Positions 1 to 64,000 of a stretch of 64,000 nucleotides of DNA are shown here, one piece after another; the stretch's first letter is position 1; every line of letters starts with the position of its first letter. The notes beneath the pieces were generated by a model. That model was not told the DNA's origin. It searched no databases and saw only the letters and a program-made list of their open reading frames with translations. The DNA is from Alcanivorax sp. S71-1-4. GTDB lineage: Bacteria > Pseudomonadota > Gammaproteobacteria > Pseudomonadales > Alcanivoracaceae. Both the position numbers and the translations under genes were made by a program. The stretch covers positions 124,001-188,000 of the forward strand of contig NZ_AQOR01000005.1 of NCBI RefSeq assembly GCF_009846755.1, in the 5' to 3' direction.

Positions 1-28
1 TCGCTCATCCCACCCTACAGCACCTTCT

Positions 29-1966
29 TCACAGGGCCAGGCGGTAGGCAATTTCCAGCGACACCGGGCGGCCAAATTCCTGCGTCAACTGCTCTTTCAA
101 TGCGCGCACATCGTCCGGCTCCAGCCGGCTGGCACTGGCCGCATCAGCGCGGATCAGCAGGTCCGGCTGGCGCAGCGTCACCGTCACGTTGCTCAGGCGC
201 AGGAACTTGCCGTGCACCACATACTGGCCACTCAGCAGCTGATTCTCGATCTGCCAGTGGTGCTTGATGTTGTTGAAGGAAATACCGAGTGGGATCGAGA
301 TCAGCACCAGCAGCAGCAGGGTCCAGCCCAGGCCCCGGGTGGCGCGTTTGATGGGGGCATAGCCCAGCACCATGAAGGTCACTACGCCGGCCAGCGTGAT
401 GCCGACCAGGTTGGTGAGGAACAACAGCATCGCGCCGCTGATCACATGCCAGTCGAGCCAGCCGATACCGATGCCGGCGACACACAATGGCGGCACCAGG
501 GCCACGGCGATCGCCACGCCGGGCAGACTTTTCATCACATTCTCGCGGGCGTGCGCGTAAGCACCGGCAATGCCCGAACCCACCGCCACGCCGAGGTCCA
601 GCAAGGAGGGTTGCAGCCGCCCGTTGATCTCCGGCGTGATCTTTTCCAGCGGAATGATCAGCGTCACCAGCGCGGACGCCAGCAACGCCAGCCCCATGCC
701 GACGGCAATGGATATGGCAGCATCTTTCAGCAGTGACGAGTCGTTGCGCAGCGCCCCCATGGACAGCGAAATGATCGGCGCCATCAACGGCGCCAGTACC
801 ATCGCGCCGATGATCACGGCGGCACTGTCGAGGAACAGCCCGAGCACCGCCACCACACTGGAGAGAATCATCAGGGTGACGAAATCATTGCGGATGCGCG
901 CGTTGTCGCGCAGCAGCAGGAACAGGTCCTTGAAATCATCCTCCACGGCCCGCGTGAAGATGGGCAGGTGTTTCTGGATCATTTCCACCCGCGCCTCGTT
1001 CTGCGGCAGGTTCTCGGTGCGCATGGTGTCCTTTTTCTCACCGCCGGCTTCCTGCCGCGCATGGAAGGCTTCACTGCAGTTGATACGCACCGCGCGCGGC
1101 TCCACCTGCACCGCCAGGGTATCGGCCTCGCGGCGACGGCCATCGACAAAATAAGTCAGGGCACGGCCGGCCTGCAGCGTCAGCCGGTCGCTCTTGATGA
1201 AGCTCACGGCGCCGGGCAGCTTCTTGCCCTGGCGGCGGCGTTGCAGCATGCCGATAAACAGAAATGCCAGGTACTCGGTCACCGACGTCGGCGCAATCAG
1301 TACCGCCGAGACTTTCCCGTCCTGGGACGAGGTGCTGGCATTGACCAGTCGCGCCGCCGCGCTCTGGGCATCGTTTTCCACCAGCACCATGCCGGTGATG
1401 GCCGTCCTGATCTCCACCTCCTTGCCGGTGGTCAGGGTGACCGGGAACGGGCGGATGCTGAACAGGTGGGCCACACTGACAAAAAACGAACGGACCAGAT
1501 ACCAGACCCGGCTGCGCCAGGTCGGCTGGGTGCTGACGTACCCCTTGCTGCGCTGATCCAGAAACGGCGTGTCACCGAGCATCACCATGCCCAGCACCAC
1601 CTCGTCATTGCACAAGGCGACATCCACCGCACTGCTCTCGTCATCGAAGGCCAGCACCAGCGTTTCGGGCAACTTGCGCGGCAGCTCAAACAGCCGGTAC
1701 GTCACCGACGACTGATGCAGGGGCACCATGCCGACAGAAAAATCGTGCAGGCGTGCGTCATGAATCACCCGCGACAGATCGGCGTCATTCACCACCGCCA
1801 CCACGTGGCGACTCTCGGCAAGGTGGGCTGCGGGGTCCTTGAGAAAGAGATCCAGCTCGATGCTGGTCAGGGCGATGTGCTGTTCGGCCGCGTAGGCCGT
1901 GACTTTTTCCAGCAGATTGTCAGTGCCGGCCCGGTAGACGGCCAGCGCGGAACTCACTTGCGACAT
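29..1966 (-). CDS. DUF389 (TIGR00341-type) membrane protein with N-terminal degenerate diacylglycerol-kinase-like domain
   Basis: The 645-residue protein has two parts. Residues ~1-310 read like the lipid/diacylglycerol kinase (YegS/DAGK) fold: the region where kinases carry their GTxND motif reads VPLHQSSVTYRLFELP, and a C-terminal part (SFIKSDRLTLQAG, then YFVDGRRREADTLAV) resembles the kinase beta-sandwich. The GGDGT nucleotide-binding motif is not visible, so kinase activity is unlikely. Residues ~340-560 hold the DUF389 hydrophobic core with several membrane segments (VIIGAMVLAPLMAPIISLSMG, then GSGIAGAYAHARENVMKSLPGVAIA). The ATG at 1966 was chosen because AGAGGA lies just upstream; the frame stays open past it but would overlap the divergent RDD gene. 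Function of DUF389 proteins is unknown to me; a transport or mechanosensing role is only a guess. The domain assignment is from motifs alone. Confidence 0.85.
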   Translation of the reverse strand: MSQVSSALAVYRAGTDNLLEKVTAYAAEQHIALTSIELDLFLKDPAAHLAESRHVVAVVNDADLSRVIHDARLHDFSVGMVPLHQSSVTYRLFELPRKLPETLVLAFDDESSAVDVALCNDEVVLGMVMLGDTPFLDQRSKGYVSTQPTWRSRVWYLVRSFFVSVAHLFSIRPFPVTLTTGKEVEIRTAITGMVLVENDAQSAAARLVNASTSSQDGKVSAVLIAPTSVTEYLAFLFIGMLQRRRQGKKLPGAVSFIKSDRLTLQAGRALTYFVDGRRREADTLAVQVEPRAVRINCSEAFHARQEAGGEKKDTMRTENLPQNEARVEMIQKHLPIFTRAVEDDFKDLFLLLRDNARIRNDFVTLMILSSVVAVLGLFLDSAAVIIGAMVLAPLMAPIISLSMGALRNDSSLLKDAAISIAVGMGLALLASALVTLIIPLEKITPEINGRLQPSLLDLGVAVGSGIAGAYAHARENVMKSLPGVAIAVALVPPLCVAGIGIGWLDWHVISGAMLLFLTNLVGITLAGVVTFMVLGYAPIKRATRGLGWTLLLLVLISIPLGISFNNIKHHWQIENQLLSGQYVVHGKFLRLSNVTVTLRQPDLLIRADAASASRLEPDDVRALKEQLTQEFGRPVSLEIAYRLAL

Positions 1967-2122
1967 ACCGCGTCCTCTGATGTCCGTATCGGCATCCCGG
2001 CATGGTACACCACAGCGTGACAACGTCGCCGTCATGACAACGCCTGACAGCGTCGTTCGCCGCGTCGTCCCCGCGCCGCTATAGTAAAGCTCCCTTCGCC
2101 CACCGCAGCCCAAGGACAGCGC

Positions 2123-2602
2123 ATGACCAACAATCCCTACGCCGCCCCCGGCACCATGCCGGAAAGCCCCCAGAGCACGTCCGACGCGCCGCACTATGTC
2201 GGCTTCTGGGCGCGCCTGGCGGCGTCCATCGTCGACAACCTGTTGCTGGTGGCAGTCACCTGGCCGTTGTTGCTGCTGATCTACGGCTTCAGTTACCTGG
2301 AACAGCAGAGCGTCATTGCCGGCCCCGCCGATGCGCTGATCAGTTGGGTCCTGCCCGCCGTCATCATCATTACGCTGTGGCGGCGTATACAGAGCACGCC
2401 GGGCAAACTGATCTTCCGCGCCCGCGTCGTCGATGCTGACACCGGCCAGCCGGCCAGCCTCGGTCGCTATGTGCTGCGCTACGTCGGCTATTTCCTTTCG
2501 GCCATCCCGCTGGGCCTGGGCTTTATCTGGGTCGCGTTCGACAAGCGCAAGCAGGGCTGGCACGACAAAATGGCCAACACCGTGGTGGTGCAACGGGGTT
2601 GA
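2123..2602 (+). CDS. RDD family membrane protein
   Basis: This 159-residue protein shows the RDD family pattern: an R-D pair in the first membrane helix (FWARLAASIVDNLLLVAVTW), a second helix near residues 70-90, the TPGKLIFRARVVD motif between helices, and an ending FDKRKQGWHDKMANTVVV. The N-terminus has the NNPYAAP lead seen in many proteobacterial RDD proteins. AAGGA precedes the ATG and a TATAGT hexamer sits at 2080-2085. It is divergent from the DUF389 gene, with about 155 bp for both promoters. RDD proteins are poorly characterised; some are linked to ion exchange, but no substrate can be read here. Confidence 0.88.
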   Translation: MTNNPYAAPGTMPESPQSTSDAPHYVGFWARLAASIVDNLLLVAVTWPLLLLIYGFSYLEQQSVIAGPADALISWVLPAVIIITLWRRIQSTPGKLIFRARVVDADTGQPASLGRYVLRYVGYFLSAIPLGLGFIWVAFDKRKQGWHDKMANTVVVQRG

Positions 2603-2682
2603 TCCCGCTGCACCCTTACATTCTTTACACTTCCCTTTCTCACGCCCCCTTATAAATCAATCAGATACCCCGCCCTCTGATT

Positions 2683-2711
2683 TTGAGAACAATTCTCGTT
2701 TGCCATATTAT
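2683..2711 (+). promoter_or_regulatory. Promoter with overlapping Fur-box-like site for the TonB receptor gene
   Basis: A TTGAGA hexamer (2683-2688) and a TATTAT hexamer (2706-2711) are separated by exactly 17 bases. The spacer holds GAGAACAATTCTCGTTTGC, which resembles Pseudomonas-type Fur boxes and contains the short palindrome GAGAACAATTCTC. It lies about 60 bp before the receptor start. Iron-responsive repression is inferred from the sequence match and the downstream genes. Confidence 0.6.
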
Positions 2712-2772
2712 TAGCAGCCTTTGAGCTTGCCGAATTCCGGTTTCATCCATTCGAGAAAAGGAGTCGCCACGG

Positions 2773-4995
2773 ATGCGTGCCCTGCGTACCCGCCCTGCCC
2801 GTTGTCTGCTTGCCACCGCCATCGCCGGCCTGTCCGCTGGCGCCCTGGCCCAGGAGAGCACCGCCCGCCTTGATACCATCGACGTCGTTTCCACCGCCGC
2901 CGGCTACGAGCAAAAGATCACCGACGCGCCGGCCAGCATCACCGTGATCAGCCGTGAGGACCTGGAGCGCAAACGCTTCGGCAACCTGGCGGAAGCGCTG
3001 GCCGATGTGGAAGGCATCGATGTGCGCGGCAACACCGGCAAGACCGGCGGCCTGAACATCAGCATCCGTGGCATGCCGTCGGACTACACCCTGATCCTGA
3101 TTGATGGCCGGCGCCAGAACACCGCCGGCAACGTCACCCCGAACGGTTTCGGCGAAGCGGCCACCGGCTTTATGCCGCCGCTGTCGGCCATCGAGCGGAT
3201 CGAAGTAGTGCGCGGCCCGATGTCGACGCTGTACGGTTCCGACGCCATGGGCGGCGTGGTCAACATCATCACCCGCAAGGTGAACGAGACCTGGGGCGGC
3301 TCGCTGACCCATGACTACACGATCCAGGAAGAGCGCGAGTTCGGCGACACGACCAACACCACGCTCTATACCAGCGGCCCGCTGATCCCGGACCAGTTGG
3401 GTCTCACCGTACGCGGCAGCGTCTTCAACCGCGCCGAATCCGACCTCAAGCCCACCGGTGACGCCGACAGCAATGTGGAGCTGAACACCCGTGGCCAGAA
3501 CCCGGTCGAGGGCCGCATCCACACCTTCGGCGCACGCCTGGACATGATTTCACTGGAAGACCACGACATCTGGTTCGACGTCGATGTGGCGAAGCAGTTG
3601 TACGACAACGGCACCCCGGACGACCGCAAGCTCAGCAGCAATGACACCCCGACCAACTGGCGCGGCTACGACGATGAACTGCGCTTCAACCGCAAGCAGG
3701 TCGCGCTCGGCCACACCAGCGACACCGCCATCGGCCGCATTGAATCCAGCCTGATGCGCAACTACACCGAAACCGTGGGCCGCACCATTCCCGGCAACCC
3801 GCAAAACCCGACCAACACCGGCATTCCCGGCAAGAACGTCGGCGACCCGCGCGAGCTGGAAACCACCAACGTGGTCGCCGACACCAAACTGATGACCGGC
3901 CTGGGCGACAGCCATTTCCTGACCGTCGGCGCCCAGTGGTGGAAAGCCGAAATGACCGATGGCGTCGCCACCACCGATTTCGAACAGACCACCTGGGCCC
4001 TGTTCGCCGAAGACGAATGGCGCATCCTGGACGATCTGGCACTGACCCTCGGCGCACGCCACGACCAGCACGATGCCTTCGGTGGCCACACCAGCCCGCG
4101 CGCCTACGCAGTCTGGAACACCACCGACCACTGGACCGTAAAAGGCGGCGTCTCCGCCGGCTACAAGACGCCGCGCGTCGACCAGCTGCACGACGGTATC
4201 GTCGGTTTCGGTGCCCAGGGTGCCTCGGCTTCCATCGGCAGCCCGGACCTGGAACCGGAAACCAGCGTCAGCCAGGAGATCGGCGTCTACTACCTCGGGT
4301 ACAACGGCCTGAACCTCAACGCCACGATTTTCCACAATGAGTTCGACGACAAGATCGCCAGCGGCCCGGACCTGCTCAACTGTTCCTTCGCTGCGGATCC
4401 GAACCGTCCCGGCTGCGTCGACTACGGCAACTTCCCGAACCAGGACACCTTCGGCCAGTCGATCAACATCGACGAAGCCACCACCCAGGGCCTGGAACTG
4501 GCCGCCACGCTGCCGCTGGCGGATCGCTGGAGCCTGTCGATGAACTACACCTACACCGACAGTGAAGTGAAGGAAAACGGCCAGAGCAACGGCAAGCTGG
4601 CGGACACACCCCGCCACATGGCACACGCACGCCTGAACTGGCGCACGACCGAGCGCCTCAATATGTGGTTGCGCGCCGACTACCGTGGCGAGAGCCGCCG
4701 CTTCGACGGCCGCACCAGCGACCTCACCGGCCAGGACCTGGCACTGTACAACGCCGTCGGTGACCTGAAAGCCTATCAACTGTTCAGCCTGGGTGGCTCC
4801 CTGCAGGTGAACGACAACCTCACCTTCAGCGCCACCATCGAGAACCTGCTGAACACGGATTTCCGCAAGTTCAAGGCGTACGACTACAACGGCACCACCT
4901 ACTACGCCAGCGAATACAGCCACTTCTCCCGTTCCACCAAGGGTGCGGTGCTGGAAGGCCGTCGTCTGTGGCTGTCGGCCAACGTCACGTTCTGA
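2773..4995 (+). CDS. TonB-dependent outer-membrane receptor (CirA/FepA-like, probable ferric-siderophore receptor)
   Basis: The 740-residue protein begins with a signal peptide ending ...GALAQES, followed by a TonB-box-like stretch (LDTIDVVST). A plug domain spans roughly residues 50-165 (ITDAPASITVISREDLE, SIRGMPSDYTLILIDGRRQ, IERIEVVRGPMSTLYGSDA). The rest is a beta-barrel ending in aromatic Phe (LWLSANVTF), the normal outer-membrane assembly signal. GGAG lies at a proper distance before the ATG. It imports a substrate across the outer membrane using TonB energy. The ligand is not evident, but the Fur-like sites and the downstream PepSY/flavodoxin genes favour an iron chelate. It ends with a strong hairpin, so downstream genes probably have their own promoter. 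Confidence 0.93.
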   Translation: MRALRTRPARCLLATAIAGLSAGALAQESTARLDTIDVVSTAAGYEQKITDAPASITVISREDLERKRFGNLAEALADVEGIDVRGNTGKTGGLNISIRGMPSDYTLILIDGRRQNTAGNVTPNGFGEAATGFMPPLSAIERIEVVRGPMSTLYGSDAMGGVVNIITRKVNETWGGSLTHDYTIQEEREFGDTTNTTLYTSGPLIPDQLGLTVRGSVFNRAESDLKPTGDADSNVELNTRGQNPVEGRIHTFGARLDMISLEDHDIWFDVDVAKQLYDNGTPDDRKLSSNDTPTNWRGYDDELRFNRKQVALGHTSDTAIGRIESSLMRNYTETVGRTIPGNPQNPTNTGIPGKNVGDPRELETTNVVADTKLMTGLGDSHFLTVGAQWWKAEMTDGVATTDFEQTTWALFAEDEWRILDDLALTLGARHDQHDAFGGHTSPRAYAVWNTTDHWTVKGGVSAGYKTPRVDQLHDGIVGFGAQGASASIGSPDLEPETSVSQEIGVYYLGYNGLNLNATIFHNEFDDKIASGPDLLNCSFAADPNRPGCVDYGNFPNQDTFGQSINIDEATTQGLELAATLPLADRWSLSMNYTYTDSEVKENGQSNGKLADTPRHMAHARLNWRTTERLNMWLRADYRGESRRFDGRTSDLTGQDLALYNAVGDLKAYQLFSLGGSLQVNDNLTFSATIENLLNTDFRKFKAYDYNGTTYYASEYSHFSRSTKGAVLEGRRLWLSANVTF

Positions 4996-5035
4996 TGCAG
5001 CGTGGGTTGTGACGGCGTGGTATGTCGTCACGCGC

Positions 5036-5070
5036 ACGGAAAAAAGGAGGCCAGGCCTCCTTTTTTCCGT
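5036..5070 (+). terminator. Intrinsic terminator after the TonB receptor
   Basis: Two 17-base arms (5036-5052 and 5054-5070) are perfectly complementary around a single central A. The GC-rich core GGAGGCC/GGCCTCC is followed by six T on the right arm and preceded by six A on the left arm, so it could act in both directions. It lies 40 bp after the receptor stop codon. Confidence 0.85.
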
Positions 5071-5115
5071 GTTGCCTCAATCGTGCAAAAAAAGCGAAAA
5101 CACGCCCAGACACTT

Positions 5116-5136
5116 GAAATTCATTCTCATTTGCAT
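5116..5136 (+). promoter_or_regulatory. Fur-box-like operator upstream of the PepSY-TM gene
   Basis: The sequence AAATTCATTCTCATTTGCA at 5117-5135 is close to the AT-rich ATTCTCATTTGC half of the proteobacterial Fur consensus. It lies 60 bp before the GTG start at 5195 and after the terminator of the receptor gene, so it probably controls the four-gene unit that follows. This is a motif match only. Confidence 0.6.
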
Positions 5137-5194
5137 TGAAGTATCGCCGCTGACCTTCCATCGCGCTTAACCACTGCAGGGACACCGCCACACC

Positions 5195-5818
5195 GTGACT
5201 GACACCACCGCCGGACAACGCAGCTTCTGGCTGCGGCATCTGCATCGCTGGCACTGGATCAGCTCGGCGCTGTGCCTGATCGGCATGCTGCTGTTCGCGT
5301 TCACCGGCATCACCCTGAACCACGCGGCGCAGATCGAGGCCCGCCCCGCCGTCACCGAGCGCGATGCCGTGCTGCCGGAGGCCCTGCTTGCCAGCCTGTC
5401 CACACCGGACAGCGCGGACGCGCCACTGCCACCCGCCCTGCGGGATTTCCTGATCCGCGAGATCGGCGTCGATGCCGGCCACCGGCTGGCGGAATGGAGC
5501 GACAGCGAAATTTATCTGGCCCTGCCACGCCCCGGTGGTGACGCCTGGCTGAGCATTGATCTGGCCAGCGGTGAACTGCTCTATGAACACACCGACCGGG
5601 GCTGGATCGCCTGGCTCAACGATCTGCACAAAGGCCGCAACACCGGCACCGCCTGGGCCTGGTTCATCGACATTTTCGCGGTGGCCTGCCTGGTGTTCTG
5701 CATTACCGGACTGTTTCTGCTGCACCTGCACGGGCGGCAGCGCCCGGCCACCTGGCCGCTGGTCGGCTTCGGGCTGGTCGCCCCGCTGCTGCTGATCATT
5801 CTGTTCATTCACTCGTGA
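5195..5818 (+). CDS. PepSY-associated transmembrane protein
   Basis: This 207-residue protein starts with a basic amphipathic segment (SFWLRHLHRWHWISSALCLI) and a first membrane helix containing GITLNHA, typical of the PepSY_TM family. A soluble periplasmic PepSY-like stretch follows (ADAPLPPALRDFLIREIGV, then LSIDLASGELLYEHTDRGW), then LNDLHKGRNTG and two more hydrophobic helices (residues ~150-205). Such proteins accompany siderophore receptors and may carry electrons or heme for cytoplasmic-membrane iron reduction. The start is GTG with GGGA upstream. Its stop abuts the next gene closely, so they are likely co-transcribed. Confidence 0.85.
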   Translation: MTDTTAGQRSFWLRHLHRWHWISSALCLIGMLLFAFTGITLNHAAQIEARPAVTERDAVLPEALLASLSTPDSADAPLPPALRDFLIREIGVDAGHRLAEWSDSEIYLALPRPGGDAWLSIDLASGELLYEHTDRGWIAWLNDLHKGRNTGTAWAWFIDIFAVACLVFCITGLFLLHLHGRQRPATWPLVGFGLVAPLLLIILFIHS

Positions 5819-5826
5819 GGGATCCG

Positions 5827-6333
5827 ATGCGCACGCTTGTTTCCGCTGCCCTGCTCCTGGCCACCGCTTCCGCCGGTGCTGCCGAACTGTCCGTCAGCGT
5901 GGATATTCCGCGCCTGAACGTGGCCGAATATCACCGCCCGTATGTGGCGATCTGGCTCGAGCCGGAGCAAGGCGCGCCGACCACCCTGGCCGTCTGGTAC
6001 GACATCAAGCTGCGTGACAGCGAAGGCGAAAAATGGCTCAAGGACATGCGCCAGTGGTGGCGCCGCGATGGTCGCGGCCTGTCGATGCCGGTGGACGGTG
6101 TGTCCGGCGCCACCCGTGCCGTGGGCACCCACACCGTCAGCTTCCAGAGCGGCCAGGCGCCACTGGGCGAGCTGGCACCGGGCAACTACACCCTGCTGGT
6201 GGAGGCCGCGCGCGAAGTCGGCGGCCGCGAAGTGCTGAGCATTCCCTTTACCTGGCCGGTGACCGGCGCCTTCAGCGAAAGCGTCACCGGTGACACTGAA
6301 CTGGGCGGCGTCCGCCTGGACATCACCCCCTGA
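5827..6333 (+). CDS. DUF2271 periplasmic protein
   Basis: The 168-residue product has a signal peptide (MRTLVSAALLLATASAGAAE). Its mature part (PYVAIWLEPEQGAPTTLAVWYD, WLKDMRQWWRRDGR, DGVSGATRAVGTHTV) matches the DUF2271 pattern. The ATG at 5827 is preferred over the in-frame GTG at 5815 because GAGGG stands directly before it and the signal peptide then begins at Met. DUF2271 proteins recur beside PepSY-TM and DUF4198 genes. Residues W and D in WRRDGRGLSMPVDGVSGAT resemble those of flavin-transferase-related folds, but no activity is established. Confidence 0.82.
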   Translation: MRTLVSAALLLATASAGAAELSVSVDIPRLNVAEYHRPYVAIWLEPEQGAPTTLAVWYDIKLRDSEGEKWLKDMRQWWRRDGRGLSMPVDGVSGATRAVGTHTVSFQSGQAPLGELAPGNYTLLVEAAREVGGREVLSIPFTWPVTGAFSESVTGDTELGGVRLDITP

Positions 6334-6350
6334 ATTTTGGAGACCCCCGC

Positions 6351-7172
6351 ATGAAGAAGCCTGTTGCCACCCGCCTGCTGCCCGTCGCCCTGGCCATGGC
6401 CGGCCTGGCCCTGCCGCTCACCGCCCAGGCCCACCGCGCCTGGATCGTGCCGGCGGCCACCGCGCTGTCCAGTGACAATCCCTGGGTGACCTTTGACGCC
6501 GCCATCTCCAACGACATTTTCCACCCGGATTATCACGCCATGCCGCTGACCCACCTGACGGTGACCGCACCGGACGGCAGCGCGGCAGAGATCCAGAATG
6601 CCCACACCGGCAAATACCGCAGCACCTTCGACCTGAACCTGACCCAGCGCGGCACCTACAAGGTCAGCTCCGCCGGCAGTTTCGTGATCGCCATGTGGGA
6701 AGAAAACGGCGAGCGCAAACGCTGGCGCGGCGACGCCGATGGCCTGAAGGATGCCATCCCGGCCGGTGCCGATAACGTGCGCATCATCGAGAGCGCCCGC
6801 CGCCTGGAAACCTACGTGACCGCCGGCGCGCCGACCCTGGAGGTGTTCACCCCGACCGGCAAGGGCCTGGAGCTGGTACCGGTCACCCACCCGAACGACC
6901 TGTTTGCCGGGGAAGAGGCCACCTTCCAGTTGCTGATCGACGGCGAACCGGCGGCCGCCGCTGAGGTGGAAGTCATCCCCGGCGGCATGCGCTACCGCAA
7001 CCAGCAGGACGAGATCACCGCCAGCACCGACAAACAGGGGCGCTTCAGCCTGACCTGGCCGGCCGCCGGCATGTACTGGCTGAGCGCCGAGCTGCAGGAC
7101 GACAAATCGTCGATCCCGAACGCCAGCCGCCGCGCCAGCTACACCGGTACCTTCGAAGTCCTGCCCCAGTAA
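6351..7172 (+). CDS. DUF4198 periplasmic protein
   Basis: The 273-residue protein has a signal peptide ending ...LTAQAHRAWIVPA. His at the mature N-terminus is common in DUF4198 and may be a metal ligand. The body (TFDAAISNDIFHPDYHAMPL, LELVPVTHPNDLFAGEEATF, DKQGRFSLTWPAAGMYWLSAEL) gives the Ig-like beta pattern of this family, also annotated as nickel-uptake or CbiK-related. It starts 17 bp after the DUF2271 stop with GGAG upstream. The context indicates a role in periplasmic metal handling, most likely iron; direct metal binding is inference. Confidence 0.85.
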   Translation: MKKPVATRLLPVALAMAGLALPLTAQAHRAWIVPAATALSSDNPWVTFDAAISNDIFHPDYHAMPLTHLTVTAPDGSAAEIQNAHTGKYRSTFDLNLTQRGTYKVSSAGSFVIAMWEENGERKRWRGDADGLKDAIPAGADNVRIIESARRLETYVTAGAPTLEVFTPTGKGLELVPVTHPNDLFAGEEATFQLLIDGEPAAAAEVEVIPGGMRYRNQQDEITASTDKQGRFSLTWPAAGMYWLSAELQDDKSSIPNASRRASYTGTFEVLPQ

Positions 7173-7215
7173 CCCGCCGCGGGCCGGCCACGGCCCGCAC
7201 CAACCTGGCTGACCG

Positions 7216-8628
7216 ATGTTCCGTCACCCGTTCCCCTGGCTCTGCGCTGCTGCCCTGCTGCTGACCATCACCGCCCTCGGCGACAGCCCCTGGCTGCGCA
7301 ACCCGGCCGTCAGCGCCACGCTGGTCGTGCTGCTGTATCTGGCGGCCTGCAGCTACTGGCTGCTCTGGCAGCCCCGGCAGGCGCAGCGCCGACTACAGCA
7401 ACTGCTCGGCCGGCAAGCGGGAGGGCCGGCCACGCTGATCGCCTACGCCAGCCAGACCGGCACCGCCGAGCAACTCGCCTGGCAGGCGGCCACACAACTG
7501 GCCGAGGGTGGCATCGCCGTCGAGGTGCTGCCGCTGAACGAGGTCGATGCCGCACGGCTGCAGGCGTGCGCGCGCGCGCTGTTCATCGCCAGCACCTATG
7601 GCGAGGGCGACCCGCCGGACAACGCCGCACTGTTCGCCCGCCGCGTGCTGGCCAGCACGCAGGATCTCGGCCACCTGCACTGCGGCGTACTGGCGCTGGG
7701 TGACCGCAGCTACACGCATTTCTGCGGCTTTGGTCACCAGTTGGATGACTGGCTGCAACAACAGGGTGCCGTGCCGCTGTTCGACCGGCTCAATGCCGAC
7801 GACAGCGACCGCGACACACTGGCCGCGTGGCAGGCGCACCTGCGCCACCTGGGCGCCGCCGAGGCCCGCCAGGCCGACGCCGTGCCCTGGACCACCGCGC
7901 ACCTGACCGAGCGGCGCCCACTCAACCCCGGCAGCCCCGCCGCCCCCGCGTTTCACCTGCGCCTGAAACCGGCCGTGCCACTGCACTGGCAGGCCGGCGA
8001 CATCCTCGAAATCGCACTGCCGGGACAGCCCGCGCTGACGCGGGAGTATTCCATCGCCTCCGTACCCGGGGACGGTGGCATTGATTTACTGGTCCGGCAG
8101 GTACAGCACCCGGACGGCCGCCTCGGTGCCGGCTCCGGCTGGCTCACGGCCCAGGCCAGCGAACAAGACGCCCTGCCCGTGCGCATCCGTCGCAACCCCG
8201 CCTTTCATGGCAGCGACACCCCGCTGGTCCTGATCGGTGCCGGCACCGGGCTGGCTGGCCTGCGCGCGCACCTGCGTGAACGGGCGCAGCAGGGCCGGCA
8301 CGACAACTGGCTGCTGTTCGGCGAACGGACGCACGCGTTCGACCGTTTCCATCAGGCGGAGCTGGACAGCTGGCTGGCACACGGGCACCTGCAACGGCTG
8401 GACCAGGTGTTCTCGCGTGACGCAGGGGAATACCGCTATGTGCAGGATGTGCTGGCCGCCTCGGCGGGCACGTTGCGCGACTGGCTGGCGCGGGGCGCCA
8501 CGATACTGGTCTGCGGGAGCCTCACCGGCATGGGGCACGGCGTCGACCACACCCTCCGCACCCTGCTCGGTGATGACGCGGTGGACACACTGATCAGCGC
8601 AGGCCGATATCGTCGCGACCTGTACTGA
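7216..8628 (+). CDS. Membrane-anchored flavodoxin/NADPH-flavin reductase (sulfite-reductase-flavoprotein-like)
   Basis: The 470-residue protein carries two N-terminal membrane helices (residues ~5-55). A flavodoxin domain follows (~70-205: ASQTGTAEQLAWQ phosphate loop; ASTYGEGDPPDNA; LGDRSYTHFCGFG). The rest is a ferredoxin-reductase-like FAD/NADPH module: REYSIASVPGDGGIDLLVRQV for FAD, LVLIGAGTGLAGLRAHLRER and ILVCGSLTGMGHGVD for NADPH, and a C-terminal aromatic ending RRDLY. The domain order matches the diflavin reductases. A plausible role is to pass electrons from cytoplasmic NADPH across the membrane, via the PepSY-TM partner, to reduce imported ferric chelate. It is the last gene of the cluster. 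Confidence 0.88.
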   Translation: MFRHPFPWLCAAALLLTITALGDSPWLRNPAVSATLVVLLYLAACSYWLLWQPRQAQRRLQQLLGRQAGGPATLIAYASQTGTAEQLAWQAATQLAEGGIAVEVLPLNEVDAARLQACARALFIASTYGEGDPPDNAALFARRVLASTQDLGHLHCGVLALGDRSYTHFCGFGHQLDDWLQQQGAVPLFDRLNADDSDRDTLAAWQAHLRHLGAAEARQADAVPWTTAHLTERRPLNPGSPAAPAFHLRLKPAVPLHWQAGDILEIALPGQPALTREYSIASVPGDGGIDLLVRQVQHPDGRLGAGSGWLTAQASEQDALPVRIRRNPAFHGSDTPLVLIGAGTGLAGLRAHLRERAQQGRHDNWLLFGERTHAFDRFHQAELDSWLAHGHLQRLDQVFSRDAGEYRYVQDVLAASAGTLRDWLARGATILVCGSLTGMGHGVDHTLRTLLGDDAVDTLISAGRYRRDLY

Positions 8629-8720
8629 TTGCCGAAAGGCATCAAAAAGACATCAGAAAAACGGCTCAAGACACAGCGCACACAGCAAGGCATATCTGCC
8701 AGAAGCGCCCGCCGCGCACA

Positions 8721-8838
8721 TAAAAAAAGCGCCGTCACGGGACGGCGCTCTAAGGGGAGGATCACTCAAACAAACCCAATCACAGAATCAGCCATGTTCG
8801 GCATAACCCGTCGGAGGAGACGGCCGCCGGGTTACTGA
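8721..8838 (-). ncRNA. Candidate small RNA with C-rich loops and an intrinsic terminator (minus strand)
   Basis: In the ~350 bp between the reductase and the acyl-CoA dehydrogenase, the minus strand has a CATAAT hexamer near 8845. A hairpin follows with arms AACCCG and CGGGTT enclosing a CTCCTCC loop segment, then a second C-rich stretch (TCCTCCCC), and finally a perfect 8-bp GC hairpin (8729-8748, loop of four) followed by seven T. There is no minus-strand gene near for this terminator to serve. The plus-strand reading is an uninformative basic ORF. Anti-Shine-Dalgarno loops suggest a trans-acting regulator. This is a prediction from structure only. Confidence 0.45.
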
Positions 8839-8976
8839 AAATTATGACCACCCCCTTTGCGAATAAGTTCACCGCGCCGAAAAAATAATTTTCCATCCCG
8901 GCCACTGCGCTACACTCAGGCCCACACTGATCCCCGCCTTCCCCTCACACGCCCGATGACAAGAAGAGGCAAAGTG

Positions 8977-10782
8977 ATGTCAGACAGCCCGATCATGCAC
9001 CGCCGCCATCTGGATTTTCTGCTCTACGACGTGCTCAACGCCGACGCCCTGACCCGCTGGCCACGCTTTGGTGACCACAGCCGCGACACCTTCAATGCGG
9101 TGCTCGACCTGGCCCACGACCTGGCGCTGGACACCTTCCTGCCGCACAACCGCAAGGCCGACCTGAACGAGCCGCGCTTCGAGGACGGCCGGGTGATACT
9201 GATTCCCGAGGTGAAACAGGCACTGGATGCCTATGTCGAAGCCGGCTTCATGAGTGCCATGGCGGACAGCGACCAGGGCGGCATGCAACTGCCCTTCCTG
9301 ATCGACAGCGCCGCCAGCGCCTGTTTCTCAGCCGCCAACGTGTCCACCTTCGCCTACCCGATGCTGGCCAAAGGCGTGGCCAACCTGCTCAGTGCCCACG
9401 GCACGCCGGCACAGCAGCGGCTGTACCGCGACCCGATCATCGCCGGCCGCTTCTACGGCACCATGTGCCTGAGCGAACCCCAGGCCGGTTCGTCCCTGGG
9501 CGATCTGCGCACCCGCGCGATCAGACAACCCGAGGGCCACTACCTGCTCGAAGGCGCCAAGATGTGGATCAGCGGGGGTGAGCACGACCTGGGCGAGAAC
9601 ATCATCCATCTGGTGCTGGCCCGGCTGCCGGACGCACCCGCCGGCGTGCGTGGCATCAGCCTGTTCCTGGTGCCGAAATACCATGTGCACGACGACGGCA
9701 GCCTCGGCGAGCGCAACGATGTGCAACTGGCCGGCGTGAATCACAAGATGGGTTATCGCGGCACCGTGAACACCTTCCTGAAATTCGGCGAGCAGGGCCG
9801 CTGCATCGGCTATCTGGTCGGGCGCGAGAACGAAGGGCTGGCCAACATGTTCCACATGATGAACGAGGCCCGCATCGGCGTCGGGCTGGGCGCCACCATG
9901 CTCGGTTACGCCGGCTACCTTCATTCACTGGAATACGCGCGCGAACGCACCCAGGGCCGCCACCCGGACCAGAAAAACCCGGACGCACCGCCCGTGCCGC
10001 TGATCGAACACGCCGATATCCGCCGCATGCTGCTGCAACAGAAAACCTGGACCGAGGGCGCCCAGGCGCTGGCATTCTATGGCGCCCGTCTGGTGGACGA
10101 GAAAGCCCACGCCCCCGAGGAAAAAATCCGGCAGGACGCCGCCCTGCTATTGGACTTCCTGACGCCCATCATCAAGGCCTGGCCGTCGGAATGGTGCCTG
10201 CGCGCCAACGAACAGGCGATCCAGATTCTCGGCGGCTACGGCTACACGCGCGAATACCCGGTGGAGCAGTTTTACCGCGACAATCGCCTCAACCCGATCC
10301 ACGAAGGCACCAACGGCATCCAGGCCATGGACCTGCTTGGCCGCAAGGCGATGATGCAGGGTGGCGCGGCGCTGACCCTGCTGGCGCAACGCATCACCGC
10401 CACCCTGGACACATTGCGCGATAACCCGCGCCTGCAGCCGCTGGCGGTCGAGATGCAGGGCTACCTGCACCTGGCCGGCGACACCACCGCCACACTCGGC
10501 CAGGCACTGGCCCGTGGCGAAATCCGGCTGGGCCTGGCCAACGCCAGCCATTACCTCACGCTGATCGGCCACCTCTGCGTCGGCTGGATGTGGCTGAAGC
10601 AGGCACAGGTAGCCTCGGAGAAACATCCCCGCGCCAGCGACACGGACGCGGATTTCCTTGAAGGGAAAATACTGGCCTGCGAGTTCTTCTTCCGGCATGA
10701 GCTGCCGATCATCCGGCACAGCGCCGCGCTGCTGAAATCACTGGACGACACGACCCTGAAAACCACGTCTGCCCACCTGTAA
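8977..10782 (+). CDS. Acyl-CoA dehydrogenase, ~600-residue class (FadE/DmdC-like)
   Basis: The 601-residue flavoenzyme catalyses alpha-beta dehydrogenation of an acyl-CoA thioester in beta-oxidation or a related route. Visible signatures are CLSEPQAGSSLGDLRTRA and WISGGEHDLGENIIHL in the middle domain, GYRGTVNT, the FAD-contact region ILGGYGYTREYPVEQFYRDN, and HEGTNGIQAMDLLGRK with the expected catalytic Glu near residue 443. The extra C-terminal segment of about 130 residues is typical of this longer class. The ATG at 8977 has AGAGG upstream and starts the conserved N-terminus; an in-frame ATG at 8857 lacks support. Chain-length specificity cannot be read. No etf or thiolase gene is nearby. 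Confidence 0.93.
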   Translation: MSDSPIMHRRHLDFLLYDVLNADALTRWPRFGDHSRDTFNAVLDLAHDLALDTFLPHNRKADLNEPRFEDGRVILIPEVKQALDAYVEAGFMSAMADSDQGGMQLPFLIDSAASACFSAANVSTFAYPMLAKGVANLLSAHGTPAQQRLYRDPIIAGRFYGTMCLSEPQAGSSLGDLRTRAIRQPEGHYLLEGAKMWISGGEHDLGENIIHLVLARLPDAPAGVRGISLFLVPKYHVHDDGSLGERNDVQLAGVNHKMGYRGTVNTFLKFGEQGRCIGYLVGRENEGLANMFHMMNEARIGVGLGATMLGYAGYLHSLEYARERTQGRHPDQKNPDAPPVPLIEHADIRRMLLQQKTWTEGAQALAFYGARLVDEKAHAPEEKIRQDAALLLDFLTPIIKAWPSEWCLRANEQAIQILGGYGYTREYPVEQFYRDNRLNPIHEGTNGIQAMDLLGRKAMMQGGAALTLLAQRITATLDTLRDNPRLQPLAVEMQGYLHLAGDTTATLGQALARGEIRLGLANASHYLTLIGHLCVGWMWLKQAQVASEKHPRASDTDADFLEGKILACEFFFRHELPIIRHSAALLKSLDDTTLKTTSAHL

Positions 10783-10794
10783 TCACAACCAATG

Positions 10795-11073
10795 TCCCGT
10801 AGGGTGGGTAGAGCCAAAGGCGAAACCCACCACGTCCATGCCCATTAATCACTCCCGCAAAATCATCGAAATAACCCGTTATCCACTTCTGAGAAAATCA
10901 TCGGAATCGCCCGTCAACCATTCCCGTAAAATCATCAAAATACCTATTGATCACTGCCGTAAAATCATCGAAATCGCCCGGCTTGGGAAGTGGGTAGTTT
11001 CGATGATTCTGTGCGAGCAGTGTGCGACATGGACCCGGTGGGTTTCGCCTTTGGCTCTACCCACCCTACGGGA
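10795..11073. repeat. Palindromic repeat element, copy 1 of 4 (expanded)
   Basis: The outer arms begin TCCCGTAGGGTGGGTAGAGC and end with its complement around 11040-11073. Inner arms contain AAAATCATCGAAA (left) and TTTCGATGATT (right). This copy is the longest because the left inner segment is present about four times. It lies between the converging 3' ends of the acyl-CoA dehydrogenase and the AraC gene. With the two terminators below, it fills the 400-bp gap, in which I see no credible gene. Confidence 0.9.
10847..10980. repeat. Four tandem units (33-35 bp) inside palindromic repeat copy 1
   Basis: The anchor AAAATCATC starts at 10859, 10894, 10928 and 10961, giving spacings of 35, 34 and 33 bases. 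Each unit also holds a CACTNCCG-like lead and an AATNNCCC-like tail. Units differ by several substitutions, so the expansion is not very recent. The spacing lacks unique spacers, so this is not a CRISPR array. The other three copies in the window have only a single unit. Confidence 0.85.
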
Positions 11074-11096
11074 GCTATTTACGGCGGGGATGCCAC

Positions 11097-11127
11097 AAAA
11101 AAGGGGATATTCCAAAGGAATATCCCC
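11097..11127 (-). terminator. Distal intrinsic terminator for the AraC-type gene
   Basis: Perfect 11-bp arms GGGGATATTCC (11103-11113) and GGAATATCCCC (11117-11127) enclose AAA. On the minus strand the hairpin is followed by six T, which is correct for transcripts arriving from the gene at 11182-11979. Confidence 0.85.
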
Positions 11128-11146
11128 ACTTCAGCATGGCAAAACT

Positions 11147-11178
11147 CTCGCGTTCACCCACTGCGTGGTGAACGCGAG
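11147..11178 (-). terminator. Proximal terminator-like hairpin after the AraC-type gene
   Basis: Perfect 12-bp arms CTCGCGTTCACC and GGTGAACGCGAG with an 8-base loop lie immediately after the stop codon at 11182. On the minus strand a short TTTT follows. Together with the next hairpin it forms a tandem terminator. Confidence 0.7.
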
Positions 11179-11181
11179 ACA

Positions 11182-11979
11182 TCATCGATCATCCGGCAAT
11201 ATTTCGACTTGAACGCTGCTGCTGTCTTTCAGCAGCGATGACGGCGGCAGGCCGAACATGCGGCGAAAGGTCCGGCTGAAATGCGCTGAATCGGCAAACC
11301 CGGCATGCAGTGCCGCTTCCGTGAGGGAGATGCCGGCCTGCACGCGCTGCACCGTGTCGCGCACACGCCGCCACAACAGATAGTGGCTCAGCGACAAACC
11401 CAGCTCCTGCTTGAACAGATGCTGCAGCCGCGACACCGACAGCGCCACCGACGCGGCCAGCGCCTGCACCGGTGGCGGCTGCTCCAGCCCGGCCACGAGC
11501 AGGCGCCGCACCCGTTCCACGCGCCGGTCCCGCACCAGCGGCGGCAACGGCAAGCGCCCGAGCACCTGCACCACATGCATGAAGAAGCGCATCGCCTCGA
11601 CACCGTTCCAGGCGCCGCCCGGCACACCGGCGAGAATACCGCGCCGCTCGCTCTCACTGAGCGGGACCACCGGCCGGCCGGCAAAACGGCCGCCGAAACC
11701 CCGATAGGCGCGGCCGTCCGGGTCCACCTGCATGATCAGCACACCGTCGTCCTGGGTACGCAACTGCTGCGGCACGCAAGGCGCCACACACAGGCCGGTG
11801 CTTTCCTGCCAGGGAGCATCATCATGACGAAACAGAAACGGTTTGCCGGTGGCCACCAGGATGGACGCGTTGTAGTGCGCATGCGGCTGGTTGTCCACCG
11901 CACACCCCACCATCAACGCGTGGCCGCCATGCACATAAAGGCAACCGCGTCGTGCGGCGGACGAAGTGGCTTCGGCCAT
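11182..11979 (-). CDS. AraC-family transcriptional regulator
   Basis: The ~265-residue protein has an N-terminal cupin-like sensing domain (GHALMVGCAVDNQPHAHYNASILVA, with PHAHYN resembling the cupin His pattern). The C-terminal double helix-turn-helix spans residues ~165-260 (VQALAASVALSVSRLQHLFKQ and LTEAALHAGFADSAHFSRTF, the hallmark AraC recognition helix region). The ATG at 11979 is chosen because GGAGAG lies nine bases upstream, rather than the ATG at 12003. It stands 50 bp after the stop of the next AraC gene on the same strand, so they may be co-expressed. No target gene is obvious. Confidence 0.88.
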   Translation of the reverse strand: MAEATSSAARRGCLYVHGGHALMVGCAVDNQPHAHYNASILVATGKPFLFRHDDAPWQESTGLCVAPCVPQQLRTQDDGVLIMQVDPDGRAYRGFGGRFAGRPVVPLSESERRGILAGVPGGAWNGVEAMRFFMHVVQVLGRLPLPPLVRDRRVERVRRLLVAGLEQPPPVQALAASVALSVSRLQHLFKQELGLSLSHYLLWRRVRDTVQRVQAGISLTEAALHAGFADSAHFSRTFRRMFGLPPSSLLKDSSSVQVEILPDDR

Positions 11980-12053
11980 GGCGTGGCGCTCTCCGGGCAG
12001 CATCAGGTCGGCTGGCCAGCGTAACCGGCCCCCAGCGGGCTGTCGACGTGTGA

Positions 12054-13067
12054 TCAGCGATGGCGGCGCCGGTATTCCCCCGGCGCGCAGCCTTCCCAGC
12101 GTTTGAACGCGTGGTAGAAATTGGCAATGTCAGAGAACCCCAGGTCGGTTGCCAGTTGCTCCATGTCGCAATCGTCCGCCAGCAATGCGTGGCGCGCATA
12201 GTCGTGCCGCACGGCATCCCGCAGGCCGGCGAAGCTGACGTTCTCCTGACGCAACCGCCGCTGCAGGGTGCGTGCGCTGAGATTCAGCGCCGCCGCCACG
12301 TCAGCGATGGCCGTGTCGTCACCACCAAGGCGCTGGGCCAGCACGTTGCGCACCTGCATGGCCATGCCCTGCGCCCTGCTCAGGCTCGCCAGCAGCCGGT
12401 CCGCCTGGCGCCGCAGCCGCTGATGGTAGTCAGGGTAGGCGCCGGCCAGCGGCAGGTTCAACGTCTGCGGCTGCACGAGAATGGCGTTTTCCGGCTGGTC
12501 GAACCGCTGCGGCACCGCGAAATACTCGTCGTAGGGCGCCGTATCCGGCGGCGCGCTGTGGCAGAACTCCACCGCCAGCAGCCCCAGCCGGTCACCGGTC
12601 AGCGAGCGGCCGATGGCAACCATGGTCGCCACCACCGCCTCGTTGTGGGCGCGCAGACGGGTAAAATTCAGGCTGCCGTCAGAACTGCCGGCCAGCCGCA
12701 CGCCGCCGTCAACCTGATCCAGCGAAAGCTGCATGTAAGGCACCATCAGGTTCTTGTAGTGCAGCAGCAATGTCAGGGCTTCGCCCAGGGTATTGGCCGT
12801 GGCCATCAGGTTGCCGAGCAGGTCCAGGTTGCCGTAATGGTTGTCACGGCCCACACGCAGCCCGAAAAAAGGCTCATGCTCCACCGCCGTAAAGGCTTCA
12901 CTCAGCACGGCATCCAGCTGTGCCAGACTGATGTACTGGTCGCGCCGGCCGACGCTGTCCGGGTCAATGCCGACCCGTTCGAACATCGCCTGGATATTCA
13001 GGCGGCCCTTCATGGCCAGTTCGAGCAGGCCCGGCAAGACCGAGGCCGGTAACAGATTGCTCCACAT
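12054..13067 (-). CDS. AraC-family regulator with Arabinose_bd-type N-terminal domain (OruR/ArgR-like layout)
   Basis: The 337-residue protein starts with the conserved lead of this subfamily (SVLPGLLELAMKGRLNIQAMFERVGID). It has a ~200-residue effector domain (FFGLRVGRDNHYGNLDLLGNLMATANTLGEAL) and a C-terminal HTH (IADVAAALNLSARTLQRRLRQENVSF; LATDLGFSDIANFYHAFKRW). The ATG at 13067 has AGGAGC upstream. It is divergent from the SRPBCC gene, and the gap carries two 24-bp direct repeats that could be its operator. Members in related bacteria control amino-acid, lipid or aromatic catabolism. The effector is unknown. Confidence 0.9.
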   Translation of the reverse strand: MWSNLLPASVLPGLLELAMKGRLNIQAMFERVGIDPDSVGRRDQYISLAQLDAVLSEAFTAVEHEPFFGLRVGRDNHYGNLDLLGNLMATANTLGEALTLLLHYKNLMVPYMQLSLDQVDGGVRLAGSSDGSLNFTRLRAHNEAVVATMVAIGRSLTGDRLGLLAVEFCHSAPPDTAPYDEYFAVPQRFDQPENAILVQPQTLNLPLAGAYPDYHQRLRRQADRLLASLSRAQGMAMQVRNVLAQRLGGDDTAIADVAAALNLSARTLQRRLRQENVSFAGLRDAVRHDYARHALLADDCDMEQLATDLGFSDIANFYHAFKRWEGCAPGEYRRRHR

Positions 13068-13188
13068 GCGGCAGTGCGCTCCTGATCCGGGCAGAACCCT
13101 TCGTGGCTGACGCTATGACAGCGGTGCCGCTCGGTCAACAGCCCGCCCCGGGCATTGCTGGCCGCATCACGGCGGGTTCGGTACTCTT

Positions 13189-13235
13189 GGTCACCCCTGA
13201 CGGAGAGCAGGTGGTCACCCCTGACGGGGAGCAGG
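13189..13235. promoter_or_regulatory. 24-bp-spaced direct repeats, putative AraC-type operator
   Basis: Two copies of a 23-bp sequence beginning GGTCACCCCTGACGG and ending GAGCAGG start at 13189 and 13213 and differ by one base. They sit between the divergent AraC gene (start 13067) and the SRPBCC gene (start 13267). AraC-family regulators commonly bind paired direct repeats spaced about two helical turns apart. Assignment to this regulator is inference. Confidence 0.55.
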
Positions 13236-13266
13236 ACATCAGGAAATAACACGCACAGGAATGTTT

Positions 13267-13698
13267 ATGTTCAAACGCTACTACGCCGACATGGTCACCG
13301 AGGCCGCCGTACCGCCCGCCCAGGCGTTCCGTTTCTTCTGCAATGTGCAGGACTGGGCCGACTGGTCCAGCGTCATCGCCAGCGCGCGCCTGCTCAACGG
13401 CGACTGGCGCCGCGGTGCCCTGCTGATGTTCGCACCGAAACTGCCGGGCCTGCCTGCAGCGCCCCTGATCGTACCGATTCTGGAATTCGAGCCTGACCAT
13501 CGCATCACCTGGGGCGTGAACCTGCCCATGGCACGCATGCTGCACCGCTTTACCTTCACCCCGGTGGAAGGCGGCAGTTGCCACATTCACCACGAAGAAT
13601 GGTCAGAGGGCGTGATCAGCCTGCTGACATTGCCAGTGACACGTCGCCTGCGCGCCTTCAATGAACGCTTCGCGCGTGAACTGGCGGCCATGTTCTGA
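13267..13698 (+). CDS. SRPBCC-fold protein (polyketide cyclase/lipid-transfer-like)
   Basis: This 143-residue protein follows the START/Bet-v1-like pattern: FKRYYADMVTEAAVPPAQAFRFFCNVQDWADWSSVI at the front (helix-grip first strand and helix, with the common WxDW-type turn), a central strand series with HRITWGVN, and a C-terminal long helix (RLRAFNERFARELAAMF). The fold binds a hydrophobic ligand. The second ATG (13267) is chosen because AGGA directly abuts the first one at 13261. It is divergent from an AraC regulator and 60 bp ahead of the RND exporter, so the three may form one functional unit. Confidence 0.82.
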   Translation: MFKRYYADMVTEAAVPPAQAFRFFCNVQDWADWSSVIASARLLNGDWRRGALLMFAPKLPGLPAAPLIVPILEFEPDHRITWGVNLPMARMLHRFTFTPVEGGSCHIHHEEWSEGVISLLTLPVTRRLRAFNERFARELAAMF

Positions 13699-13757
13699 GG
13701 TCTGTACCCGGTGGCACTGCCGCCGGCCCCGCCCCACCAGCGAGTAAGGATCAACCC

Positions 13758-16310
13758 GTGACCAAAACCCTGTTTGCGCTGTACCAGCGCCTGGTTCTGC
13801 AACACCCCGTCATCTGGGTGCTCCTGGCACTGCTGGTGTCCGGCTACGCTGCCTGGGAAAGCCGCCACTTTCGGCTGGATGCCTCCGCCGACTCGCTGAT
13901 TCTGGAAAATGACAAGGCACTGGAGTTCTATCGCGAGGTGTCCAAACGCTACGGCGGCAGCGAATTCCTGATCATCACCTACGAGCCGACGCGCAGCGCG
14001 CTGTTCAGCCGCGAGGCCCTGCAGGATCTCGCCACCCTGCAAAGCAGCCTGAGTGAATTGCCAAGAGTGGCGTCGGTGTACTCCATGCTCGACGTACCGC
14101 TGCTGTTCAGCCCGCAGGTGCGTTTCAGCGATCTGGCCAATGGCTACAGTACCCTGCGTGATGAGGACGCCGACCTGTCGCTGGCGAAGCAGGAGTTTAC
14201 CGGCGGCAGCCCGCTCTATCGTGATCTGCTGGTCAACCGTGCCGGCGACACCACCGCGTTGCTGATCAATTTCGAACGCGACGAAACCTATTACCGGCTG
14301 CTCAACCAGCGCAACGCGTTGCGCGACCAGGAACGCGCCGGTGAACTGGATGACGCCGGCCAGCGCGAGCTTGCCCGCGCCAGCCGTGAATTCAGCGACT
14401 ACTCGGCAAAGCGGCAAGCGGAAAGCGCCGCGGAAATTGCCACCATACGCGCCCTCATGGATGAGCACCGCGACAGCGCACGGCTGTTCCTCGGCGGCGC
14501 CCCGATGATCGCCTCGGATGCCGTCGGTTTTGTACGCAGCGACCTGGAAGTGTTCGGCATCGGCGTGACGCTGTTCCTGATCCTGGCGCTGCTGGTGATT
14601 TTCCGCCGCCCGCGCTGGATTGCCCTGCCGATGCTGTGCTGTGGCCTGACCGTGCTGTGGGTGTCCGGCTGGCTTGGCCTGATGGACTGGAAAGTCACCG
14701 TCATCAGCTCGAACTTCGTCTCGCTGCTGCTGATCATCACCATGTCCATGACCATCCACCTGATCGTGCGCTATCGCGAACTGCAGGTGGAACAGCCAGA
14801 CGCCGGCCAGCCCACCCTGGTGCGCGACACCATGGGCCATATGCTGCGCCCGGTGATCTACACCAGCCTGACCACCATGGTGGCGTTCTCCTCGCTGGTG
14901 TTCAGCGGTATCCGCCCGGTCATCGACTTCGGCTGGATGATGACCATCGGCATCGGCCTGGCGCTGATATTGTGCCTGGTATTGTTCCCGGCGGTGCTGG
15001 CACTGTTGCCAAAGCAGCCACCGCAGACACTGCGCGATTTCACCCGCCGCGCCACTTTGCGCATTGCCGATTTCAATCGCGGCCACGGCATCAAGCTGCT
15101 GGTCGCCTGCGCCCTGATCGTGATCGTGTCGCTGATCGGCACCACCCGCCTGACGGTGGAAAACCGCTTTATCGATTACTTCCAGAAAGACACGGAAATC
15201 TACCAGGGCATGGTCGAGATCGACCGCAACCTGGGCGGCACCACGCCGCTGGATATCGTCATCAATGCGCCGGCGGACTACCAGCCCCGCACCCTGGACG
15301 ATGACCCGTTCGCCGATCCCTTCAGCGAAGGTTTCGGTGACGACGAAGGCGGTGATGAAGGCTTCGGCGATGACCCGTTCGCCGACCCGTTCGCCGGCGA
15401 TGCCCAGACCGACCCGCTGGAAAACGCCTACTGGTACACGCCGCAACGGCTGGAACAACTGCTGGAAATCCAGCACTACCTGGAGTCGCTGCCGGAAACC
15501 GGCAAGGTGCTGTCCATCGCCTCGACCTACGAAGTGGCGAAGATGATCAACAATGGCCCACTGAGCTACGTGGACCTGATGCTGCTGGCCAGTTTTGTGC
15601 CGGAAGATCTGCGCGGGCAACTGGTGCGGCCGTATCTGTCCGAGGACGGCAATCAGGTGCGCATCAGCGTGCGCGTGATCGACTCCGACAAGAACCTGAA
15701 CCGCAACGACCTGCTGCAGAAGATCCAACACGACCTGCAGGAAAACTTCGACCTTGCCCCGGACCAGGTGCAACTGACCGGCGCCATGGTGCTCTACAAC
15801 AACATGCTGCAAAGCCTGTTCGATTCGCAGATCAAGACACTCGGCTTCGTGTTCCTGGCCATCTTCGTGATGTTCCTGGTGCTGTTCCGCTCACCGGGCA
15901 TTTCGCTGATCGCCATGCTGCCGAACCTGTTCAGCGCCGCCTTTATCCTCGGCCTGATGGGCTGGATCGGCCTGCCGCTGGACATCATGACCATCACCAT
16001 CGCCGCCATCACCATCGGTATCGCCGTGGACGATTCGATCCACTACATCCACCGCTTCCGCGAGGAATTCCCGAAAGACCAGGACTACCTGGCCACCATG
16101 CGTCGCTGCCACGGCTCCATCGGCACCGCGATCTACTACACCTCACTGACCATCATCGCCGGCTTCTCGATCCTGGTGGTGTCGAACTTCAACCCGACCG
16201 TCTACTTCGGCGCACTCACCAGCCTGGCGATGCTGGTGGCACTGCTGGCCAACCTGACACTGCTGCCGGCCATGCTGGCCATCGTCAAACCGAAGATTCC
16301 GCCGGTCTGA
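13758..16310 (+). CDS. RND-superfamily exporter, MMPL/SSD type
   Basis: The 850-residue inner-membrane protein has the duplicated six-helix RND layout of 12 membrane segments: helix 1 at residues ~15-35, a large periplasmic loop, helices 2-6 at ~255-420, then the same again, with helices 8-12 at ~700-850. The second repeat contains IAVDDSIHYIHRFREEF, the acidic relay motif of MMPL-type pumps; the first has TMSMTIHLIVRYREL at the matching place. Proton-driven export of a lipid-like compound is the usual role. The second periplasmic loop carries an acidic insertion (residues ~514-556) with two DDPFADPF motifs. The start is GTG with TAAGGA upstream. Confidence 0.9.
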   Translation: MTKTLFALYQRLVLQHPVIWVLLALLVSGYAAWESRHFRLDASADSLILENDKALEFYREVSKRYGGSEFLIITYEPTRSALFSREALQDLATLQSSLSELPRVASVYSMLDVPLLFSPQVRFSDLANGYSTLRDEDADLSLAKQEFTGGSPLYRDLLVNRAGDTTALLINFERDETYYRLLNQRNALRDQERAGELDDAGQRELARASREFSDYSAKRQAESAAEIATIRALMDEHRDSARLFLGGAPMIASDAVGFVRSDLEVFGIGVTLFLILALLVIFRRPRWIALPMLCCGLTVLWVSGWLGLMDWKVTVISSNFVSLLLIITMSMTIHLIVRYRELQVEQPDAGQPTLVRDTMGHMLRPVIYTSLTTMVAFSSLVFSGIRPVIDFGWMMTIGIGLALILCLVLFPAVLALLPKQPPQTLRDFTRRATLRIADFNRGHGIKLLVACALIVIVSLIGTTRLTVENRFIDYFQKDTEIYQGMVEIDRNLGGTTPLDIVINAPADYQPRTLDDDPFADPFSEGFGDDEGGDEGFGDDPFADPFAGDAQTDPLENAYWYTPQRLEQLLEIQHYLESLPETGKVLSIASTYEVAKMINNGPLSYVDLMLLASFVPEDLRGQLVRPYLSEDGNQVRISVRVIDSDKNLNRNDLLQKIQHDLQENFDLAPDQVQLTGAMVLYNNMLQSLFDSQIKTLGFVFLAIFVMFLVLFRSPGISLIAMLPNLFSAAFILGLMGWIGLPLDIMTITIAAITIGIAVDDSIHYIHRFREEFPKDQDYLATMRRCHGSIGTAIYYTSLTIIAGFSILVVSNFNPTVYFGALTSLAMLVALLANLTLLPAMLAIVKPKIPPV

Positions 16311-16332
16311 ATGCCGGGGGGCGGGCTTTAGC

Positions 16333-17712
16333 TCAAACCCTTCCGTGCTGTGCCGTGGGCGGCTGTAAACGCAGGCTGATGGCGGCCGTGATCAAGGCCA
16401 CTGCGGCCGCCACCACCAGGCTGGTCCGCAACCCGGCCATGAAACCCGGCGATTGCGCCAGCAAGGCACCGAACACCGCCACGGCCAGCGCACCACCCAC
16501 CTGGCGGCTGGTATTGAACACACCGCTGGCGGTGCCGGTCAGCGCATGCGGTACGCTGCTGAGCAGTATCGCGGTCACCGGCGGGGCAATCAGCGGGCCG
16601 GCCAGCCCTACCAGCACCATCATCGCCGACAGCCACCAGACCGGCGCCGTGGCCGGCAAGACGGCGATCGCCACCAGGCCAAACGCCATGCACAGCAGAC
16701 CGCTGGTGATCAGCCGTTTGGCGGTAAAGCGCTGCACCAGGCGCGAGGTGAAGGGCGTGAGGACCAGCCCGATCAGCATCATCGGCAGAAACGCCACGCC
16801 AGTCGCCGCAGCGGAAAGCCCCCGCTCCTGTTGAAAGTACAGGCTCATCACGAACGGCAAACCGAAGTAGCCGACCATGAAGGTAAAGCCCACCACCATG
16901 GACACCCGGGCATTGCGGGACTGCAACACCGCGGGCGGCACCATGGGGTGGGCAGCGCGCCGTTGCAGCATGACAAAGAGCGCAAACGCCACCGCGGCAA
17001 TGGCCAGGGCAGCCAGCGCCAGGGCACCGTGGGTATCATGGCGGCCGACATCAATGGCACCGTAGATCAGCGCGCCCATGGCCACCATGGCAGTCAGTTG
17101 CCCCCAGCCATCAAAGGGCGCGAAGCGTTTCGGCGAGGGCCGCGCCCGGCTCAGGCAAGCCAGTGTCAGCAACCCCACCGGCAGGTTGACGAGAAAAATC
17201 CAGCGCCAGTCAAACGCGACCAGCACACCGCCGATCACCGGGCCGGCGGTGGCGGCCACCGCGCCGCCCATCGCCCACAGGGCGATGGCGTGCACCTGCT
17301 TCACCGGGTCACTGTAGGCCTGCCGGACCAGCGCCATGGACGACGGCATCATGACTGCCGCCCCCACGCCCTGGGCAAAACGGGCGCTGATCAGGGTAGC
17401 CAGGTCCGGCGCGGCACCACAGGCCAGCGAGGCCAGCCCAAACACCACCACGCCGCCGCCAAACGCGCGCCGGGCCCCCAGCCGATCCGTCAGCGCACCG
17501 GCGGACAGCAGCAGCGCGGCAAAGGCCAGGGTGTAGCCGTCCACCACCCATTGCAGGCCGGTGATGCCAGCGTCCAGTTCGTGGCCGAGGGTCGGCAGCG
17601 CCACATTCACCACCACCGCATCCAGCGTGATGACAAAAAAACCCAGCAGCGCTGCCATCAGGGTGGCGCGCGCCGTGCTGTCGGGCACGGCGGGCACGGA
17701 CGCGGCGCTCAC
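16333..17712 (-). CDS. MFS drug-efflux transporter, DHA2 (EmrB/QacA) type
   Basis: The 459-residue protein has about 14 hydrophobic segments. Family marks are the motif-C-like start ALLGFFVITLDAVVVNVALPTLG, motif A region TDRLGARRAFGGG, GVGAAVMMPSSMALV, and DWRWIFLVNLPVGL typical of DHA2. It exports hydrophobic compounds by proton antiport. The start is GTG with GGAAGG upstream, four bases after the cupin stop codon, so it is the last gene of the minus-strand operon that begins with the other MFS gene. The substrate is unknown; the neighbours suggest small reactive or aromatic compounds. Confidence 0.9.
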   Translation of the reverse strand: MSAASVPAVPDSTARATLMAALLGFFVITLDAVVVNVALPTLGHELDAGITGLQWVVDGYTLAFAALLLSAGALTDRLGARRAFGGGVVVFGLASLACGAAPDLATLISARFAQGVGAAVMMPSSMALVRQAYSDPVKQVHAIALWAMGGAVAATAGPVIGGVLVAFDWRWIFLVNLPVGLLTLACLSRARPSPKRFAPFDGWGQLTAMVAMGALIYGAIDVGRHDTHGALALAALAIAAVAFALFVMLQRRAAHPMVPPAVLQSRNARVSMVVGFTFMVGYFGLPFVMSLYFQQERGLSAAATGVAFLPMMLIGLVLTPFTSRLVQRFTAKRLITSGLLCMAFGLVAIAVLPATAPVWWLSAMMVLVGLAGPLIAPPVTAILLSSVPHALTGTASGVFNTSRQVGGALAVAVFGALLAQSPGFMAGLRTSLVVAAAVALITAAISLRLQPPTAQHGRV

Positions 17713-17716
17713 CGCA

Positions 17717-18118
17717 TCAGCCTTCCAGATACTGCGGCTCGGTGACCGGCTCCAGCCAGGTCACGTTGCTGCCATCCAGCATTTCCTGCACGGCGATGTG
17801 GCTCATGGCCGTGCGGTCGGTGGCGCCATGCCAGTGCTTGTGTCCGGGCGGGCACCAGATGGAGTCACCCGCACTGACTTCCACCCGCGCCTCGCCTTCA
17901 CATTGCGTCCAGCCCTTGCCGGCAGTAACGATCAGCAACTGCCCCAGTGGATGGGTATGCCAGTTTGTCCTGGCACCCGGCTCGAAGGTCACCAGCGCGG
18001 AGGTGATGCGCGAAGGCGCCTGGGCCTGCAAATGAATCGGGTCGATACGCACCTGGCCGGTAAAACACTCGGCCGGGCCAGGCATGGAGGCTTGCGAACC
18101 GTTTCTGTTGAGCATCAT
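17717..18118 (-). CDS. Cupin-domain protein (mandelonitrile-lyase-like single cupin)
   Basis: The 133-residue protein is one cupin barrel. Cupin motif 1 reads FEPGARTNWHTHPLGQLLIV, and motif 2 reads PPGHKHWHGA. The His residues and Gln are the probable metal ligands. There is no signal peptide in the chosen start (ATG 18118, preceded by GGAG at eight bases). It is paralogous to the exported cupin at 20097-20606: both share the GSQAS, RIDP or RVDP and WCPPG patterns. A metal-dependent lyase, isomerase or dioxygenase is possible, but the reaction cannot be assigned. Confidence 0.85.
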   Translation of the reverse strand: MMLNRNGSQASMPGPAECFTGQVRIDPIHLQAQAPSRITSALVTFEPGARTNWHTHPLGQLLIVTAGKGWTQCEGEARVEVSAGDSIWCPPGHKHWHGATDRTAMSHIAVQEMLDGSNVTWLEPVTEPQYLEG

Positions 18119-18185
18119 GAGGCATTCTCCTGATCGGGTATCCGTCCCGGCGGCCACGAACCGCCTTCACCATTGTCGTGCCGGA

Positions 18186-19280
18186 TTACAGGTTTTCCTG
18201 GAAAAACGTGGTCAGTTTGGCAAACGGAATCTTGTCCGGTTGATCATAAAGGTCCACATGGTTGGCGCCCTCGATGATCACCAGTTCCTTCGGTTCCGCC
18301 GCCGCCGCATAGGCCGTCTCACTGAAATAACGCGAGTGCGCCTTTTCACCATGCACCAGCAACAGCGGGCGCGGCGAAATCTCGTCGATGTAGGTCAGCA
18401 GCGGCATGTTCATGAACGACAGCGGATTGGTGAGCGTCCAGGAGGCATTGGAATTGATCGAGCGCGGATGGAAACCACGCGACTTCGATTTGTAATAGCC
18501 CGCATACTCCACGACAAACTGCGGCTCGCCGCCCTGCAACTCGAGGGAAACCGGGCCCACCGCCGGCTGGCCGTTTTCCGCATCGCTCCAGCGCTGCCGG
18601 CTCAGTTGTTCCAGCGTCTTCGTGCGCTCTTCCTGGCTCAGGCTGTCGTTGTAGCCCCGCGCCATGACACGGCTCATGTCGTACATGGTGCTGGCCACCA
18701 CCGCCTTGATGCGCTTGTCCGCCGCAGCGGCATTCAGTGCCATGCCACCCCAGCCGCAGATACCGATAATGCCGATCCGCTCACGGTCGACCTCGGGCAG
18801 CAGGCCGAGAAAATCCACTGCCGCGCTGAAATCCTCGGTGTTGATATCCGGCGACGCCACATGGCGTGGCTGGCCACCGCTTTCCCCGGTGTAGGAGGGG
18901 TCAAACGCCAGCGTGACGAATCCGCGCTCGGCCATGGTTTGCGCGTACAGGCCGGAGGACTGCTCCTTCACCGCGCCGAACGGGCCACTGACGGCAATGG
19001 CCGGCAGCCGCGCACCGCGTTCTTTCGGCTGATACAGATCCGCCGCCAGCGTAATACCGTAACGGTTCTGGAAAGTGACCTTGCGATGATCGACCTTGTC
19101 GCTCTTTTCAAATGTCTTGTCCCACTCATCACTGAGCTGTGCGGATGAGTGACCGAAAGCGGGTGTACTGATGGCTGATCCAATGCTCATGGCGGCGATA
19201 CCTGCTCCTGTCATTTTCAGTAGATGACGGCGGCCGGCATCCGGCTCGCCCTCACCGCGCGTTTCAATCTGTTTGCTCAT
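18186..19280 (-). CDS. Tat-exported alpha/beta hydrolase (YcjY/dienelactone-hydrolase-like)
   Basis: The 364-residue protein has a twin-arginine signal (AGRRHLLKMTGAGIAAMSIG) followed by ISTPAFGHS. The hydrolase core shows FDPSYTGESGGQPR, the nucleophile elbow GICGWGG with Cys rather than Ser, and a C-terminal ANHVDLYDQPDK that supplies the His. A Cys nucleophile is typical of dienelactone hydrolases and YcjY proteins. Tat export implies a folded periplasmic enzyme. GGAG precedes the ATG. It sits between a cupin and a carboxymuconolactone-decarboxylase-like gene, a combination that suggests processing of a lactone or ester. Confidence 0.88.
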   Translation of the reverse strand: MSKQIETRGEGEPDAGRRHLLKMTGAGIAAMSIGSAISTPAFGHSSAQLSDEWDKTFEKSDKVDHRKVTFQNRYGITLAADLYQPKERGARLPAIAVSGPFGAVKEQSSGLYAQTMAERGFVTLAFDPSYTGESGGQPRHVASPDINTEDFSAAVDFLGLLPEVDRERIGIIGICGWGGMALNAAAADKRIKAVVASTMYDMSRVMARGYNDSLSQEERTKTLEQLSRQRWSDAENGQPAVGPVSLELQGGEPQFVVEYAGYYKSKSRGFHPRSINSNASWTLTNPLSFMNMPLLTYIDEISPRPLLLVHGEKAHSRYFSETAYAAAAEPKELVIIEGANHVDLYDQPDKIPFAKLTTFFQENL

Positions 19281-19337
19281 GCTGATTTCTCCGTTGCTGA
19301 TACGTTACGGCGCACGCCATGCTGTCATGGCCACGCG

Positions 19338-20087
19338 TCACCGCTGTGTATGTTGTGCCAGCGCCGCGCGAGTGCGCTGCGCCGTCCCGGCGTTCACGTG
19401 CTCGGCCAGCACATCGGCCAACTGGTGCAGTTGTGCCGGTGTCAGCCCGGTGTTCATGCCCATGCCAATGTGCGCCTGCAACTGCGGCCCGGCCCCGTCG
19501 ATGGCGGCCAGCATGGCGATGGTGGCGATTTCCCGGTCCGCCCAGCTCAGGTTGTCGCGGGCAAAGATGTCGCCGAACAGATGGGTCTTCAGGTATTCAT
19601 CAATGGCCGGCGCGAACTCGAACAGGGCGCCCTGCACCGGGCTGCCCACCAGCCGCGTCTGGTTGGCGGTGCCCGCCGCCAGCAAGGCGTCGCCCTGCGG
19701 AATCGGGCGGCGCGGTGTCACACCGGCGTCATCACGCAGGCCCTGTTGCTGGCGGTCTTCCACCACCGCCATCAGCACACCCAGTGCATTCAGGCTGCGG
19801 GGAAACCCCGCGTAGGCATAAAGCTGGACCAGCACTTCCTTGCCGTCATTCACGGTCAGGCCGGCGTCCAGCCCCTGGTGCAGCGCCGTCTTCAATGCGG
19901 GCAAGTCACCCGCGGCGGCATGGGCGGCGACGGCGACGATCGCCTGCTGACGTGCGGTAAGCGTCTGTTCCTCGTGCATGGTGGCCACCTCCGGTTGTGT
20001 GCTGTGCGGTGCCTGTCCCCAGACGGGAGAGAGCGCGGCGCAGAGGGCCGCAATGAGCAGCAGGGCGGGAAAACGTATCCGGTTCAT
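19338..20087 (-). CDS. Exported carboxymuconolactone-decarboxylase/AhpD-like protein, two CMD repeats
   Basis: The 249-residue product carries a signal peptide ending near PVWGQA. It contains two CMD-type repeats: residues ~45-110 (LKTALHQGLDAGLTVNDGKE, then QLYAYAGFPRSLNALGV) and ~165-240 (DREIATIAMLAAIDGAGPQL, QAHIGMGMNTGLTPAQLHQL). I see no CxxC pair of the AhpD peroxidase type, so a redox role is not supported. It lies between the hydrolase and the exported cupin, with GAGGTG ahead of the ATG. CMD-like proteins of this kind usually travel with cupins and hydrolases. The reaction is unknown. Confidence 0.87.
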   Translation of the reverse strand: MNRIRFPALLLIAALCAALSPVWGQAPHSTQPEVATMHEEQTLTARQQAIVAVAAHAAAGDLPALKTALHQGLDAGLTVNDGKEVLVQLYAYAGFPRSLNALGVLMAVVEDRQQQGLRDDAGVTPRRPIPQGDALLAAGTANQTRLVGSPVQGALFEFAPAIDEYLKTHLFGDIFARDNLSWADREIATIAMLAAIDGAGPQLQAHIGMGMNTGLTPAQLHQLADVLAEHVNAGTAQRTRAALAQHTQR

Positions 20088-20096
20088 GTCCGCACC

Positions 20097-20606
20097 TCAT
20101 CGGCTCGTCGCGTCAGGTGCGGGCTGTCCCCGGTACTGCGCATCGCTGACTTTTTCCATCCAGGTGACATTGTCGCCCTGTTCGTTCTGCCCGGTGACGA
20201 CCAGATGTGTCATGCCGGTCTCGGCCGCCGCGCCGTGCCAGTGCTTCACGCCCGGAGGACACCACACCACATCGCCCGGCCTGATCCGCTGGATCGGCTG
20301 CCCCCATTCCTGCGTCAGCCCCACGCCCTGGGTGACGATGATGTGTTGCCCTTTGGGGTGGGTATGCCAGGCCGAACGGGCACCCGGCTCGAACGTGACG
20401 TAGGCGCCCGACGCATTGATGTCGCCCGTGCCGGGGAACAGGGGATCGACACGCACCGCGCCGGTAAACACCTGCGCCGGCCCGGCAACCGACGCCTGGG
20501 AACCGGCGCGTCTGATCTGCTGCGCGGGCGGCTCGGCCACCGCTGCGCAGGCAGTGGATAACATCGCTGCAAAGAGTGCCGTTTTCAGAAAGATCGCGTT
20601 CATCAT
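20097..20606 (-). CDS. Exported cupin protein
   Basis: The 169-residue protein begins with a signal peptide (MMNAIFLKTALFAAMLSTAC, then AAVAE). The mature part is a single cupin: FEPGARSAWHTHPKGQHIIV as motif 1 and WCPPGVKHWHGA as motif 2, with intact His ligands. AGGAG precedes the first of two consecutive ATG codons (20606). It ends nine bases before the CMD gene start. The pairing of an exported and a cytoplasmic version of the same cupin in one operon is notable. Confidence 0.87.
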   Translation of the reverse strand: MMNAIFLKTALFAAMLSTACAAVAEPPAQQIRRAGSQASVAGPAQVFTGAVRVDPLFPGTGDINASGAYVTFEPGARSAWHTHPKGQHIIVTQGVGLTQEWGQPIQRIRPGDVVWCPPGVKHWHGAAAETGMTHLVVTGQNEQGDNVTWMEKVSDAQYRGQPAPDATSR

Positions 20607-20652
20607 CGTTCTCCTTTTTCCTGCCGCCCTCGCATGGCCGGCGTGCCGGGTG

Positions 20653-21168
20653 CTATGGCTGCGTCGCTGCCGTGGCACGCGCTATCGTGACGCGTCGTGA
20701 TCCGGAAAAGTGCAGATGCTCAAGGCCGTCGGTAATCCGTCCCAGATGCACCAGCCCGCGTGAATAACTGAAATCGCGATAGAAAATCGCCAGGTTGCCC
20801 CAGGGAGCGTAATAGGTCAGGTCACCGGTGGCAGGTTCAAACCCGGCGGGTGCCCCCTGTGTCGAAAGCGTGCCGGGCAAATCGGCCACCTTTTCGGTCG
20901 AAGCGTAGTCTTTCAGCGTCAGAGCCAGGGGCAGCAACGCCATGAAATCCCGCGTCGTGGCGTTATCTTCCAGCGTGGCGATGATGGCGTGGCGCTCCGC
21001 CGCACCCTCGTCGAACGTGATGCGAATGGTGTGCATGGTGCTGCCCTCCTCCTCATTACGCACTGACTGATCGCCGCTGAGCAGCGCCGGCATACCGGCC
21101 AGCATCGCCACCAGCGTCATCAGGGCAATACACATCCGGCCCCTCATCCCGCCACTTGCCCCGGTCAT
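20653..21168 (-). CDS. Cyclophilin-like-fold protein, probably exported
   Basis: The conserved part begins MHTIRITFDEG and continues with TLEDNATTRDFMALLPLALT, GAPAGFEPATGDLTYYAPWG and FYRDFSYSRGLVHLGRI, matching the small bacterial cyclophilin_like family (not classic PpiA/B). Two starts are possible. The ATG at 21168 overlaps the upstream MFS stop as ATGA and adds a hydrophobic leader (MCIALMTLVAMLAGMPAL) that could export the protein. The ATG at 21036 has a very strong GAGGAGGAGGG but gives a leaderless 127-residue form. I prefer the first because adjacent proteins are exported. Isomerase activity is not implied by the fold. Confidence 0.78.
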   Translation of the reverse strand: MTGASGGMRGRMCIALMTLVAMLAGMPALLSGDQSVRNEEEGSTMHTIRITFDEGAAERHAIIATLEDNATTRDFMALLPLALTLKDYASTEKVADLPGTLSTQGAPAGFEPATGDLTYYAPWGNLAIFYRDFSYSRGLVHLGRITDGLEHLHFSGSRRVTIARATAATQP

Positions 21169-22397
21169 GCCGCCACCACGGATGCAGCGCGCGCCGTCAG
21201 CAAGGCCAGCGCGGCAGCGCAGACCAGGATCAGGGCGCTGGCAATGAACGTGGCCTGATAACCGCTGCTGTCGAACAGCAGCCCGCCCAATGTGGCACCC
21301 AGCGCGATGGACAACTGAATGACCGCCACCATCAACCCGCCGCCCGCCTCGGCCTCCTCCGGCAAGGTCCGCGCCACCCAGGCCCACCACCCCACGGGCG
21401 CCGCCGTGGCAATCAGGCCCCAGGCACCCAGCAGCCCCACCACCACGCCGGTACGCGCGCCCAGCGCGGTCAGCAGGACGGCAATGGCGGCCATCAGCAG
21501 CGGAATACCCAGCAGCGTCCGGTAAAACCCCTGCCTGAGCACGGCATTGATCAGGGCGGTGCCCACGACACCGGCAACCCCTGTCATCAGCAGGATCAGC
21601 GACAGCGTGGTCACGTCCACCTGTGTCACGGTTTCCAGAAACGGCCGCACATAGGTGAACAGCACAAACTGGCCCATGAACAGGCCACCGACCGCGAGCA
21701 TGCCCAGGCGCACCACAGGCCGGCGCAGCAACCCGAACACACTGCGCGCACCGCCCGCCGCGACGGGACGTTTGCGCACCGGCATGGCAGGCAGGCTGTG
21801 CCACTGCCAGAGCAGCGCGATCAGCGCCACCGGCACCAGGCACAGGAAGGCGCCGCGCCAGCCAATGACCGCGCCCAGATAAGCCCCGAGCGGCGCCGCC
21901 AGCACCATCGCCAGCGCATTGCCGCCATTGAACACGGCCAGCGCCCGGGGCACCTCTCTCTGCGGCACCAGACGCATCGCCACCGCGGCGGACAATGACC
22001 AGAAGCCGCCGATCACCACCCCGATCAGGGCACGGCCGGCCATATAGGTGACATAGCCGGGCGCCATGGCCACCAGCACGCCGGACAGCCCCATCAACGC
22101 CGTCAGCCCGAGCAGCAGCGTCTTGCGGTCCACGCCCGCAGCGAGCACGGAAATCGACAGGCTGGCCAGCACCGCGAAGGCCCCCGACATGGCAATGCCC
22201 TGCCCGGCCATCCCCTCGGTAATACGCAGCGCGCCGGCAATGGGGGTGAGCAGACTCACCGGCATGAACTCCGACGCGATCAGCGCAAACACGCAGAGCG
22301 TCATGGCGAATACCGCACTCCAGTATGCCGGCACGGCGTCCGCGCGCTGTGGTACGGGGTTGTGGTCCGCGGTTTCGCCACCCACTTGTGCTGCCAT
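21165..22397 (-). CDS. MFS transporter, DHA1 type (NepI/AraJ-like)
   Basis: The 410-residue protein has about 12 hydrophobic segments with the sugar/purine-efflux flavour of DHA1: VFALIASEFMPVSLLTPIA in helix 1, GRALIGVVIGGFWSLSAAVA in helix 4, and FNGGNALAMVLAAPLGAYLG in helix 5. Sequence pattern is closest to NepI and AraJ-type efflux pumps. It is the first gene of the minus-strand operon, and its start faces the LysR gene across 258 bp. A weak GGAAAAG precedes the ATG. Substrate is not known; NepI itself exports purine ribonucleosides. Confidence 0.88.
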   Translation of the reverse strand: MAAQVGGETADHNPVPQRADAVPAYWSAVFAMTLCVFALIASEFMPVSLLTPIAGALRITEGMAGQGIAMSGAFAVLASLSISVLAAGVDRKTLLLGLTALMGLSGVLVAMAPGYVTYMAGRALIGVVIGGFWSLSAAVAMRLVPQREVPRALAVFNGGNALAMVLAAPLGAYLGAVIGWRGAFLCLVPVALIALLWQWHSLPAMPVRKRPVAAGGARSVFGLLRRPVVRLGMLAVGGLFMGQFVLFTYVRPFLETVTQVDVTTLSLILLMTGVAGVVGTALINAVLRQGFYRTLLGIPLLMAAIAVLLTALGARTGVVVGLLGAWGLIATAAPVGWWAWVARTLPEEAEAGGGLMVAVIQLSIALGATLGGLLFDSSGYQATFIASALILVCAAALALLTARAASVVAA

Positions 22398-22655
22398 TTA
22401 CTTTTCCGTCCGTGCAAGGGGACCGGCCCGCCCGCCGGTGCGGACGGCAATGTCATGCACAAACGTTATGCGCCCGGAGGCCGCGCAACAACGGCTCTTC
22501 ACTCATGGAAGCCATGAACAGGATGAATAGATAAAGAGGCATAAGGCGGTATAAGATGACTTTTCGCCGCCTATCACTTCGAGTTTTTCATTGATTTAAT
22601 CTTTATCTATCCGGCGCTGCTTCACGAAACGCATCAGAAGGGAGGCCATTCAACC

Positions 22656-23564
22656 ATGCGCGAAGAACTGGGCGATCTCGCCCTGTTTATGGCCGTGGCC
22701 GAAGCCCGGAGCTTCACCCGGGCAGCGGCTCAACTGGATCTGTCACAATCCGCGGTCAGCCATGCGGTACGTCGGCTGGAAGCCTCGGTGGGCATCAAGC
22801 TCCTGAACCGGACATCACGGCGGGTCTCCACCACCGATGCGGGCGAAAAACTGCTGGCGGCGCTGCGCCCGGGCCTGGGGATGATCAGTTCACGGATCGA
22901 GGAGTTGCGGTTGCTGGGCGATGCACCAAAGGGCCTGGTGCGGCTGGCCACCAGCAAACCGGCACTGCGCACCATTCTCTGGCCCAAGCTGTCGCAGATC
23001 GTGCGCGACTACCCGGAAATCCAGATCGAACTGAACCTGGAAAGCCGCCTCACCGACCTGGCAGCGGAGCGTTTCGACGCCGGCGTGCGGCTCAGGGAAT
23101 TTGTCGGCCCGGACATGATCGCCGTGAAAATCGGCCCCCCCATCCGCCTGGCCGCGGTGGCCACGCCACACTACTTCCAGACACATGGCACACCGGCGCA
23201 CCCTGATGACCTGGATCACCATGCCTGCCTAGTGCTGCGCTTCCATGCCCATGCCCCGGTCTACGACTGGGAATTCGAGAAAGACGGCGAAGAAATCGTG
23301 AAAAAAGTCTCCGGCCCTTTTATTTTCAGTGAAAGCGACATTTGCATCGAAGCAGCCAAGGCCGGGCACGGCATTGCCTTTGTCACCGAGCAGGAAGTCA
23401 TCAAGGATATCGAGAACGGGGCACTGCGGCGGGTACTGGCTGACTGGTGTCCACCGTTCGACGGCTACCACCTCTGTTATTCCGGCCGGCGCAACATCAG
23501 TTCCGCCTTTCGGCTGGTGATTGATCGGCTGAAGTATGACGAATTGGCCACGACCACCACCTGA
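22656..23564 (+). CDS. LysR-family regulator, probable controller of the divergent operon
   Basis: The 302-residue protein has the LysR HTH (LGDLALFMAVAEARSFTRAA, then QLDLSQSAVSHAVRRLE) and the C-terminal periplasmic-binding-like effector domain (LVRLATSKPALRTILWPKLS, DAGVRLREFVGPDMIAVKIG, EAAKAGHGIAFVTEQEV). GGGAGG lies at a good distance before the ATG. The divergent arrangement with the MFS-cyclophilin-cupin-CMD-hydrolase-cupin-MFS operon is the standard LysR layout, so I infer that it senses a substrate of that pathway. The 258-bp gap is relatively A+T-rich near the LysR start. Confidence 0.92.
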   Translation: MREELGDLALFMAVAEARSFTRAAAQLDLSQSAVSHAVRRLEASVGIKLLNRTSRRVSTTDAGEKLLAALRPGLGMISSRIEELRLLGDAPKGLVRLATSKPALRTILWPKLSQIVRDYPEIQIELNLESRLTDLAAERFDAGVRLREFVGPDMIAVKIGPPIRLAAVATPHYFQTHGTPAHPDDLDHHACLVLRFHAHAPVYDWEFEKDGEEIVKKVSGPFIFSESDICIEAAKAGHGIAFVTEQEVIKDIENGALRRVLADWCPPFDGYHLCYSGRRNISSAFRLVIDRLKYDELATTTT

Positions 23565-23570
23565 AATGAA

Positions 23571-23604
23571 CAAGGCCCGGCGGGCATTATCCGGCCGGGC
23601 CTTG
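23571..23604. terminator. Bidirectional terminator-like hairpin between lysR-type gene and grxD
   Basis: Perfect 11-bp arms CAAGGCCCGGC and GCCGGGCCTTG enclose a 12-base loop between the convergent ends of the LysR gene and grxD. There is no long T run, so efficiency is uncertain. Confidence 0.6.
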
Positions 23605-23623
23605 TGACAGGATCACATCACGC

Positions 23624-23944
23624 TCAGGCTGCCGTGGCCTCTTCCACCATCGGGCCCAGTTCACCGCTGCGGTGCATTTCCAGAATGATGTCGCTGCCAC
23701 CGATCAGCTCGCCCTTGACCCACAATTGCGGGAAGGTCGGCCAGTTGCCGTACTTCGGCAGGTTGGCGCGAATCTCCGGGGCTTCGAGAATGTTCACGTA
23801 GGCAAACGGCTTGCCAATCGCGGTCATCACTTCCACCGCGCGCGCCGAGAAACCGCACTGCGGAAACTGCGGCGAACCCTTCATGTACAGGATCACCGGG
23901 TTCTTCTCGATCTGCTCGCGGATCACTTCCATTACGTCGTCCAT
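23624..23944 (-). CDS. grxD: Monothiol glutaredoxin, Grx4 family
   Basis: The 106-residue protein has ILYMKGSPQFPQCGFSARAV, with the CGFS active site of class II monothiol glutaredoxins. It also has LPKYGNWPTFPQLWVKGELI and GGSDIILEM, which bind glutathione and the shared [2Fe-2S] cluster. These proteins deliver Fe-S clusters and sense iron, usually with BolA. An in-frame ATG at 23953 is also possible, but AGGG is too close to it; the ATG at 23944 gives an N-terminus equal to E. coli GrxD. The gene follows the hydantoinase-B gene by about 45 bp. Confidence 0.95.
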   Translation of the reverse strand: MDDVMEVIREQIEKNPVILYMKGSPQFPQCGFSARAVEVMTAIGKPFAYVNILEAPEIRANLPKYGNWPTFPQLWVKGELIGGSDIILEMHRSGELGPMVEEATAA

Positions 23945-23989
23945 AAGACTCATACCCTAAAACGGTGGCGGACAGGGGCGCCCAGTCTA

Positions 23990-25582
23990 TCAACAGTGCC
24001 GGCAACTCTCCATTGAGGTGGGCCACCGGCTATTCAAGCGCGCCAAACCCGCCGCCGCCGGCGGAGCCACCCGCAGCCGATCCCCCGGCCGCGCCTGGAC
24101 ACTCACCTTGCCCGGCAACGGCGTGCCATTGAGCAGGTTCTCGCCGGGCGCACCGGGCTGCCCGCCCGCCAGCCCCCAGGGCGCGTGGCGGCGGCGCTCG
24201 GTCAGCAGCGTCACCTGGGCCGGCGCCAGGAACTCCAGCTCGCGTACCAGCCCGTCACCGCCGGGGTGTGCGCCCGCGCCACCACTGCCCCGGCGCACGG
24301 CGTAGCGCCATACCCGCAGCGGATAATGCCGTTCCAGGCTCTCGATCGGGGTATTCAGGGTATTGGTCATGTGCGTCTGCACGGCGCTGAGCCCCGGCGC
24401 CTGCAAGGAACCGCCCATGCCGCCGCCCATGGTTTCGTAATAATCCCAGCCGGGCTGGCCGGCCCCGGCCTGCTGCCCCATGGCCAGGTTGTTCATGCTG
24501 CCCTGGCTGGCCGCCGGGATACGCGCAGGAATGGCCTGCGACAGCGCACCCAGCACGGCATCGACGATGCGCGAACTGGTTTCCACATTGCCGGCAGCCA
24601 CCGCCGCCGGGCGCCGGGCATTCACCAGCGACCCCTCCGGCGCGCTCAGGCTGATCGGCCGGAACAGCCCGGCGCAGGCCGGCACCGCCGCCGGCAGCAG
24701 GCAGCGGAAACAGTAATAGACGGCCGCCGCCGCCACCGACAGCGGGCAATTGATATTGCCCGGCACCTGCGGCGCGGTACCGGTGAAATCCACCTGCGCG
24801 CCCGCGCCGGCGATGGTCACCGTCACCACTACGGGAATATCCAGCGTGCCCTGACCATCGTCATCCAGCACGTCGGCGAAGCGGTAGCGGCCGTCGGGAA
24901 TGGCCGCGATCATCTGCCCGGCCAGCCGCTCACCATAGGTGTTGAGGGCCGCCACGCCTTCCTGAAACCAGTCTTCACCCCGTTCACCGACCAGCGTCGC
25001 CAGCCAGCCGGCCCCTGCGTCGCACGCGCTCGCCTGTGCAACGAAATCGCCAAAGCGCGGCGAGCGTTCCGGCTCCACGGTGCTGCCGGTCAGCCGCTGC
25101 ACCAACCACTGCTGCCAGGCGCCGTCACGGCGCAACCACTGCGGCGCAATCACCTCGCCCTCTTCTTCCAGATGCCGTGACACCGGCATGGAACCCGGCG
25201 CGGTGGCACCGATATTGGCGTGGTGCGCGCGCGTCACGGCAAACGCCAGTGGGCGCTCACCCTGGCCGAACACGGGCGCCACCACCGTGACGTCCGGCAG
25301 GTGCGTGCCGCCGAGGTAGGGGTCATTGACCACCAGCAACGCCCCCGGCTGCCAGTCCCGGCCGGCCACCAGATCACGCATGGCATAGGCCATGCTGCCC
25401 AGGTGCACCGGAATATGTGCCGCCTGCGCGCACAGCTCGCCGTCAGCATCAAAAATGGCGCAGGAGAAATCCAGCCGGTCCTTGATGTTCGGTGAAAACG
25501 CACAACGACGCAGCAGCGCCCCCATCTCTTCACAGATACCGGACAGGCGATTGGCGAAGATGCTCAGTTGCACCGCATCCAT
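23990..25582 (-). CDS. Hydantoinase B / 5-oxoprolinase-family subunit without adjacent HyuA
   Basis: The 530-residue protein matches HyuB: ANRLSGICEEMGALLRRCAF, KDRLDFSCAIFDADGELCAQ, AAHIPVHLGSMAYAMRD, VVNDPYLGGTHLPDVTV and RAHHANIGATAPGSMP near the front. Those conserved His and Asp residues form the metal site. Later come the ASQGSMNNLAMG and YYETMGGGMGG motifs. The family hydrolyses hydantoins, 5-oxoproline or related cyclic amides, normally with an ATP-using HyuA partner, often encoded next to it or fused. No HyuA is present in the flanks: argD is divergent upstream and grxD follows. AGGAG precedes the ATG. Confidence 0.93.
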   Translation of the reverse strand: MDAVQLSIFANRLSGICEEMGALLRRCAFSPNIKDRLDFSCAIFDADGELCAQAAHIPVHLGSMAYAMRDLVAGRDWQPGALLVVNDPYLGGTHLPDVTVVAPVFGQGERPLAFAVTRAHHANIGATAPGSMPVSRHLEEEGEVIAPQWLRRDGAWQQWLVQRLTGSTVEPERSPRFGDFVAQASACDAGAGWLATLVGERGEDWFQEGVAALNTYGERLAGQMIAAIPDGRYRFADVLDDDGQGTLDIPVVVTVTIAGAGAQVDFTGTAPQVPGNINCPLSVAAAAVYYCFRCLLPAAVPACAGLFRPISLSAPEGSLVNARRPAAVAAGNVETSSRIVDAVLGALSQAIPARIPAASQGSMNNLAMGQQAGAGQPGWDYYETMGGGMGGSLQAPGLSAVQTHMTNTLNTPIESLERHYPLRVWRYAVRRGSGGAGAHPGGDGLVRELEFLAPAQVTLLTERRRHAPWGLAGGQPGAPGENLLNGTPLPGKVSVQARPGDRLRVAPPAAAGLARLNSRWPTSMESCRHC

Positions 25583-25669
25583 GAAACGTCTCCTGATCAG
25601 TCACTCGGTGTACACATGATCACGTCATACTGCGCACGAATCGTGCCCCGTGCACCCGCCTGCGCATAA

Positions 25670-25732
25670 TTGCACCCTTCTCCCGGGACCGCTATTATCG
25701 AGCGCTTGCGGCAGCCCTGGCTGCCGTTTTTT
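25670..25732 (+). promoter_or_regulatory. Promoter followed at once by an intrinsic-terminator hairpin, upstream of argD
   Basis: TTGCAC (25670-25675) and TATTAT (25693-25698) are separated by 17 bases. Within about ten bases of the expected transcription start lies the perfect hairpin CGGCAGCC/GGCTGCCG (25709-25726, loop CT), followed by six T. Transcripts from this promoter would meet a terminator almost at once, 90 bp before argD. Either argDF is controlled by premature termination or the terminator serves other transcripts. Confidence 0.55.
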
Positions 25733-25821
25733 GTTTCGGCGGCCGGTGCCTTGCGCACCGGTCACCCGCACCCGGCAACGCCGGTTCGCAGATGCCTGAC
25801 ACAGGCAGGAAAGGCCCGAGG

Positions 25822-27009
25822 ATGACCGACAATTACCTGATGCCCACCTACGCGCGGCAACCACTGACCTTCACCCGGGGTGAAGGCGTGTGGCTGTTTG
25901 ACACCGATGCCAACGCCTACCTGGATGCCATTTCCGGGATCGGCGTCTGCAACCTTGGCCATTGCCATCCGGAAGTCACGCGAACCCTGGCGCGCCAGGC
26001 CGGCACACTGATGCACACCTCGAACCTGTATCACATTGATGCCCAGGAGCGCCTGGCCGCCATGCTGTGCCGGATCAGCGGCATGCAGAAAGCGTTTTTC
26101 TGCAACTCCGGCGCCGAGGCCAACGAAGCCGCCATCAAGCTGGCGCGGCTGTACGGCAACCGGCGGGGCGTCGGCCTGCCGACCATCGTGGTGCTGGAAA
26201 ACGCCTTCCACGGCCGGACACTGGCGACGCTGACCGCGACCGCCAACAAGAAAGCCCAGGCCGGTTTTGAGCCGCTGGTGGACGGCTTCGTGCGCGCGCC
26301 GTGGAACGATCTCGATGCCATCCGCGGCTTGGCAAAAGAGCACGACAACATCGTCGCCGTACTGGTGGAACCGATCCAGGGCGAAGGCGGCGTGCGTGTG
26401 CCGGCAGACGATTACCTGCCCGGCCTGCGCGCACTGTGCGATGAGCACGAGTGGCTGCTGATGCTGGATGAAGTGCAGAGCGGCAACGCCCGGACCGGCG
26501 ATTATTTCTTCTGTGTCGGCGCCGGCGTGGTACCTGACGTGCTGACCACCGCCAAGGGCCTGGGCAACGGCTTCCCGATTGGCGCCTGCCTGGCCGCAGG
26601 CCGTGCCGCCGATGTGCTTTCCCCCGGCAGCCACGGCAGCACCTACGGCGGCAACCCGCTCGGGTGCGCCACCGCGCTGACCGTGGTGGAGACCCTGTCC
26701 GAACAGGTCATGCCGACAGTCAAACGCAAAGGCGAACTGCTGCGCCAGGGCCTGCGCGACGCCCTCGCCGACCTGCCAATGGTCACCGAAGTGCGCGGCA
26801 AGGGCCTGATGGTCGGCATTCAACTGGATCGCGACTGCGCGGAGATCGTACAGTTGGCCCGCACCCAGGGCGTGCTGGTGAACGTCACCGCCGGCAGCGT
26901 GGTCCGTCTGCTGCCCCCGCTGGTGATCAGCGAACAGGAAATTCAAACGCTGGTGACGCGCGTTGTCGCCGCCGTGCGGGCGTTTGCCCGCCAGCAGGAG
27001 GCCGCATGA
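25822..27009 (+). CDS. argD: Acetylornithine aminotransferase (class III PLP aminotransferase)
   Basis: The 395-residue enzyme transfers an amino group from glutamate to N-acetylglutamate semialdehyde in arginine synthesis and may also serve succinyldiaminopimelate in lysine synthesis. Signatures include [18 protein letters not shown] (PLP phosphate site), [35 protein letters not shown], and [17 protein letters not shown] with the PLP lysine near residue 244. The ATG at 25822 has AGGAAAGG upstream and starts the conserved NYLMPTY lead. The stop overlaps the argF start as ATGA, which shows translational coupling and supports an arginine role over the related ornithine catabolic enzymes. Confidence 0.95.
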
Positions 27010-27920
27010 GCGTGCGCCATTTTCTCACCTTGCGTGACCTCAACCGCGACGAGCTCGGCTACCTGATCCAGCGCGCCATCGAACTGAAAACCATGCTGCG
27101 CAATGGCCAGCGCCACGAAGTACTGCGTGGCCGCACCCTGGGCATGATTTTCGAGAAAGCGTCCACCCGCACGCGCGTTTCGTTTGAAGTGGCGATGACC
27201 CAGTTCGGCGGCAGTTCCATTTTCCTGTCGCCGCGGGACACCCAGCTTGGCCGCGGCGAACCGATTGAGGATTCCGCTCGCGTCATGTCGCGCATGGTCG
27301 ATGCGGTAATGATCCGCACCTTCGCCCACAGCACGGTGGAAACCTTCGCCGCGCATTCGTCGGTGCCGGTGATCAACGCGCTGACCGATGATTTTCATCC
27401 CTGCCAGCTGCTGGCCGATATCCAGACCTACGTGGAACATCGCGGCAGCATCCAGGGCAAGCGCGTGGTGTGGGTCGGCGACGGCAACAACATGTGCAAC
27501 TCCTACATCAATGCCGCGCGCCAGTTCGATTTCGAGCTGGTGGTCAGCAGCCCGGAAGGGTTTGATCCGCGCGCCGACCTGATCGCGGAGAACAGCGACC
27601 GCGTGCGCATCGAACGTGACGTACAGGCCGCCGTCAAGGGCGCGCACCTGGTGGTCACCGATGTCTGGGCTTCGATGGGCCAGGAAGAGGAACAGGCCCA
27701 GCGCATGCAGGCGTTCAGTCAGTACCAGGTCAGCCCCGCGCTGATGGACCGCGCTGACGCACAGGCGCTGTTCATGCACTGCCTGCCGGCGCACCGGGGT
27801 GAGGAAGTCAGCCTCGACATGCTCGACGACCCGCGCGCCGTGGTCTGGGATGAGGCGGAAAATCGCCTGCATGCCCAGAAGGCGCTGCTGGAATTCCTGC
27901 TGATCGGCCCCACCGGCTGA
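27006..27920 (+). CDS. argF: Ornithine carbamoyltransferase (anabolic)
   Basis: The 304-residue enzyme makes citrulline from ornithine and carbamoyl phosphate. The carbamoyl-phosphate motif STRTRVSF, the HPCQLLADI region and the ornithine motif [12 protein letters not shown] are all intact. Its length fits the anabolic trimeric form, and pairing with argD supports biosynthesis rather than the arginine deiminase pathway. It begins in the argD stop (ATGA), so no separate promoter is expected. Confidence 0.96.
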
Positions 27921-27938
27921 GACAGCGCGGATTTCTGC

Positions 27939-27975
27939 TATAGTGCTGGCCCGTCACCGTTGACGAGCCAGCACT
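27939..27975 (+). promoter_or_regulatory. TATAGT box and long inverted repeat directly before the ABC ATPase start
   Basis: A TATAGT hexamer (27939-27944) overlaps the left arm of an inverted repeat, AGTGCTGGC (27942-27950) and GCCAGCACT (27967-27975), with inner arms CGTC/GACG and a six-base loop. The right arm ends at the base before the ATG, and no Shine-Dalgarno is visible. A repressor binding here would cover both the -10 region and the start codon. As RNA the stem would be cut by the transcription start, so a DNA operator seems likelier. Confidence 0.45.
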
Positions 27976-29031
27976 ATGTCCCAGCCTCTTTCCCAACCGC
28001 TGCAGCTTGACCGCATCCATTGCCGCTACGACGAGCACGAGGTCGTGCGTGGCGTCAGCTTTACCCTGGAACGCGGCCAGATTGCCTGCCTGCTCGGTCC
28101 CAGCGGCTGCGGCAAGACCACTACCCTGCGCGCCATCGCCGGTCTGGAACCGCTCACTGGCGGCGACATTCGCATCAATGGCCAGCGCGCGTCGAGCGCC
28201 GGTTTCACCCTGCCGCCGGAACAGCGCGGCCTGGGCATGGTGTTCCAGGATCACGCCCTGTTCCCGCATCTGTCCGTGGCCGAGAACGTCGGCTTCGCAC
28301 TGCGCCGCGTCAGTGCCGCCGAACGCCGGCGACGGGTCGATGAATGCCTGGCGATGGTGCGCCTGCAAGGCATGGAGGCCCGCTACCCGCACGAACTCTC
28401 CGGCGGCCAGCAACAACGCGTCGCGCTGGCACGTGCCCTGGCCCCTCGCCCACCACTGATTCTGCTCGACGAACCCTTCGCCAGCCTGGACCTCGACCTG
28501 CGCCGCCAGCTCAATCAGGAATTGCGCGCCATTTTGCAGCAGGAAGGCACCACCGCCGTGATTGTCACCCACGACCAGGAAGAAGCCTTCGCCATTGCCA
28601 CCCACGTCGGCATCCTGCGCGCGGGCGAACTGGTGCAGTGGGACAGCCCCTATAACATCTACCATGCGCCAGCGACCCGCTTCGTGGCGGAATTCGCCGG
28701 CGCCGGGGCCTTTTTGCGCGGCATCATCGACGACGACAACCACGTCAGCACCGCCGCCGGCCGCCTGCACAGCCACCGGCCACTGACACGCCCCGCCGGC
28801 AGCCAGGTGGATGTCCTGTTACGTCCCGAAGACGTCGTGCCAGCCGAACAGGGTGCACTCACCACACGCGTGCAACACCGGGTTTTCACCGGGCCGAATA
28901 TTCTCTACCGGCTTGCGATGGACAATGGCGAACAGTTGAGCTGCCTGACCGGCAGCCATGTGGATGTGGAGGTTGGCGCGCCGCTGAACGTGGATATCGC
29001 CGCCAAACATCTGGTGCTGTTTGGCAACTAA
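27976..29031 (+). CDS. ABC transporter ATP-binding protein, FbpC/PotA-type importer family
   Basis: The 351-residue ATPase has Walker [12 protein letters not shown]-loop [13 protein letters not shown], signature [15 protein letters not shown], Walker [13 protein letters not shown] and switch His VTHDQEEAF. The ~110-residue C-terminal TOBE-like region ([17 protein letters not shown]) is typical of iron, sulfate, polyamine or molybdate importers. The nearest look is FbpC, the ferric-iron importer ATPase. No permease or binding-protein gene is within the window, so it must work with components encoded elsewhere. Confidence 0.93.
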
Positions 29032-29122
29032 AGCGTGCCAGCCTTTCCCTCGGCATGGATCTCGCGCCCTGACAGCCCGCTGCACGCTTACCCTGCTCCC
29101 TGTGCAGACGCTCCGCTGCGCA

Positions 29123-29151
29123 TTGAATCCAGTACCACATAGCAGTACCAT
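29123..29151 (+). promoter_or_regulatory. Putative promoter of the hicAB pair
   Basis: TTGAAT (29123-29128) and TACCAT (29146-29151) are 17 bases apart. The spacer and -10 region contain two copies of CAGTACCA, 13 bp apart, which could be the HicB operator. The predicted transcription start is at or next to 29158, where the HicA reading frame begins. Confidence 0.45.
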
Positions 29152-29157
29152 TCCGAC

Positions 29158-29412
29158 ATAAAACGCAAACACGACCGGACACTTACCGGCCTCTTCAGCC
29201 GCCCCACGCCCGGCAGCGTGCCATGGAAAGACATAGAGGCACTCTTCCTGGCGCTGGGCGCCGAGATTGAGGAGCGTGAAGGGTCTCGTGTCGCCATATT
29301 TCTGTTCGGCGAAATTCGCGTGTTCCATCGCCCACATCCTTCGCCGGATACCGACAAGGGCGCAGTGGCCAGCATTCGCAAGTGGCTGGAAGATAACGGA
29401 GTCATGCCATGA
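29158..29412 (+). CDS. hicA: HicA-family toxin with ATA in place of the start codon (possibly silenced)
   Basis: The reading frame from 29158 encodes 84 residues matching the longer HicA type: KRKHDRTLTGLF at the front, then DIEALFLALGAEIEEREGSR, FHRPHPSPDTDKGAV and a final WLEDNGVMP. HicA toxins are small double-stranded-RNA-binding-fold mRNA-cleaving enzymes. The codon where homologs have Met is ATA, an in-frame stop lies 18 bases upstream, and no ATG occurs before the conserved region. The next start, GTG at 29218, would remove the first 20 residues and has no Shine-Dalgarno. The toxin may therefore be untranslated or weakly expressed. The stop overlaps the hicB start as ATGA. Confidence 0.8.
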   Translation: MKRKHDRTLTGLFSRPTPGSVPWKDIEALFLALGAEIEEREGSRVAIFLFGEIRVFHRPHPSPDTDKGAVASIRKWLEDNGVMP

Positions 29413-29744
29413 ACAACATCATGATCATCAATGGCTACCGGGCAGTCATTCAATTTGACCCGGCCATCGAGATGTTCCGCGGCGAGTTCACCGGGCTGAA
29501 CGGCGGGGCTGATTTCTACGCGGACAGCGTTGCTGCCCTGCGCAAAGAAGGTGAAATTTCCCTGAAAGTCTTTCTTGATGAGTGCACCAGGCGTGGCGTC
29601 CAGCCCAACAAATCGTACTCCGGGAAATTCCAGGTCAGGCTGCCTTCCGAGTTGCATGAATTCGCCGCCGATGCAGCGCAGGCACGGGGCCAAAGCCTGA
29701 ACCAGTTCGTTGCGACGGCGATTGAGCACGAGCTCCGCTCATAA
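29409..29744 (+). CDS. hicB: HicB-family antitoxin
   Basis: The 111-residue protein has the HicB RNase-H-like front (YRAVIQFDPAIEMFRGEFTG, then FYADSVAALRKEGEISLKVF) and a C-terminal ribbon-helix-helix DNA-binding segment (KFQVRLPSELHEFAADAAQA, then RGQSLNQFVATAIEHEL). It neutralises HicA and usually represses its own operon. A GGAG eight bases upstream can initiate its translation independently of hicA, so the antitoxin should still be made if hicA is not. Confidence 0.92.
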   Translation: MNNIMIINGYRAVIQFDPAIEMFRGEFTGLNGGADFYADSVAALRKEGEISLKVFLDECTRRGVQPNKSYSGKFQVRLPSELHEFAADAAQARGQSLNQFVATAIEHELRS

Positions 29745-29766
29745 TCACGGGCCATTGGAACAAGGT

Positions 29767-30897
29767 CTAGGCCGGCACCGCCAGCGACAGCGCCTCTTCG
29801 GTAATGACCTGATCACGGCCACGGGTCTTGGCCTGATAGAGACAGCGGTCCGCCCGCGCCAGCGTTTCGTTCAGTTCCTCGCCCACACGGTACGCAGCGA
29901 TGCCGATGGACACCGATGCCGACAACTCCGGGTCCAGCGCACTGAAATCCTCGCCCGCCAGCGCCACGCGCAACCGCTCGGCCACCTGCGCGGCACCTTC
30001 CAGATCGCTCTGCGTCAGCACCAGCACGAATTCCTCGCCACCCAGACGGCCGGTGTAGTCCGCTTCGCGCAACGAGGCGCGCGCGATCTCGGCGAAACGG
30101 CGCAGCACTTCATCCCCCGCCGCATGGCCAAAACGGTCGTTGATGCGCTTGAAATGATCCAGGTCGACAAAGCAGACCGCAAAACGATACTCGCCGGATT
30201 CCGCCAGCGCCTGCTGCTGCGTCAGCACTTCCATGATGTGGCGCCGGTTGAACAGCCCGGTGAGTTCGTCGCGAATCGCCATCTCGCGCACTTTCATCAA
30301 GGCGTCGCCCAACTGCCGGTTCTTCGCCGTCAGGTTGGTGCGCAGCGCATTGATGCCGACACCCGTGATGACAAAGCTCACCGAGGCCATGCAGAAGATC
30401 AGCCACTGCAACATTTCCAGTGTCAGGTTCATCTGCACGCTGCGGTTGTGCCAGACCAGCACCAGCACCAGCAGATAACCGCTGACCGCACCAATCGACA
30501 TGATCAACAGCCCCGGCAACGACTGCCGGAACGATGCCAGCAACATGGCGGCAAAAAACAGCATGGCAATGCTGATGCGGAACTCGTCCATGTAATAGGC
30601 GCTGGCCATCAGCGAGGTGGTCAGCCACAGGTTCCAGGGCAGCGACAGGCTCGGGTCGCGGCGCCGCCGGAAACGGCCGGAGAATACCAGCAGCGTCAGC
30701 AGCAGATTGCCGGCCCAGAAGCCGGCCAGCAGCATTGCCAGCGTCGGCCCGTCAGCGACCATGTAACCGCCCTGAAAATAGAACAGGCAGATCATGGTGT
30801 GCAGGCCGCTGATCGCCAGCGCGGTACGCGCATGGCGACGCGCCAGCCGCTGGTCATCCAGCGACAGGGCATCCGCCTGCTCCAGCTCACGAATCAT
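29767..30897 (-). CDS. Membrane diguanylate cyclase (GGDEF) with intact I-site
   Basis: The 376-residue protein has about six membrane helices in residues ~25-205, then a GGDEF domain: RDELTGLFNRRHIMEVL, FVDLDHFKRINDRFGHAAGD, and READYTGRLGGEEFVLVL. The GGEEF active site should make cyclic di-GMP from two GTP. The RxxD inhibitory site (READ) stands five residues before GGEEF, so product inhibition is likely. The hydrophobic N-terminal sensor resembles that of the next gene, which shows they are paralogs by tandem duplication. A G-rich Shine-Dalgarno precedes the ATG. Confidence 0.93.
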   Translation of the reverse strand: MIRELEQADALSLDDQRLARRHARTALAISGLHTMICLFYFQGGYMVADGPTLAMLLAGFWAGNLLLTLLVFSGRFRRRRDPSLSLPWNLWLTTSLMASAYYMDEFRISIAMLFFAAMLLASFRQSLPGLLIMSIGAVSGYLLVLVLVWHNRSVQMNLTLEMLQWLIFCMASVSFVITGVGINALRTNLTAKNRQLGDALMKVREMAIRDELTGLFNRRHIMEVLTQQQALAESGEYRFAVCFVDLDHFKRINDRFGHAAGDEVLRRFAEIARASLREADYTGRLGGEEFVLVLTQSDLEGAAQVAERLRVALAGEDFSALDPELSASVSIGIAAYRVGEELNETLARADRCLYQAKTRGRDQVITEEALSLAVPA

Positions 30898-30973
30898 GTC
30901 CCCCCCTTACCCAGACACTGTGCGCAGCCTGCGTGGCCAGCGCACGAGACACGTCCGCAGACGCATCCAACGT

Positions 30974-32119
30974 TTATTCCGGCACCGGCAGCACATCGTC
31001 GGCGCCGTCGAGACGGCCACGGTGGGCAATCACGGTGCGATTGCGCCCCTGGCTCTTGGCGCGATACAGCGCATCGTCAGCGCGCGCCAGCCAGTCTTCC
31101 AGGGCTTCGCCGGCAGTGTAGTCAGCCAGCCCCTGCGACACCGTGACCCTGAGCGCCGGCGCGTTGTCGAAGCGTTCGGCCGCCAGATTGCGGCGCAATT
31201 GTTCAAGCACATGCCGCGCCTGTTCCAGATCGGTCTTCACCAGTACGATCAGGAATTCCTCGCCGCCAAAACGGGCGCAGAAATCGCGACCGCTGAGCAG
31301 TTCCCCGGCACGCCGGGCAAACAGGCGCAACACGTCGTCACCGAAACCGTGACCATAGGTGTCATTGATCTGCTTGAAATGGTCCAGATCAGCATAGGCC
31401 ACCACCACGCCGAAGGCACCACGGCCAGCCATTTCACGAATCTTGGCCAGACGCTCCATGGCATAGCGACGGTTGTACAGGCCGGTCAGTTCATCCCGCA
31501 CCGCCAGCCGCTGGATACGGTCGACAATGTCGCCAAGATCGCGGTTCCGCTGCGCCAGCTTGTTGCGGATCATGCCGATTTCGCCGGCCAGGATGACCAC
31601 CGCCAGCGTCATCATCAAAAAGGCCGCCCACTGGATCAATTCGGCGGTAACGTCCACCGCCTCCGGGTGCCAGCGCGCCACCAGCACGATGATCACCAGA
31701 TAGGCCAGCACGCCGAAAGCGCCGACCCAGGCCAGGTCACGGCGCCGGCTGCGGAACACGCCAGTCTGCAAAATGGCAAAGAACAACAGCATCACGCACA
31801 GCCGCACCTGATCGGTGTAATAGGCAGACACCAGCAACACCAGCGTCGACCACCAGATCACCGGCAGCGTCAGCGAGGGGTCACGACACAGACGATTGAA
31901 GCCAAGCAGGGTAAACAGGATAAAACCGATGTGGCCGCCCCAGATCACCAGGAACAACCGGGTGAAGACATCCGAGCCACCACGAAAGAAATCCAGTTGC
32001 GCCGCAATCCAGCACACCAGCGTATGCGCCAGGCCACCTGCGACCATGGCGAACAACACCCGGCGCACCGTACGTGCCTGATCGGGATCTGCTCCCCCGG
32101 TGATAAACCATCCCTGCAT
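30974..32119 (-). CDS. Membrane diguanylate cyclase (GGDEF) lacking the I-site
   Basis: The 381-residue protein repeats the layout of its neighbour: about six hydrophobic helices, then RDELTGLYNRRYAMERL, YADLDHFKQINDTYGHGFGD and GRDFCARFGGEEFLIVLVKT. The active site GGEEF is intact, but the position of the inhibitory RxxD reads SGRD, so feedback inhibition is probably lost. The ATG at 32119 (start MQGWFIT) matches the paralog length; the frame is open further upstream without support. A perfect CRP/Vfr-type site lies about 165 bp upstream. The two cyclases are separated by only 76 bp and may be co-transcribed. Confidence 0.92.
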   Translation of the reverse strand: MQGWFITGGADPDQARTVRRVLFAMVAGGLAHTLVCWIAAQLDFFRGGSDVFTRLFLVIWGGHIGFILFTLLGFNRLCRDPSLTLPVIWWSTLVLLVSAYYTDQVRLCVMLLFFAILQTGVFRSRRRDLAWVGAFGVLAYLVIIVLVARWHPEAVDVTAELIQWAAFLMMTLAVVILAGEIGMIRNKLAQRNRDLGDIVDRIQRLAVRDELTGLYNRRYAMERLAKIREMAGRGAFGVVVAYADLDHFKQINDTYGHGFGDDVLRLFARRAGELLSGRDFCARFGGEEFLIVLVKTDLEQARHVLEQLRRNLAAERFDNAPALRVTVSQGLADYTAGEALEDWLARADDALYRAKSQGRNRTVIAHRGRLDGADDVLPVPE

Positions 32120-32283
32120 TGTTGTCCGCCTGCATCCGGGGTGCGTGGCACCCGTTCCGGCGCCACGACCCGCCTCCTGCGGCCCTCCGGCAGCCTGTCG
32201 GTTGGCCCGCTGACCAACCCCCTTCGAGCACCAGCCTCTGGTACTAGCTTTATGATATCTCTTAGGCAAATAGTATTAGCTGA

Positions 32284-32299
32284 TGTGACTTGCATCACA
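32284..32299. promoter_or_regulatory. Perfect CRP/Vfr-type binding site upstream of the second diguanylate cyclase gene
   Basis: TGTGA-N6-TCACA is exact (TGTGACTTGCATCACA). It lies in the A+T-rich part of the 500-bp gap between the cyclase gene and glpK. On the minus strand a TATCAT hexamer (32252-32257) is followed by a start about 45 bp from the centre of the site, near the class II activator position. The rest of the gap (32120-32427) shows no credible gene. Confidence 0.65.
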
Positions 32300-32427
32300 A
32301 CACTTTGTCGCCAGCTGGCTACCATTCATCCAAAACATGGCATTTTGATACCACTCGTCAGGTGGGGACTTGCCAGAAATGTTCCAGAAGCGGGTGTAGG
32401 GGGGCATTCGGTAAGGAGGAAGGGGCG

Positions 32428-32624
32428 GTAGGGTGGGTAGAGCCAAAGGCGAAACCCCCCGGGACCATGCCGCGCACTGCTCGCACAAAAGCAGCGAAAC
32501 CACACCAGCAAAACTACACCATCGAAACTACCTACCTCCGAAGCAGGGCAGTTTCGATGGTTTTGCGGGAGTGATTAACGGGCATGGACACGGTGGGTTT
32601 CGCCTTTGGCTCTACCCACCCTAC
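32428..32624. repeat. Palindromic repeat element, copy 2 of 4 (inverted relative to the others)
   Basis: The element is bounded by GTAGGGTGGGTAGAGCC and its complement. Its internal segment runs in the opposite direction to copies 1, 3 and 4: the left inner side holds CATGCCGCGCACTGCTCGC, which is the complement of the right inner side of copy 3. The right outer arm contains the stop codon of glpK (TAG read on the minus strand at 32621-32623). Confidence 0.9.
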
Positions 32625-34108
32625 GGCCGTCGGCAGACTTTGGCGACGGCGTCGCGCCAGCCGGCGTGGCGTTCACGACGGTCTTCCTCGTTCAGGCGCG
32701 GGGCAAAATCCCGGTCGCACTGCCAGTGCTGGCCGATCTCGTCCAGAGAAGAGAACACCCCCACCTGCAGACCCGCCAGATAGGCCGCGCCCAGAGCCGT
32801 GGTTTCGGTGATCACCGGACGGTCCACGCGCACACCGAGAATGTCCGCCAGGCTCTGTGCGAGCCAGTTGTTCACCACCATGCCACCGTCCACGCGCAAT
32901 GCCGTGGGACGGCCTGCGCCATCGGCGACCATGGCTTCCAGCAGGTCGAGTGTCTGGTAGCAGACCGCTTCCAGACCGGCAGTGACCACCTCGGCAATCC
33001 CGGTATCCCGGGTCAGGCCCAGCAAGGCACCCCGCGCATGCGGGTCCCACCAGGGTGCCCCCAGGCCGGTGAACGCCGGCACCATATAGACTCCCTTGGC
33101 GCTGCCCACGCTGCGTGCCAGCGCTTCTGTCTCACTGGCATGGCTGATCAGCCGCAGCCCGTCACGCAGCCACTGGATCGCGGCACCGGCGACGAAGATC
33201 GAGCCCTCCAGTGCATAAGTCGTCTTGCCGCCAAGACGATACCCCACCGTGGTCAGCAGACGGTTATGCGAGGTGACCGCTTCCTCGCCGGTATTGAGCA
33301 CCATGAAACAGCCGGTACCGTAGGTGCTCTTTACCATGCCCGGTGTAAAACAGGCCTGCCCCACCAGCGCAGCCTGCTGGTCACCGGCGATACCGGCCAC
33401 CGGCACCGGGGTGCCGAACAGGCCGGCCTCGGTGTGACCGAAATCGGCGGCACTGTCACGCACGTCCGGCAACAGCGCGGCGGGAATGCGGAACAGCTTG
33501 AGCAGCGCGTCGTCCCAGCGCTGCGTGTGGATATTGAACAGCATCGTGCGCGACGCATTGGTGGCATCGGTAGCGTGGACGCGCCCGCCGGTGAGCTGCC
33601 ACAACAGCCAGCTGTCGATGGTGCCAAACGCCAGCTCACCGCGCTCGGCGCGCTCGCGCGCACCGCCCACGTTGTCCAGCAGCCAGGCCAGTTTGGTAGC
33701 GGAAAAATAGGGGTCCAGCAGCAGCCCGGTGCGTTCCTGCACCAGCGTTTCGTGGCCCTGTTCGCGCAGTTGTTCACACAGCGCGGCGGTACGGCGATCC
33801 TGCCAGACAATGGCCGGCGCCAGTGGCGTGCCGCTGGCACGGTCCCACAGCACCGTGGTTTCGCGCTGGTTGGTGATGCCGATGGCGGCCAGTTCTGACG
33901 CGTCGATATGCGCATTGGCCAGCGCCTTGCGGCACAGCGCCAGGCAGTCGGCCCAGATCTCCCGCGCATCGTGCTCGACCCAGCCATCGTTAGGATAATG
34001 CTGGGCAAACTCCTTCTGCGCCTGGCCAAGAATGGTGCCAGCGGCATCGAACACGATGGTGCGCGAGCTGGTGGTGCCCTGGTCGATGGCCAGCAGATAA
34101 CCCTTCAT
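32621..34108 (-). CDS. glpK: Glycerol kinase
   Basis: The 495-residue enzyme phosphorylates glycerol to glycerol-3-phosphate. Signatures: [20 protein letters not shown] (phosphate loop), [27 protein letters not shown], the [14 protein letters not shown] motif, [31 protein letters not shown] and [15 protein letters not shown]. Length is that of typical GlpK. No glpF or glpD is adjacent, which is unusual since glpF often precedes it. AAGGGAG precedes the ATG. The last codons run into the palindromic repeat, which supplies the stop codon, so the C-terminus may differ by a few residues from relatives lacking the element. Confidence 0.97.
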
Positions 34109-34181
34109 GTTGCACTCCCTTTATCCCTGGCACACAGCGGTGCCGTGCGCCCGAGGGGGCGCCGTTGTTGTTTTTCAGGCA

Positions 34182-35819
34182 TTACAGACCGCTGAGAACG
34201 TGCTGGCCACTGCGCTGCTCGCGCGGCCAGATCACCCGGAACAGCGCACCGCCGGCGGCGCTGTCAGTGACTTCAATGCGCCCACCATGCCACTCGACGA
34301 TACGCTGCACAATCGACAGCCCCAGACCGTAACCGCCGCTGGCGCGGTGGCGGCTTTTATCCAGACGGGCAAACGGCTTGAAGATGCGCTCACGCTCGGA
34401 GAATGGAATGCCCGGGCCGTCGTCGGCCACTTCCATGACCGCCATGCTGCCCTGAATGTGATAGCGCAGCACGATCTCGCTTTTCGCATAACGCAGCGCG
34501 TTGGTGACCAGGTTCTGCAGAATGCGGTGCAGGTAGCGCTCCTCGCCTTCGGCACAGCGTTGCGCAGGCGTAAAGCGCTGCCAGTCGGTGGCATCACGCA
34601 CCGTCAGCGTGCCGCTGATCGGCTCGATCTCGCGGCAGATCTGCTCGAACAGCGGCTCCATGTCCACCTGCTTGAGCTCGATGGTCGGCGTGCCTTCCTC
34701 CAGCCGAGCAAAGGTCAGGATTTCATCGATCAGGCGGTCCAGTTGTTCGATATCGCGGTCGAGCTCGTCCAGCTTGACGCGCCGCTCCTCGCTGTCATCA
34801 CAGTCGGCCAGCATTTCCAGACCGAAACGCAGCCGCGCCACAGGCGTGCGCAGTTCGTGCGATACCGCCCGGGTCATCTCGCGCTGGGATTCGATCAGCC
34901 GGCGGATGTGTTCGGTCATGCCATTGAAGGTGGCGCCAAGCTGCCCGATGGCATCCTGGCCGCGCACGTCAGCGCGCGCGTCCAGGTTGCCGCTGCCAAG
35001 CTGGCGTACCGCACCGTCCAGTTTGCGCAACCGCGTCTGCAGCGGCCGCACCAGGAAATAGGTGACAAACCCCATGGCACACAGGCCCAGCAACCCGACC
35101 ATCACCGACATCTCGATCGGCATCCAGTCGAACAGCGCCAGCGGGCCGAGCACCAGCACTTCGCCGGTGTTGCCGATGGGCGCATAGACCATCACTGCCG
35201 AACGGCTGCGGCTGGTGCTTTCATCCAGTGCCAGCACCACCTCGCGCCGCGCCAGGCGCTGGCGCTGTTCGGCATCCAGCGTCAGGGCGCTTTGCGGCAC
35301 GCGGGTCAGCGGGTAACCGAACTTGCCCTGCAAGCGGGCGAACTCGGCGTCCCATTCCGCCAGCGGGTACTGCGCCAGCTCGTCCAGCAGCAATAGCGCC
35401 GTGGCCCGAGCCTGTTGCTCGGAGACTTTTTCCATGCGGGTGAAGATGTAGGTGTCTTCGCCGGGCAGTTGATACATGAGATCGGCGAACGACTCCGGTT
35501 CCGTCAGCCGCATGACCACCAGCCCTTCGCCAAGCTCCAGCTGCTCGCGGTAGGACAACCCCAGTGATGACTCATCACGCAGTTCGATTTCCGCGCCCAT
35601 CAACCGGTTCAGCAGTTGCCGACGTGCCTCGCGTTCTTCGGGGGTGTCCTGGCGCTGCAGGCCGCGCGCCATGAGATAGAAGGTGCCATGCGCCATCTTT
35701 TCCCGGTACAGGTCCGAGCGATAGCCATTGATGAGTTGCACCATGCCGTAGGCAAAGGCTCCCACCAGCAACACGGCCAGCACCATGCCGGCATAGATAC
35801 GCAGGAAAATGCTGTTCAC
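34182..35819 (-). CDS. rstB: Sensor histidine kinase, RstB-like
   Basis: The 545-residue kinase has a first membrane helix at residues ~5-30, a periplasmic sensor (~31-235), a second helix (VMVGLLGLCAMGFVTYFLV), a HAMP segment (~258-310), and the HisKA motif AVSHELRTPVARLRFGLEML with the phospho-His at residue 321. The ATPase domain follows (NLVTNALRYA N-box, VADDGPGIPF, GGYGLGLSIV). The sensor is longer than that of E. coli RstB, so the ligand may differ; the rst name rests on the phosphotransfer region and on pairing with the regulator. It follows the regulator gene by 64 bp and ends 73 bp before glpK. Confidence 0.85.
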   Translation of the reverse strand: MNSIFLRIYAGMVLAVLLVGAFAYGMVQLINGYRSDLYREKMAHGTFYLMARGLQRQDTPEEREARRQLLNRLMGAEIELRDESSLGLSYREQLELGEGLVVMRLTEPESFADLMYQLPGEDTYIFTRMEKVSEQQARATALLLLDELAQYPLAEWDAEFARLQGKFGYPLTRVPQSALTLDAEQRQRLARREVVLALDESTSRSRSAVMVYAPIGNTGEVLVLGPLALFDWMPIEMSVMVGLLGLCAMGFVTYFLVRPLQTRLRKLDGAVRQLGSGNLDARADVRGQDAIGQLGATFNGMTEHIRRLIESQREMTRAVSHELRTPVARLRFGLEMLADCDDSEERRVKLDELDRDIEQLDRLIDEILTFARLEEGTPTIELKQVDMEPLFEQICREIEPISGTLTVRDATDWQRFTPAQRCAEGEERYLHRILQNLVTNALRYAKSEIVLRYHIQGSMAVMEVADDGPGIPFSERERIFKPFARLDKSRHRASGGYGLGLSIVQRIVEWHGGRIEVTDSAAGGALFRVIWPREQRSGQHVLSGL

Positions 35820-35883
35820 GGCCTGACCCCGTCAATGCGGGCCCGGTACGCTGACCGGGCCTGGCCATTCAGGTGCAGCCGGT

Positions 35884-36606
35884 TCAGACCGGCCCCACTT
35901 CCTTGACGAACAGGTAGCCCTTGGAGCGCACTGTCTTGATCCGGCGCGGGTTGTCCGGGTCATCGCCGACCTTGGGCCGGATGCGGGAGATGCGTACATC
36001 AATGGAGCGGTCCTGGCCGTCGTACTGGATGCCGCGCAGCTTTTCGAAGATGGTCTCGCGGGAAAGCACGTTGCCGGCATTGGAGGCCAGCAGCCAGAGC
36101 AGGTCGTATTCGGCACTGGTGAGGTCCACCGACTTGCCCTCAAGCACCACTTCACGGGCCGAGTTGTCGATCACCAGATTGCCGAACTCCAGCCGCATCT
36201 GCGGCTGGTCGCGCTCGTGTTCGGTTTCCACCCGGCGCAGCAGCGCCCGGATACGGGCCAGCAGCACACGGGGCTTGACCGGTTTGGCGACATAATCGTC
36301 CGCGCCCATTTCCAGGCCCAGCACCTGATCCATGTCATCGGTACGCGCGGTCAGCATGAGAATCGGGTTGCGGAAAGCCGGCCTGACCTCGCGGCATACC
36401 GTCAAGCCATCCGCACCCGGCAGCATCAGATCGAGCACCACCAGATCCGGCTGGTCAGCGCGAATGCGCCGCACGGCTTCTTCACCGTCATTGACCACCG
36501 TCACGTCCATACCGTTACTTTCCAGGTATTCGCGTGTCAGGGTCGCCAGGCGTTCGTCGTCTTCGACAATCAAAATACGCGGAGGGTTGTCCTGCACTGA
36601 GCTCAT
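35884..36606 (-). CDS. rstA: OmpR-family response regulator, RstA-like
   Basis: The 240-residue protein has a receiver domain (ILIVEDDERLATLTREYLES; phospho-acceptor Asp at residue 59 in VVLDLMLPGADG; conserved Lys in DDYVAKPVKPRVLLARI) and a winged-helix DNA-binding domain (VDLTSAEYDLLWLLASNAGN; YDGQDRSIDVRISRIRPKVG; RIKTVRSKGYLFV). RSIDVRISRIRPKVGDDP is typical of the RstA/OmpR group. It is the first gene of the two-component operon and diverges from nrdA across 843 bp. Its targets are unknown here. Confidence 0.9.
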   Translation of the reverse strand: MSSVQDNPPRILIVEDDERLATLTREYLESNGMDVTVVNDGEEAVRRIRADQPDLVVLDLMLPGADGLTVCREVRPAFRNPILMLTARTDDMDQVLGLEMGADDYVAKPVKPRVLLARIRALLRRVETEHERDQPQMRLEFGNLVIDNSAREVVLEGKSVDLTSAEYDLLWLLASNAGNVLSRETIFEKLRGIQYDGQDRSIDVRISRIRPKVGDDPDNPRRIKTVRSKGYLFVKEVGPV

Positions 36607-36725
36607 TCCGTGCCGTTCCTGTTGTTATCGTTCCTGACCAGTGCATCCCCCGAGGGTCCGGTGCCTGCCATGGAAACGATGTTTTTATCCATCTTCCGAC
36701 CACCGGAAAGCCGGGATAACACAAG

Positions 36726-36734
36726 TTATACGCA
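36726..36734 (+). promoter_or_regulatory. Near-consensus DnaA box in the nrd control region
   Basis: TTATACGCA differs from the TTATNCACA consensus by one base. It is 180 bp upstream of a perfect box and could be a secondary site, but a single near-match may be chance. Confidence 0.35.
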
Positions 36735-36836
36735 TCCGATACAGCGCCGGCAACAGTGTTACCGCTTTCATCCGCGACGGGCCACATCACGGCATCGGAC
36801 GCGGCCTGCCGGGGTAACACTCCGGCCCGAGGCTGG

Positions 36837-36852
36837 ACACAATATATTGTGT
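36837..36852. promoter_or_regulatory. NrdR box 1 (perfect palindrome) upstream of nrdA
   Basis: ACACAATATATTGTGT is a perfect 16-bp palindrome that matches the NrdR box consensus. NrdR represses ribonucleotide reductase genes when dATP is plentiful. It lies about 120 bp upstream of the predicted nrdA promoter start. Confidence 0.85.
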
Positions 36853-36914
36853 TTACGTGAGAACTGCCATGCAGTCTCGATAACTCACCTGTCGCCCACA
36901 TTTTTCCCACAAGG

Positions 36915-36923
36915 TTATCCACA
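36915..36923 (+). promoter_or_regulatory. Consensus DnaA box upstream of nrdA
   Basis: TTATCCACA is an exact strong DnaA box. It ends ten bases before a TTGCAA hexamer (36933-36938), which is followed after 15 bases by TATAAC (36954-36959). In E. coli, DnaA sites also control nrdAB, so a link between replication initiation and nucleotide supply is plausible. The promoter spacing is short and is the weakest part of the assignment. Confidence 0.7.
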
Positions 36924-36981
36924 GCCACAGGCTTGCAACCAACATCAAACCGCTATAACTTGTACCTCACGGCAACCGCAG

Positions 36982-36997
36982 ACCCAATATATTGGGT
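36982..36997. promoter_or_regulatory. NrdR box 2 upstream of nrdA
   Basis: ACCCAATATATTGGGT keeps the palindromic core AATATATT with symmetric C-to-G changes in the flanks, so it is again a perfect palindrome. Its centre is 145 bp from box 1 and just downstream of the predicted promoter. Confidence 0.75.
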
Positions 36998-37105
36998 TTC
37001 GACCGCCCGGGGCGACGCACAAGAATGTCTCTGCGAGGCCCGGCCAGCCCAGGCAAACCAGCACGGCAGGCCGCCCGCAGCCAGGGATGCGCAGGCAGAC
37101 ACATG

Positions 37106-37121
37106 ACACAATATATTGTGT
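37106..37121. promoter_or_regulatory. NrdR box 3 upstream of nrdA
   Basis: ACACAATATATTGTGT is identical to box 1. Its centre is 124 bp from box 2 and about 336 bp before the nrdA start codon. Most NrdR sites occur as close pairs about 31 bp centre to centre; here three single boxes are widely spaced. Confidence 0.85.
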
Positions 37122-37275
37122 TGAGCAGCCACCAGACACACCGCCACTCTTCCCCTGCCGGCGCACAGACGTGCCTTCCGGTGGCGGCAGAGGGCCTCGT
37201 CCTCCGGTCTTGCGCCGTGACGATCCGGCCTGCATCGCGTCCTGTTGACGCGGCAGCCACCCCGAATACCGCCCC

Positions 37276-37306
37276 CCGCCCCCACGCGTACCGCGCGTGG
37301 GGGCGG
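37276..37306 (+). promoter_or_regulatory. Very GC-rich hairpin in the nrdA leader
   Basis: Arms CCGCCCCCACGCG and CGCGTGGGGGCGG are perfectly complementary over 13 bp with a five-base loop. A second palindrome, CGCCGGCC/GGCCGGCG, lies at 37348-37365 beside a TTGACA hexamer (37342-37347). No T run follows, so it is not a standard terminator; a pause site or an operator is possible. I see no gene elsewhere in the 843-bp region. Confidence 0.5.
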
Positions 37307-37449
37307 TGCGCGTGACACGCGCGGCTCATCTGGCCACGCCGTTGACACGCCGGCCAAGGCCGGCGCACGAATTGCACCACTCGATATTCGGCACCATCAC
37401 AACGTATTAGAAGCCTCCGGGCACAACACATAATGGAGAGCGAGTCATC

Positions 37450-40347
<2,898 letters not shown>

Positions 40348-40476
40348 AGGTTGCCGCTGGCGCCCCGGCTGCGGGCGGCGGGCTTTTTGCTCGCAGCTCG
40401 CAGTTCGACGCCTCGAATTCAAGTACGCGAAGCCTGTCAGAATGCTTTGCGAGAGATAAGTGAAAGGAGAATCTGG

Positions 40477-41754
40477 ATGCTGAACTGGGACGATTTCCAT
40501 GCCGAAGAGAAGCCGGTCGCCCGTCAGCCTGCGCCGCCCCAGGCACAGGAATCTGCAATTGCAGCGGCTGCGACGCCTGCGCCTGCTGAAGCATCGACAG
40601 CGCGAGCAGAACCGGCTGCAGCACCCGCAGGAGCCGGACGAGGAGACGACGCCCCCGTCTCAGACGCCGTAGCCCGTGCCCGCGCCTCGCTGGAGAAAAT
40701 GGACGTGAGCGAAGGCGTCGCCGAACTGGAGGGCGCCGCCGGTCGTGTGCAGGTGGACGACAAGCGCATGATCAACTGCCGCGCCGACCTGAACCAGCTG
40801 GTGCCGTTCAAGTACGACTGGGCCTGGCAGAAATACCTCGACGGCTGCTCCAACCACTGGATGCCGCAGGAAGTGAACATGTCTGCGGACGTGGCACTGT
40901 GGAAAAACCCGGAAGGCCTGACCGACGACGAGCGCCGCATCGTCAAGCGTTCGCTGGGCTTCTTCTCCACCGCCGATTCGCTGGTGGCGAACAATCTGGT
41001 GCTGGCCGTGTACCGGCTGATCACCAACCCGGAGTGCCGCCAGTACATCCTGCGGCAGTCATTTGAAGAAGCGATCCACACCCACGCCTATCAGTACTGC
41101 ATCGAGTCACTGGGCATGGACGAAGGTGAAATCTTCAACATGTACCGCGAGCTGCCGGCGGTGGCCAAGAAAGCCCAGTGGGGCATCCAGTACACCCGCG
41201 AGATGTCCGACCCGGAATTCAAGACCGGCACCGTGGAAACCGACAAGGCGCTGCTGGAGAACCTGATCGCCTTCTACTGCGTGCTCGAAGGCATCTTCTT
41301 CTATTGCGGCTTCACCCAGATCCTGTCCATGGGCCGCCGCAACAAGATGACCGGCGTCGCCGAACAGTTCCAGTACATCCTGCGCGACGAATCCATGCAC
41401 GTGAACTTCGGCGTCGACGTGATCAACCAGATCAAGATCGAAAACCCGCACCTGTGGGACGCGCAGATGCGTGACAAGGCCACGCAGATGATCCTGGAAG
41501 GCACCGAACTGGAAATCCAGTACGCGCGCGACACCATGCCGCGCGGCGTGCTCGGCATGAACGCGAAAATGATGGAGGAATACCTCCAGTTCATCGCCAA
41601 CCGCCGCCTGGCCCAGCTCGGCCTGCCGGAACAGTTCAAGGGCGTCGAAAACCCGTTCCCCTGGATGAGCGAGATCATGGACCTGCGCAAGGAGAAAAAT
41701 TTCTTCGAAACGCGCGTGATCGAGTATCAGACCGGCGGCTCACTGAGCTGGTAA
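40477..41754 (+). CDS. nrdB: Class Ia ribonucleoside-diphosphate reductase, beta (radical) subunit
   Basis: The 425-residue subunit houses the diiron-tyrosyl radical. Iron ligands and radical region are visible in [40 protein letters not shown] and [16 protein letters not shown]. The C-terminal tail that docks to NrdA is present ([17 protein letters not shown]). The first ~95 residues form an Ala/Pro/Glu-rich low-complexity stretch not found in shorter NrdB proteins. The ATG at 40477 has AAAGGAGA upstream; the frame is open to 40351 without a start signal. Confidence 0.97.
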
Positions 41755-41840
41755 CACCGATGACGATGGCACGCTCACACACACTGTCTCCCGATACCAT
41801 TGGACAGTGTGATGTGACCGTACATCGCCATGCGAAAAAA

Positions 41841-41864
41841 CAAGGGCGCCTGCGGGCGCCCTTG
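41841..41864 (+). terminator. Hairpin terminator after nrdB
   Basis: Arms CAAGGGCGCC and GGCGCCCTTG enclose TGCG and are preceded by six A and followed by TTGTAG. The A run favours function on the minus strand as well. It lies 90 bp after nrdB. Confidence 0.7.
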
Positions 41865-41952
41865 TTGTAGTATCAGGGTAAGTGAGCCGGCACAGCCCCT
41901 GAGACGCAACAATGCCGGCATCATGTGACCAAGCCACTACAGGAGCACACGC

Positions 41953-42153
41953 ATGAGTGATCACCTGGAACTGGATGCAGACGACCTGCTTACCACGCTC
42001 GAGCAAGTGGAAGAAACCCTGTCGGTCATGACCGGCGTAGTCGGCCACCTGAAAGAACAGGTACTGGCCCAACTCGACGAAGACGCGGTGCTGGAACTGA
42101 GCGCCGAAGAGTTCCTGGAACGCTGCGACAACACCACCGGCACCTGGCACTGA
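41953..42153 (+). CDS. Small acidic protein of unknown function
   Basis: The 66-residue product is strongly acidic and predicted to be mostly helical (DDLLTTLEQVEETLSVMTGV, then LKEQVLAQLDEDAVLELSAE). It ends CDNTTGTWH. There is no signal peptide or membrane segment. AGGAG lies eight to nine bases before the ATG, and a hairpin terminator follows the stop, so it looks like a real single-gene unit. I do not recognise a family. The helical heptad pattern could form a short coiled coil. Confidence 0.7.
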   Translation: MSDHLELDADDLLTTLEQVEETLSVMTGVVGHLKEQVLAQLDEDAVLELSAEEFLERCDNTTGTWH

Positions 42154-42171
42154 CCTGGCACTGAAGGTCAC

Positions 42172-42198
42172 GGCGGGCCGGAAGCCCGCCCCCTGTTT
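42172..42198 (+). terminator. Terminator after the small acidic gene
   Basis: GGCGGGC and GCCCGCC (loop CGGAA) are followed by CCCCTGTTTT, about 20 bases after the stop codon. It separates the small gene from the SMR operon promoter. Confidence 0.75.
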
Positions 42199-42279
42199 TA
42201 CAAACCGCCTGCAGACCTGCTCCGGGCAGTCGCCCTGACGGCGCATTTCCCCGGTGCAGCTTTTTCGCTCACGACCGGA

Positions 42280-42285
42280 TATAAT
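42280..42285 (+). promoter_or_regulatory. Consensus -10 box of the paired SMR operon leader
   Basis: TATAAT is exact. The expected -35 region (CAGCTT at 17 bases) is poor, so an activator or an extended contact may be needed. A start near 42292 would put the leader-peptide ATG only about four bases into the transcript. Confidence 0.6.
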
Positions 42286-42295
42286 GCGCCGCATC

Positions 42296-42367
42296 ATGAA
42301 CACACCCCTGATCTTAAACTTCGTGTCTGTCGTCGCCAGCGAGCATTACTGGCGCCACTCTCTCTAG
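42296..42367 (+). CDS. Leader peptide (23 codons) of the SMR exporter operon
   Basis: ATG at 42296 opens a 23-codon frame that starts [13 protein letters not shown] and ends HYWRHSL before a TAG at 42365-42367. No Shine-Dalgarno is visible; it would be read as a nearly leaderless message from the TATAAT promoter. The TAG is also the first codon of the anti-Shine-Dalgarno arm described next, so the position of a ribosome on this ORF decides whether the arm is free. E. coli mdtJI is also known to have a regulatory leader ORF (mdtU) responding to spermidine; the sequences cannot be compared here. Translation is predicted, not shown. Confidence 0.6.
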
Positions 42368-42450
42368 CTCCACAGCCAACCCGCCGCTGCGCGGGTCTAC
42401 GATTTCCGATCCGAAACGCTGACGTCCCGTCACGGGACGCTGTGGAGCTA
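42365..42450 (+). promoter_or_regulatory. Attenuator: stem that sequesters the ribosome-binding site of the first SMR gene
   Basis: TAGCTCCACAGC (42365-42376) is perfectly complementary to GCTGTGGAGCTA (42439-42450). The right arm contains GGAG (42444-42447), spaced seven bases from the ATG at 42455. Two local hairpins fill the loop: ACCCGC/GCGGGT (~42379-42396) and CGTCCCG/CGGGACG (42423-42439). The left arm begins at the leader-peptide stop codon. A ribosome stalled or pausing there would expose the ribosome-binding site. The sequence does not show the ACGR loops of guanidine-II or any other riboswitch I know. Confidence 0.7.
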
Positions 42451-42454
42451 TCCC

Positions 42455-42805
42455 ATGATTTACTGGTTATTCCTGCTGGCGGCCATTGTCGCCGAAGTAC
42501 TGGGTACCAGCGCCATGAAGTACGCCAGCGGCAGCGCGCCGCTGGCGGGTTATCTGGCCATGTACCCGCTGATTGCCCTGTCCTATTTTTGCCTGGCCCG
42601 CGCCGTGCAGCGCATCCCCCTGGGCGTCGCCTATGCGCTGTGGGAAGGGCTTGGGCTGACAATGATTGCCCTCGTCGGCACGCTGCTTTTTGCCGAACCA
42701 CTTTCCACCTGCCAGACCATCGGTATCCTGCTGTTGCTGGGGGGCATTGCCCTGCTGAAATCCGGCACGCACGAGGGCACGCACGAGGGAGGGCACGCAT
42801 CATGA
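42455..42805 (+). CDS. mdtJ: Paired SMR exporter subunit (MdtJ-like)
   Basis: The 116-residue membrane protein has four helices and the essential Glu at residue 14 ([20 protein letters not shown]), with [20 protein letters not shown] in helix 3. An extra His/Glu-rich C-terminal tail ([13 protein letters not shown]) could bind metal or polyamine. With the next gene it forms a two-gene SMR pair in which both chains are needed, as for spermidine exporter MdtJI. The name is by family resemblance. Its ribosome-binding site is buried in the leader stem, and its stop overlaps the next start (ATGA). Confidence 0.82.
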
Positions 42806-43125
42806 ACACCACGCCACTGGCCTGGCTGTTGCTGGCCGTCGTGCTCGAAGTGTTGGCCAACATCCTGTTGAAGTACTCCGCCGGTTTTCGCCGCTGGCGC
42901 CCGGCGCTGGCTTCCATCCTGTGCGTATTCGGTGCCTTTACCGCACTGGCTCAAGCGGTGCGCGACATGGACCTGGCCGTGGCCTACGCGCTCTGGGGCG
43001 GCTTCGGCGTTCTCGCCACCGTCGTCGCCGGTGCGCTGTTGTTCCAGCAACGCCTCACTCCGCGTGCAGGCCTGGGCCTGGCCGTACTGCTGGCGGGTAT
43101 GGGGATGCTGAAATTCGGCGCCTGA
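42802..43125 (+). CDS. mdtI: Paired SMR exporter subunit (MdtI-like)
   Basis: The 107-residue four-helix SMR protein has the essential Glu at residue 16 ([20 protein letters not shown]) and [20 protein letters not shown] in helix 3. It is shorter and lacks the charged tail of its partner. The ATGA overlap gives coupled translation, so control of the first gene should control both. The substrate may be spermidine or a guanidinium or cationic compound; the sequence does not decide this. Confidence 0.85.
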
Positions 43126-43186
43126 CGCCGCACACCTGACCCCTTATTTCCCTGCACCGGAACGCGTTTCCGACACTTGTATACCC

Positions 43187-43226
43187 CGCCTGACAAGCGC
43201 CGCAAAACGGTGGCGCTTGTCAGGCG
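43187..43226. repeat. 15-bp perfect inverted repeat between the SMR operon and the pilus operon
   Basis: CGCCTGACAAGCGCC (43187-43201) and GGCGCTTGTCAGGCG (43212-43226) enclose a ten-base loop. It lies about 60 bp after mdtI and 50 bp before the pilin-like gene. No T run follows, so it may be a weak terminator or an operator for the pilus operon. Confidence 0.65.
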
Positions 43227-43278
43227 ATTAGCCCATGATGACGAACATGGAACTGTATCTCAGGATGAGGATGGCACC

Positions 43279-43827
43279 ATGATATCTTTCTTCAGACGAG
43301 CCCTGTCGGGCAGCCTTATCAGCCTTGCCATGTCATGCCTGCCGGCCCCGGCGGCAACGGTAGACACCACCTTCGACGTCACCATCACGCTGAACGCAGC
43401 CTGTGAAATAAACGGCGCTTTCAACGGCGATGCGTTAGGCGCCGGAGACCTGGATTTCGGGACCCACCCTGCCACCATTGTCAGCGATATCGATGCAGAC
43501 AATGCCGGCACGCCGTCGGCCGGGATAGCCGTGCTGTGCAGTGACGGGCTGGCCTATGATGTCGGGCTGGATCAGGGGCTGAACGAGAACCTCGGGGTAC
43601 GCCGCATGGCGGGCACCAGTGATTTCGTCGAATATGAGCTGTACCAGGACGCCGCGCGCACCACGCCATGGGGTGACCTGGCCTCTGGCGACGAACTGTC
43701 TGCCACCGGCAATGGCCTGCGGCAGACTTACACCGTCTATGGGCGGGTCCCGGCAGGACAGGCGCCAGTTCTGGTCGCACCGCCGGAAACCTTCACTGAC
43801 ACCATTACCGTCACCGTCGAATTCTGA
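43279..43827 (+). CDS. Csu-type pilin subunit (spore coat U domain)
   Basis: The 182-residue protein has a signal peptide ending near APAAT, an N-terminal donor strand region (DTTFDVTITLNAACEING), a central SCPU/Csu fold (DLDFGTHPATI, SAGIAVLCSDGLAYDVGLDQ, GVRRMAGTSDFVEYELYQDA) and an ending FTDTITVTVEF, typical of Csu pilins. It is the likely major subunit of an archaic chaperone-usher pilus used in attachment to surfaces. GAGG precedes the ATG at 43279 by eight bases. Confidence 0.85.
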   Translation: MISFFRRALSGSLISLAMSCLPAPAATVDTTFDVTITLNAACEINGAFNGDALGAGDLDFGTHPATIVSDIDADNAGTPSAGIAVLCSDGLAYDVGLDQGLNENLGVRRMAGTSDFVEYELYQDAARTTPWGDLASGDELSATGNGLRQTYTVYGRVPAGQAPVLVAPPETFTDTITVTVEF

Positions 43828-43891
43828 TCTTCCCTGAGCACCGTCGGCACACCCTTCCCCCGAAGGCCACCGGCGGTGCCAGAGCAGACGC

Positions 43892-46354
43892 GTGCGATAC
43901 CCGGCTATCACGACGGCAGCCTGGCTGGCCACGGCTGGCGCAGCCTTCCTGCCCTGCATTGCCGCCTCAGCAGATCATGGGCCCAGCACCGTGGCAGACC
44001 TGCATACACTTGCCAACCTGCCAGGCAACGATATCGCCAGCCTGCGCGCGTTGGCGACGCGCCAGCGTCACTACACGGTGTATCCCGAACTGATACTGAA
44101 CGGCCTCAACACCGGCCACCCGCTGCCCATGCAACTGGGCGGTGACCACCCGTCACTCCAGCCCGCGCGATTGCGGGAACTCGGCCTGGCGTTGCCGGAG
44201 GCCTACGACACCGAGTGGGTGTCGATGCGGGAGCTGGGGGTGCAGGGCCACTACCAGCCTCAGCAGCAAAGACTGTACCTGGACGTGCCGGCGCAATGGC
44301 TGCCCGTGCAGTTCCGCCGCGCCGGCAACCGGTTGCACCGCAGCGCGCTCGCGCGGAGTAGCGGTGCGCTGCTGAACTATGATCTGTTCACCACCCGCCA
44401 GGAGGATGGCACGGTCTATTCCGCTGCCGGTCACGAAGCGCGGCTGTTTTCGCACCTTGGCACCCTGTCCTCCTCAGGCGTCGTCCGCTGGCAGGACAGC
44501 CCCGACATCCCGGCGCGAGACAACCGCTATGTCCGCCTGGATACCTTCTGGCGTCATACCGACCCGGAACAGATGCACACCTACACCCTGGGTGACACCT
44601 TGACCGGCGCTCTCGCCTGGAGCAGCAGCGTCCGGGTGGCAGGCGCGCAACTATCCCGCAATTTCGCCTCTCGTCCGGACCTGATTACCTTTCCCCTGCC
44701 CAGTATCAGCGGCTCTGCGGCGGTCCCGACGGCACTGGACATTTTTGTCAACGACCTCAAAGTCGGCGAGCAGGCACTGCAACCAGGCCCCTTCGTCCTG
44801 GAAACCACACCGGCGCTGACCGGCCTGGGCGAGGTCACCCTGATCACCACGGATACCCTGGGCCGCCAGGTCGCGAGTACCGTGCCCTTTTACGTCTCAC
44901 CTGAATTACTGCGCCCGGGCCTGGCGGACTACAGCCTCACCCTCGGCGCGCCACGCCGCCAGTTCGGCCAACGTTCAGCCGATTATCAGGACACTCTGCT
45001 GAGCAGCGGTGCGCTCCGCTACGGCGTGAATGACCTGCTCACGGTGGAAGGCACCGCCAGCCATGTGGATACCCTGCGCGTAGCCGGCGCCGGCGTGGTG
45101 ACACGGCTGGGCCTGCTCGGCGTCGGTGCGCTGGCCTACAGCCACAGCGCTACCGACCAGCTTGACGGCCACCAGCTCAGTGCACGCTATGAATATCGCC
45201 GCCGCGGGCTCGGGCTGAGTGCCCAGCATACCGAGCGCACTGCCGGCTTTCGTGATCTGGGCAACTATTTTTCTGCCGGTACCGCTGTACAGCAGATATC
45301 CCAGTTCAACAGTTATTTCACGTTGCCCCGCGGGCAAGGCAGCCTCAGTGCCAGCTATCTGCGCACCCGTCAATTCGACGGGGAACGGACTGACTTTCTT
45401 GTCATGAGCCACAGCCGCGCACTCTGGCACCGCGCGTCGCTGAATTTCAGCGTCAATCAGAACCTCCGCGAGCGCGAGGACCGGACCTTCCGTATCAGCC
45501 TGAACCTGCCCCTTGGCCTGCCACAGCATCGGCCAGTCAGCGTCGGCGCCGGCATGACCCGGCATCCGGACAGCCGCCAGAGTGTGGTGTCGCTGCGCCG
45601 GCCTGCCCAGCAGTTCTGGGATCTGGGCTGGGACCTCGCCAAAGGCTTTCAGGACGACAGCTTCAGCCGTGCCCATCTCGACTGGCGCACCCCTTACGCC
45701 CAGTTCCACGGCGGCGCCTTCGAACGCGACAGCGACACCACGTTGTTCGGCGGTGTCACCGGCTCACTGGCCTATGCCGGTGGCGGCCTGTTCGCGGCCA
45801 ACCGGATCGGTGACAGTTTTGCGGTGGTTGATACCGGGGGCTTCGCGGGCGTGCCGGTTCGTCAATCCAATCAACTGGTCGGGCATTCCAACCGGCAGGG
45901 TCATCTGCTGCTGCCCAACCTGGTGCCCTTCTCCCCCAACCGCATCAGCATTGATATCGACACGCTGCCGGTGGATGCGCTGGTGGCCCAGCCTGTTGCC
46001 CGCATTACGCCGGCCGACCTCAGCGGCGTCGTCGTGCACTTCGACATAACGCAGCAACACAGCGCCCTGCTCACGCTGGTCGATGACCAGGGCGCCCCTG
46101 TGCCACCAGGCCGGCCCGTGCGTTTGCCGAACGGGCGCAACACCGTCACCGGCCACGGCGGCGAAGTCTTCGCCACCGCCCTGCGAGACGGGACCAACAG
46201 CCTCCACGTGGTCGCCGGCAATGCGCAGACCTGCATCGCCACATTCGAATTCAGCAGCCAGGCGGGCACACTGCAGCGCCTGGGCACATTCACCTGCCAG
46301 CGCATACCACCCGTCCATTTGGACACGCATTCCCCCGGGGAGGGACACCCATGA
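43892..46354 (+). CDS. Outer-membrane usher of the Csu-type pilus
   Basis: The 820-residue protein has a signal peptide (MRYPAITTAAWLATAGAAFL), an N-terminal chaperone-binding domain (YPELILNGLNTGHPLPMQLG), the large 24-strand pore region (FFVNDLKVGEQALQPGPFVL-like plug area, SHVDTLRVAGAGVVTRLGLL barrel), and C-terminal plug-type domains ending in a Cys pair (TCIATFEFS, GTFTCQRIPP). It secretes and assembles pilin subunits. The start is GTG (43892) with a weak ribosome-binding site. The stop overlaps the chaperone start (ATGA). In the A. baumannii csu operon the chaperone precedes the usher; here the order is reversed. Confidence 0.9.
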   Translation: MRYPAITTAAWLATAGAAFLPCIAASADHGPSTVADLHTLANLPGNDIASLRALATRQRHYTVYPELILNGLNTGHPLPMQLGGDHPSLQPARLRELGLALPEAYDTEWVSMRELGVQGHYQPQQQRLYLDVPAQWLPVQFRRAGNRLHRSALARSSGALLNYDLFTTRQEDGTVYSAAGHEARLFSHLGTLSSSGVVRWQDSPDIPARDNRYVRLDTFWRHTDPEQMHTYTLGDTLTGALAWSSSVRVAGAQLSRNFASRPDLITFPLPSISGSAAVPTALDIFVNDLKVGEQALQPGPFVLETTPALTGLGEVTLITTDTLGRQVASTVPFYVSPELLRPGLADYSLTLGAPRRQFGQRSADYQDTLLSSGALRYGVNDLLTVEGTASHVDTLRVAGAGVVTRLGLLGVGALAYSHSATDQLDGHQLSARYEYRRRGLGLSAQHTERTAGFRDLGNYFSAGTAVQQISQFNSYFTLPRGQGSLSASYLRTRQFDGERTDFLVMSHSRALWHRASLNFSVNQNLREREDRTFRISLNLPLGLPQHRPVSVGAGMTRHPDSRQSVVSLRRPAQQFWDLGWDLAKGFQDDSFSRAHLDWRTPYAQFHGGAFERDSDTTLFGGVTGSLAYAGGGLFAANRIGDSFAVVDTGGFAGVPVRQSNQLVGHSNRQGHLLLPNLVPFSPNRISIDIDTLPVDALVAQPVARITPADLSGVVVHFDITQQHSALLTLVDDQGAPVPPGRPVRLPNGRNTVTGHGGEVFATALRDGTNSLHVVAGNAQTCIATFEFSSQAGTLQRLGTFTCQRIPPVHLDTHSPGEGHP

Positions 46355-47085
46355 CCAGCCATCTGTCTTGCCGTCTGTTTTACCTGCTGTTTCGCGCCCC
46401 GTTGCTGTACGGCACCCTGTGCCTGACGCTGGCCAGGGCGGACGGCATCGTCATCAGCCCCACGCTGGTGACCCTGGCGCCTGACCAGCACACGCAGATC
46501 GTCACCCTGCAGAACAACTCGCCACAACCGCGCTACTACCAGGTGCAGCTTTTCGCCTGGCAACAGCAGGCGGGCGAAAACCTGTATGCACAACAGGACA
46601 GCCTGCTCGTCACCCCACCGATCAGTGAAGTGCCCGCCGGCGAGCAACAGTTGATACGCATTATCCGCCCGAGCCGGAGCGCCCCCACCCGGGAACAGAG
46701 CTACCGGCTGATCATCAGCGAGATCCCGGACGATAGCAGCGGCACAGGCGTGCTGGCGGTCGACATGCTGCTGCGATTATCACTGCCGGTGTTCGCCCAG
46801 GGCACCACCCCCGCCCAGGCGGCCCTGAACGCGCGTCTGACGCCACACCAGGCGGGGCAACAGGTGAGCCTGCACAACCTCGGCGGCCGGCATGCACGGC
46901 TGACGCACGGTGAATGGCTGTTCAACGATGATTCGGCCCGGCCCTGGCAGGCCGGTTTGATCGGCTACGTATTGCCGGGCCAGACGATGCAATGGCCAGC
47001 CGGCGAATTGCCTGAACAGCCCAGAGCCCTGCGGCTGCACGTCAACGGCACCACGCAGACCCTGACCCTGGGAGAAACACCATGA
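46351..47085 (+). CDS. Periplasmic pilus chaperone (CsuC-like)
   Basis: The 244-residue product has a signal peptide ending ...LTLARADG and the PapD-like two-Ig-domain chaperone pattern: IVISPTLVTLAPDQHTQIVT in strand A1, LLVTPPISEVPAGEQQLIRI and REQSYRLIISEIPD, then the second domain to residue ~240. It carries subunits to the usher by donor-strand complementation. The ATGA overlaps at both ends show tight coupling in the pilus operon. Confidence 0.88.
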   Translation: MTSHLSCRLFYLLFRAPLLYGTLCLTLARADGIVISPTLVTLAPDQHTQIVTLQNNSPQPRYYQVQLFAWQQQAGENLYAQQDSLLVTPPISEVPAGEQQLIRIIRPSRSAPTREQSYRLIISEIPDDSSGTGVLAVDMLLRLSLPVFAQGTTPAQAALNARLTPHQAGQQVSLHNLGGRHARLTHGEWLFNDDSARPWQAGLIGYVLPGQTMQWPAGELPEQPRALRLHVNGTTQTLTLGETP

Positions 47086-48065
47086 GACGCCGGCTTACCC
47101 TGCTCGCCATACTCCTGTGCCACACGCAGACCGCCTTCGCGATCAGTTGCAGCATTACCGGCTCACCGGTGGTGAATTTCGGCAACATCGACCCGTTTTC
47201 CGCCACCAGCACCGACATCACCCAGACACTTTCCTGGACCTGCAACAAGCCCGTGCTTGACGCGTTATCCGCCACCCTGTGCATCTACGCAACGCGCGGC
47301 AATGCCTCCACCACCGGATCGGTCACGCCACGGGAAATGGCACACAGCAGCGGCTCCCCGACCATCAACTACAACCTGTATCGCAATGCGGCCCGCACCC
47401 AGGTCATCGGCCAGGCCGGTGAGACGGTCAACCAGGGCATCGCCGTGCCCGTGAACTTCAGCCTGCTGGGCTGCGTCATCATCCTGGCCTGCTCCACCAG
47501 CGGCACCGCGACGCTGTACGGACGCCTGACCGCACCGGTCAACGCCGCCAGCAAGGCCGGCAACTATGTCAGCAGCATGGCCAACTCCCGCGTTTCTGTT
47601 ATCTCCGGCACCCTGACCGGCAATTGCGACAATCAGAATCTGGCCGCCAGTTCCACCTACGTGCTGCAGGCCCAGGCCACTGTCCTGGACCAGTGCCGGG
47701 TGAGCGCCACCGATATGGCCTTCGGCCCCCACGGCCTGCTGCTGGCCCCGGTGGATGCGCAATCCACGGTCAGTGTACGTTGCAGCAACGAAACCGATTT
47801 CAGCGTCAGCCTGGACAACGGCCTGAACGCCGCCGGCAGCCAGCGGCGCATGGTCAGCGCCGGCAGCAACCTGCTGCCGTATGAGATCTATCGTGACGGC
47901 GCGCGGACACAGCGCTGGGGCAGCGCCCCCGGCGAGACCGTCACCGGCGTCGGGCTGGGCACCGCCACTGTATTGGACCTGCCTGTGTACGGCCGCGTGC
48001 CGGCCAACACGCTCGCAGCCCCCGGCGATTACACCGATACCCTTACCGTGGAAGTCACTTTCTAG
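47082..48065 (+). CDS. Csu-type tip adhesin with two spore-coat-U domains (CsuE-like)
   Basis: The 327-residue protein has a signal peptide ending ...TAFAIS, a first Csu domain (residues ~20-170: SCSITGSPVVNFGNIDPFSA, Cys pairs) and a second one (~185-327: DQCRVSATDMAFGPHGLLLA, VSVRCSNETDFSVSLDNGLN, ending YTDTLTVEVTF). Two-domain proteins of this kind form the pilus tip and contact surfaces. It is the last gene of the operon. Length and layout fit CsuE. Confidence 0.87.
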   Translation: MRRRLTLLAILLCHTQTAFAISCSITGSPVVNFGNIDPFSATSTDITQTLSWTCNKPVLDALSATLCIYATRGNASTTGSVTPREMAHSSGSPTINYNLYRNAARTQVIGQAGETVNQGIAVPVNFSLLGCVIILACSTSGTATLYGRLTAPVNAASKAGNYVSSMANSRVSVISGTLTGNCDNQNLAASSTYVLQAQATVLDQCRVSATDMAFGPHGLLLAPVDAQSTVSVRCSNETDFSVSLDNGLNAAGSQRRMVSAGSNLLPYEIYRDGARTQRWGSAPGETVTGVGLGTATVLDLPVYGRVPANTLAAPGDYTDTLTVEVTF

Positions 48066-48242
48066 CGGGGCGTCACCCACAACAAGCAGGCTATTCCAGC
48101 CCACGCGGGTCCACGCGCCCCGCCGGTCCACGCTGGTGCTCTGCATCGACAGAACCGATCATTTCCATCAAGGCCGCCCATGCGCATGGCGGCGCATATA
48201 CCGCTATAGTGTGGGCTGCCTGATTTGCCCGGAGCTGTACCC

Positions 48243-49883
48243 ATGAAAGCCTCTGATCTGTTCGTCAAGGCACTGGAAACCGAAGGTGTCGAGTACCTGT
48301 TCGCCATTCCCGGCGAAGAAAACCTGGACCTGCTGGAATCCCTGCGGCACTCCTCCATCCGCCTGATCGTGACCCGTCACGAGCAGGCCGCCGGCTTCAT
48401 GGCCGCCACCTATGGCCGCCTGACCGGCCGTGCCGGGGTCTGCCTCTCCACCCTCGGCCCGGGCGCCACCAACTTCGTCACGGCCGCCGCCTACGCCCAG
48501 CTTGGCGGCATGCCGATGGTGATGCTCACCGGCCAGAAGCCGATCAAGAGCAGCAAGCAGGGCCAGTTCCAGATCATCGACGTGGTCGACATGATGCGCC
48601 CACTGACCAAGTTCACCCGGCAGATCGTCAGCGGCGACAGCGTCCCCTCGCGCATTCGCGAAGCCTTCCGGCTGGCACAGGAAGAGCGCCCCGGCGCCAC
48701 CCACCTTGAATTGCCGGAGGACATCGCCCGCGAGCACAGCAACATGTCAGTGCTGCTGCCCAGCTTTGGCCGCCGGCCGACGGCGGAAGAAAAAGCCGTG
48801 CGCGCTGCGGCCGACGCCATCCGCCAGGCCAAGCGCCCGCTGCTGCTGGTCGCCGCCGGCGCCAACCGCAAGCTGACCTGCAAGATGCTGCGCCAGTTTG
48901 TCGACAAACTCGGCATCCCCGTGGTCACCACGCAGATGGGCAAGGGCGTGATCGACGAGACCGACCCGCGCTTTATCGGCAATACGGCGCTGTCAGATGG
49001 CGACTTCGTGCACCGCGCCATCCACGCCGCCGACCTGATCATCAACCTCGGCCATGACGTGGTCGAAAAGCCACCGTTCTTCATGCGGGCCGGCGGGCCG
49101 AAAGTGGTGCACATCAACTTCAACTCCGCCCAGGTGGACCCGGTGTACTTCCCGCAGATCGAAGTGGTGGGCGACATCGCCAACAGCCTGTGGCAGTTGA
49201 AAGAAAGCATCGAGCCGCAACCGCACTGGGATTTCTCCGAGTTCCAGCGCATCCGCGATGCCCTGAAAACCCACATCACCGAAGGCGCCGACAGCGATGC
49301 CTTCCCGATCATTCCACAACGGCTGGTGCGCGATATCCGCAAGGTGATGCCGGAAAACGGCATCATCGCGCTGGACAACGGCATGTACAAAATCTGGTTC
49401 GCGCGCAACTACCCCGCCTACCTGCCGAACACCGTGCTGCTGGACAACGCCCTGGCCACCATGGGCGCCGGCCTGCCGTCAGCGATGGCGGCCAAGCTGG
49501 TGTACCCGGACCGCCGCGTGATGGCGATCTGTGGCGACGGTGGCTTCATGATGAATTCGCAGGAGATGGAAACCGCCGTGCGCCTGGGGCTGGACCTGGT
49601 GGTGCTGGTGTTGCGCGACGACGGCTACGGCATGATCAAGTGGAAACAGGCGCAGATGAACTTCGACGACTACGGGCTGGATTTCGGCAACCCGGATTTT
49701 GTCGACTATGCCCGCGCCTACGGCGCCAGCGGTCACCGTGTGGAAAAGACCGCTGACCTCGCCCGGCTGATCGAGGAATGTTACAGCGCCGGCGGCGTTC
49801 ACCTGATTGACGTGCCGGTGGACTACCGCGACAACGACCGCATTCTCAACAATGAAATTCGCGAACTGAGCCAGGCGCTGTAA
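48243..49883 (+). CDS. ThDP-dependent acetolactate-synthase-like large subunit
   Basis: The 546-residue enzyme has the three ThDP-enzyme domains. The PYR domain has GVEYLFAIPGEENLDLLESL and the catalytic Glu in RHEQAAGFMAATYG. The middle domain lies at ~190-330. The PP domain has CGDGGFMMNSQEMETAVRLG and LRDDGYGMIKWKQ (GDG...N motif). No small subunit is present, and the partner is an aldehyde dehydrogenase rather than ilvN/ilvC, so this is probably a catabolic or specialised carboligase or decarboxylase. A TATAGT hexamer lies near 48204 and GGAG before the ATG. Confidence 0.9.
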   Translation: MKASDLFVKALETEGVEYLFAIPGEENLDLLESLRHSSIRLIVTRHEQAAGFMAATYGRLTGRAGVCLSTLGPGATNFVTAAAYAQLGGMPMVMLTGQKPIKSSKQGQFQIIDVVDMMRPLTKFTRQIVSGDSVPSRIREAFRLAQEERPGATHLELPEDIAREHSNMSVLLPSFGRRPTAEEKAVRAAADAIRQAKRPLLLVAAGANRKLTCKMLRQFVDKLGIPVVTTQMGKGVIDETDPRFIGNTALSDGDFVHRAIHAADLIINLGHDVVEKPPFFMRAGGPKVVHINFNSAQVDPVYFPQIEVVGDIANSLWQLKESIEPQPHWDFSEFQRIRDALKTHITEGADSDAFPIIPQRLVRDIRKVMPENGIIALDNGMYKIWFARNYPAYLPNTVLLDNALATMGAGLPSAMAAKLVYPDRRVMAICGDGGFMMNSQEMETAVRLGLDLVVLVLRDDGYGMIKWKQAQMNFDDYGLDFGNPDFVDYARAYGASGHRVEKTADLARLIEECYSAGGVHLIDVPVDYRDNDRILNNEIRELSQAL

Positions 49884-49921
49884 GCGCCCCTTCTCACCCG
49901 GCAGAGCCGAAGGAGAGCAGT

Positions 49922-51349
49922 ATGTTGAAGGAAGCCTATCCCTACTACCTCGCCAACGAGGCGGTGTACGCGAACAAGGATCTGAAAGTCACCGACAAAT
50001 ATTCCGGTGAGGTCGCCACCCATGTGGCCATGGCTGACGCCAAGGCGATTGATCAGGGCATCGCCGCCGCCGTGAACGCCACCCGGGCCATGGCGGCGCT
50101 GGCGCCGTATGAACGCCAGGAAATCCTGAACCACTGCGTGAAACGCTTTCAGGAACGTGCCGAAGAACTGGCCATGGCACTGTGCATCGAGGCAGGCAAA
50201 CCGATCCGGGATTCGCGAGGCGAAGTCGGCCGCCTGATCGACACGTTCCGGGTCGCCGCCGAGGAAGCCGTGCGCATTGATGGCGAAGTGCTGAACCTGG
50301 AAATCTCCGCCCGGGCCAAAGGGTATCGTGGCTTTACCAAACGTGTGCCGATCGGCCCCTGTTCCTTTATTTCACCTTTCAATTTTCCGCTGAACCTGGC
50401 CGCCCACAAGGTCGCGCCGGCCATCGCTGCCGGCTGCCCGTTCGTGCTCAAGCCGGCCAGCCGCACGCCGATCGGCGCACTGATCATTGGCGAAGTGCTG
50501 GCCGAAACCAACCTGCCGAAAGGCGCCTTTTCGATCCTGCCGTGCCACCGCGAAGGCGCCGACCTGTTCACCGAAGACGAACGCCTGAAACTGCTCAGCT
50601 TCACCGGCTCGCCTGCCGTGGGCTGGGACCTGAAGGCCCGCGCGGGCAAGAAGCCGGTGGTGCTGGAGCTGGGCGGTAACGCAGCCTGCGTCGTGGACAG
50701 CGATGCCGACCTGGAGGACGCCGTGGCACGCATCGTGTTCGGCGCCTTCTATCAGTCCGGCCAGAGCTGTATCGGCGTGCAGCGCATCTACGTGCACACC
50801 ACGCTCTACGGCAAGTTCAAGCAGAAGCTGGTGGAAAAGACCAAGGGCCTGCGCATGGGCGATCCGCGCGACGAGGACACCTTCATCGGCCCGGTGATTT
50901 CCGAGGGTGAAGCCAAGCGCCTGGAAGACTGGATCAACGAAGGCGTGGAACGCGGCGGCACGCTGCTCTGCGGCGGCAAGCGCGATGGCGCCATGCTGGA
51001 AGCCACGCTGCTGGAAAACGTCCCGGCCGGCTGCAACATCGTCGAGGAAGAAGCCTTCGGCCCGGTGGCCGTGCTGGAACCCTTCGAGGACTTCGACGCG
51101 GTACTGGACAAGGTCAACCAGAGCACCTTTGGCCTGCAGGCCGGCATCTTTACCCGCGACCTGTACAAGGCCCAGAAAGCCTGGGATGTGCTGGAGGTCG
51201 GCGGTGTCGTGATCGGCGACGTGCCGTCCTGGCGCGTGGACAACATGCCCTACGGCGGCGTGAAGGATTCCGGCCTTGGCCGGGAGGGCATCCGCTGGGC
51301 GATCCGCGATATGACCGAAGAACGCCTGCTGGTCATCCGCACACCGTAA
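49922..51349 (+). CDS. NAD(P)-dependent aldehyde dehydrogenase
   Basis: The 475-residue enzyme has PIGPCSFISPFNFPLNLAAH, FVLKPASRTPIGALIIGEVL, FTGSPAVGWDLKARAG, catalytic Glu in LELGGNAACVV and catalytic Cys near residue 283 in QSGQSCIGVQRIYVH. It ends with the usual MPYGGVKDSGLGREG region. It follows the ThDP gene by 38 bp with a strong AAGGAG, so they form an operon. Such a pair could oxidise an aldehyde produced by a ThDP decarboxylase. Substrate is unknown. Confidence 0.92.
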   Translation: MLKEAYPYYLANEAVYANKDLKVTDKYSGEVATHVAMADAKAIDQGIAAAVNATRAMAALAPYERQEILNHCVKRFQERAEELAMALCIEAGKPIRDSRGEVGRLIDTFRVAAEEAVRIDGEVLNLEISARAKGYRGFTKRVPIGPCSFISPFNFPLNLAAHKVAPAIAAGCPFVLKPASRTPIGALIIGEVLAETNLPKGAFSILPCHREGADLFTEDERLKLLSFTGSPAVGWDLKARAGKKPVVLELGGNAACVVDSDADLEDAVARIVFGAFYQSGQSCIGVQRIYVHTTLYGKFKQKLVEKTKGLRMGDPRDEDTFIGPVISEGEAKRLEDWINEGVERGGTLLCGGKRDGAMLEATLLENVPAGCNIVEEEAFGPVAVLEPFEDFDAVLDKVNQSTFGLQAGIFTRDLYKAQKAWDVLEVGGVVIGDVPSWRVDNMPYGGVKDSGLGREGIRWAIRDMTEERLLVIRTP

Positions 51350-51365
51350 AATAATCTCCCCGCCC

Positions 51366-51393
51366 TTGAATCCCGGGGCGGGGACACTATCCT
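51366..51393 (+). promoter_or_regulatory. Promoter of the guanidinium exporter
   Basis: TTGAAT (51366-51371) and TATCCT (51388-51393) are spaced 16 bases. The start would fall near 51400, just ahead of the first riboswitch hairpin at 51403. A GC-rich inverted repeat (CCCCGCCC/GGGCGGGG) overlaps the -35 region and may end the preceding aldehyde dehydrogenase transcript. Confidence 0.55.
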
Positions 51394-51402
51394 GTGCTGG
51401 CT

Positions 51403-51449
51403 GGCAGAGACGACTCTGCCCGCTCCACCTTGCTCCAGGGGACGGCCCC
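51403..51449 (+). promoter_or_regulatory. Guanidine-II (mini-ykkC) riboswitch
   Basis: Two hairpins with ACGR loops are present: GGCAGAG-ACGA-CTCTGCC (51403-51420) and GGGG-ACGG-CCCC (51438-51449), separated by 17 bases. This is the defining architecture of the guanidine-II class, and the next gene is a Gdx/SugE-type exporter, the usual target. Guanidine binding between the two loops would expose the downstream ribosome-binding site (AATGAGGA near 51460). Confidence 0.93.
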
Positions 51450-51468
51450 GCTTAATGAGGAAACCGTC

Positions 51469-51780
51469 ATGCCCTGGATTCTCCTGTCTGTCGCAGGTCT
51501 GCTGGAAGTGGTCTGGGCCGTGGGCCTGAAGCGCCTTGATGCAGAGGCTCCCCTGTTACTCTGGTTCGGTGTCGTCTCGGCACTGCTCGGCAGCGTTGCG
51601 CTGCTGGCACTGGCCATGCGCGACTTACCACTGTCGCTCGCTTATCCGCTGTGGGTGGGCATCGGCCTGCTGGGATCGGTGCTGGCCGGCATGCTGCTGT
51701 TCGGCGAGAGTGTGTCCCCGTTGAAATGGGCCAGCCTCGCGCTGATCGCGCTGGGCATGCTGGGCCTAAAAGCTCTTTAG
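51469..51780 (+). CDS. gdx: Guanidinium exporter (Gdx/SugE, SMR family)
   Basis: The 103-residue SMR protein has the Gdx signature in helix 1: MPWILLSVAGLLEVVWAVGL with Glu13 and Trp16, the residues that define the guanidinium-selective subtype. SLAYPLWVGIGLLGSVLAGM follows in helix 3, and GES in FGESVSPLKWASL matches SugE. It works as a dual-topology dimer that exchanges guanidinium for protons. Control by the riboswitch upstream confirms the substrate class. It ends just before palindromic repeat copy 3. Confidence 0.95.
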   Translation: MPWILLSVAGLLEVVWAVGLKRLDAEAPLLLWFGVVSALLGSVALLALAMRDLPLSLAYPLWVGIGLLGSVLAGMLLFGESVSPLKWASLALIALGMLGLKAL

Positions 51781-51785
51781 GTGCG

Positions 51786-51954
51786 GTAGGGTGGGTAGAG
51801 CCAAAGGCGAAACCCACCATGTCCATGCCCGTCATTCACTCCCGCAAAACCATCGAAATCACCCAGCTTGGGAGGTGGGTAGTTTCGATGGTTTTGTGCG
51901 AGCAGTGTGCGACATGGTCCCGGTGGGTTTCGCCTTTGGCTCTACCCACCCTAC
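51786..51954. repeat. Palindromic repeat element, copy 3 of 4
   Basis: Outer arms GTAGGGTGGGTAGAGCC... and its complement extend over about 33 bp each. Inner arms GCAAAACCATCGAAA and TTTCGATGGTTTTG form a second stem. At 169 bp it is the shortest complete form. It sits between the converging gdx (stop 51780) and nitronate monooxygenase (stop 51965) genes, filling the gap, which suggests a bidirectional terminator or gene-end insulator. Confidence 0.92.
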
Positions 51955-51964
51955 GGGAGAAAAA

Positions 51965-52942
51965 TCAGAACGGGGCGGTGTAGCCGATGAAACGCTCACG
52001 CGCTTCGTCAAATTCCGCCTTCAGACGATCCACCAGTTCCGCCACCGGCGGTGCATCGGTGATACCGCCGATGCCCTGCCCGGAACCGAGAATGTCCTTC
52101 CAGACTTTTTTGTCGCTGTTGCCCCCGGAGCCGAAGTTCATTTTTGAAGGATCCGATTCCGGCAGGTTGTTCGGATCGTAACCCGCTTCCACCACCGACT
52201 GCTTGAGATAATTGCCATGCACACCGGTGAACAGATTGCTGTAGAGCACGTCTTCGGCAGTGCCTTCGATCAGCAGCCGTTTGTAGCGCTCGTCGGAATT
52301 GGCTTCCTCGGTGGCAATGAAACGCGTGCCCATGTAGGCGAAGTCCGCCCCCATGGCCACGGCGCCGGCAATCGCGTGGCCGTCACCGATGGCGCCTGAC
52401 AGGATCACTGTCCCTTCGAACCACTGCTTCACTTCGCGCAGCAGCGCGAACGGGCTTTGCGTACCGGCATGGCCACCCGCCCCGGCGGAGACCAGAATCA
52501 GACCGTCCACACCCTGTTCGGCCGCCTTGCGCGCATGACGCTGGTTAATCACATCGTGGAAGACCAGGCCGCCATAGGAATGGGCGGCTTCCACCAGCTC
52601 TGACGGTGGGCGCAGGCTGGTAATGATGATCGGCACCTGTTCTTCCACGCACACTTTCATGTCGTCAATCAGGCGATCATTGCTGGCGTGGCAAATCTGG
52701 TTCACGGCAAACGGTGCCACCGGCTTGCCCGGATTCGCTTCAGCGTATTCGGCCAGTTCACGCTTGATACGCTGGATCCATTCGCGCAGCACCGACTGCG
52801 GGCGCGCATTCAGGGCCGGGAACGAGCCGACAATACCGGCCTTGCACTGGGCAATGACCAGTTCCGGACCGGACACAATAAACATCGGTGAGGCAATCAC
52901 CGGCAGCGACAAACGACCTTTGAACAACTCAGGCAAAGCCAT
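51965..52942 (-). CDS. Nitronate monooxygenase (2-nitropropane dioxygenase family)
   Basis: The 325-residue FMN enzyme has the NPD barrel: LPVIASPMFIVSGPELVIAQ, NQICHASNDRLIDDMKVCVE, VFHDVINQRHARKAAEQGVD, SAGAGGHAGTQSPFALL, and ILSGAIGDGHAIAGAVAMGA, then ADFAYMGTRFIATEEA. It oxidises alkyl nitronates and related compounds. The ATG at 52942 has AGAGGAAG upstream and starts the conserved MALPELFKGRLSLPV; the frame is open to 53020 without support. It converges with gdx. Confidence 0.92.
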   Translation of the reverse strand: MALPELFKGRLSLPVIASPMFIVSGPELVIAQCKAGIVGSFPALNARPQSVLREWIQRIKRELAEYAEANPGKPVAPFAVNQICHASNDRLIDDMKVCVEEQVPIIITSLRPPSELVEAAHSYGGLVFHDVINQRHARKAAEQGVDGLILVSAGAGGHAGTQSPFALLREVKQWFEGTVILSGAIGDGHAIAGAVAMGADFAYMGTRFIATEEANSDERYKRLLIEGTAEDVLYSNLFTGVHGNYLKQSVVEAGYDPNNLPESDPSKMNFGSGGNSDKKVWKDILGSGQGIGGITDAPPVAELVDRLKAEFDEARERFIGYTAPF

Positions 52943-53109
52943 GCACACTTCCTCTTTCCTGCGAGTATTCCCGGGCAGCCAACGGCCCGGCAATCTGGAC
53001 GATCCAGGGGGATATTTCACGAACGGTCACGGACATTATCAGTTTTGCGCGCCCATCGGCAGTGACCGGATATGACATTCACCGGTGGGAAAAGGCGACT
53101 TTCTGGTCA

Positions 53110-54756
53110 TCAGGCCGCCGACGACTGTTCACTGACCAGTGTCGCCGCGTAATCCGCTGCATCACGGTACGGTCGTAACACATGGCTGACACCTGCGCGC
53201 GTCAGTGCGGCGGCATCGCGCTCGTGATGCAGCGTGGCGGCCAGCTCACCGGCATAGCCCCGCGCCCGCAGCGCCTCGGCCAGGTTCAGGTTGGCACCCA
53301 GCTCCGGCACCGTGCTGATCACCCAGCGCACCTGATCCAGCGGCAGCTGATCAATAAAATCACCACTTTCCAGATCGCCGTAGGCAACCGGATAACCGTC
53401 ACGACGCAGGTGGCGGATGATCTCCGGGTCAAAATCCAGGCCCAGCACCTCCACACCCTGCTCCCGCAACCGCTGCATCAGGCGGCCACCATAACGCCCC
53501 AGGCCGAACAGGATCACCGATGCACCCGCTGCGGCCACCACGGCTTCAGCGTTTTCACGGAAGGGGTCGCGGCGTTCGAACAGCCGCAGCCACGGCGACA
53601 GCCGGTCAAACAGCGGATGCGAATACAAAATCAGGTAGGTGGACAGGGTAATGGTGATCAGGCCCACCAGCGTGATCAGCCCCAGCGCGTTGTCATCCAC
53701 ATGCCCCAGGCTGATCCCCATGGCGACAAAGATGATCGAAAACTCACTGATCTGCGCCACCGTCAGCCCCGCCAGAAAACCGGTACGGCGGCGGTACCCC
53801 ATCACGCCCATGATCGCCATCACGATCAGCGGATTACCGATCAGCACAAACAGCGAGAAGACAGCGGCCGCCAGCAGCTCATTGCCGAGCGAGGAAAATT
53901 CCAGTTGCGCACCGAGATTGACGAAGAAAAACAGCAGCAGAAAATCCCGCACGCTGCTCAGGCGCGCATTGACGGCCTCGCGGTAACGGGTCGACGCCAG
54001 CGAGAAGCCGGCCAGAAAAGCCCCGACTTCCTTGCTGAAACCGGCCAGCTCCCCCAGCGTCGCCAACGACGTGCCCCAGGCCACCGCAAAGATCAGCAGC
54101 AGCTCCGGCGAGCGGGCCAGCACGTCCATCAGGCGCGGCAGCACATACCGCATCATCAGCACCACCAGCAGCAGCGCCACCGCCAGCCGCGCGATGATCG
54201 ACAGCACCAGCAGACCGGTCTGGCCGGCATCGGCCACACCGCCGGCACTGAGGCTGCCGACCACCATCATCGCCACCACCACGGCGATGTCCTGCACGAT
54301 CAGAAAACCCATGGCGATGCGACCGTGCAGTGAGTCGATTTCCCGTTTGTCCGACAGCAGTTTGACGATGATGATGGTGCTGGAGAACGTCAGCGCGACG
54401 GCGACATACACCGCCTTGATCCAGTCCATGCCCAGCGCCAGGCCGATCAGAAAACCGAAAACAATGGTAAAAAGCAGTTGCCCCAGCCCCGTCGCCAATG
54501 CCACTGGCCCCAGGTGCCGGACCAGATTCATGTCCAGTTTCAGCCCCACCACGAACAGCAGCACGGTGACGCCGATTTCCGCCAGCAGGCGGATCTCGGA
54601 ATGGGCGGTCACCAGATCCAGCGAGGCGGGCCCGATCAGAATACCGACCAGAATGAAGGCAATGAGCAGCGGTTGCCGCAGGCGGATGGCCAGGACCCCG
54701 AGCACCGTGGCGGCAAACAGCACCACCGCAAACTGGTAATACACATGTTCCATCAT
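53110..54756 (-). CDS. Kef-type cation:proton antiporter (CPA2) with C-terminal TrkA-N domain
   Basis: The 548-residue protein has a CPA2 membrane domain of about 13 helices (residues ~1-385), with LTFSSTIIIVKLLSDKREID and GRIAMGFLIVQDIAVVVAMM in the core and ELAGFSKEVGAFLAGFSLAS typical of Kef/YbaL. The C-terminal Rossmann RCK domain begins near residue 408 (SVILFGLGRYGGRLMQRLRE, then LGLDFDPEIIRHL), and it gates the antiporter with NAD(H) or glutathione. The ATG-ATG start is at 54756, preceded by GGGGAC. It diverges from acnA. The ion may be K+ or another monovalent cation. Confidence 0.9.
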   Translation of the reverse strand: MMEHVYYQFAVVLFAATVLGVLAIRLRQPLLIAFILVGILIGPASLDLVTAHSEIRLLAEIGVTVLLFVVGLKLDMNLVRHLGPVALATGLGQLLFTIVFGFLIGLALGMDWIKAVYVAVALTFSSTIIIVKLLSDKREIDSLHGRIAMGFLIVQDIAVVVAMMVVGSLSAGGVADAGQTGLLVLSIIARLAVALLLVVLMMRYVLPRLMDVLARSPELLLIFAVAWGTSLATLGELAGFSKEVGAFLAGFSLASTRYREAVNARLSSVRDFLLLFFFVNLGAQLEFSSLGNELLAAAVFSLFVLIGNPLIVMAIMGVMGYRRRTGFLAGLTVAQISEFSIIFVAMGISLGHVDDNALGLITLVGLITITLSTYLILYSHPLFDRLSPWLRLFERRDPFRENAEAVVAAAGASVILFGLGRYGGRLMQRLREQGVEVLGLDFDPEIIRHLRRDGYPVAYGDLESGDFIDQLPLDQVRWVISTVPELGANLNLAEALRARGYAGELAATLHHERDAAALTRAGVSHVLRPYRDAADYAATLVSEQSSAA

Positions 54757-54902
54757 GAGTCCCCGCACCCGCGCGCCCACGGGCGGTCGTGATGAGTGAT
54801 ATTGATTCTGCCTATAGCGTGTCGACGCAGGTCGCTATTCATGTCTCCGCCCCGTGCGCGTAGTATGAAAGACCCCCCGAATTGCCGACAAGGGAGCATG
54901 TC

Positions 54903-57653
<2,751 letters not shown>

Positions 57654-57662
57654 CGCCCGCTC

Positions 57663-58064
57663 TCAGGCGGCGTCATCGCCGCCTGACGGCAGGAAGGGTT
57701 CGCGCAGCCGGGCGGCAAAGGCCTTGCAGGCATCCGTCCAGGTAAAGATCCCCGCCAGCCGGTCGTGGTGACACAACACCACGATCGACTGGTGCGTTTC
57801 CACCATCATCTCCAGCACCTCGTCCGCACGGGTGTGGACATCCAGCCTTGGCACCGGCATCAGCCAGTCCGCCACTGGCTCCGGCGTGTCGGGGATGGCA
57901 CCCAGACTGAGCAGGCCCAGCACATGGTGGTCGGGGTCGGTCACTGGCAGGTGATGGATACCATGGCGCACCATCAGCGCGCGGGCCGCCTGCACGGTGG
58001 CTGAAATATCCAGATGCCAGGGAAACGGCGTCATCAATGTGCCGATCGAGGGAATACGTTTCAT
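57663..58064 (-). CDS. Two-CBS-domain protein
   Basis: The 133-residue protein carries a pair of CBS motifs: VQAARALMVRHGIHHLPVTD followed by HHVLGLLSLGAI, then TRADEVLEMMVETHQSIVVL followed by DRLAGIFTWTDACKAFA. Such stand-alone Bateman modules bind adenine nucleotides and regulate partner enzymes. AGGAGGG precedes the ATG at 58064. It converges with acnA; the hairpin TCAGGCGGCG/CGCCGCCTGA (57663-57686) overlaps its stop codon and may end both transcripts. The partner is unknown. Confidence 0.88.
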   Translation of the reverse strand: MKRIPSIGTLMTPFPWHLDISATVQAARALMVRHGIHHLPVTDPDHHVLGLLSLGAIPDTPEPVADWLMPVPRLDVHTRADEVLEMMVETHQSIVVLCHHDRLAGIFTWTDACKAFAARLREPFLPSGGDDAA

Positions 58065-58229
58065 GGCGCCCTCCTGCGCCGCGGTGCTGTAGAGCATCAT
58101 GCCACGAGGCGGACAGGCGGGGCACGCGGGGCAAGAGAGTACGGGCCGCAAGTCTGCTATCATCGCCCTCCCGGCACCGTTGCGGCCGCCGGGCACCTAT
58201 CCCAGAGGCGAACAGGACCGGGGGTTCTC

Positions 58230-58487
58230 ATGCGCCGCGCCGTGACATTGTTATTGTGTGCCAGCCTGTCCGGCCCGGCCCTGGCCGGCGACGACAACGA
58301 GGCGCTGCTTGCCGAACAGCGCGATGCCGCACAACGCGAACGCCAGGAACTGGCCGAACGCACCGAGGCCCTGGCGGCACAACTGGCCGAAACACAGCGT
58401 CTGCTGAAACTTCAGGACGCCTACCTGGAACGGCTGGCCGAGGAACTGGCACGCCAGAGAGAGACAGCGGATGAACCCACCGAATAA
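58230..58487 (+). CDS. Small exported coiled-coil protein
   Basis: The 85-residue product has a signal peptide (MRRAVTLLLCASLSGPALAG), then an almost uninterrupted charged helix (LLAEQRDAAQRERQELAERT, LAAQLAETQRLLKLQDAYLE) with heptad character. There are no catalytic features. It likely oligomerises in the periplasm. It precedes the GNAT gene by 23 bp. I do not recognise a named family. Confidence 0.75.
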   Translation: MRRAVTLLLCASLSGPALAGDDNEALLAEQRDAAQRERQELAERTEALAAQLAETQRLLKLQDAYLERLAEELARQRETADEPTE

Positions 58488-58510
58488 CCGCCCTGCCCCG
58501 GAGCCGGTCC

Positions 58511-59074
58511 ATGTTTGACTGGTTGCGCCGCCGGCGCACCGGACCCGGGCTGGACACACCGCCAGACACCGACGACAGCCTGCCGGTGATGGATGGCGGG
58601 CCCTTTTTCATCCGGCCCATGGAAGCGGCCGACGCCGAACTGCTGCCGCGCATCTTCCGCGCCGCCATCCATGGGCAGGGCGCTGCGTTCTATACGCCCG
58701 CGCAACGCAAAGCCTGGGCATCATCCGCCGATGACGCGGCGGCGTTTGTCGCCAGTCTCGAACAAGGCGTCACCATCGTCGCCGACCTCGACGGCCGTGC
58801 CGGCGGCTTCGCCCAACTGCACCCGGAAAATACCCTGCACATGATGTACGTTGCCCCCGGCCTGGCCGGCTACGGCGTCGCCACCCTGCTCTGCCAATAC
58901 CTGGAAGACGAAGCGCGCATCCTCGGGCAGAACGTGCTGCACACGCATGCCAGCCTGGCGGCAAAGCGTTTTTTTGAGCAGATGGGATTCAAGGTGGAAG
59001 CCGAGGAAACCGTCACCCGTGCCGGTGTGACGATTCCGCGTTTCAAAATGAAAAAAGTGCTGCGCAAAATGTAA
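58511..59074 (+). CDS. GNAT-family N-acetyltransferase
   Basis: The 187-residue protein begins with an Arg-rich lead (MFDWLRRRRTGPGLD), then a GNAT domain: FIRPMEAADAELLPRIFRAA, YTPAQRKAWASSADDAAAFV, TLHMMYVAPGLAGYGVATLL (acetyl-CoA pyrophosphate loop region, Q/RxxGxG/A modified to AGYGVA), ASLAAKRFFEQMGFKVEAEE and a C-terminal MKKVLRKM. The pattern is close to the ElaA/YafP group. The acceptor is unknown. Repeat copy 4 starts 40 bp after its stop. Confidence 0.87.
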   Translation: MFDWLRRRRTGPGLDTPPDTDDSLPVMDGGPFFIRPMEAADAELLPRIFRAAIHGQGAAFYTPAQRKAWASSADDAAAFVASLEQGVTIVADLDGRAGGFAQLHPENTLHMMYVAPGLAGYGVATLLCQYLEDEARILGQNVLHTHASLAAKRFFEQMGFKVEAEETVTRAGVTIPRFKMKKVLRKM

Positions 59075-59115
59075 GCAGCATCTGGCGGACTCCGGTGTGC
59101 CCACCTCCTTTGTGC

Positions 59116-59332
59116 TCCCGTAGGGTGGGTTGAGCCAACGGCGAAACCCACCATGTCCATGCCCGTTACTCACTCCCGCAAAACCATCGAAACTCCCCCT
59201 CTGGGCAACGGACAGTTCCACTGATTTTGTACGAGCAGAGCATTACTCGGAAGCAGGCAGTTTCGCTGGTTTTGTGCGAGCAGTGTGCGGCATGGTCCCG
59301 GTGGGTTTCGCCGTTGGCTCTACCCACCCTAC
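59116..59332. repeat. Palindromic repeat element, copy 4 of 4
   Basis: Outer arms are GTAGGGTGGGTTGAGCCAAC on the left and the matching GTTGGCTCTACCCACCCTAC on the right. At the base where the other copies have A-T (CCAAAGG / CCTTTGG), this copy has C-G (CCAACGG / CCGTTGG) on both arms. The interior is longer than in copy 3. Its right outer arm supplies the stop codon of dctM (TAG on the minus strand, 59329-59331). It separates the convergent GNAT and dctM genes. Confidence 0.9.
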
Positions 59333-60618
59333 CGCACCAGAAACAGACTCAACTCCGGCACATAGGTAATCAGCAACAACGCCAGAATCAGCACGAACAT
59401 GAAGGGTATCGTGGCCGAATACAGCTCCGTGATGGACTTGCGGAACCGGTAGCTGGCAATGAACAGGTTCATGCCCACCGGCGGCGTGAAGTAACCGATC
59501 TGCATGTTGGCCACGAAGATGATTCCCAGGTGCACGGGATCAATCCCGTAGCCCACCGCCACCGGCAGCAACAGCGGCACCATGATCACCAGCGCCGCGA
59601 AAATGTCCAGCAGGGCGCCAAGAATCAGCAGCACAATATTCAGCAGGATCAGGAACATCAGCTTGCTGGAAACGTGTTCCTGCATGAAGGCAAACAGCTT
59701 CTCCGGCACGCCGGCATAGACCAGATAGCCGGTGAACGACATCGCCACCGCCAGGATCAGCAGAATCCCGCCGACCATCACCATCGATTCACGCATCAGC
59801 CCCGGCAAGCGCCGCAAGCCGATCTCGCGATACACGAACACTTCCACGATCAGCACATACAGCGCGGTGATGGCCGCCGCTTCGCTGATGACCAAAAAGC
59901 CGGAAAAAATACCGCCCAGCACCACGAACGGCAGTGGCAATTCCCAACGTGCTGCCCAGGCCGCGTTGCGCAGCTCGCGCCACGCAAACGCCTGCCGCGG
60001 AATCGGGTTCTTGCGCGTGGCCCACAGGCAATAGCCATACAGCAGCCCGATCATCAGCAGCGCCGGCACAATGCCGGCCAGGTACAGGTCGACGATCTCC
60101 ACCGACGGCATGTCCAGTTGCTGCGACATCTGCTGGGCGATGATGCCGTAGATCAGCAGCGGCACCGAGGGCACCAGCAACAGCCCCAGGCTGCCGGAGG
60201 TGGTCACCAGCCCGGTGCTGAAACGCTCCGGATACTGGCCTTTCAGCAACGCCGGCAACAGCAGGCCGCCCAGCGCCACGATGGTCACACCACTGCCGCC
60301 GGTCAGCGCGGTGAAAAAGGCGCAGGCGATCAGGGCCACAAACGCCATGCCGCCGGGCATCCAGCCAAACGCCGCCTGCGACAGCCGCAGCATGCGGTCA
60401 GCGGTTTTCGCCTCGCTGAGCAGGAAGCCGGCGAAGGTGAACAACGGCAGCGCCATCAGCACCACGGAATCACTGAGCTGGTAGATGTCGATATGCAGCA
60501 CCGACAGGTCGATGTCGAGGCTGTAGTAGCCGACCGCCGCCGCCGCGATCATGATGGCGAACAACGGTGCGCCAATCAGCGCCATCACCACCAGTAGCAG
60601 AATCAGCAACCAGATCAT
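59329..60618 (-). CDS. dctM: TRAP transporter large permease (DctM)
   Basis: The 429-residue membrane protein has about 12-13 helices with the DctM marks VLMALPLFTFAGFLLSEAKT, MPGGMAFVALIACAFFTALT, GGSGVTIVALGGLLLPALL, and FVANMQIGYFTPPVGMNLFI near the end. It forms the sodium-coupled translocation unit. The ATG at 60618 overlaps the dctQ stop as ATGA. The stop codon comes from repeat copy 4, so the tail may be altered relative to relatives. Confidence 0.94.
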   Translation of the reverse strand: MIWLLILLLVVMALIGAPLFAIMIAAAAVGYYSLDIDLSVLHIDIYQLSDSVVLMALPLFTFAGFLLSEAKTADRMLRLSQAAFGWMPGGMAFVALIACAFFTALTGGSGVTIVALGGLLLPALLKGQYPERFSTGLVTTSGSLGLLLVPSVPLLIYGIIAQQMSQQLDMPSVEIVDLYLAGIVPALLMIGLLYGYCLWATRKNPIPRQAFAWRELRNAAWAARWELPLPFVVLGGIFSGFLVISEAAAITALYVLIVEVFVYREIGLRRLPGLMRESMVMVGGILLILAVAMSFTGYLVYAGVPEKLFAFMQEHVSSKLMFLILLNIVLLILGALLDIFAALVIMVPLLLPVAVGYGIDPVHLGIIFVANMQIGYFTPPVGMNLFIASYRFRKSITELYSATIPFMFVLILALLLITYVPELSLFLVR

Positions 60619-61103
60619 GCGTCTGCCAGCCCCGGCCGGCGGCCGGCCATGTTGAGCACAAACAGCACCGCGTAGCGCAGCGCTATCAGGGAGAAGCCCA
60701 CCGGAATGATGACCTGCAACCACCAGGCCGGAATGCCGGAAAAGGCGTTCATGCCCAGTGACGCCTCATCACGCACCGAGTGCAGGCTGAACCAGGCCAC
60801 CACGCCACAGACCGTGCAGGTGAACAGGTCCACCAACAGGGACAGGCCCCGGCGCCAGAATGGCGATAAATAGTGGGAGGCGATATCGATACGGATATGT
60901 TCGTCGTTGCGGGAAGCAATCATGGCCCCGAGCATGCCGATCCAGAGCACCGCGTTCTGCAACAGCGGATCGACCCAGATCAGGCTGGTGCCGTTGAGGT
61001 TGCGCAACACAATCTGAGTGACGGCCAGCAATACCATGCCCACCAGCACAATCACGATCAGCGCGTCCTCCAGCCGGTGCAGCCAGCGCAACAAGGGACT
61101 CAT
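60615..61103 (-). CDS. dctQ: TRAP transporter small permease (DctQ)
   Basis: The 162-residue protein has four membrane helices and the DctQ pattern WVDPLLQNAVLWIGMLGAMI followed by NDEHIRIDIASHYL (the HIRID motif). It pairs with DctM. It starts seven bases after dctP and overlaps dctM, so the three are one operon. Confidence 0.92.
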   Translation of the reverse strand: MSPLLRWLHRLEDALIVIVLVGMVLLAVTQIVLRNLNGTSLIWVDPLLQNAVLWIGMLGAMIASRNDEHIRIDIASHYLSPFWRRGLSLLVDLFTCTVCGVVAWFSLHSVRDEASLGMNAFSGIPAWWLQVIIPVGFSLIALRYAVLFVLNMAGRRPGLADA

Positions 61104-61110
61104 GCCGGTG

Positions 61111-62112
61111 TCACTGCTGTTGGGCGCGGAAATCGTTGAGCAGGCCGTTCAGACGGTCAAGCATGCCCTGGCTGATTTCACCGTTTTCCACCAACTGCTC
61201 GGTGGCGCGCTGCGACCGGGCGCGCCACTCGGCCAGTTGTTCGGCATTCGGCGTGACCACTTCCAGGCCCTGCGCCTTGACCGCCGTAAAGGCCTCGCGA
61301 TTACCCTGGCGCTCGGCGCGGTCCAGTTCGGCAAAGGCGGTGGTCAATACCTCGCGCAATACCTGCTGGTCCGCTTCGGAGATACGCGCCAGATGCTGCT
61401 TGCCGATCGCCAGCACACCGTAGGTGTACAGCAACGGCATGTCGGTGAGGTGGCTGACGCGGGTGTACCACTGCAACGTCAGCGCCGCCACCGGCGGCGC
61501 GGCAAAGGCATCGATCACGCCCGTCTGCAACGAGGTGAGCACCGCACCGATATTCAGCACAACCGGCGACACATCAAACTCCTTCACCGCCATGGCCGAG
61601 CCGGAATCATTCGCTGGCAGCCAGACTTTCTGGCGCTGCAGGTCGGCCACACTGGCCACCGGGTTGACCGTCATCAGGTAAGCGAAGCCACCGTCCGCCG
61701 GCCCGAAGACCACCCAGCCGTTCTCTTCGAAACCCTGCCGGATGACCGGATCAAGAGCCTCGCGCACATGGTCCACTTCTTCGTAGGAGCGAAATACCAG
61801 CGGCAGGTTGAGCACCTGGCTGTCGCGGTAATAGCTGGCAAAGGCGCCGCCCTGGGCCATCATGCCGTGCAGTTGGCCAATGCGGATGCGGCGTTGTACG
61901 GCGCGGTCGTCACCCATCACGCCGCCGGCATAGACGCGCAACGTCACGCGGCCGTCGGTTTTCTCTGCCAGTTCTTCACCCGCCTGTTTCAGCCGCGTCA
62001 CCGAGGCCGTGCCGTCCGGATACAGGGTGGAAATTTTCAACTCGAACGCAGTGGCACCGGCAAACGGCAGCATCAGGGCGATCAGGCTGACAAAACGTAC
62101 AACACGCAACAT
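61111..62112 (-). CDS. dctP: TRAP transporter solute-binding protein (DctP)
   Basis: The 333-residue periplasmic protein has a signal peptide (FVSLIALMLPFAGATA) and the DctP fold: ISTLYPDGTASVTRLKQAGE, RVYAGGVMGDDRAVQRRIRI, GAVLTSLQTGVIDAFAAPPV and LLYTYGVLAIGKQHLARIS. The usual Arg for carboxylate binding is not obvious to me in the sequence, so the ligand may differ from C4-dicarboxylates. The ATG at 62112 is five bases from GGAG; a GTG two codons earlier is possible. Confidence 0.92.
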   Translation of the reverse strand: MLRVVRFVSLIALMLPFAGATAFELKISTLYPDGTASVTRLKQAGEELAEKTDGRVTLRVYAGGVMGDDRAVQRRIRIGQLHGMMAQGGAFASYYRDSQVLNLPLVFRSYEEVDHVREALDPVIRQGFEENGWVVFGPADGGFAYLMTVNPVASVADLQRQKVWLPANDSGSAMAVKEFDVSPVVLNIGAVLTSLQTGVIDAFAAPPVAALTLQWYTRVSHLTDMPLLYTYGVLAIGKQHLARISEADQQVLREVLTTAFAELDRAERQGNREAFTAVKAQGLEVVTPNAEQLAEWRARSQRATEQLVENGEISQGMLDRLNGLLNDFRAQQQ

Positions 62113-62162
62113 GCTCACTCCGCCAGCGCACTGCCTGCAGGGCAGCCGCTTATCATGGCTGT

Positions 62163-63002
62163 TCAGAAATAATCGTCGGCTTCCGCCAGCAGTTGTTCCG
62201 CCTGCTGCTGTGCAAAGGTGTTCTGCAGCGTCAGGCCATGCTCGGCGGGGTCGGCTTCCAGCACCTGCTGCAACAACCGGTCATGCAGCGGCCGGTCAAA
62301 CGTCATGCGGGCATAACGCTCGGCGTACAGCACCATCGCCATCAGGTTACGGCTGTCAGACAGGGCAATGGCTTGTTCAAAATGTGCTTTGGCGGACGCC
62401 GGCTGGCCCCCCAGGGCCTCCGGCAGCAGGCTGTCGAGCACGGCCAGGTACATATGCGCCTGGCCGCGTTCGTAGTGTTCGTCCAGCGCAATCACCCGCT
62501 CCAGCAAGGCGCGCACACGGGCCAGATCGGCCACCGCGTTCCAGTCGCTGCTGTGAATCTGGATATACCCGGCCCAGACCGTGCCCAGCGTGTAGAGCAC
62601 GGGCACATCACTGCGGCGGGCATCCTCCAGGGTCTTTTCCAGCGCCAGCACATTCAGGCTGCGCACATTGCACAGCGCGTCATCCCGCTCGCAGGCCGCC
62701 CGCACGGCGTAGCCCAGTGCCTTGGTGGAAAGTGTCGAGGCGCGCTCGGGGTCCTGCACGAACAGACCGGCGTAGGCACTGTAAAGGCCCGCGCCACCGC
62801 GCAGCAGGTTTTCGCTCTCCGGCCAGTTGGTGATCAGGCCGTCGATCATCAGCAGGTAGGTCGGCAGGCCATCGCGCACCAGCTCGACATCGTTATTGTT
62901 CAGCACGCCGTACGGCAGATTGTCCCCGACACGCGCCACCGCACAGCCGTGCAGCGCGGCCAGACAGGACAGACTCAACAACAGAGAAACTATTCGGGAC
63001 AC
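62163..63002 (-). CDS. TRAP-associated TatT-family lipoprotein
   Basis: The 279-residue product has a lipoprotein signal (LLSLSCLAALHGC with Cys at the lipobox) and a mostly helical body (NLLRGGAGLYSAYAGLFVQD, KALGYAVRAACERDDALCNV, RVIALDEHYERGQAHMYLAV), which matches the trimeric TPR-like TatT family that accompanies TRAP transporters and may channel hydrophobic ligands. The GTG at 63002 is the best start for this signal, with a weak CGGATAA upstream. It lies 50 bp before dctP on the same strand. Confidence 0.85.
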   Translation of the reverse strand: MSRIVSLLLSLSCLAALHGCAVARVGDNLPYGVLNNNDVELVRDGLPTYLLMIDGLITNWPESENLLRGGAGLYSAYAGLFVQDPERASTLSTKALGYAVRAACERDDALCNVRSLNVLALEKTLEDARRSDVPVLYTLGTVWAGYIQIHSSDWNAVADLARVRALLERVIALDEHYERGQAHMYLAVLDSLLPEALGGQPASAKAHFEQAIALSDSRNLMAMVLYAERYARMTFDRPLHDRLLQQVLEADPAEHGLTLQNTFAQQQAEQLLAEADDYF

Positions 63003-63146
63003 CGGATTATCCGTTCTGATGCATGATGACGAGGCCTCCAGGCCCGCCGGCCGCTGACGCGGGCGTGCGGTCTTTATAACAGGGCACCCACCCCAACTCA
63101 AACGCCGATCATGCCATTGCAAGATGACCGCCTTCTTGCAAATCAA

Positions 63147-64000
63147 TCATTTATCGGATCGTTCATAAAAGCGGCGCCGACGATAGTAGCCGGTCAGCGC
63201 GCCCAGTACACAGCCGCTGATCAGACCCGCCAGGTGCGCTTCGTTGGCAACGATACCCGCCAGCCCGACGTAGCAGATCACCAGCCACACCAGCATGAAG
63301 ATCACGATCTCGCGACGCAGCGCATAGCCCGCATGCGGATTGACCCGCCCGTACAGCCACAGATAACCCAGCAGCCCGTAGACAACCCCAGACAAGCCAC
63401 CAAAAGCCGGGCCACTGGCCAGAAATTGCGCCAGTGAGGAAATACCGCTGGTCACCAACGTCACCCAGACCAGTTGCAGGCTGGACTGATAACGCTCGAT
63501 GGTCCGTCCGAGATCGAGCCACCAGAGCAGATTGAAGGCGATGTGCAGCACACCGAAGTGCAACAGCATGGGCGTGAACAACCGCCACGGCTGGCTCATC
63601 AGCCCTTCCAGCGTCGGCGGGAACATCAAGGCACGATAGATGCCACTGCCGAACAGCATCGGCGAGAGATAGACCAGCAGCGTGACGATCAGCACCAGCT
63701 TCGTCACCGGCCCCATCCCGGACAGCCAGCGGCCACTGAACAACGGTGGCTGGCCACCCTCGCCCTGGCGAGGTTGCGCCGGTTCGCTGGCCTGCCATGC
63801 AGCATCACTGAAGCGCGGGTCATTCGGGTTGCGCGCGAAGGCTTCCAGCAGCGTGCGGGCCTCATCAAAGCGCGCCGGGTCTTCCAGGTGCATCACCGTC
63901 TGCCCGTCCTCTTCATGCAGCACACTGGCAATGCCCTGGGCTTTCAGCACCCCGGCGAACATCCGCGCCGGTTGTGCGTGCGGGAAGCGGGCAAGTTCGA
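63147..64000 (-). CDS. glpG: Rhomboid intramembrane serine protease, GlpG-type (cut by window end)
   Basis: The reading frame continues past the last base of the window, so the N-terminus is missing. The visible part starts with the GlpG cytosolic domain (ARFPHAQPARMFAGVLKAQG, then LHEEDGQTVMHLEDPARFDE). The membrane core has LHFGVLHIAFNLLWWLDLGR (HxxxN), the nucleophile motif FGGLSGVVYGLLGYL and the catalytic His in EAHLAGLISGCVLGALTGY. It cleaves membrane proteins within the bilayer. It is separated from the TatT gene by 144 bp. Confidence 0.9.
   Translation of the reverse strand, partial: ELARFPHAQPARMFAGVLKAQGIASVLHEEDGQTVMHLEDPARFDEARTLLEAFARNPNDPRFSDAAWQASEPAQPRQGEGGQPPLFSGRWLSGMGPVTKLVLIVTLLVYLSPMLFGSGIYRALMFPPTLEGLMSQPWRLFTPMLLHFGVLHIAFNLLWWLDLGRTIERYQSSLQLVWVTLVTSGISSLAQFLASGPAFGGLSGVVYGLLGYLWLYGRVNPHAGYALRREIVIFMLVWLVICYVGLAGIVANEAHLAGLISGCVLGALTGYYRRRRFYERSDK

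Follow-up and report, generated by a model that had tools for sequence, protein, structure and literature searches.

Judged by their sequences, two SMR exporter genes and the short open reading frame ahead of them in the 64,000-nucleotide stretch of DNA analysed here (the window) are the mdtUJI operon of an Alcanivoracaceae bacterium. The explanation that we favour, with a probability of roughly 0.7, is that this is an mdtUJI leader in which spermidine-dependent arrest of the ribosome at the UAG stop codon would free the Shine-Dalgarno (SD) sequence of mdtJ. The class of system is already known from Escherichia coli, and the window is a further case of it, from Alcanivoracaceae. Beyond the E. 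coli work, we add membership of Alcanivoracaceae, a near-leaderless layout, a near-fixed UAG, the exact motif and a covariation test. The first-pass annotation had invoked mdtJI as an analogy; the operon itself is assigned here as mdtJI and its leader as an ortholog of E. coli MdtU.

The leader uORF of E. coli mdtJI is mdtU, also named ydgV (Adams et al. 2021, PMC7815308). According to the portion of that paper available to us, mdtU is translated, its start codon is required for the induction of mdtJI by spermidine, and Rho is involved in the control of mdtUJI. The same portion reports conservation of the MdtU C-terminus across no fewer than 17 gammaproteobacterial genera and a predicted pairing between the conserved part and the ribosome-binding site of mdtJ, and it says that the mechanism “deserves further study”. 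Neither the names Alcanivorax and Pseudomonas nor the terms UAG and RF1 occur in its main text. In the accessible parts of other papers it is reported that translation of E. coli mdtU possibly initiates upstream of the annotated start (PMC12350097), that mdtU is induced in mild acid (PMC10746267), and that AcrR represses mdtUJI (PMC9769551).

The exporter genes lie on the forward strand, mdtJ at 42455–42805 and mdtI at 42802–43125, with an ATGA overlap. Both proteins match PF00893 (SMR). The MdtI protein scores 133.4 bits against the NCBIfam model NF007934, above its cut-off of 103; for MdtJ the best-scoring family is NF007767 (111.3 bits), yet the score is under the curated cut-off of 122. 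Identity to the E. coli proteins is 45% for MdtJ and 55% for MdtI. Residues W4, E14, Y44, Y60 and E81 of the window MdtJ are invariant in the alignment with E. coli MdtJ. The E. coli residues in these columns, W5, E15, Y45, Y61 and E82, are those that we take to be important for spermidine export; a literature search on MdtJ export residues found no paper, and one on PA1541/PA1540 found nothing useful. Given these family searches and alignments, we assign the pair as MdtJ-MdtI, the spermidine exporter. The host genome also contains a gene of the spermidine synthase family (191 bits). The distribution of MdtJ orthologs in Alcanivoracaceae is patchy: they are clear in 5 of 46 genomes, these five scoring at least 124.8 bits and the next 71.4.

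Upstream of the operon, an intrinsic terminator-like hairpin (42172–42190, forward strand) found in the terminator and promoter scan separates the mdtU promoter from a 66-aa ORF (41953–42153), which has no Pfam match and stands between an apparent nrdB and mdtU. Directly 3’ of mdtI, at 43177–47085, are ORFs whose translations resemble fimbrial subunit, usher and chaperone genes. The window contains another SMR gene (51471–51780), directly after a Guanidine-II (mini-ykkC) riboswitch at 51402–51450 (32.5 bits; gathering threshold 32), and this gene likely encodes a guanidine exporter. Thus the window holds two SMR exporters under different control, 9 kb apart. Guanidine was considered as the ligand of the mdtJI leader and rejected: the only guanidine motif in the window at the gathering threshold is this one, 9 kb off and before the other SMR gene. 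The first-pass annotation had left the ligand unnamed; since the operon appears to be mdtJI and the leader an MdtU ortholog, spermidine is the most likely ligand by analogy with E. coli.

The leader occupies 42296–42367 of the forward strand; it consists of 23 sense codons followed by UAG (42365–42367), and anti-SD scoring gives it no strong SD. The first-pass annotation had given these coordinates exactly, together with a TATAAT box, which is indeed present at 42280–42285. The 3’ end of the frame (42341–42367) encodes the conserved C-terminal motif E-x2-W-x3-L-UAG (EHYWRHSL*), recognized from the alignment and the locus counts and presumed to be the arrest motif. The anti-SD arm UAGCUCCACAGC (= TAGCTCCACAGC; 42365–42376) begins at the stop codon itself and is complementary in 12 of 12 positions to the SD arm GCUGUGGAGCUA (= GCTGTGGAGCTA; 42439–42450), which contains the mdtJ SD, GGAG (42444–42447), located 7 nt upstream of the mdtJ ATG at 42455. 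The perfect complementarity claimed from the letters is thereby borne out, and the helix is present in both the MFE and the centroid structures of the RNA 42290–42475. The folding energy of this RNA is −60.7 kcal/mol, compared with −48.1 ± 4.5 kcal/mol for shuffled RNAs (z −2.8; 3 of 200 equally stable). The loop (42377–42438) is highly variable in length among relatives. Local hairpins had been described inside it; they are predicted, although the MFE fold contains three and not two. A riboswitch at the leader was rejected: Rfam gave no match there at either the gathering or the relaxed threshold, the single match being unrelated (E 3.5). As judged from its recurrence in relatives with different arm sequences, the layout of the arms is more than chance.

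The occurrence of the leader was examined at 125 MdtJ loci, reduced to 117 distinct ones by removing eight repeats of the same place (L003, L004, L112, L142, L143, L144, L171, identical to L111, and L175, identical to L094); counts on 114 loci or on 27 Pseudomonas loci still include L171 and L175. The loci were selected by MdtJ similarity, and the leader was not a criterion. They came from the best 80 named-contig matches, E. coli K-12, genomes of the family and order, 23 of the 25 genomes in one Pseudomonas genus and 12 of the 37 in one more Pseudomonadales family.

A leader precedes mdtJ in all 117 distinct loci, many of which are closely related, so that these counts are not counts of independent events. 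The strict motif near mdtJ identified 112 of the leaders, and the other five appeared on a wider or relaxed look. Among these initial misses are three Yersinia loci (L057, L063, L067) with the leader further upstream (343–487 nt). The leader of L034, detected by the relaxed motif only, has V in place of E and R in place of L, and that of L152 has the motif with a UAA stop. With no restriction on the stop codon, the search recovered an MdtU-like frame at 93 of 98 and at 34 of 35 loci (the two sets share 8). In the control, the loose motif occurred at one of 71 SMR loci classed by scores as non-MdtJ (L165), and there without the W; no such leader precedes the SMR gene of L113, which is also classed as non-MdtJ at a borderline 92.8 bits to the MdtJ model. 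With a leader profile, 5 of 45 Alcanivoracaceae genomes match at E ≤ 1.3e-6, and these are the same five that carry MdtJ (next E 0.0088); four of the five leaders were themselves part of the profile, and the fifth has the same sequence as one of those four. MdtU-like leaders before other genes were also sought with the profile: besides the five MdtJ loci it gave only weak matches (E ≥ 0.0088) in 45 genomes of the family and 274 of the class. The leader occurs in Alcanivoracaceae, in Pseudomonas and in another family of Pseudomonadales. Its presence in every distinct MdtJ locus, with arms that match their own partners, strongly supports the leader-ORF and anti-SD reading of the first-pass annotation.

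The distance from the mdtU stop to mdtJ is 62–293 nt in 112 loci and up to 487 nt in Yersinia. At L100, L189 and the three Yersinia loci it grows to 288–487 nt, and hence the loop appears to tolerate large insertions.

In the 112 distinct loci with the strict motif, E occupies position −8 in 110, W position −5 in 111, and L position −1 in 111. All six leucine codons are used at position −1 (CTC 31, CTA 27, CTT 25, CTG 13, TTA 10, TTG 5). Since the codon varies while the residue is kept, selection acts on the peptide and not on the codon, an indirect sign that the leader is translated. Conservation at the end of the ORF, suggested as a check on aligned relatives, therefore concerns the residues E-x2-W-x3-L, which are nearly fixed, and does not extend to the Leu codon.

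The stop codon of the leader is UAG in 116 of the 117 distinct loci and UAA in one, a tally made without the chance motif of L165 and two unrelated TGA frames (L111, L171); the 112-locus motif list was filtered for TAG, and the any-stop searches were separate from it. Stop usage was controlled with the two exporter genes of these loci: UAG ends mdtJ in 1 of 112 loci, and of the 110 mdtI genes found it ends 6. L152, the sole MdtU seen with UAA (stop at 312, reverse strand), has weak arm pairing, −8.2 kcal/mol. Base pairing of the RNA does not account for the fixed UAG, because the U and the A of the stop codon are predicted to pair together at no more than 10 of the 54 non-redundant loci. RF1 is the only release factor that reads UAG. 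As the codon is near-fixed, specific to RF1 and not required by pairing, its simplest reading is arrest at RF1-dependent release, and the 116 of 117 count predicts RF1 dependence. Other leader peptides act by blocking release, according to the available part of PMC10314930.

The pairing of the two arms was compared over the 54 non-redundant loci. Own arms pair on average at −15.8 kcal/mol and swapped arms at −11.1 kcal/mol, and none of 20000 permutations was as good. Among the 32 loci that are mostly from Enterobacterales the count was again 0 of 20000, and among the 8 loci from the other Pseudomonadales family 93 of 20000 permutations were as good. The signal is weak for the 4 Alcanivoracaceae loci (1693 of 20000) and does not reach significance for the 10 Pseudomonas loci (5183 of 20000). 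In 51 of 54 loci, pairing is stronger for the anti-SD arm than for the 24 nt that follow it. The compensatory changes anticipated in the two arms are therefore found across clades, where the covariation is strong, and are not demonstrable within the two small or uniform clades. L149 was excluded from the pairing, ribosome-occlusion and leader-SD tests. There, an inverted-repeat element of about 164 nt (248 to 84 nt upstream of mdtJ) lies exactly at the mdtU stop, with TAG on both sides, and splits the stop from the anti-SD arm, which makes this locus a natural test of the model.

The effect of a ribosome halted at the stop codon was modelled by blocking its footprint. For the window, the cost of opening the mdtJ start is predicted to fall from 20.9 kcal/mol in the free RNA to 7.8 kcal/mol with the ribosome at UAG; the controls, a mid-ORF ribosome and a block in the loop, give 19.9 and 18.1 kcal/mol. 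For 54 loci, the cost averages 11.5 kcal/mol in the free RNA, 9.4 kcal/mol with the ribosome at UAG and 10.8 kcal/mol with it mid-ORF, and 11.6 kcal/mol for the loop block (52 loci); the Wilcoxon p-values for the comparison over loci are 7e-4 and 9e-9. The gain exceeds 2 kcal/mol in only 24 of 54 loci, and in 8 of 54 the cost rises, including a close relative, L032 (6.9 to 9.1 kcal/mol). The mean unpaired probability of GGAG, the measure tried first, proved weak and was followed by the opening cost; with the ribosome at UAG it goes from 0.07 to 0.22, exceeding 0.5 in 6 of 54 loci, and in the window from 0.0001 to 0.39. Under the static model the SD would thus be freed only partly, and occlusion fits the window very well and the 54-locus set only on average.

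The leader itself seems to start close to the 5’ end of its transcript. The TATAAT box, a perfect −10 box, is situated 10 nt upstream of the mdtU ATG on the forward strand, but the −35 is poor. A scan of the window leader for promoters detected none whose −35 is acceptable; the transcription start is accordingly a predicted one. TATAAT or TATACT stands 9–10 nt before the ATG in all five Alcanivoracaceae loci (4 distinct leaders), a spacing that puts the predicted 5’ end about 2–5 nt from the ATG. Pairing with the anti-SD of −5 kcal/mol or better was found for 0 of 5 leaders in Alcanivoracaceae, 1 of 25 in Pseudomonas, and 0 of 10 and 0 of 71 in others. In total, one of 111 leaders has a strong SD compared with 99 of 111 mdtJ genes of the same loci, where the leader count depends on the chosen start codon (the E. 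coli start being in some doubt according to the available part of PMC12350097). In the automated search, the best −10 box lay 8–12 nt before the ATG at 5 of the 27 Pseudomonas loci (including two repeats), at 3 of 11 loci from the other Pseudomonadales family and at 12 of the 71 remaining loci, mostly Enterobacterales. These low counts elsewhere leave a near-leaderless start supported in Alcanivoracaceae only.

In Pseudomonas, a common TTGCCA is located 38–39 nt before the ATG in 20 of 25 distinct loci, and together with CANAAT-like boxes it fits a near-leaderless start, by eye only. Hence the near-leaderless layout would be a feature of Alcanivoracaceae and, less surely, of Pseudomonas. The suggestion that the leader is nearly leaderless agrees with the sequences of the five Alcanivoracaceae loci, and does not carry over to E. 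coli mdtU with its 5’ UTR of about 70 nt (available part of PMC7815308). In 20 of 25 distinct Pseudomonas loci, for example L145, L146 and L172, the palindrome TGTTCATTATGTTGAACA spans the start codon of mdtU together with the predicted transcription start; it resembles a repressor operator. The literature surveyed, which included few subscription journals, yielded no report of leaderless leader or arrest peptides and no statement on UAG or leaderless initiation for mdtU.

The favoured mechanism would operate as follows. Without excess spermidine, ribosomes would complete MdtU and depart at UAG, the helix would cover the mdtJ SD, and little exporter would be produced; as in E. coli, Rho may also truncate the untranslated RNA. 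When spermidine is in excess, the nascent C-terminus of MdtU would block RF1-catalysed release at UAG. The stalling at the end of the leader, which we infer, would leave a ribosome parked at UAG covering the 5’ arm, so that the SD would be freed, MdtJI produced and spermidine exported. In Alcanivoracaceae the leader, beginning a few nucleotides from the 5’ end of the transcript and having no SD, probably uses leaderless-type initiation. The near-fixed E, W, L and UAG mark the presumed arrest motif, the covarying arms point to the output, and the Alcanivoracaceae data suggest a near-leaderless arrest peptide. A broader proposal, to which we give even odds, is that MdtU serves throughout Gammaproteobacteria as a spermidine-sensing termination-arrest peptide specific to RF1: a ribosome carrying the near-fixed E-x2-W-x3-L would hold spermidine and refuse RF1 at an all-but-obligatory UAG. 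Its own start would be SD-independent, nearly leaderless in Alcanivoracaceae and probably in Pseudomonas, which would decouple initiation of the leader from the SD-dependent initiation under its control.

Three other explanations were weighed against spermidine-dependent arrest. Rho-dependent attenuation could be the main output, with the arrest shielding a Rho loading site or sustaining transcription and the SD pairing being secondary. Rho alone needs no SD-complementary arm, yet such an arm is kept and covaries across clades, and the loop in the window is predicted to be structured and not open; we therefore regard this version as unlikely, although it is the most plausible of the three. Less probable still is simple translational coupling, in which ribosomes that terminate at UAG open the helix or reinitiate at mdtJ to an extent set by how much the leader is translated, and no ligand-dependent arrest takes place. 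The position of the stop at the base of the helix would suit it, as would the prediction that a mid-ORF ribosome alone barely opens the window helix (20.9 to 19.9 kcal/mol). However, coupling leaves unexplained the near-fixed E-x2-W-x3-L, the UAG in 116 of 117 loci and a stop-to-mdtJ distance that ranges over 62–293 nt (to 487 nt in Yersinia), and it is at odds with the requirement for the mdtU start codon in spermidine induction in E. coli (available part of PMC7815308).

The last explanation is an element of RNA only, a riboswitch or thermosensor, with no role for the ORF. In its favour are the stable fold and the binding of RNA by polyamines. Against this, Rfam offers nothing at the relaxed threshold besides the unrelated match, the residues of the peptide are kept through synonymous codon change, and mutation of the leader ATG in E. 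coli abolishes induction (available part of PMC7815308). We consider this explanation highly improbable.

The closest known system is E. coli mdtU itself. Its product ends in GEQHWRNAL-UAG, after which UCCUUUCUUC stands opposite GGAGAAGGACAAUG, and the stretch after the stop pairs with GGAGAAGGAC upstream of mdtJ. In both cases a uORF ahead of the same exporter genes has the same C-terminal motif and a UAG stop, and the arm after the stop pairs with the ribosome-binding site of mdtJ. The E. coli leader differs in having 33 codons instead of 23. The arm in the window starts exactly at UAG and forms 12 unbroken pairs, unlike that of E. coli, and the window leader lies about 2–5 nt from its predicted transcript start, compared with the 5’ UTR of about 70 nt in E. 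coli. A second likeness is with SpeFL, the ornithine-sensing leader before speF, in which a ribosome arrested at the stop codon, or immediately ahead of it, governs the polyamine gene that follows (PMC7815308, PMC10314930, in the parts available). The downstream gene is a different one. We know of no MdtU-type ending in SpeFL. TnaC and MsrDL are similar in their described action: each is a leader peptide that keeps release factors from acting at the stop codon of its own frame, and each has a preferred stop codon (available part of PMC10314930), whereas their ligands are tryptophan and macrolides and their output genes are other ones.
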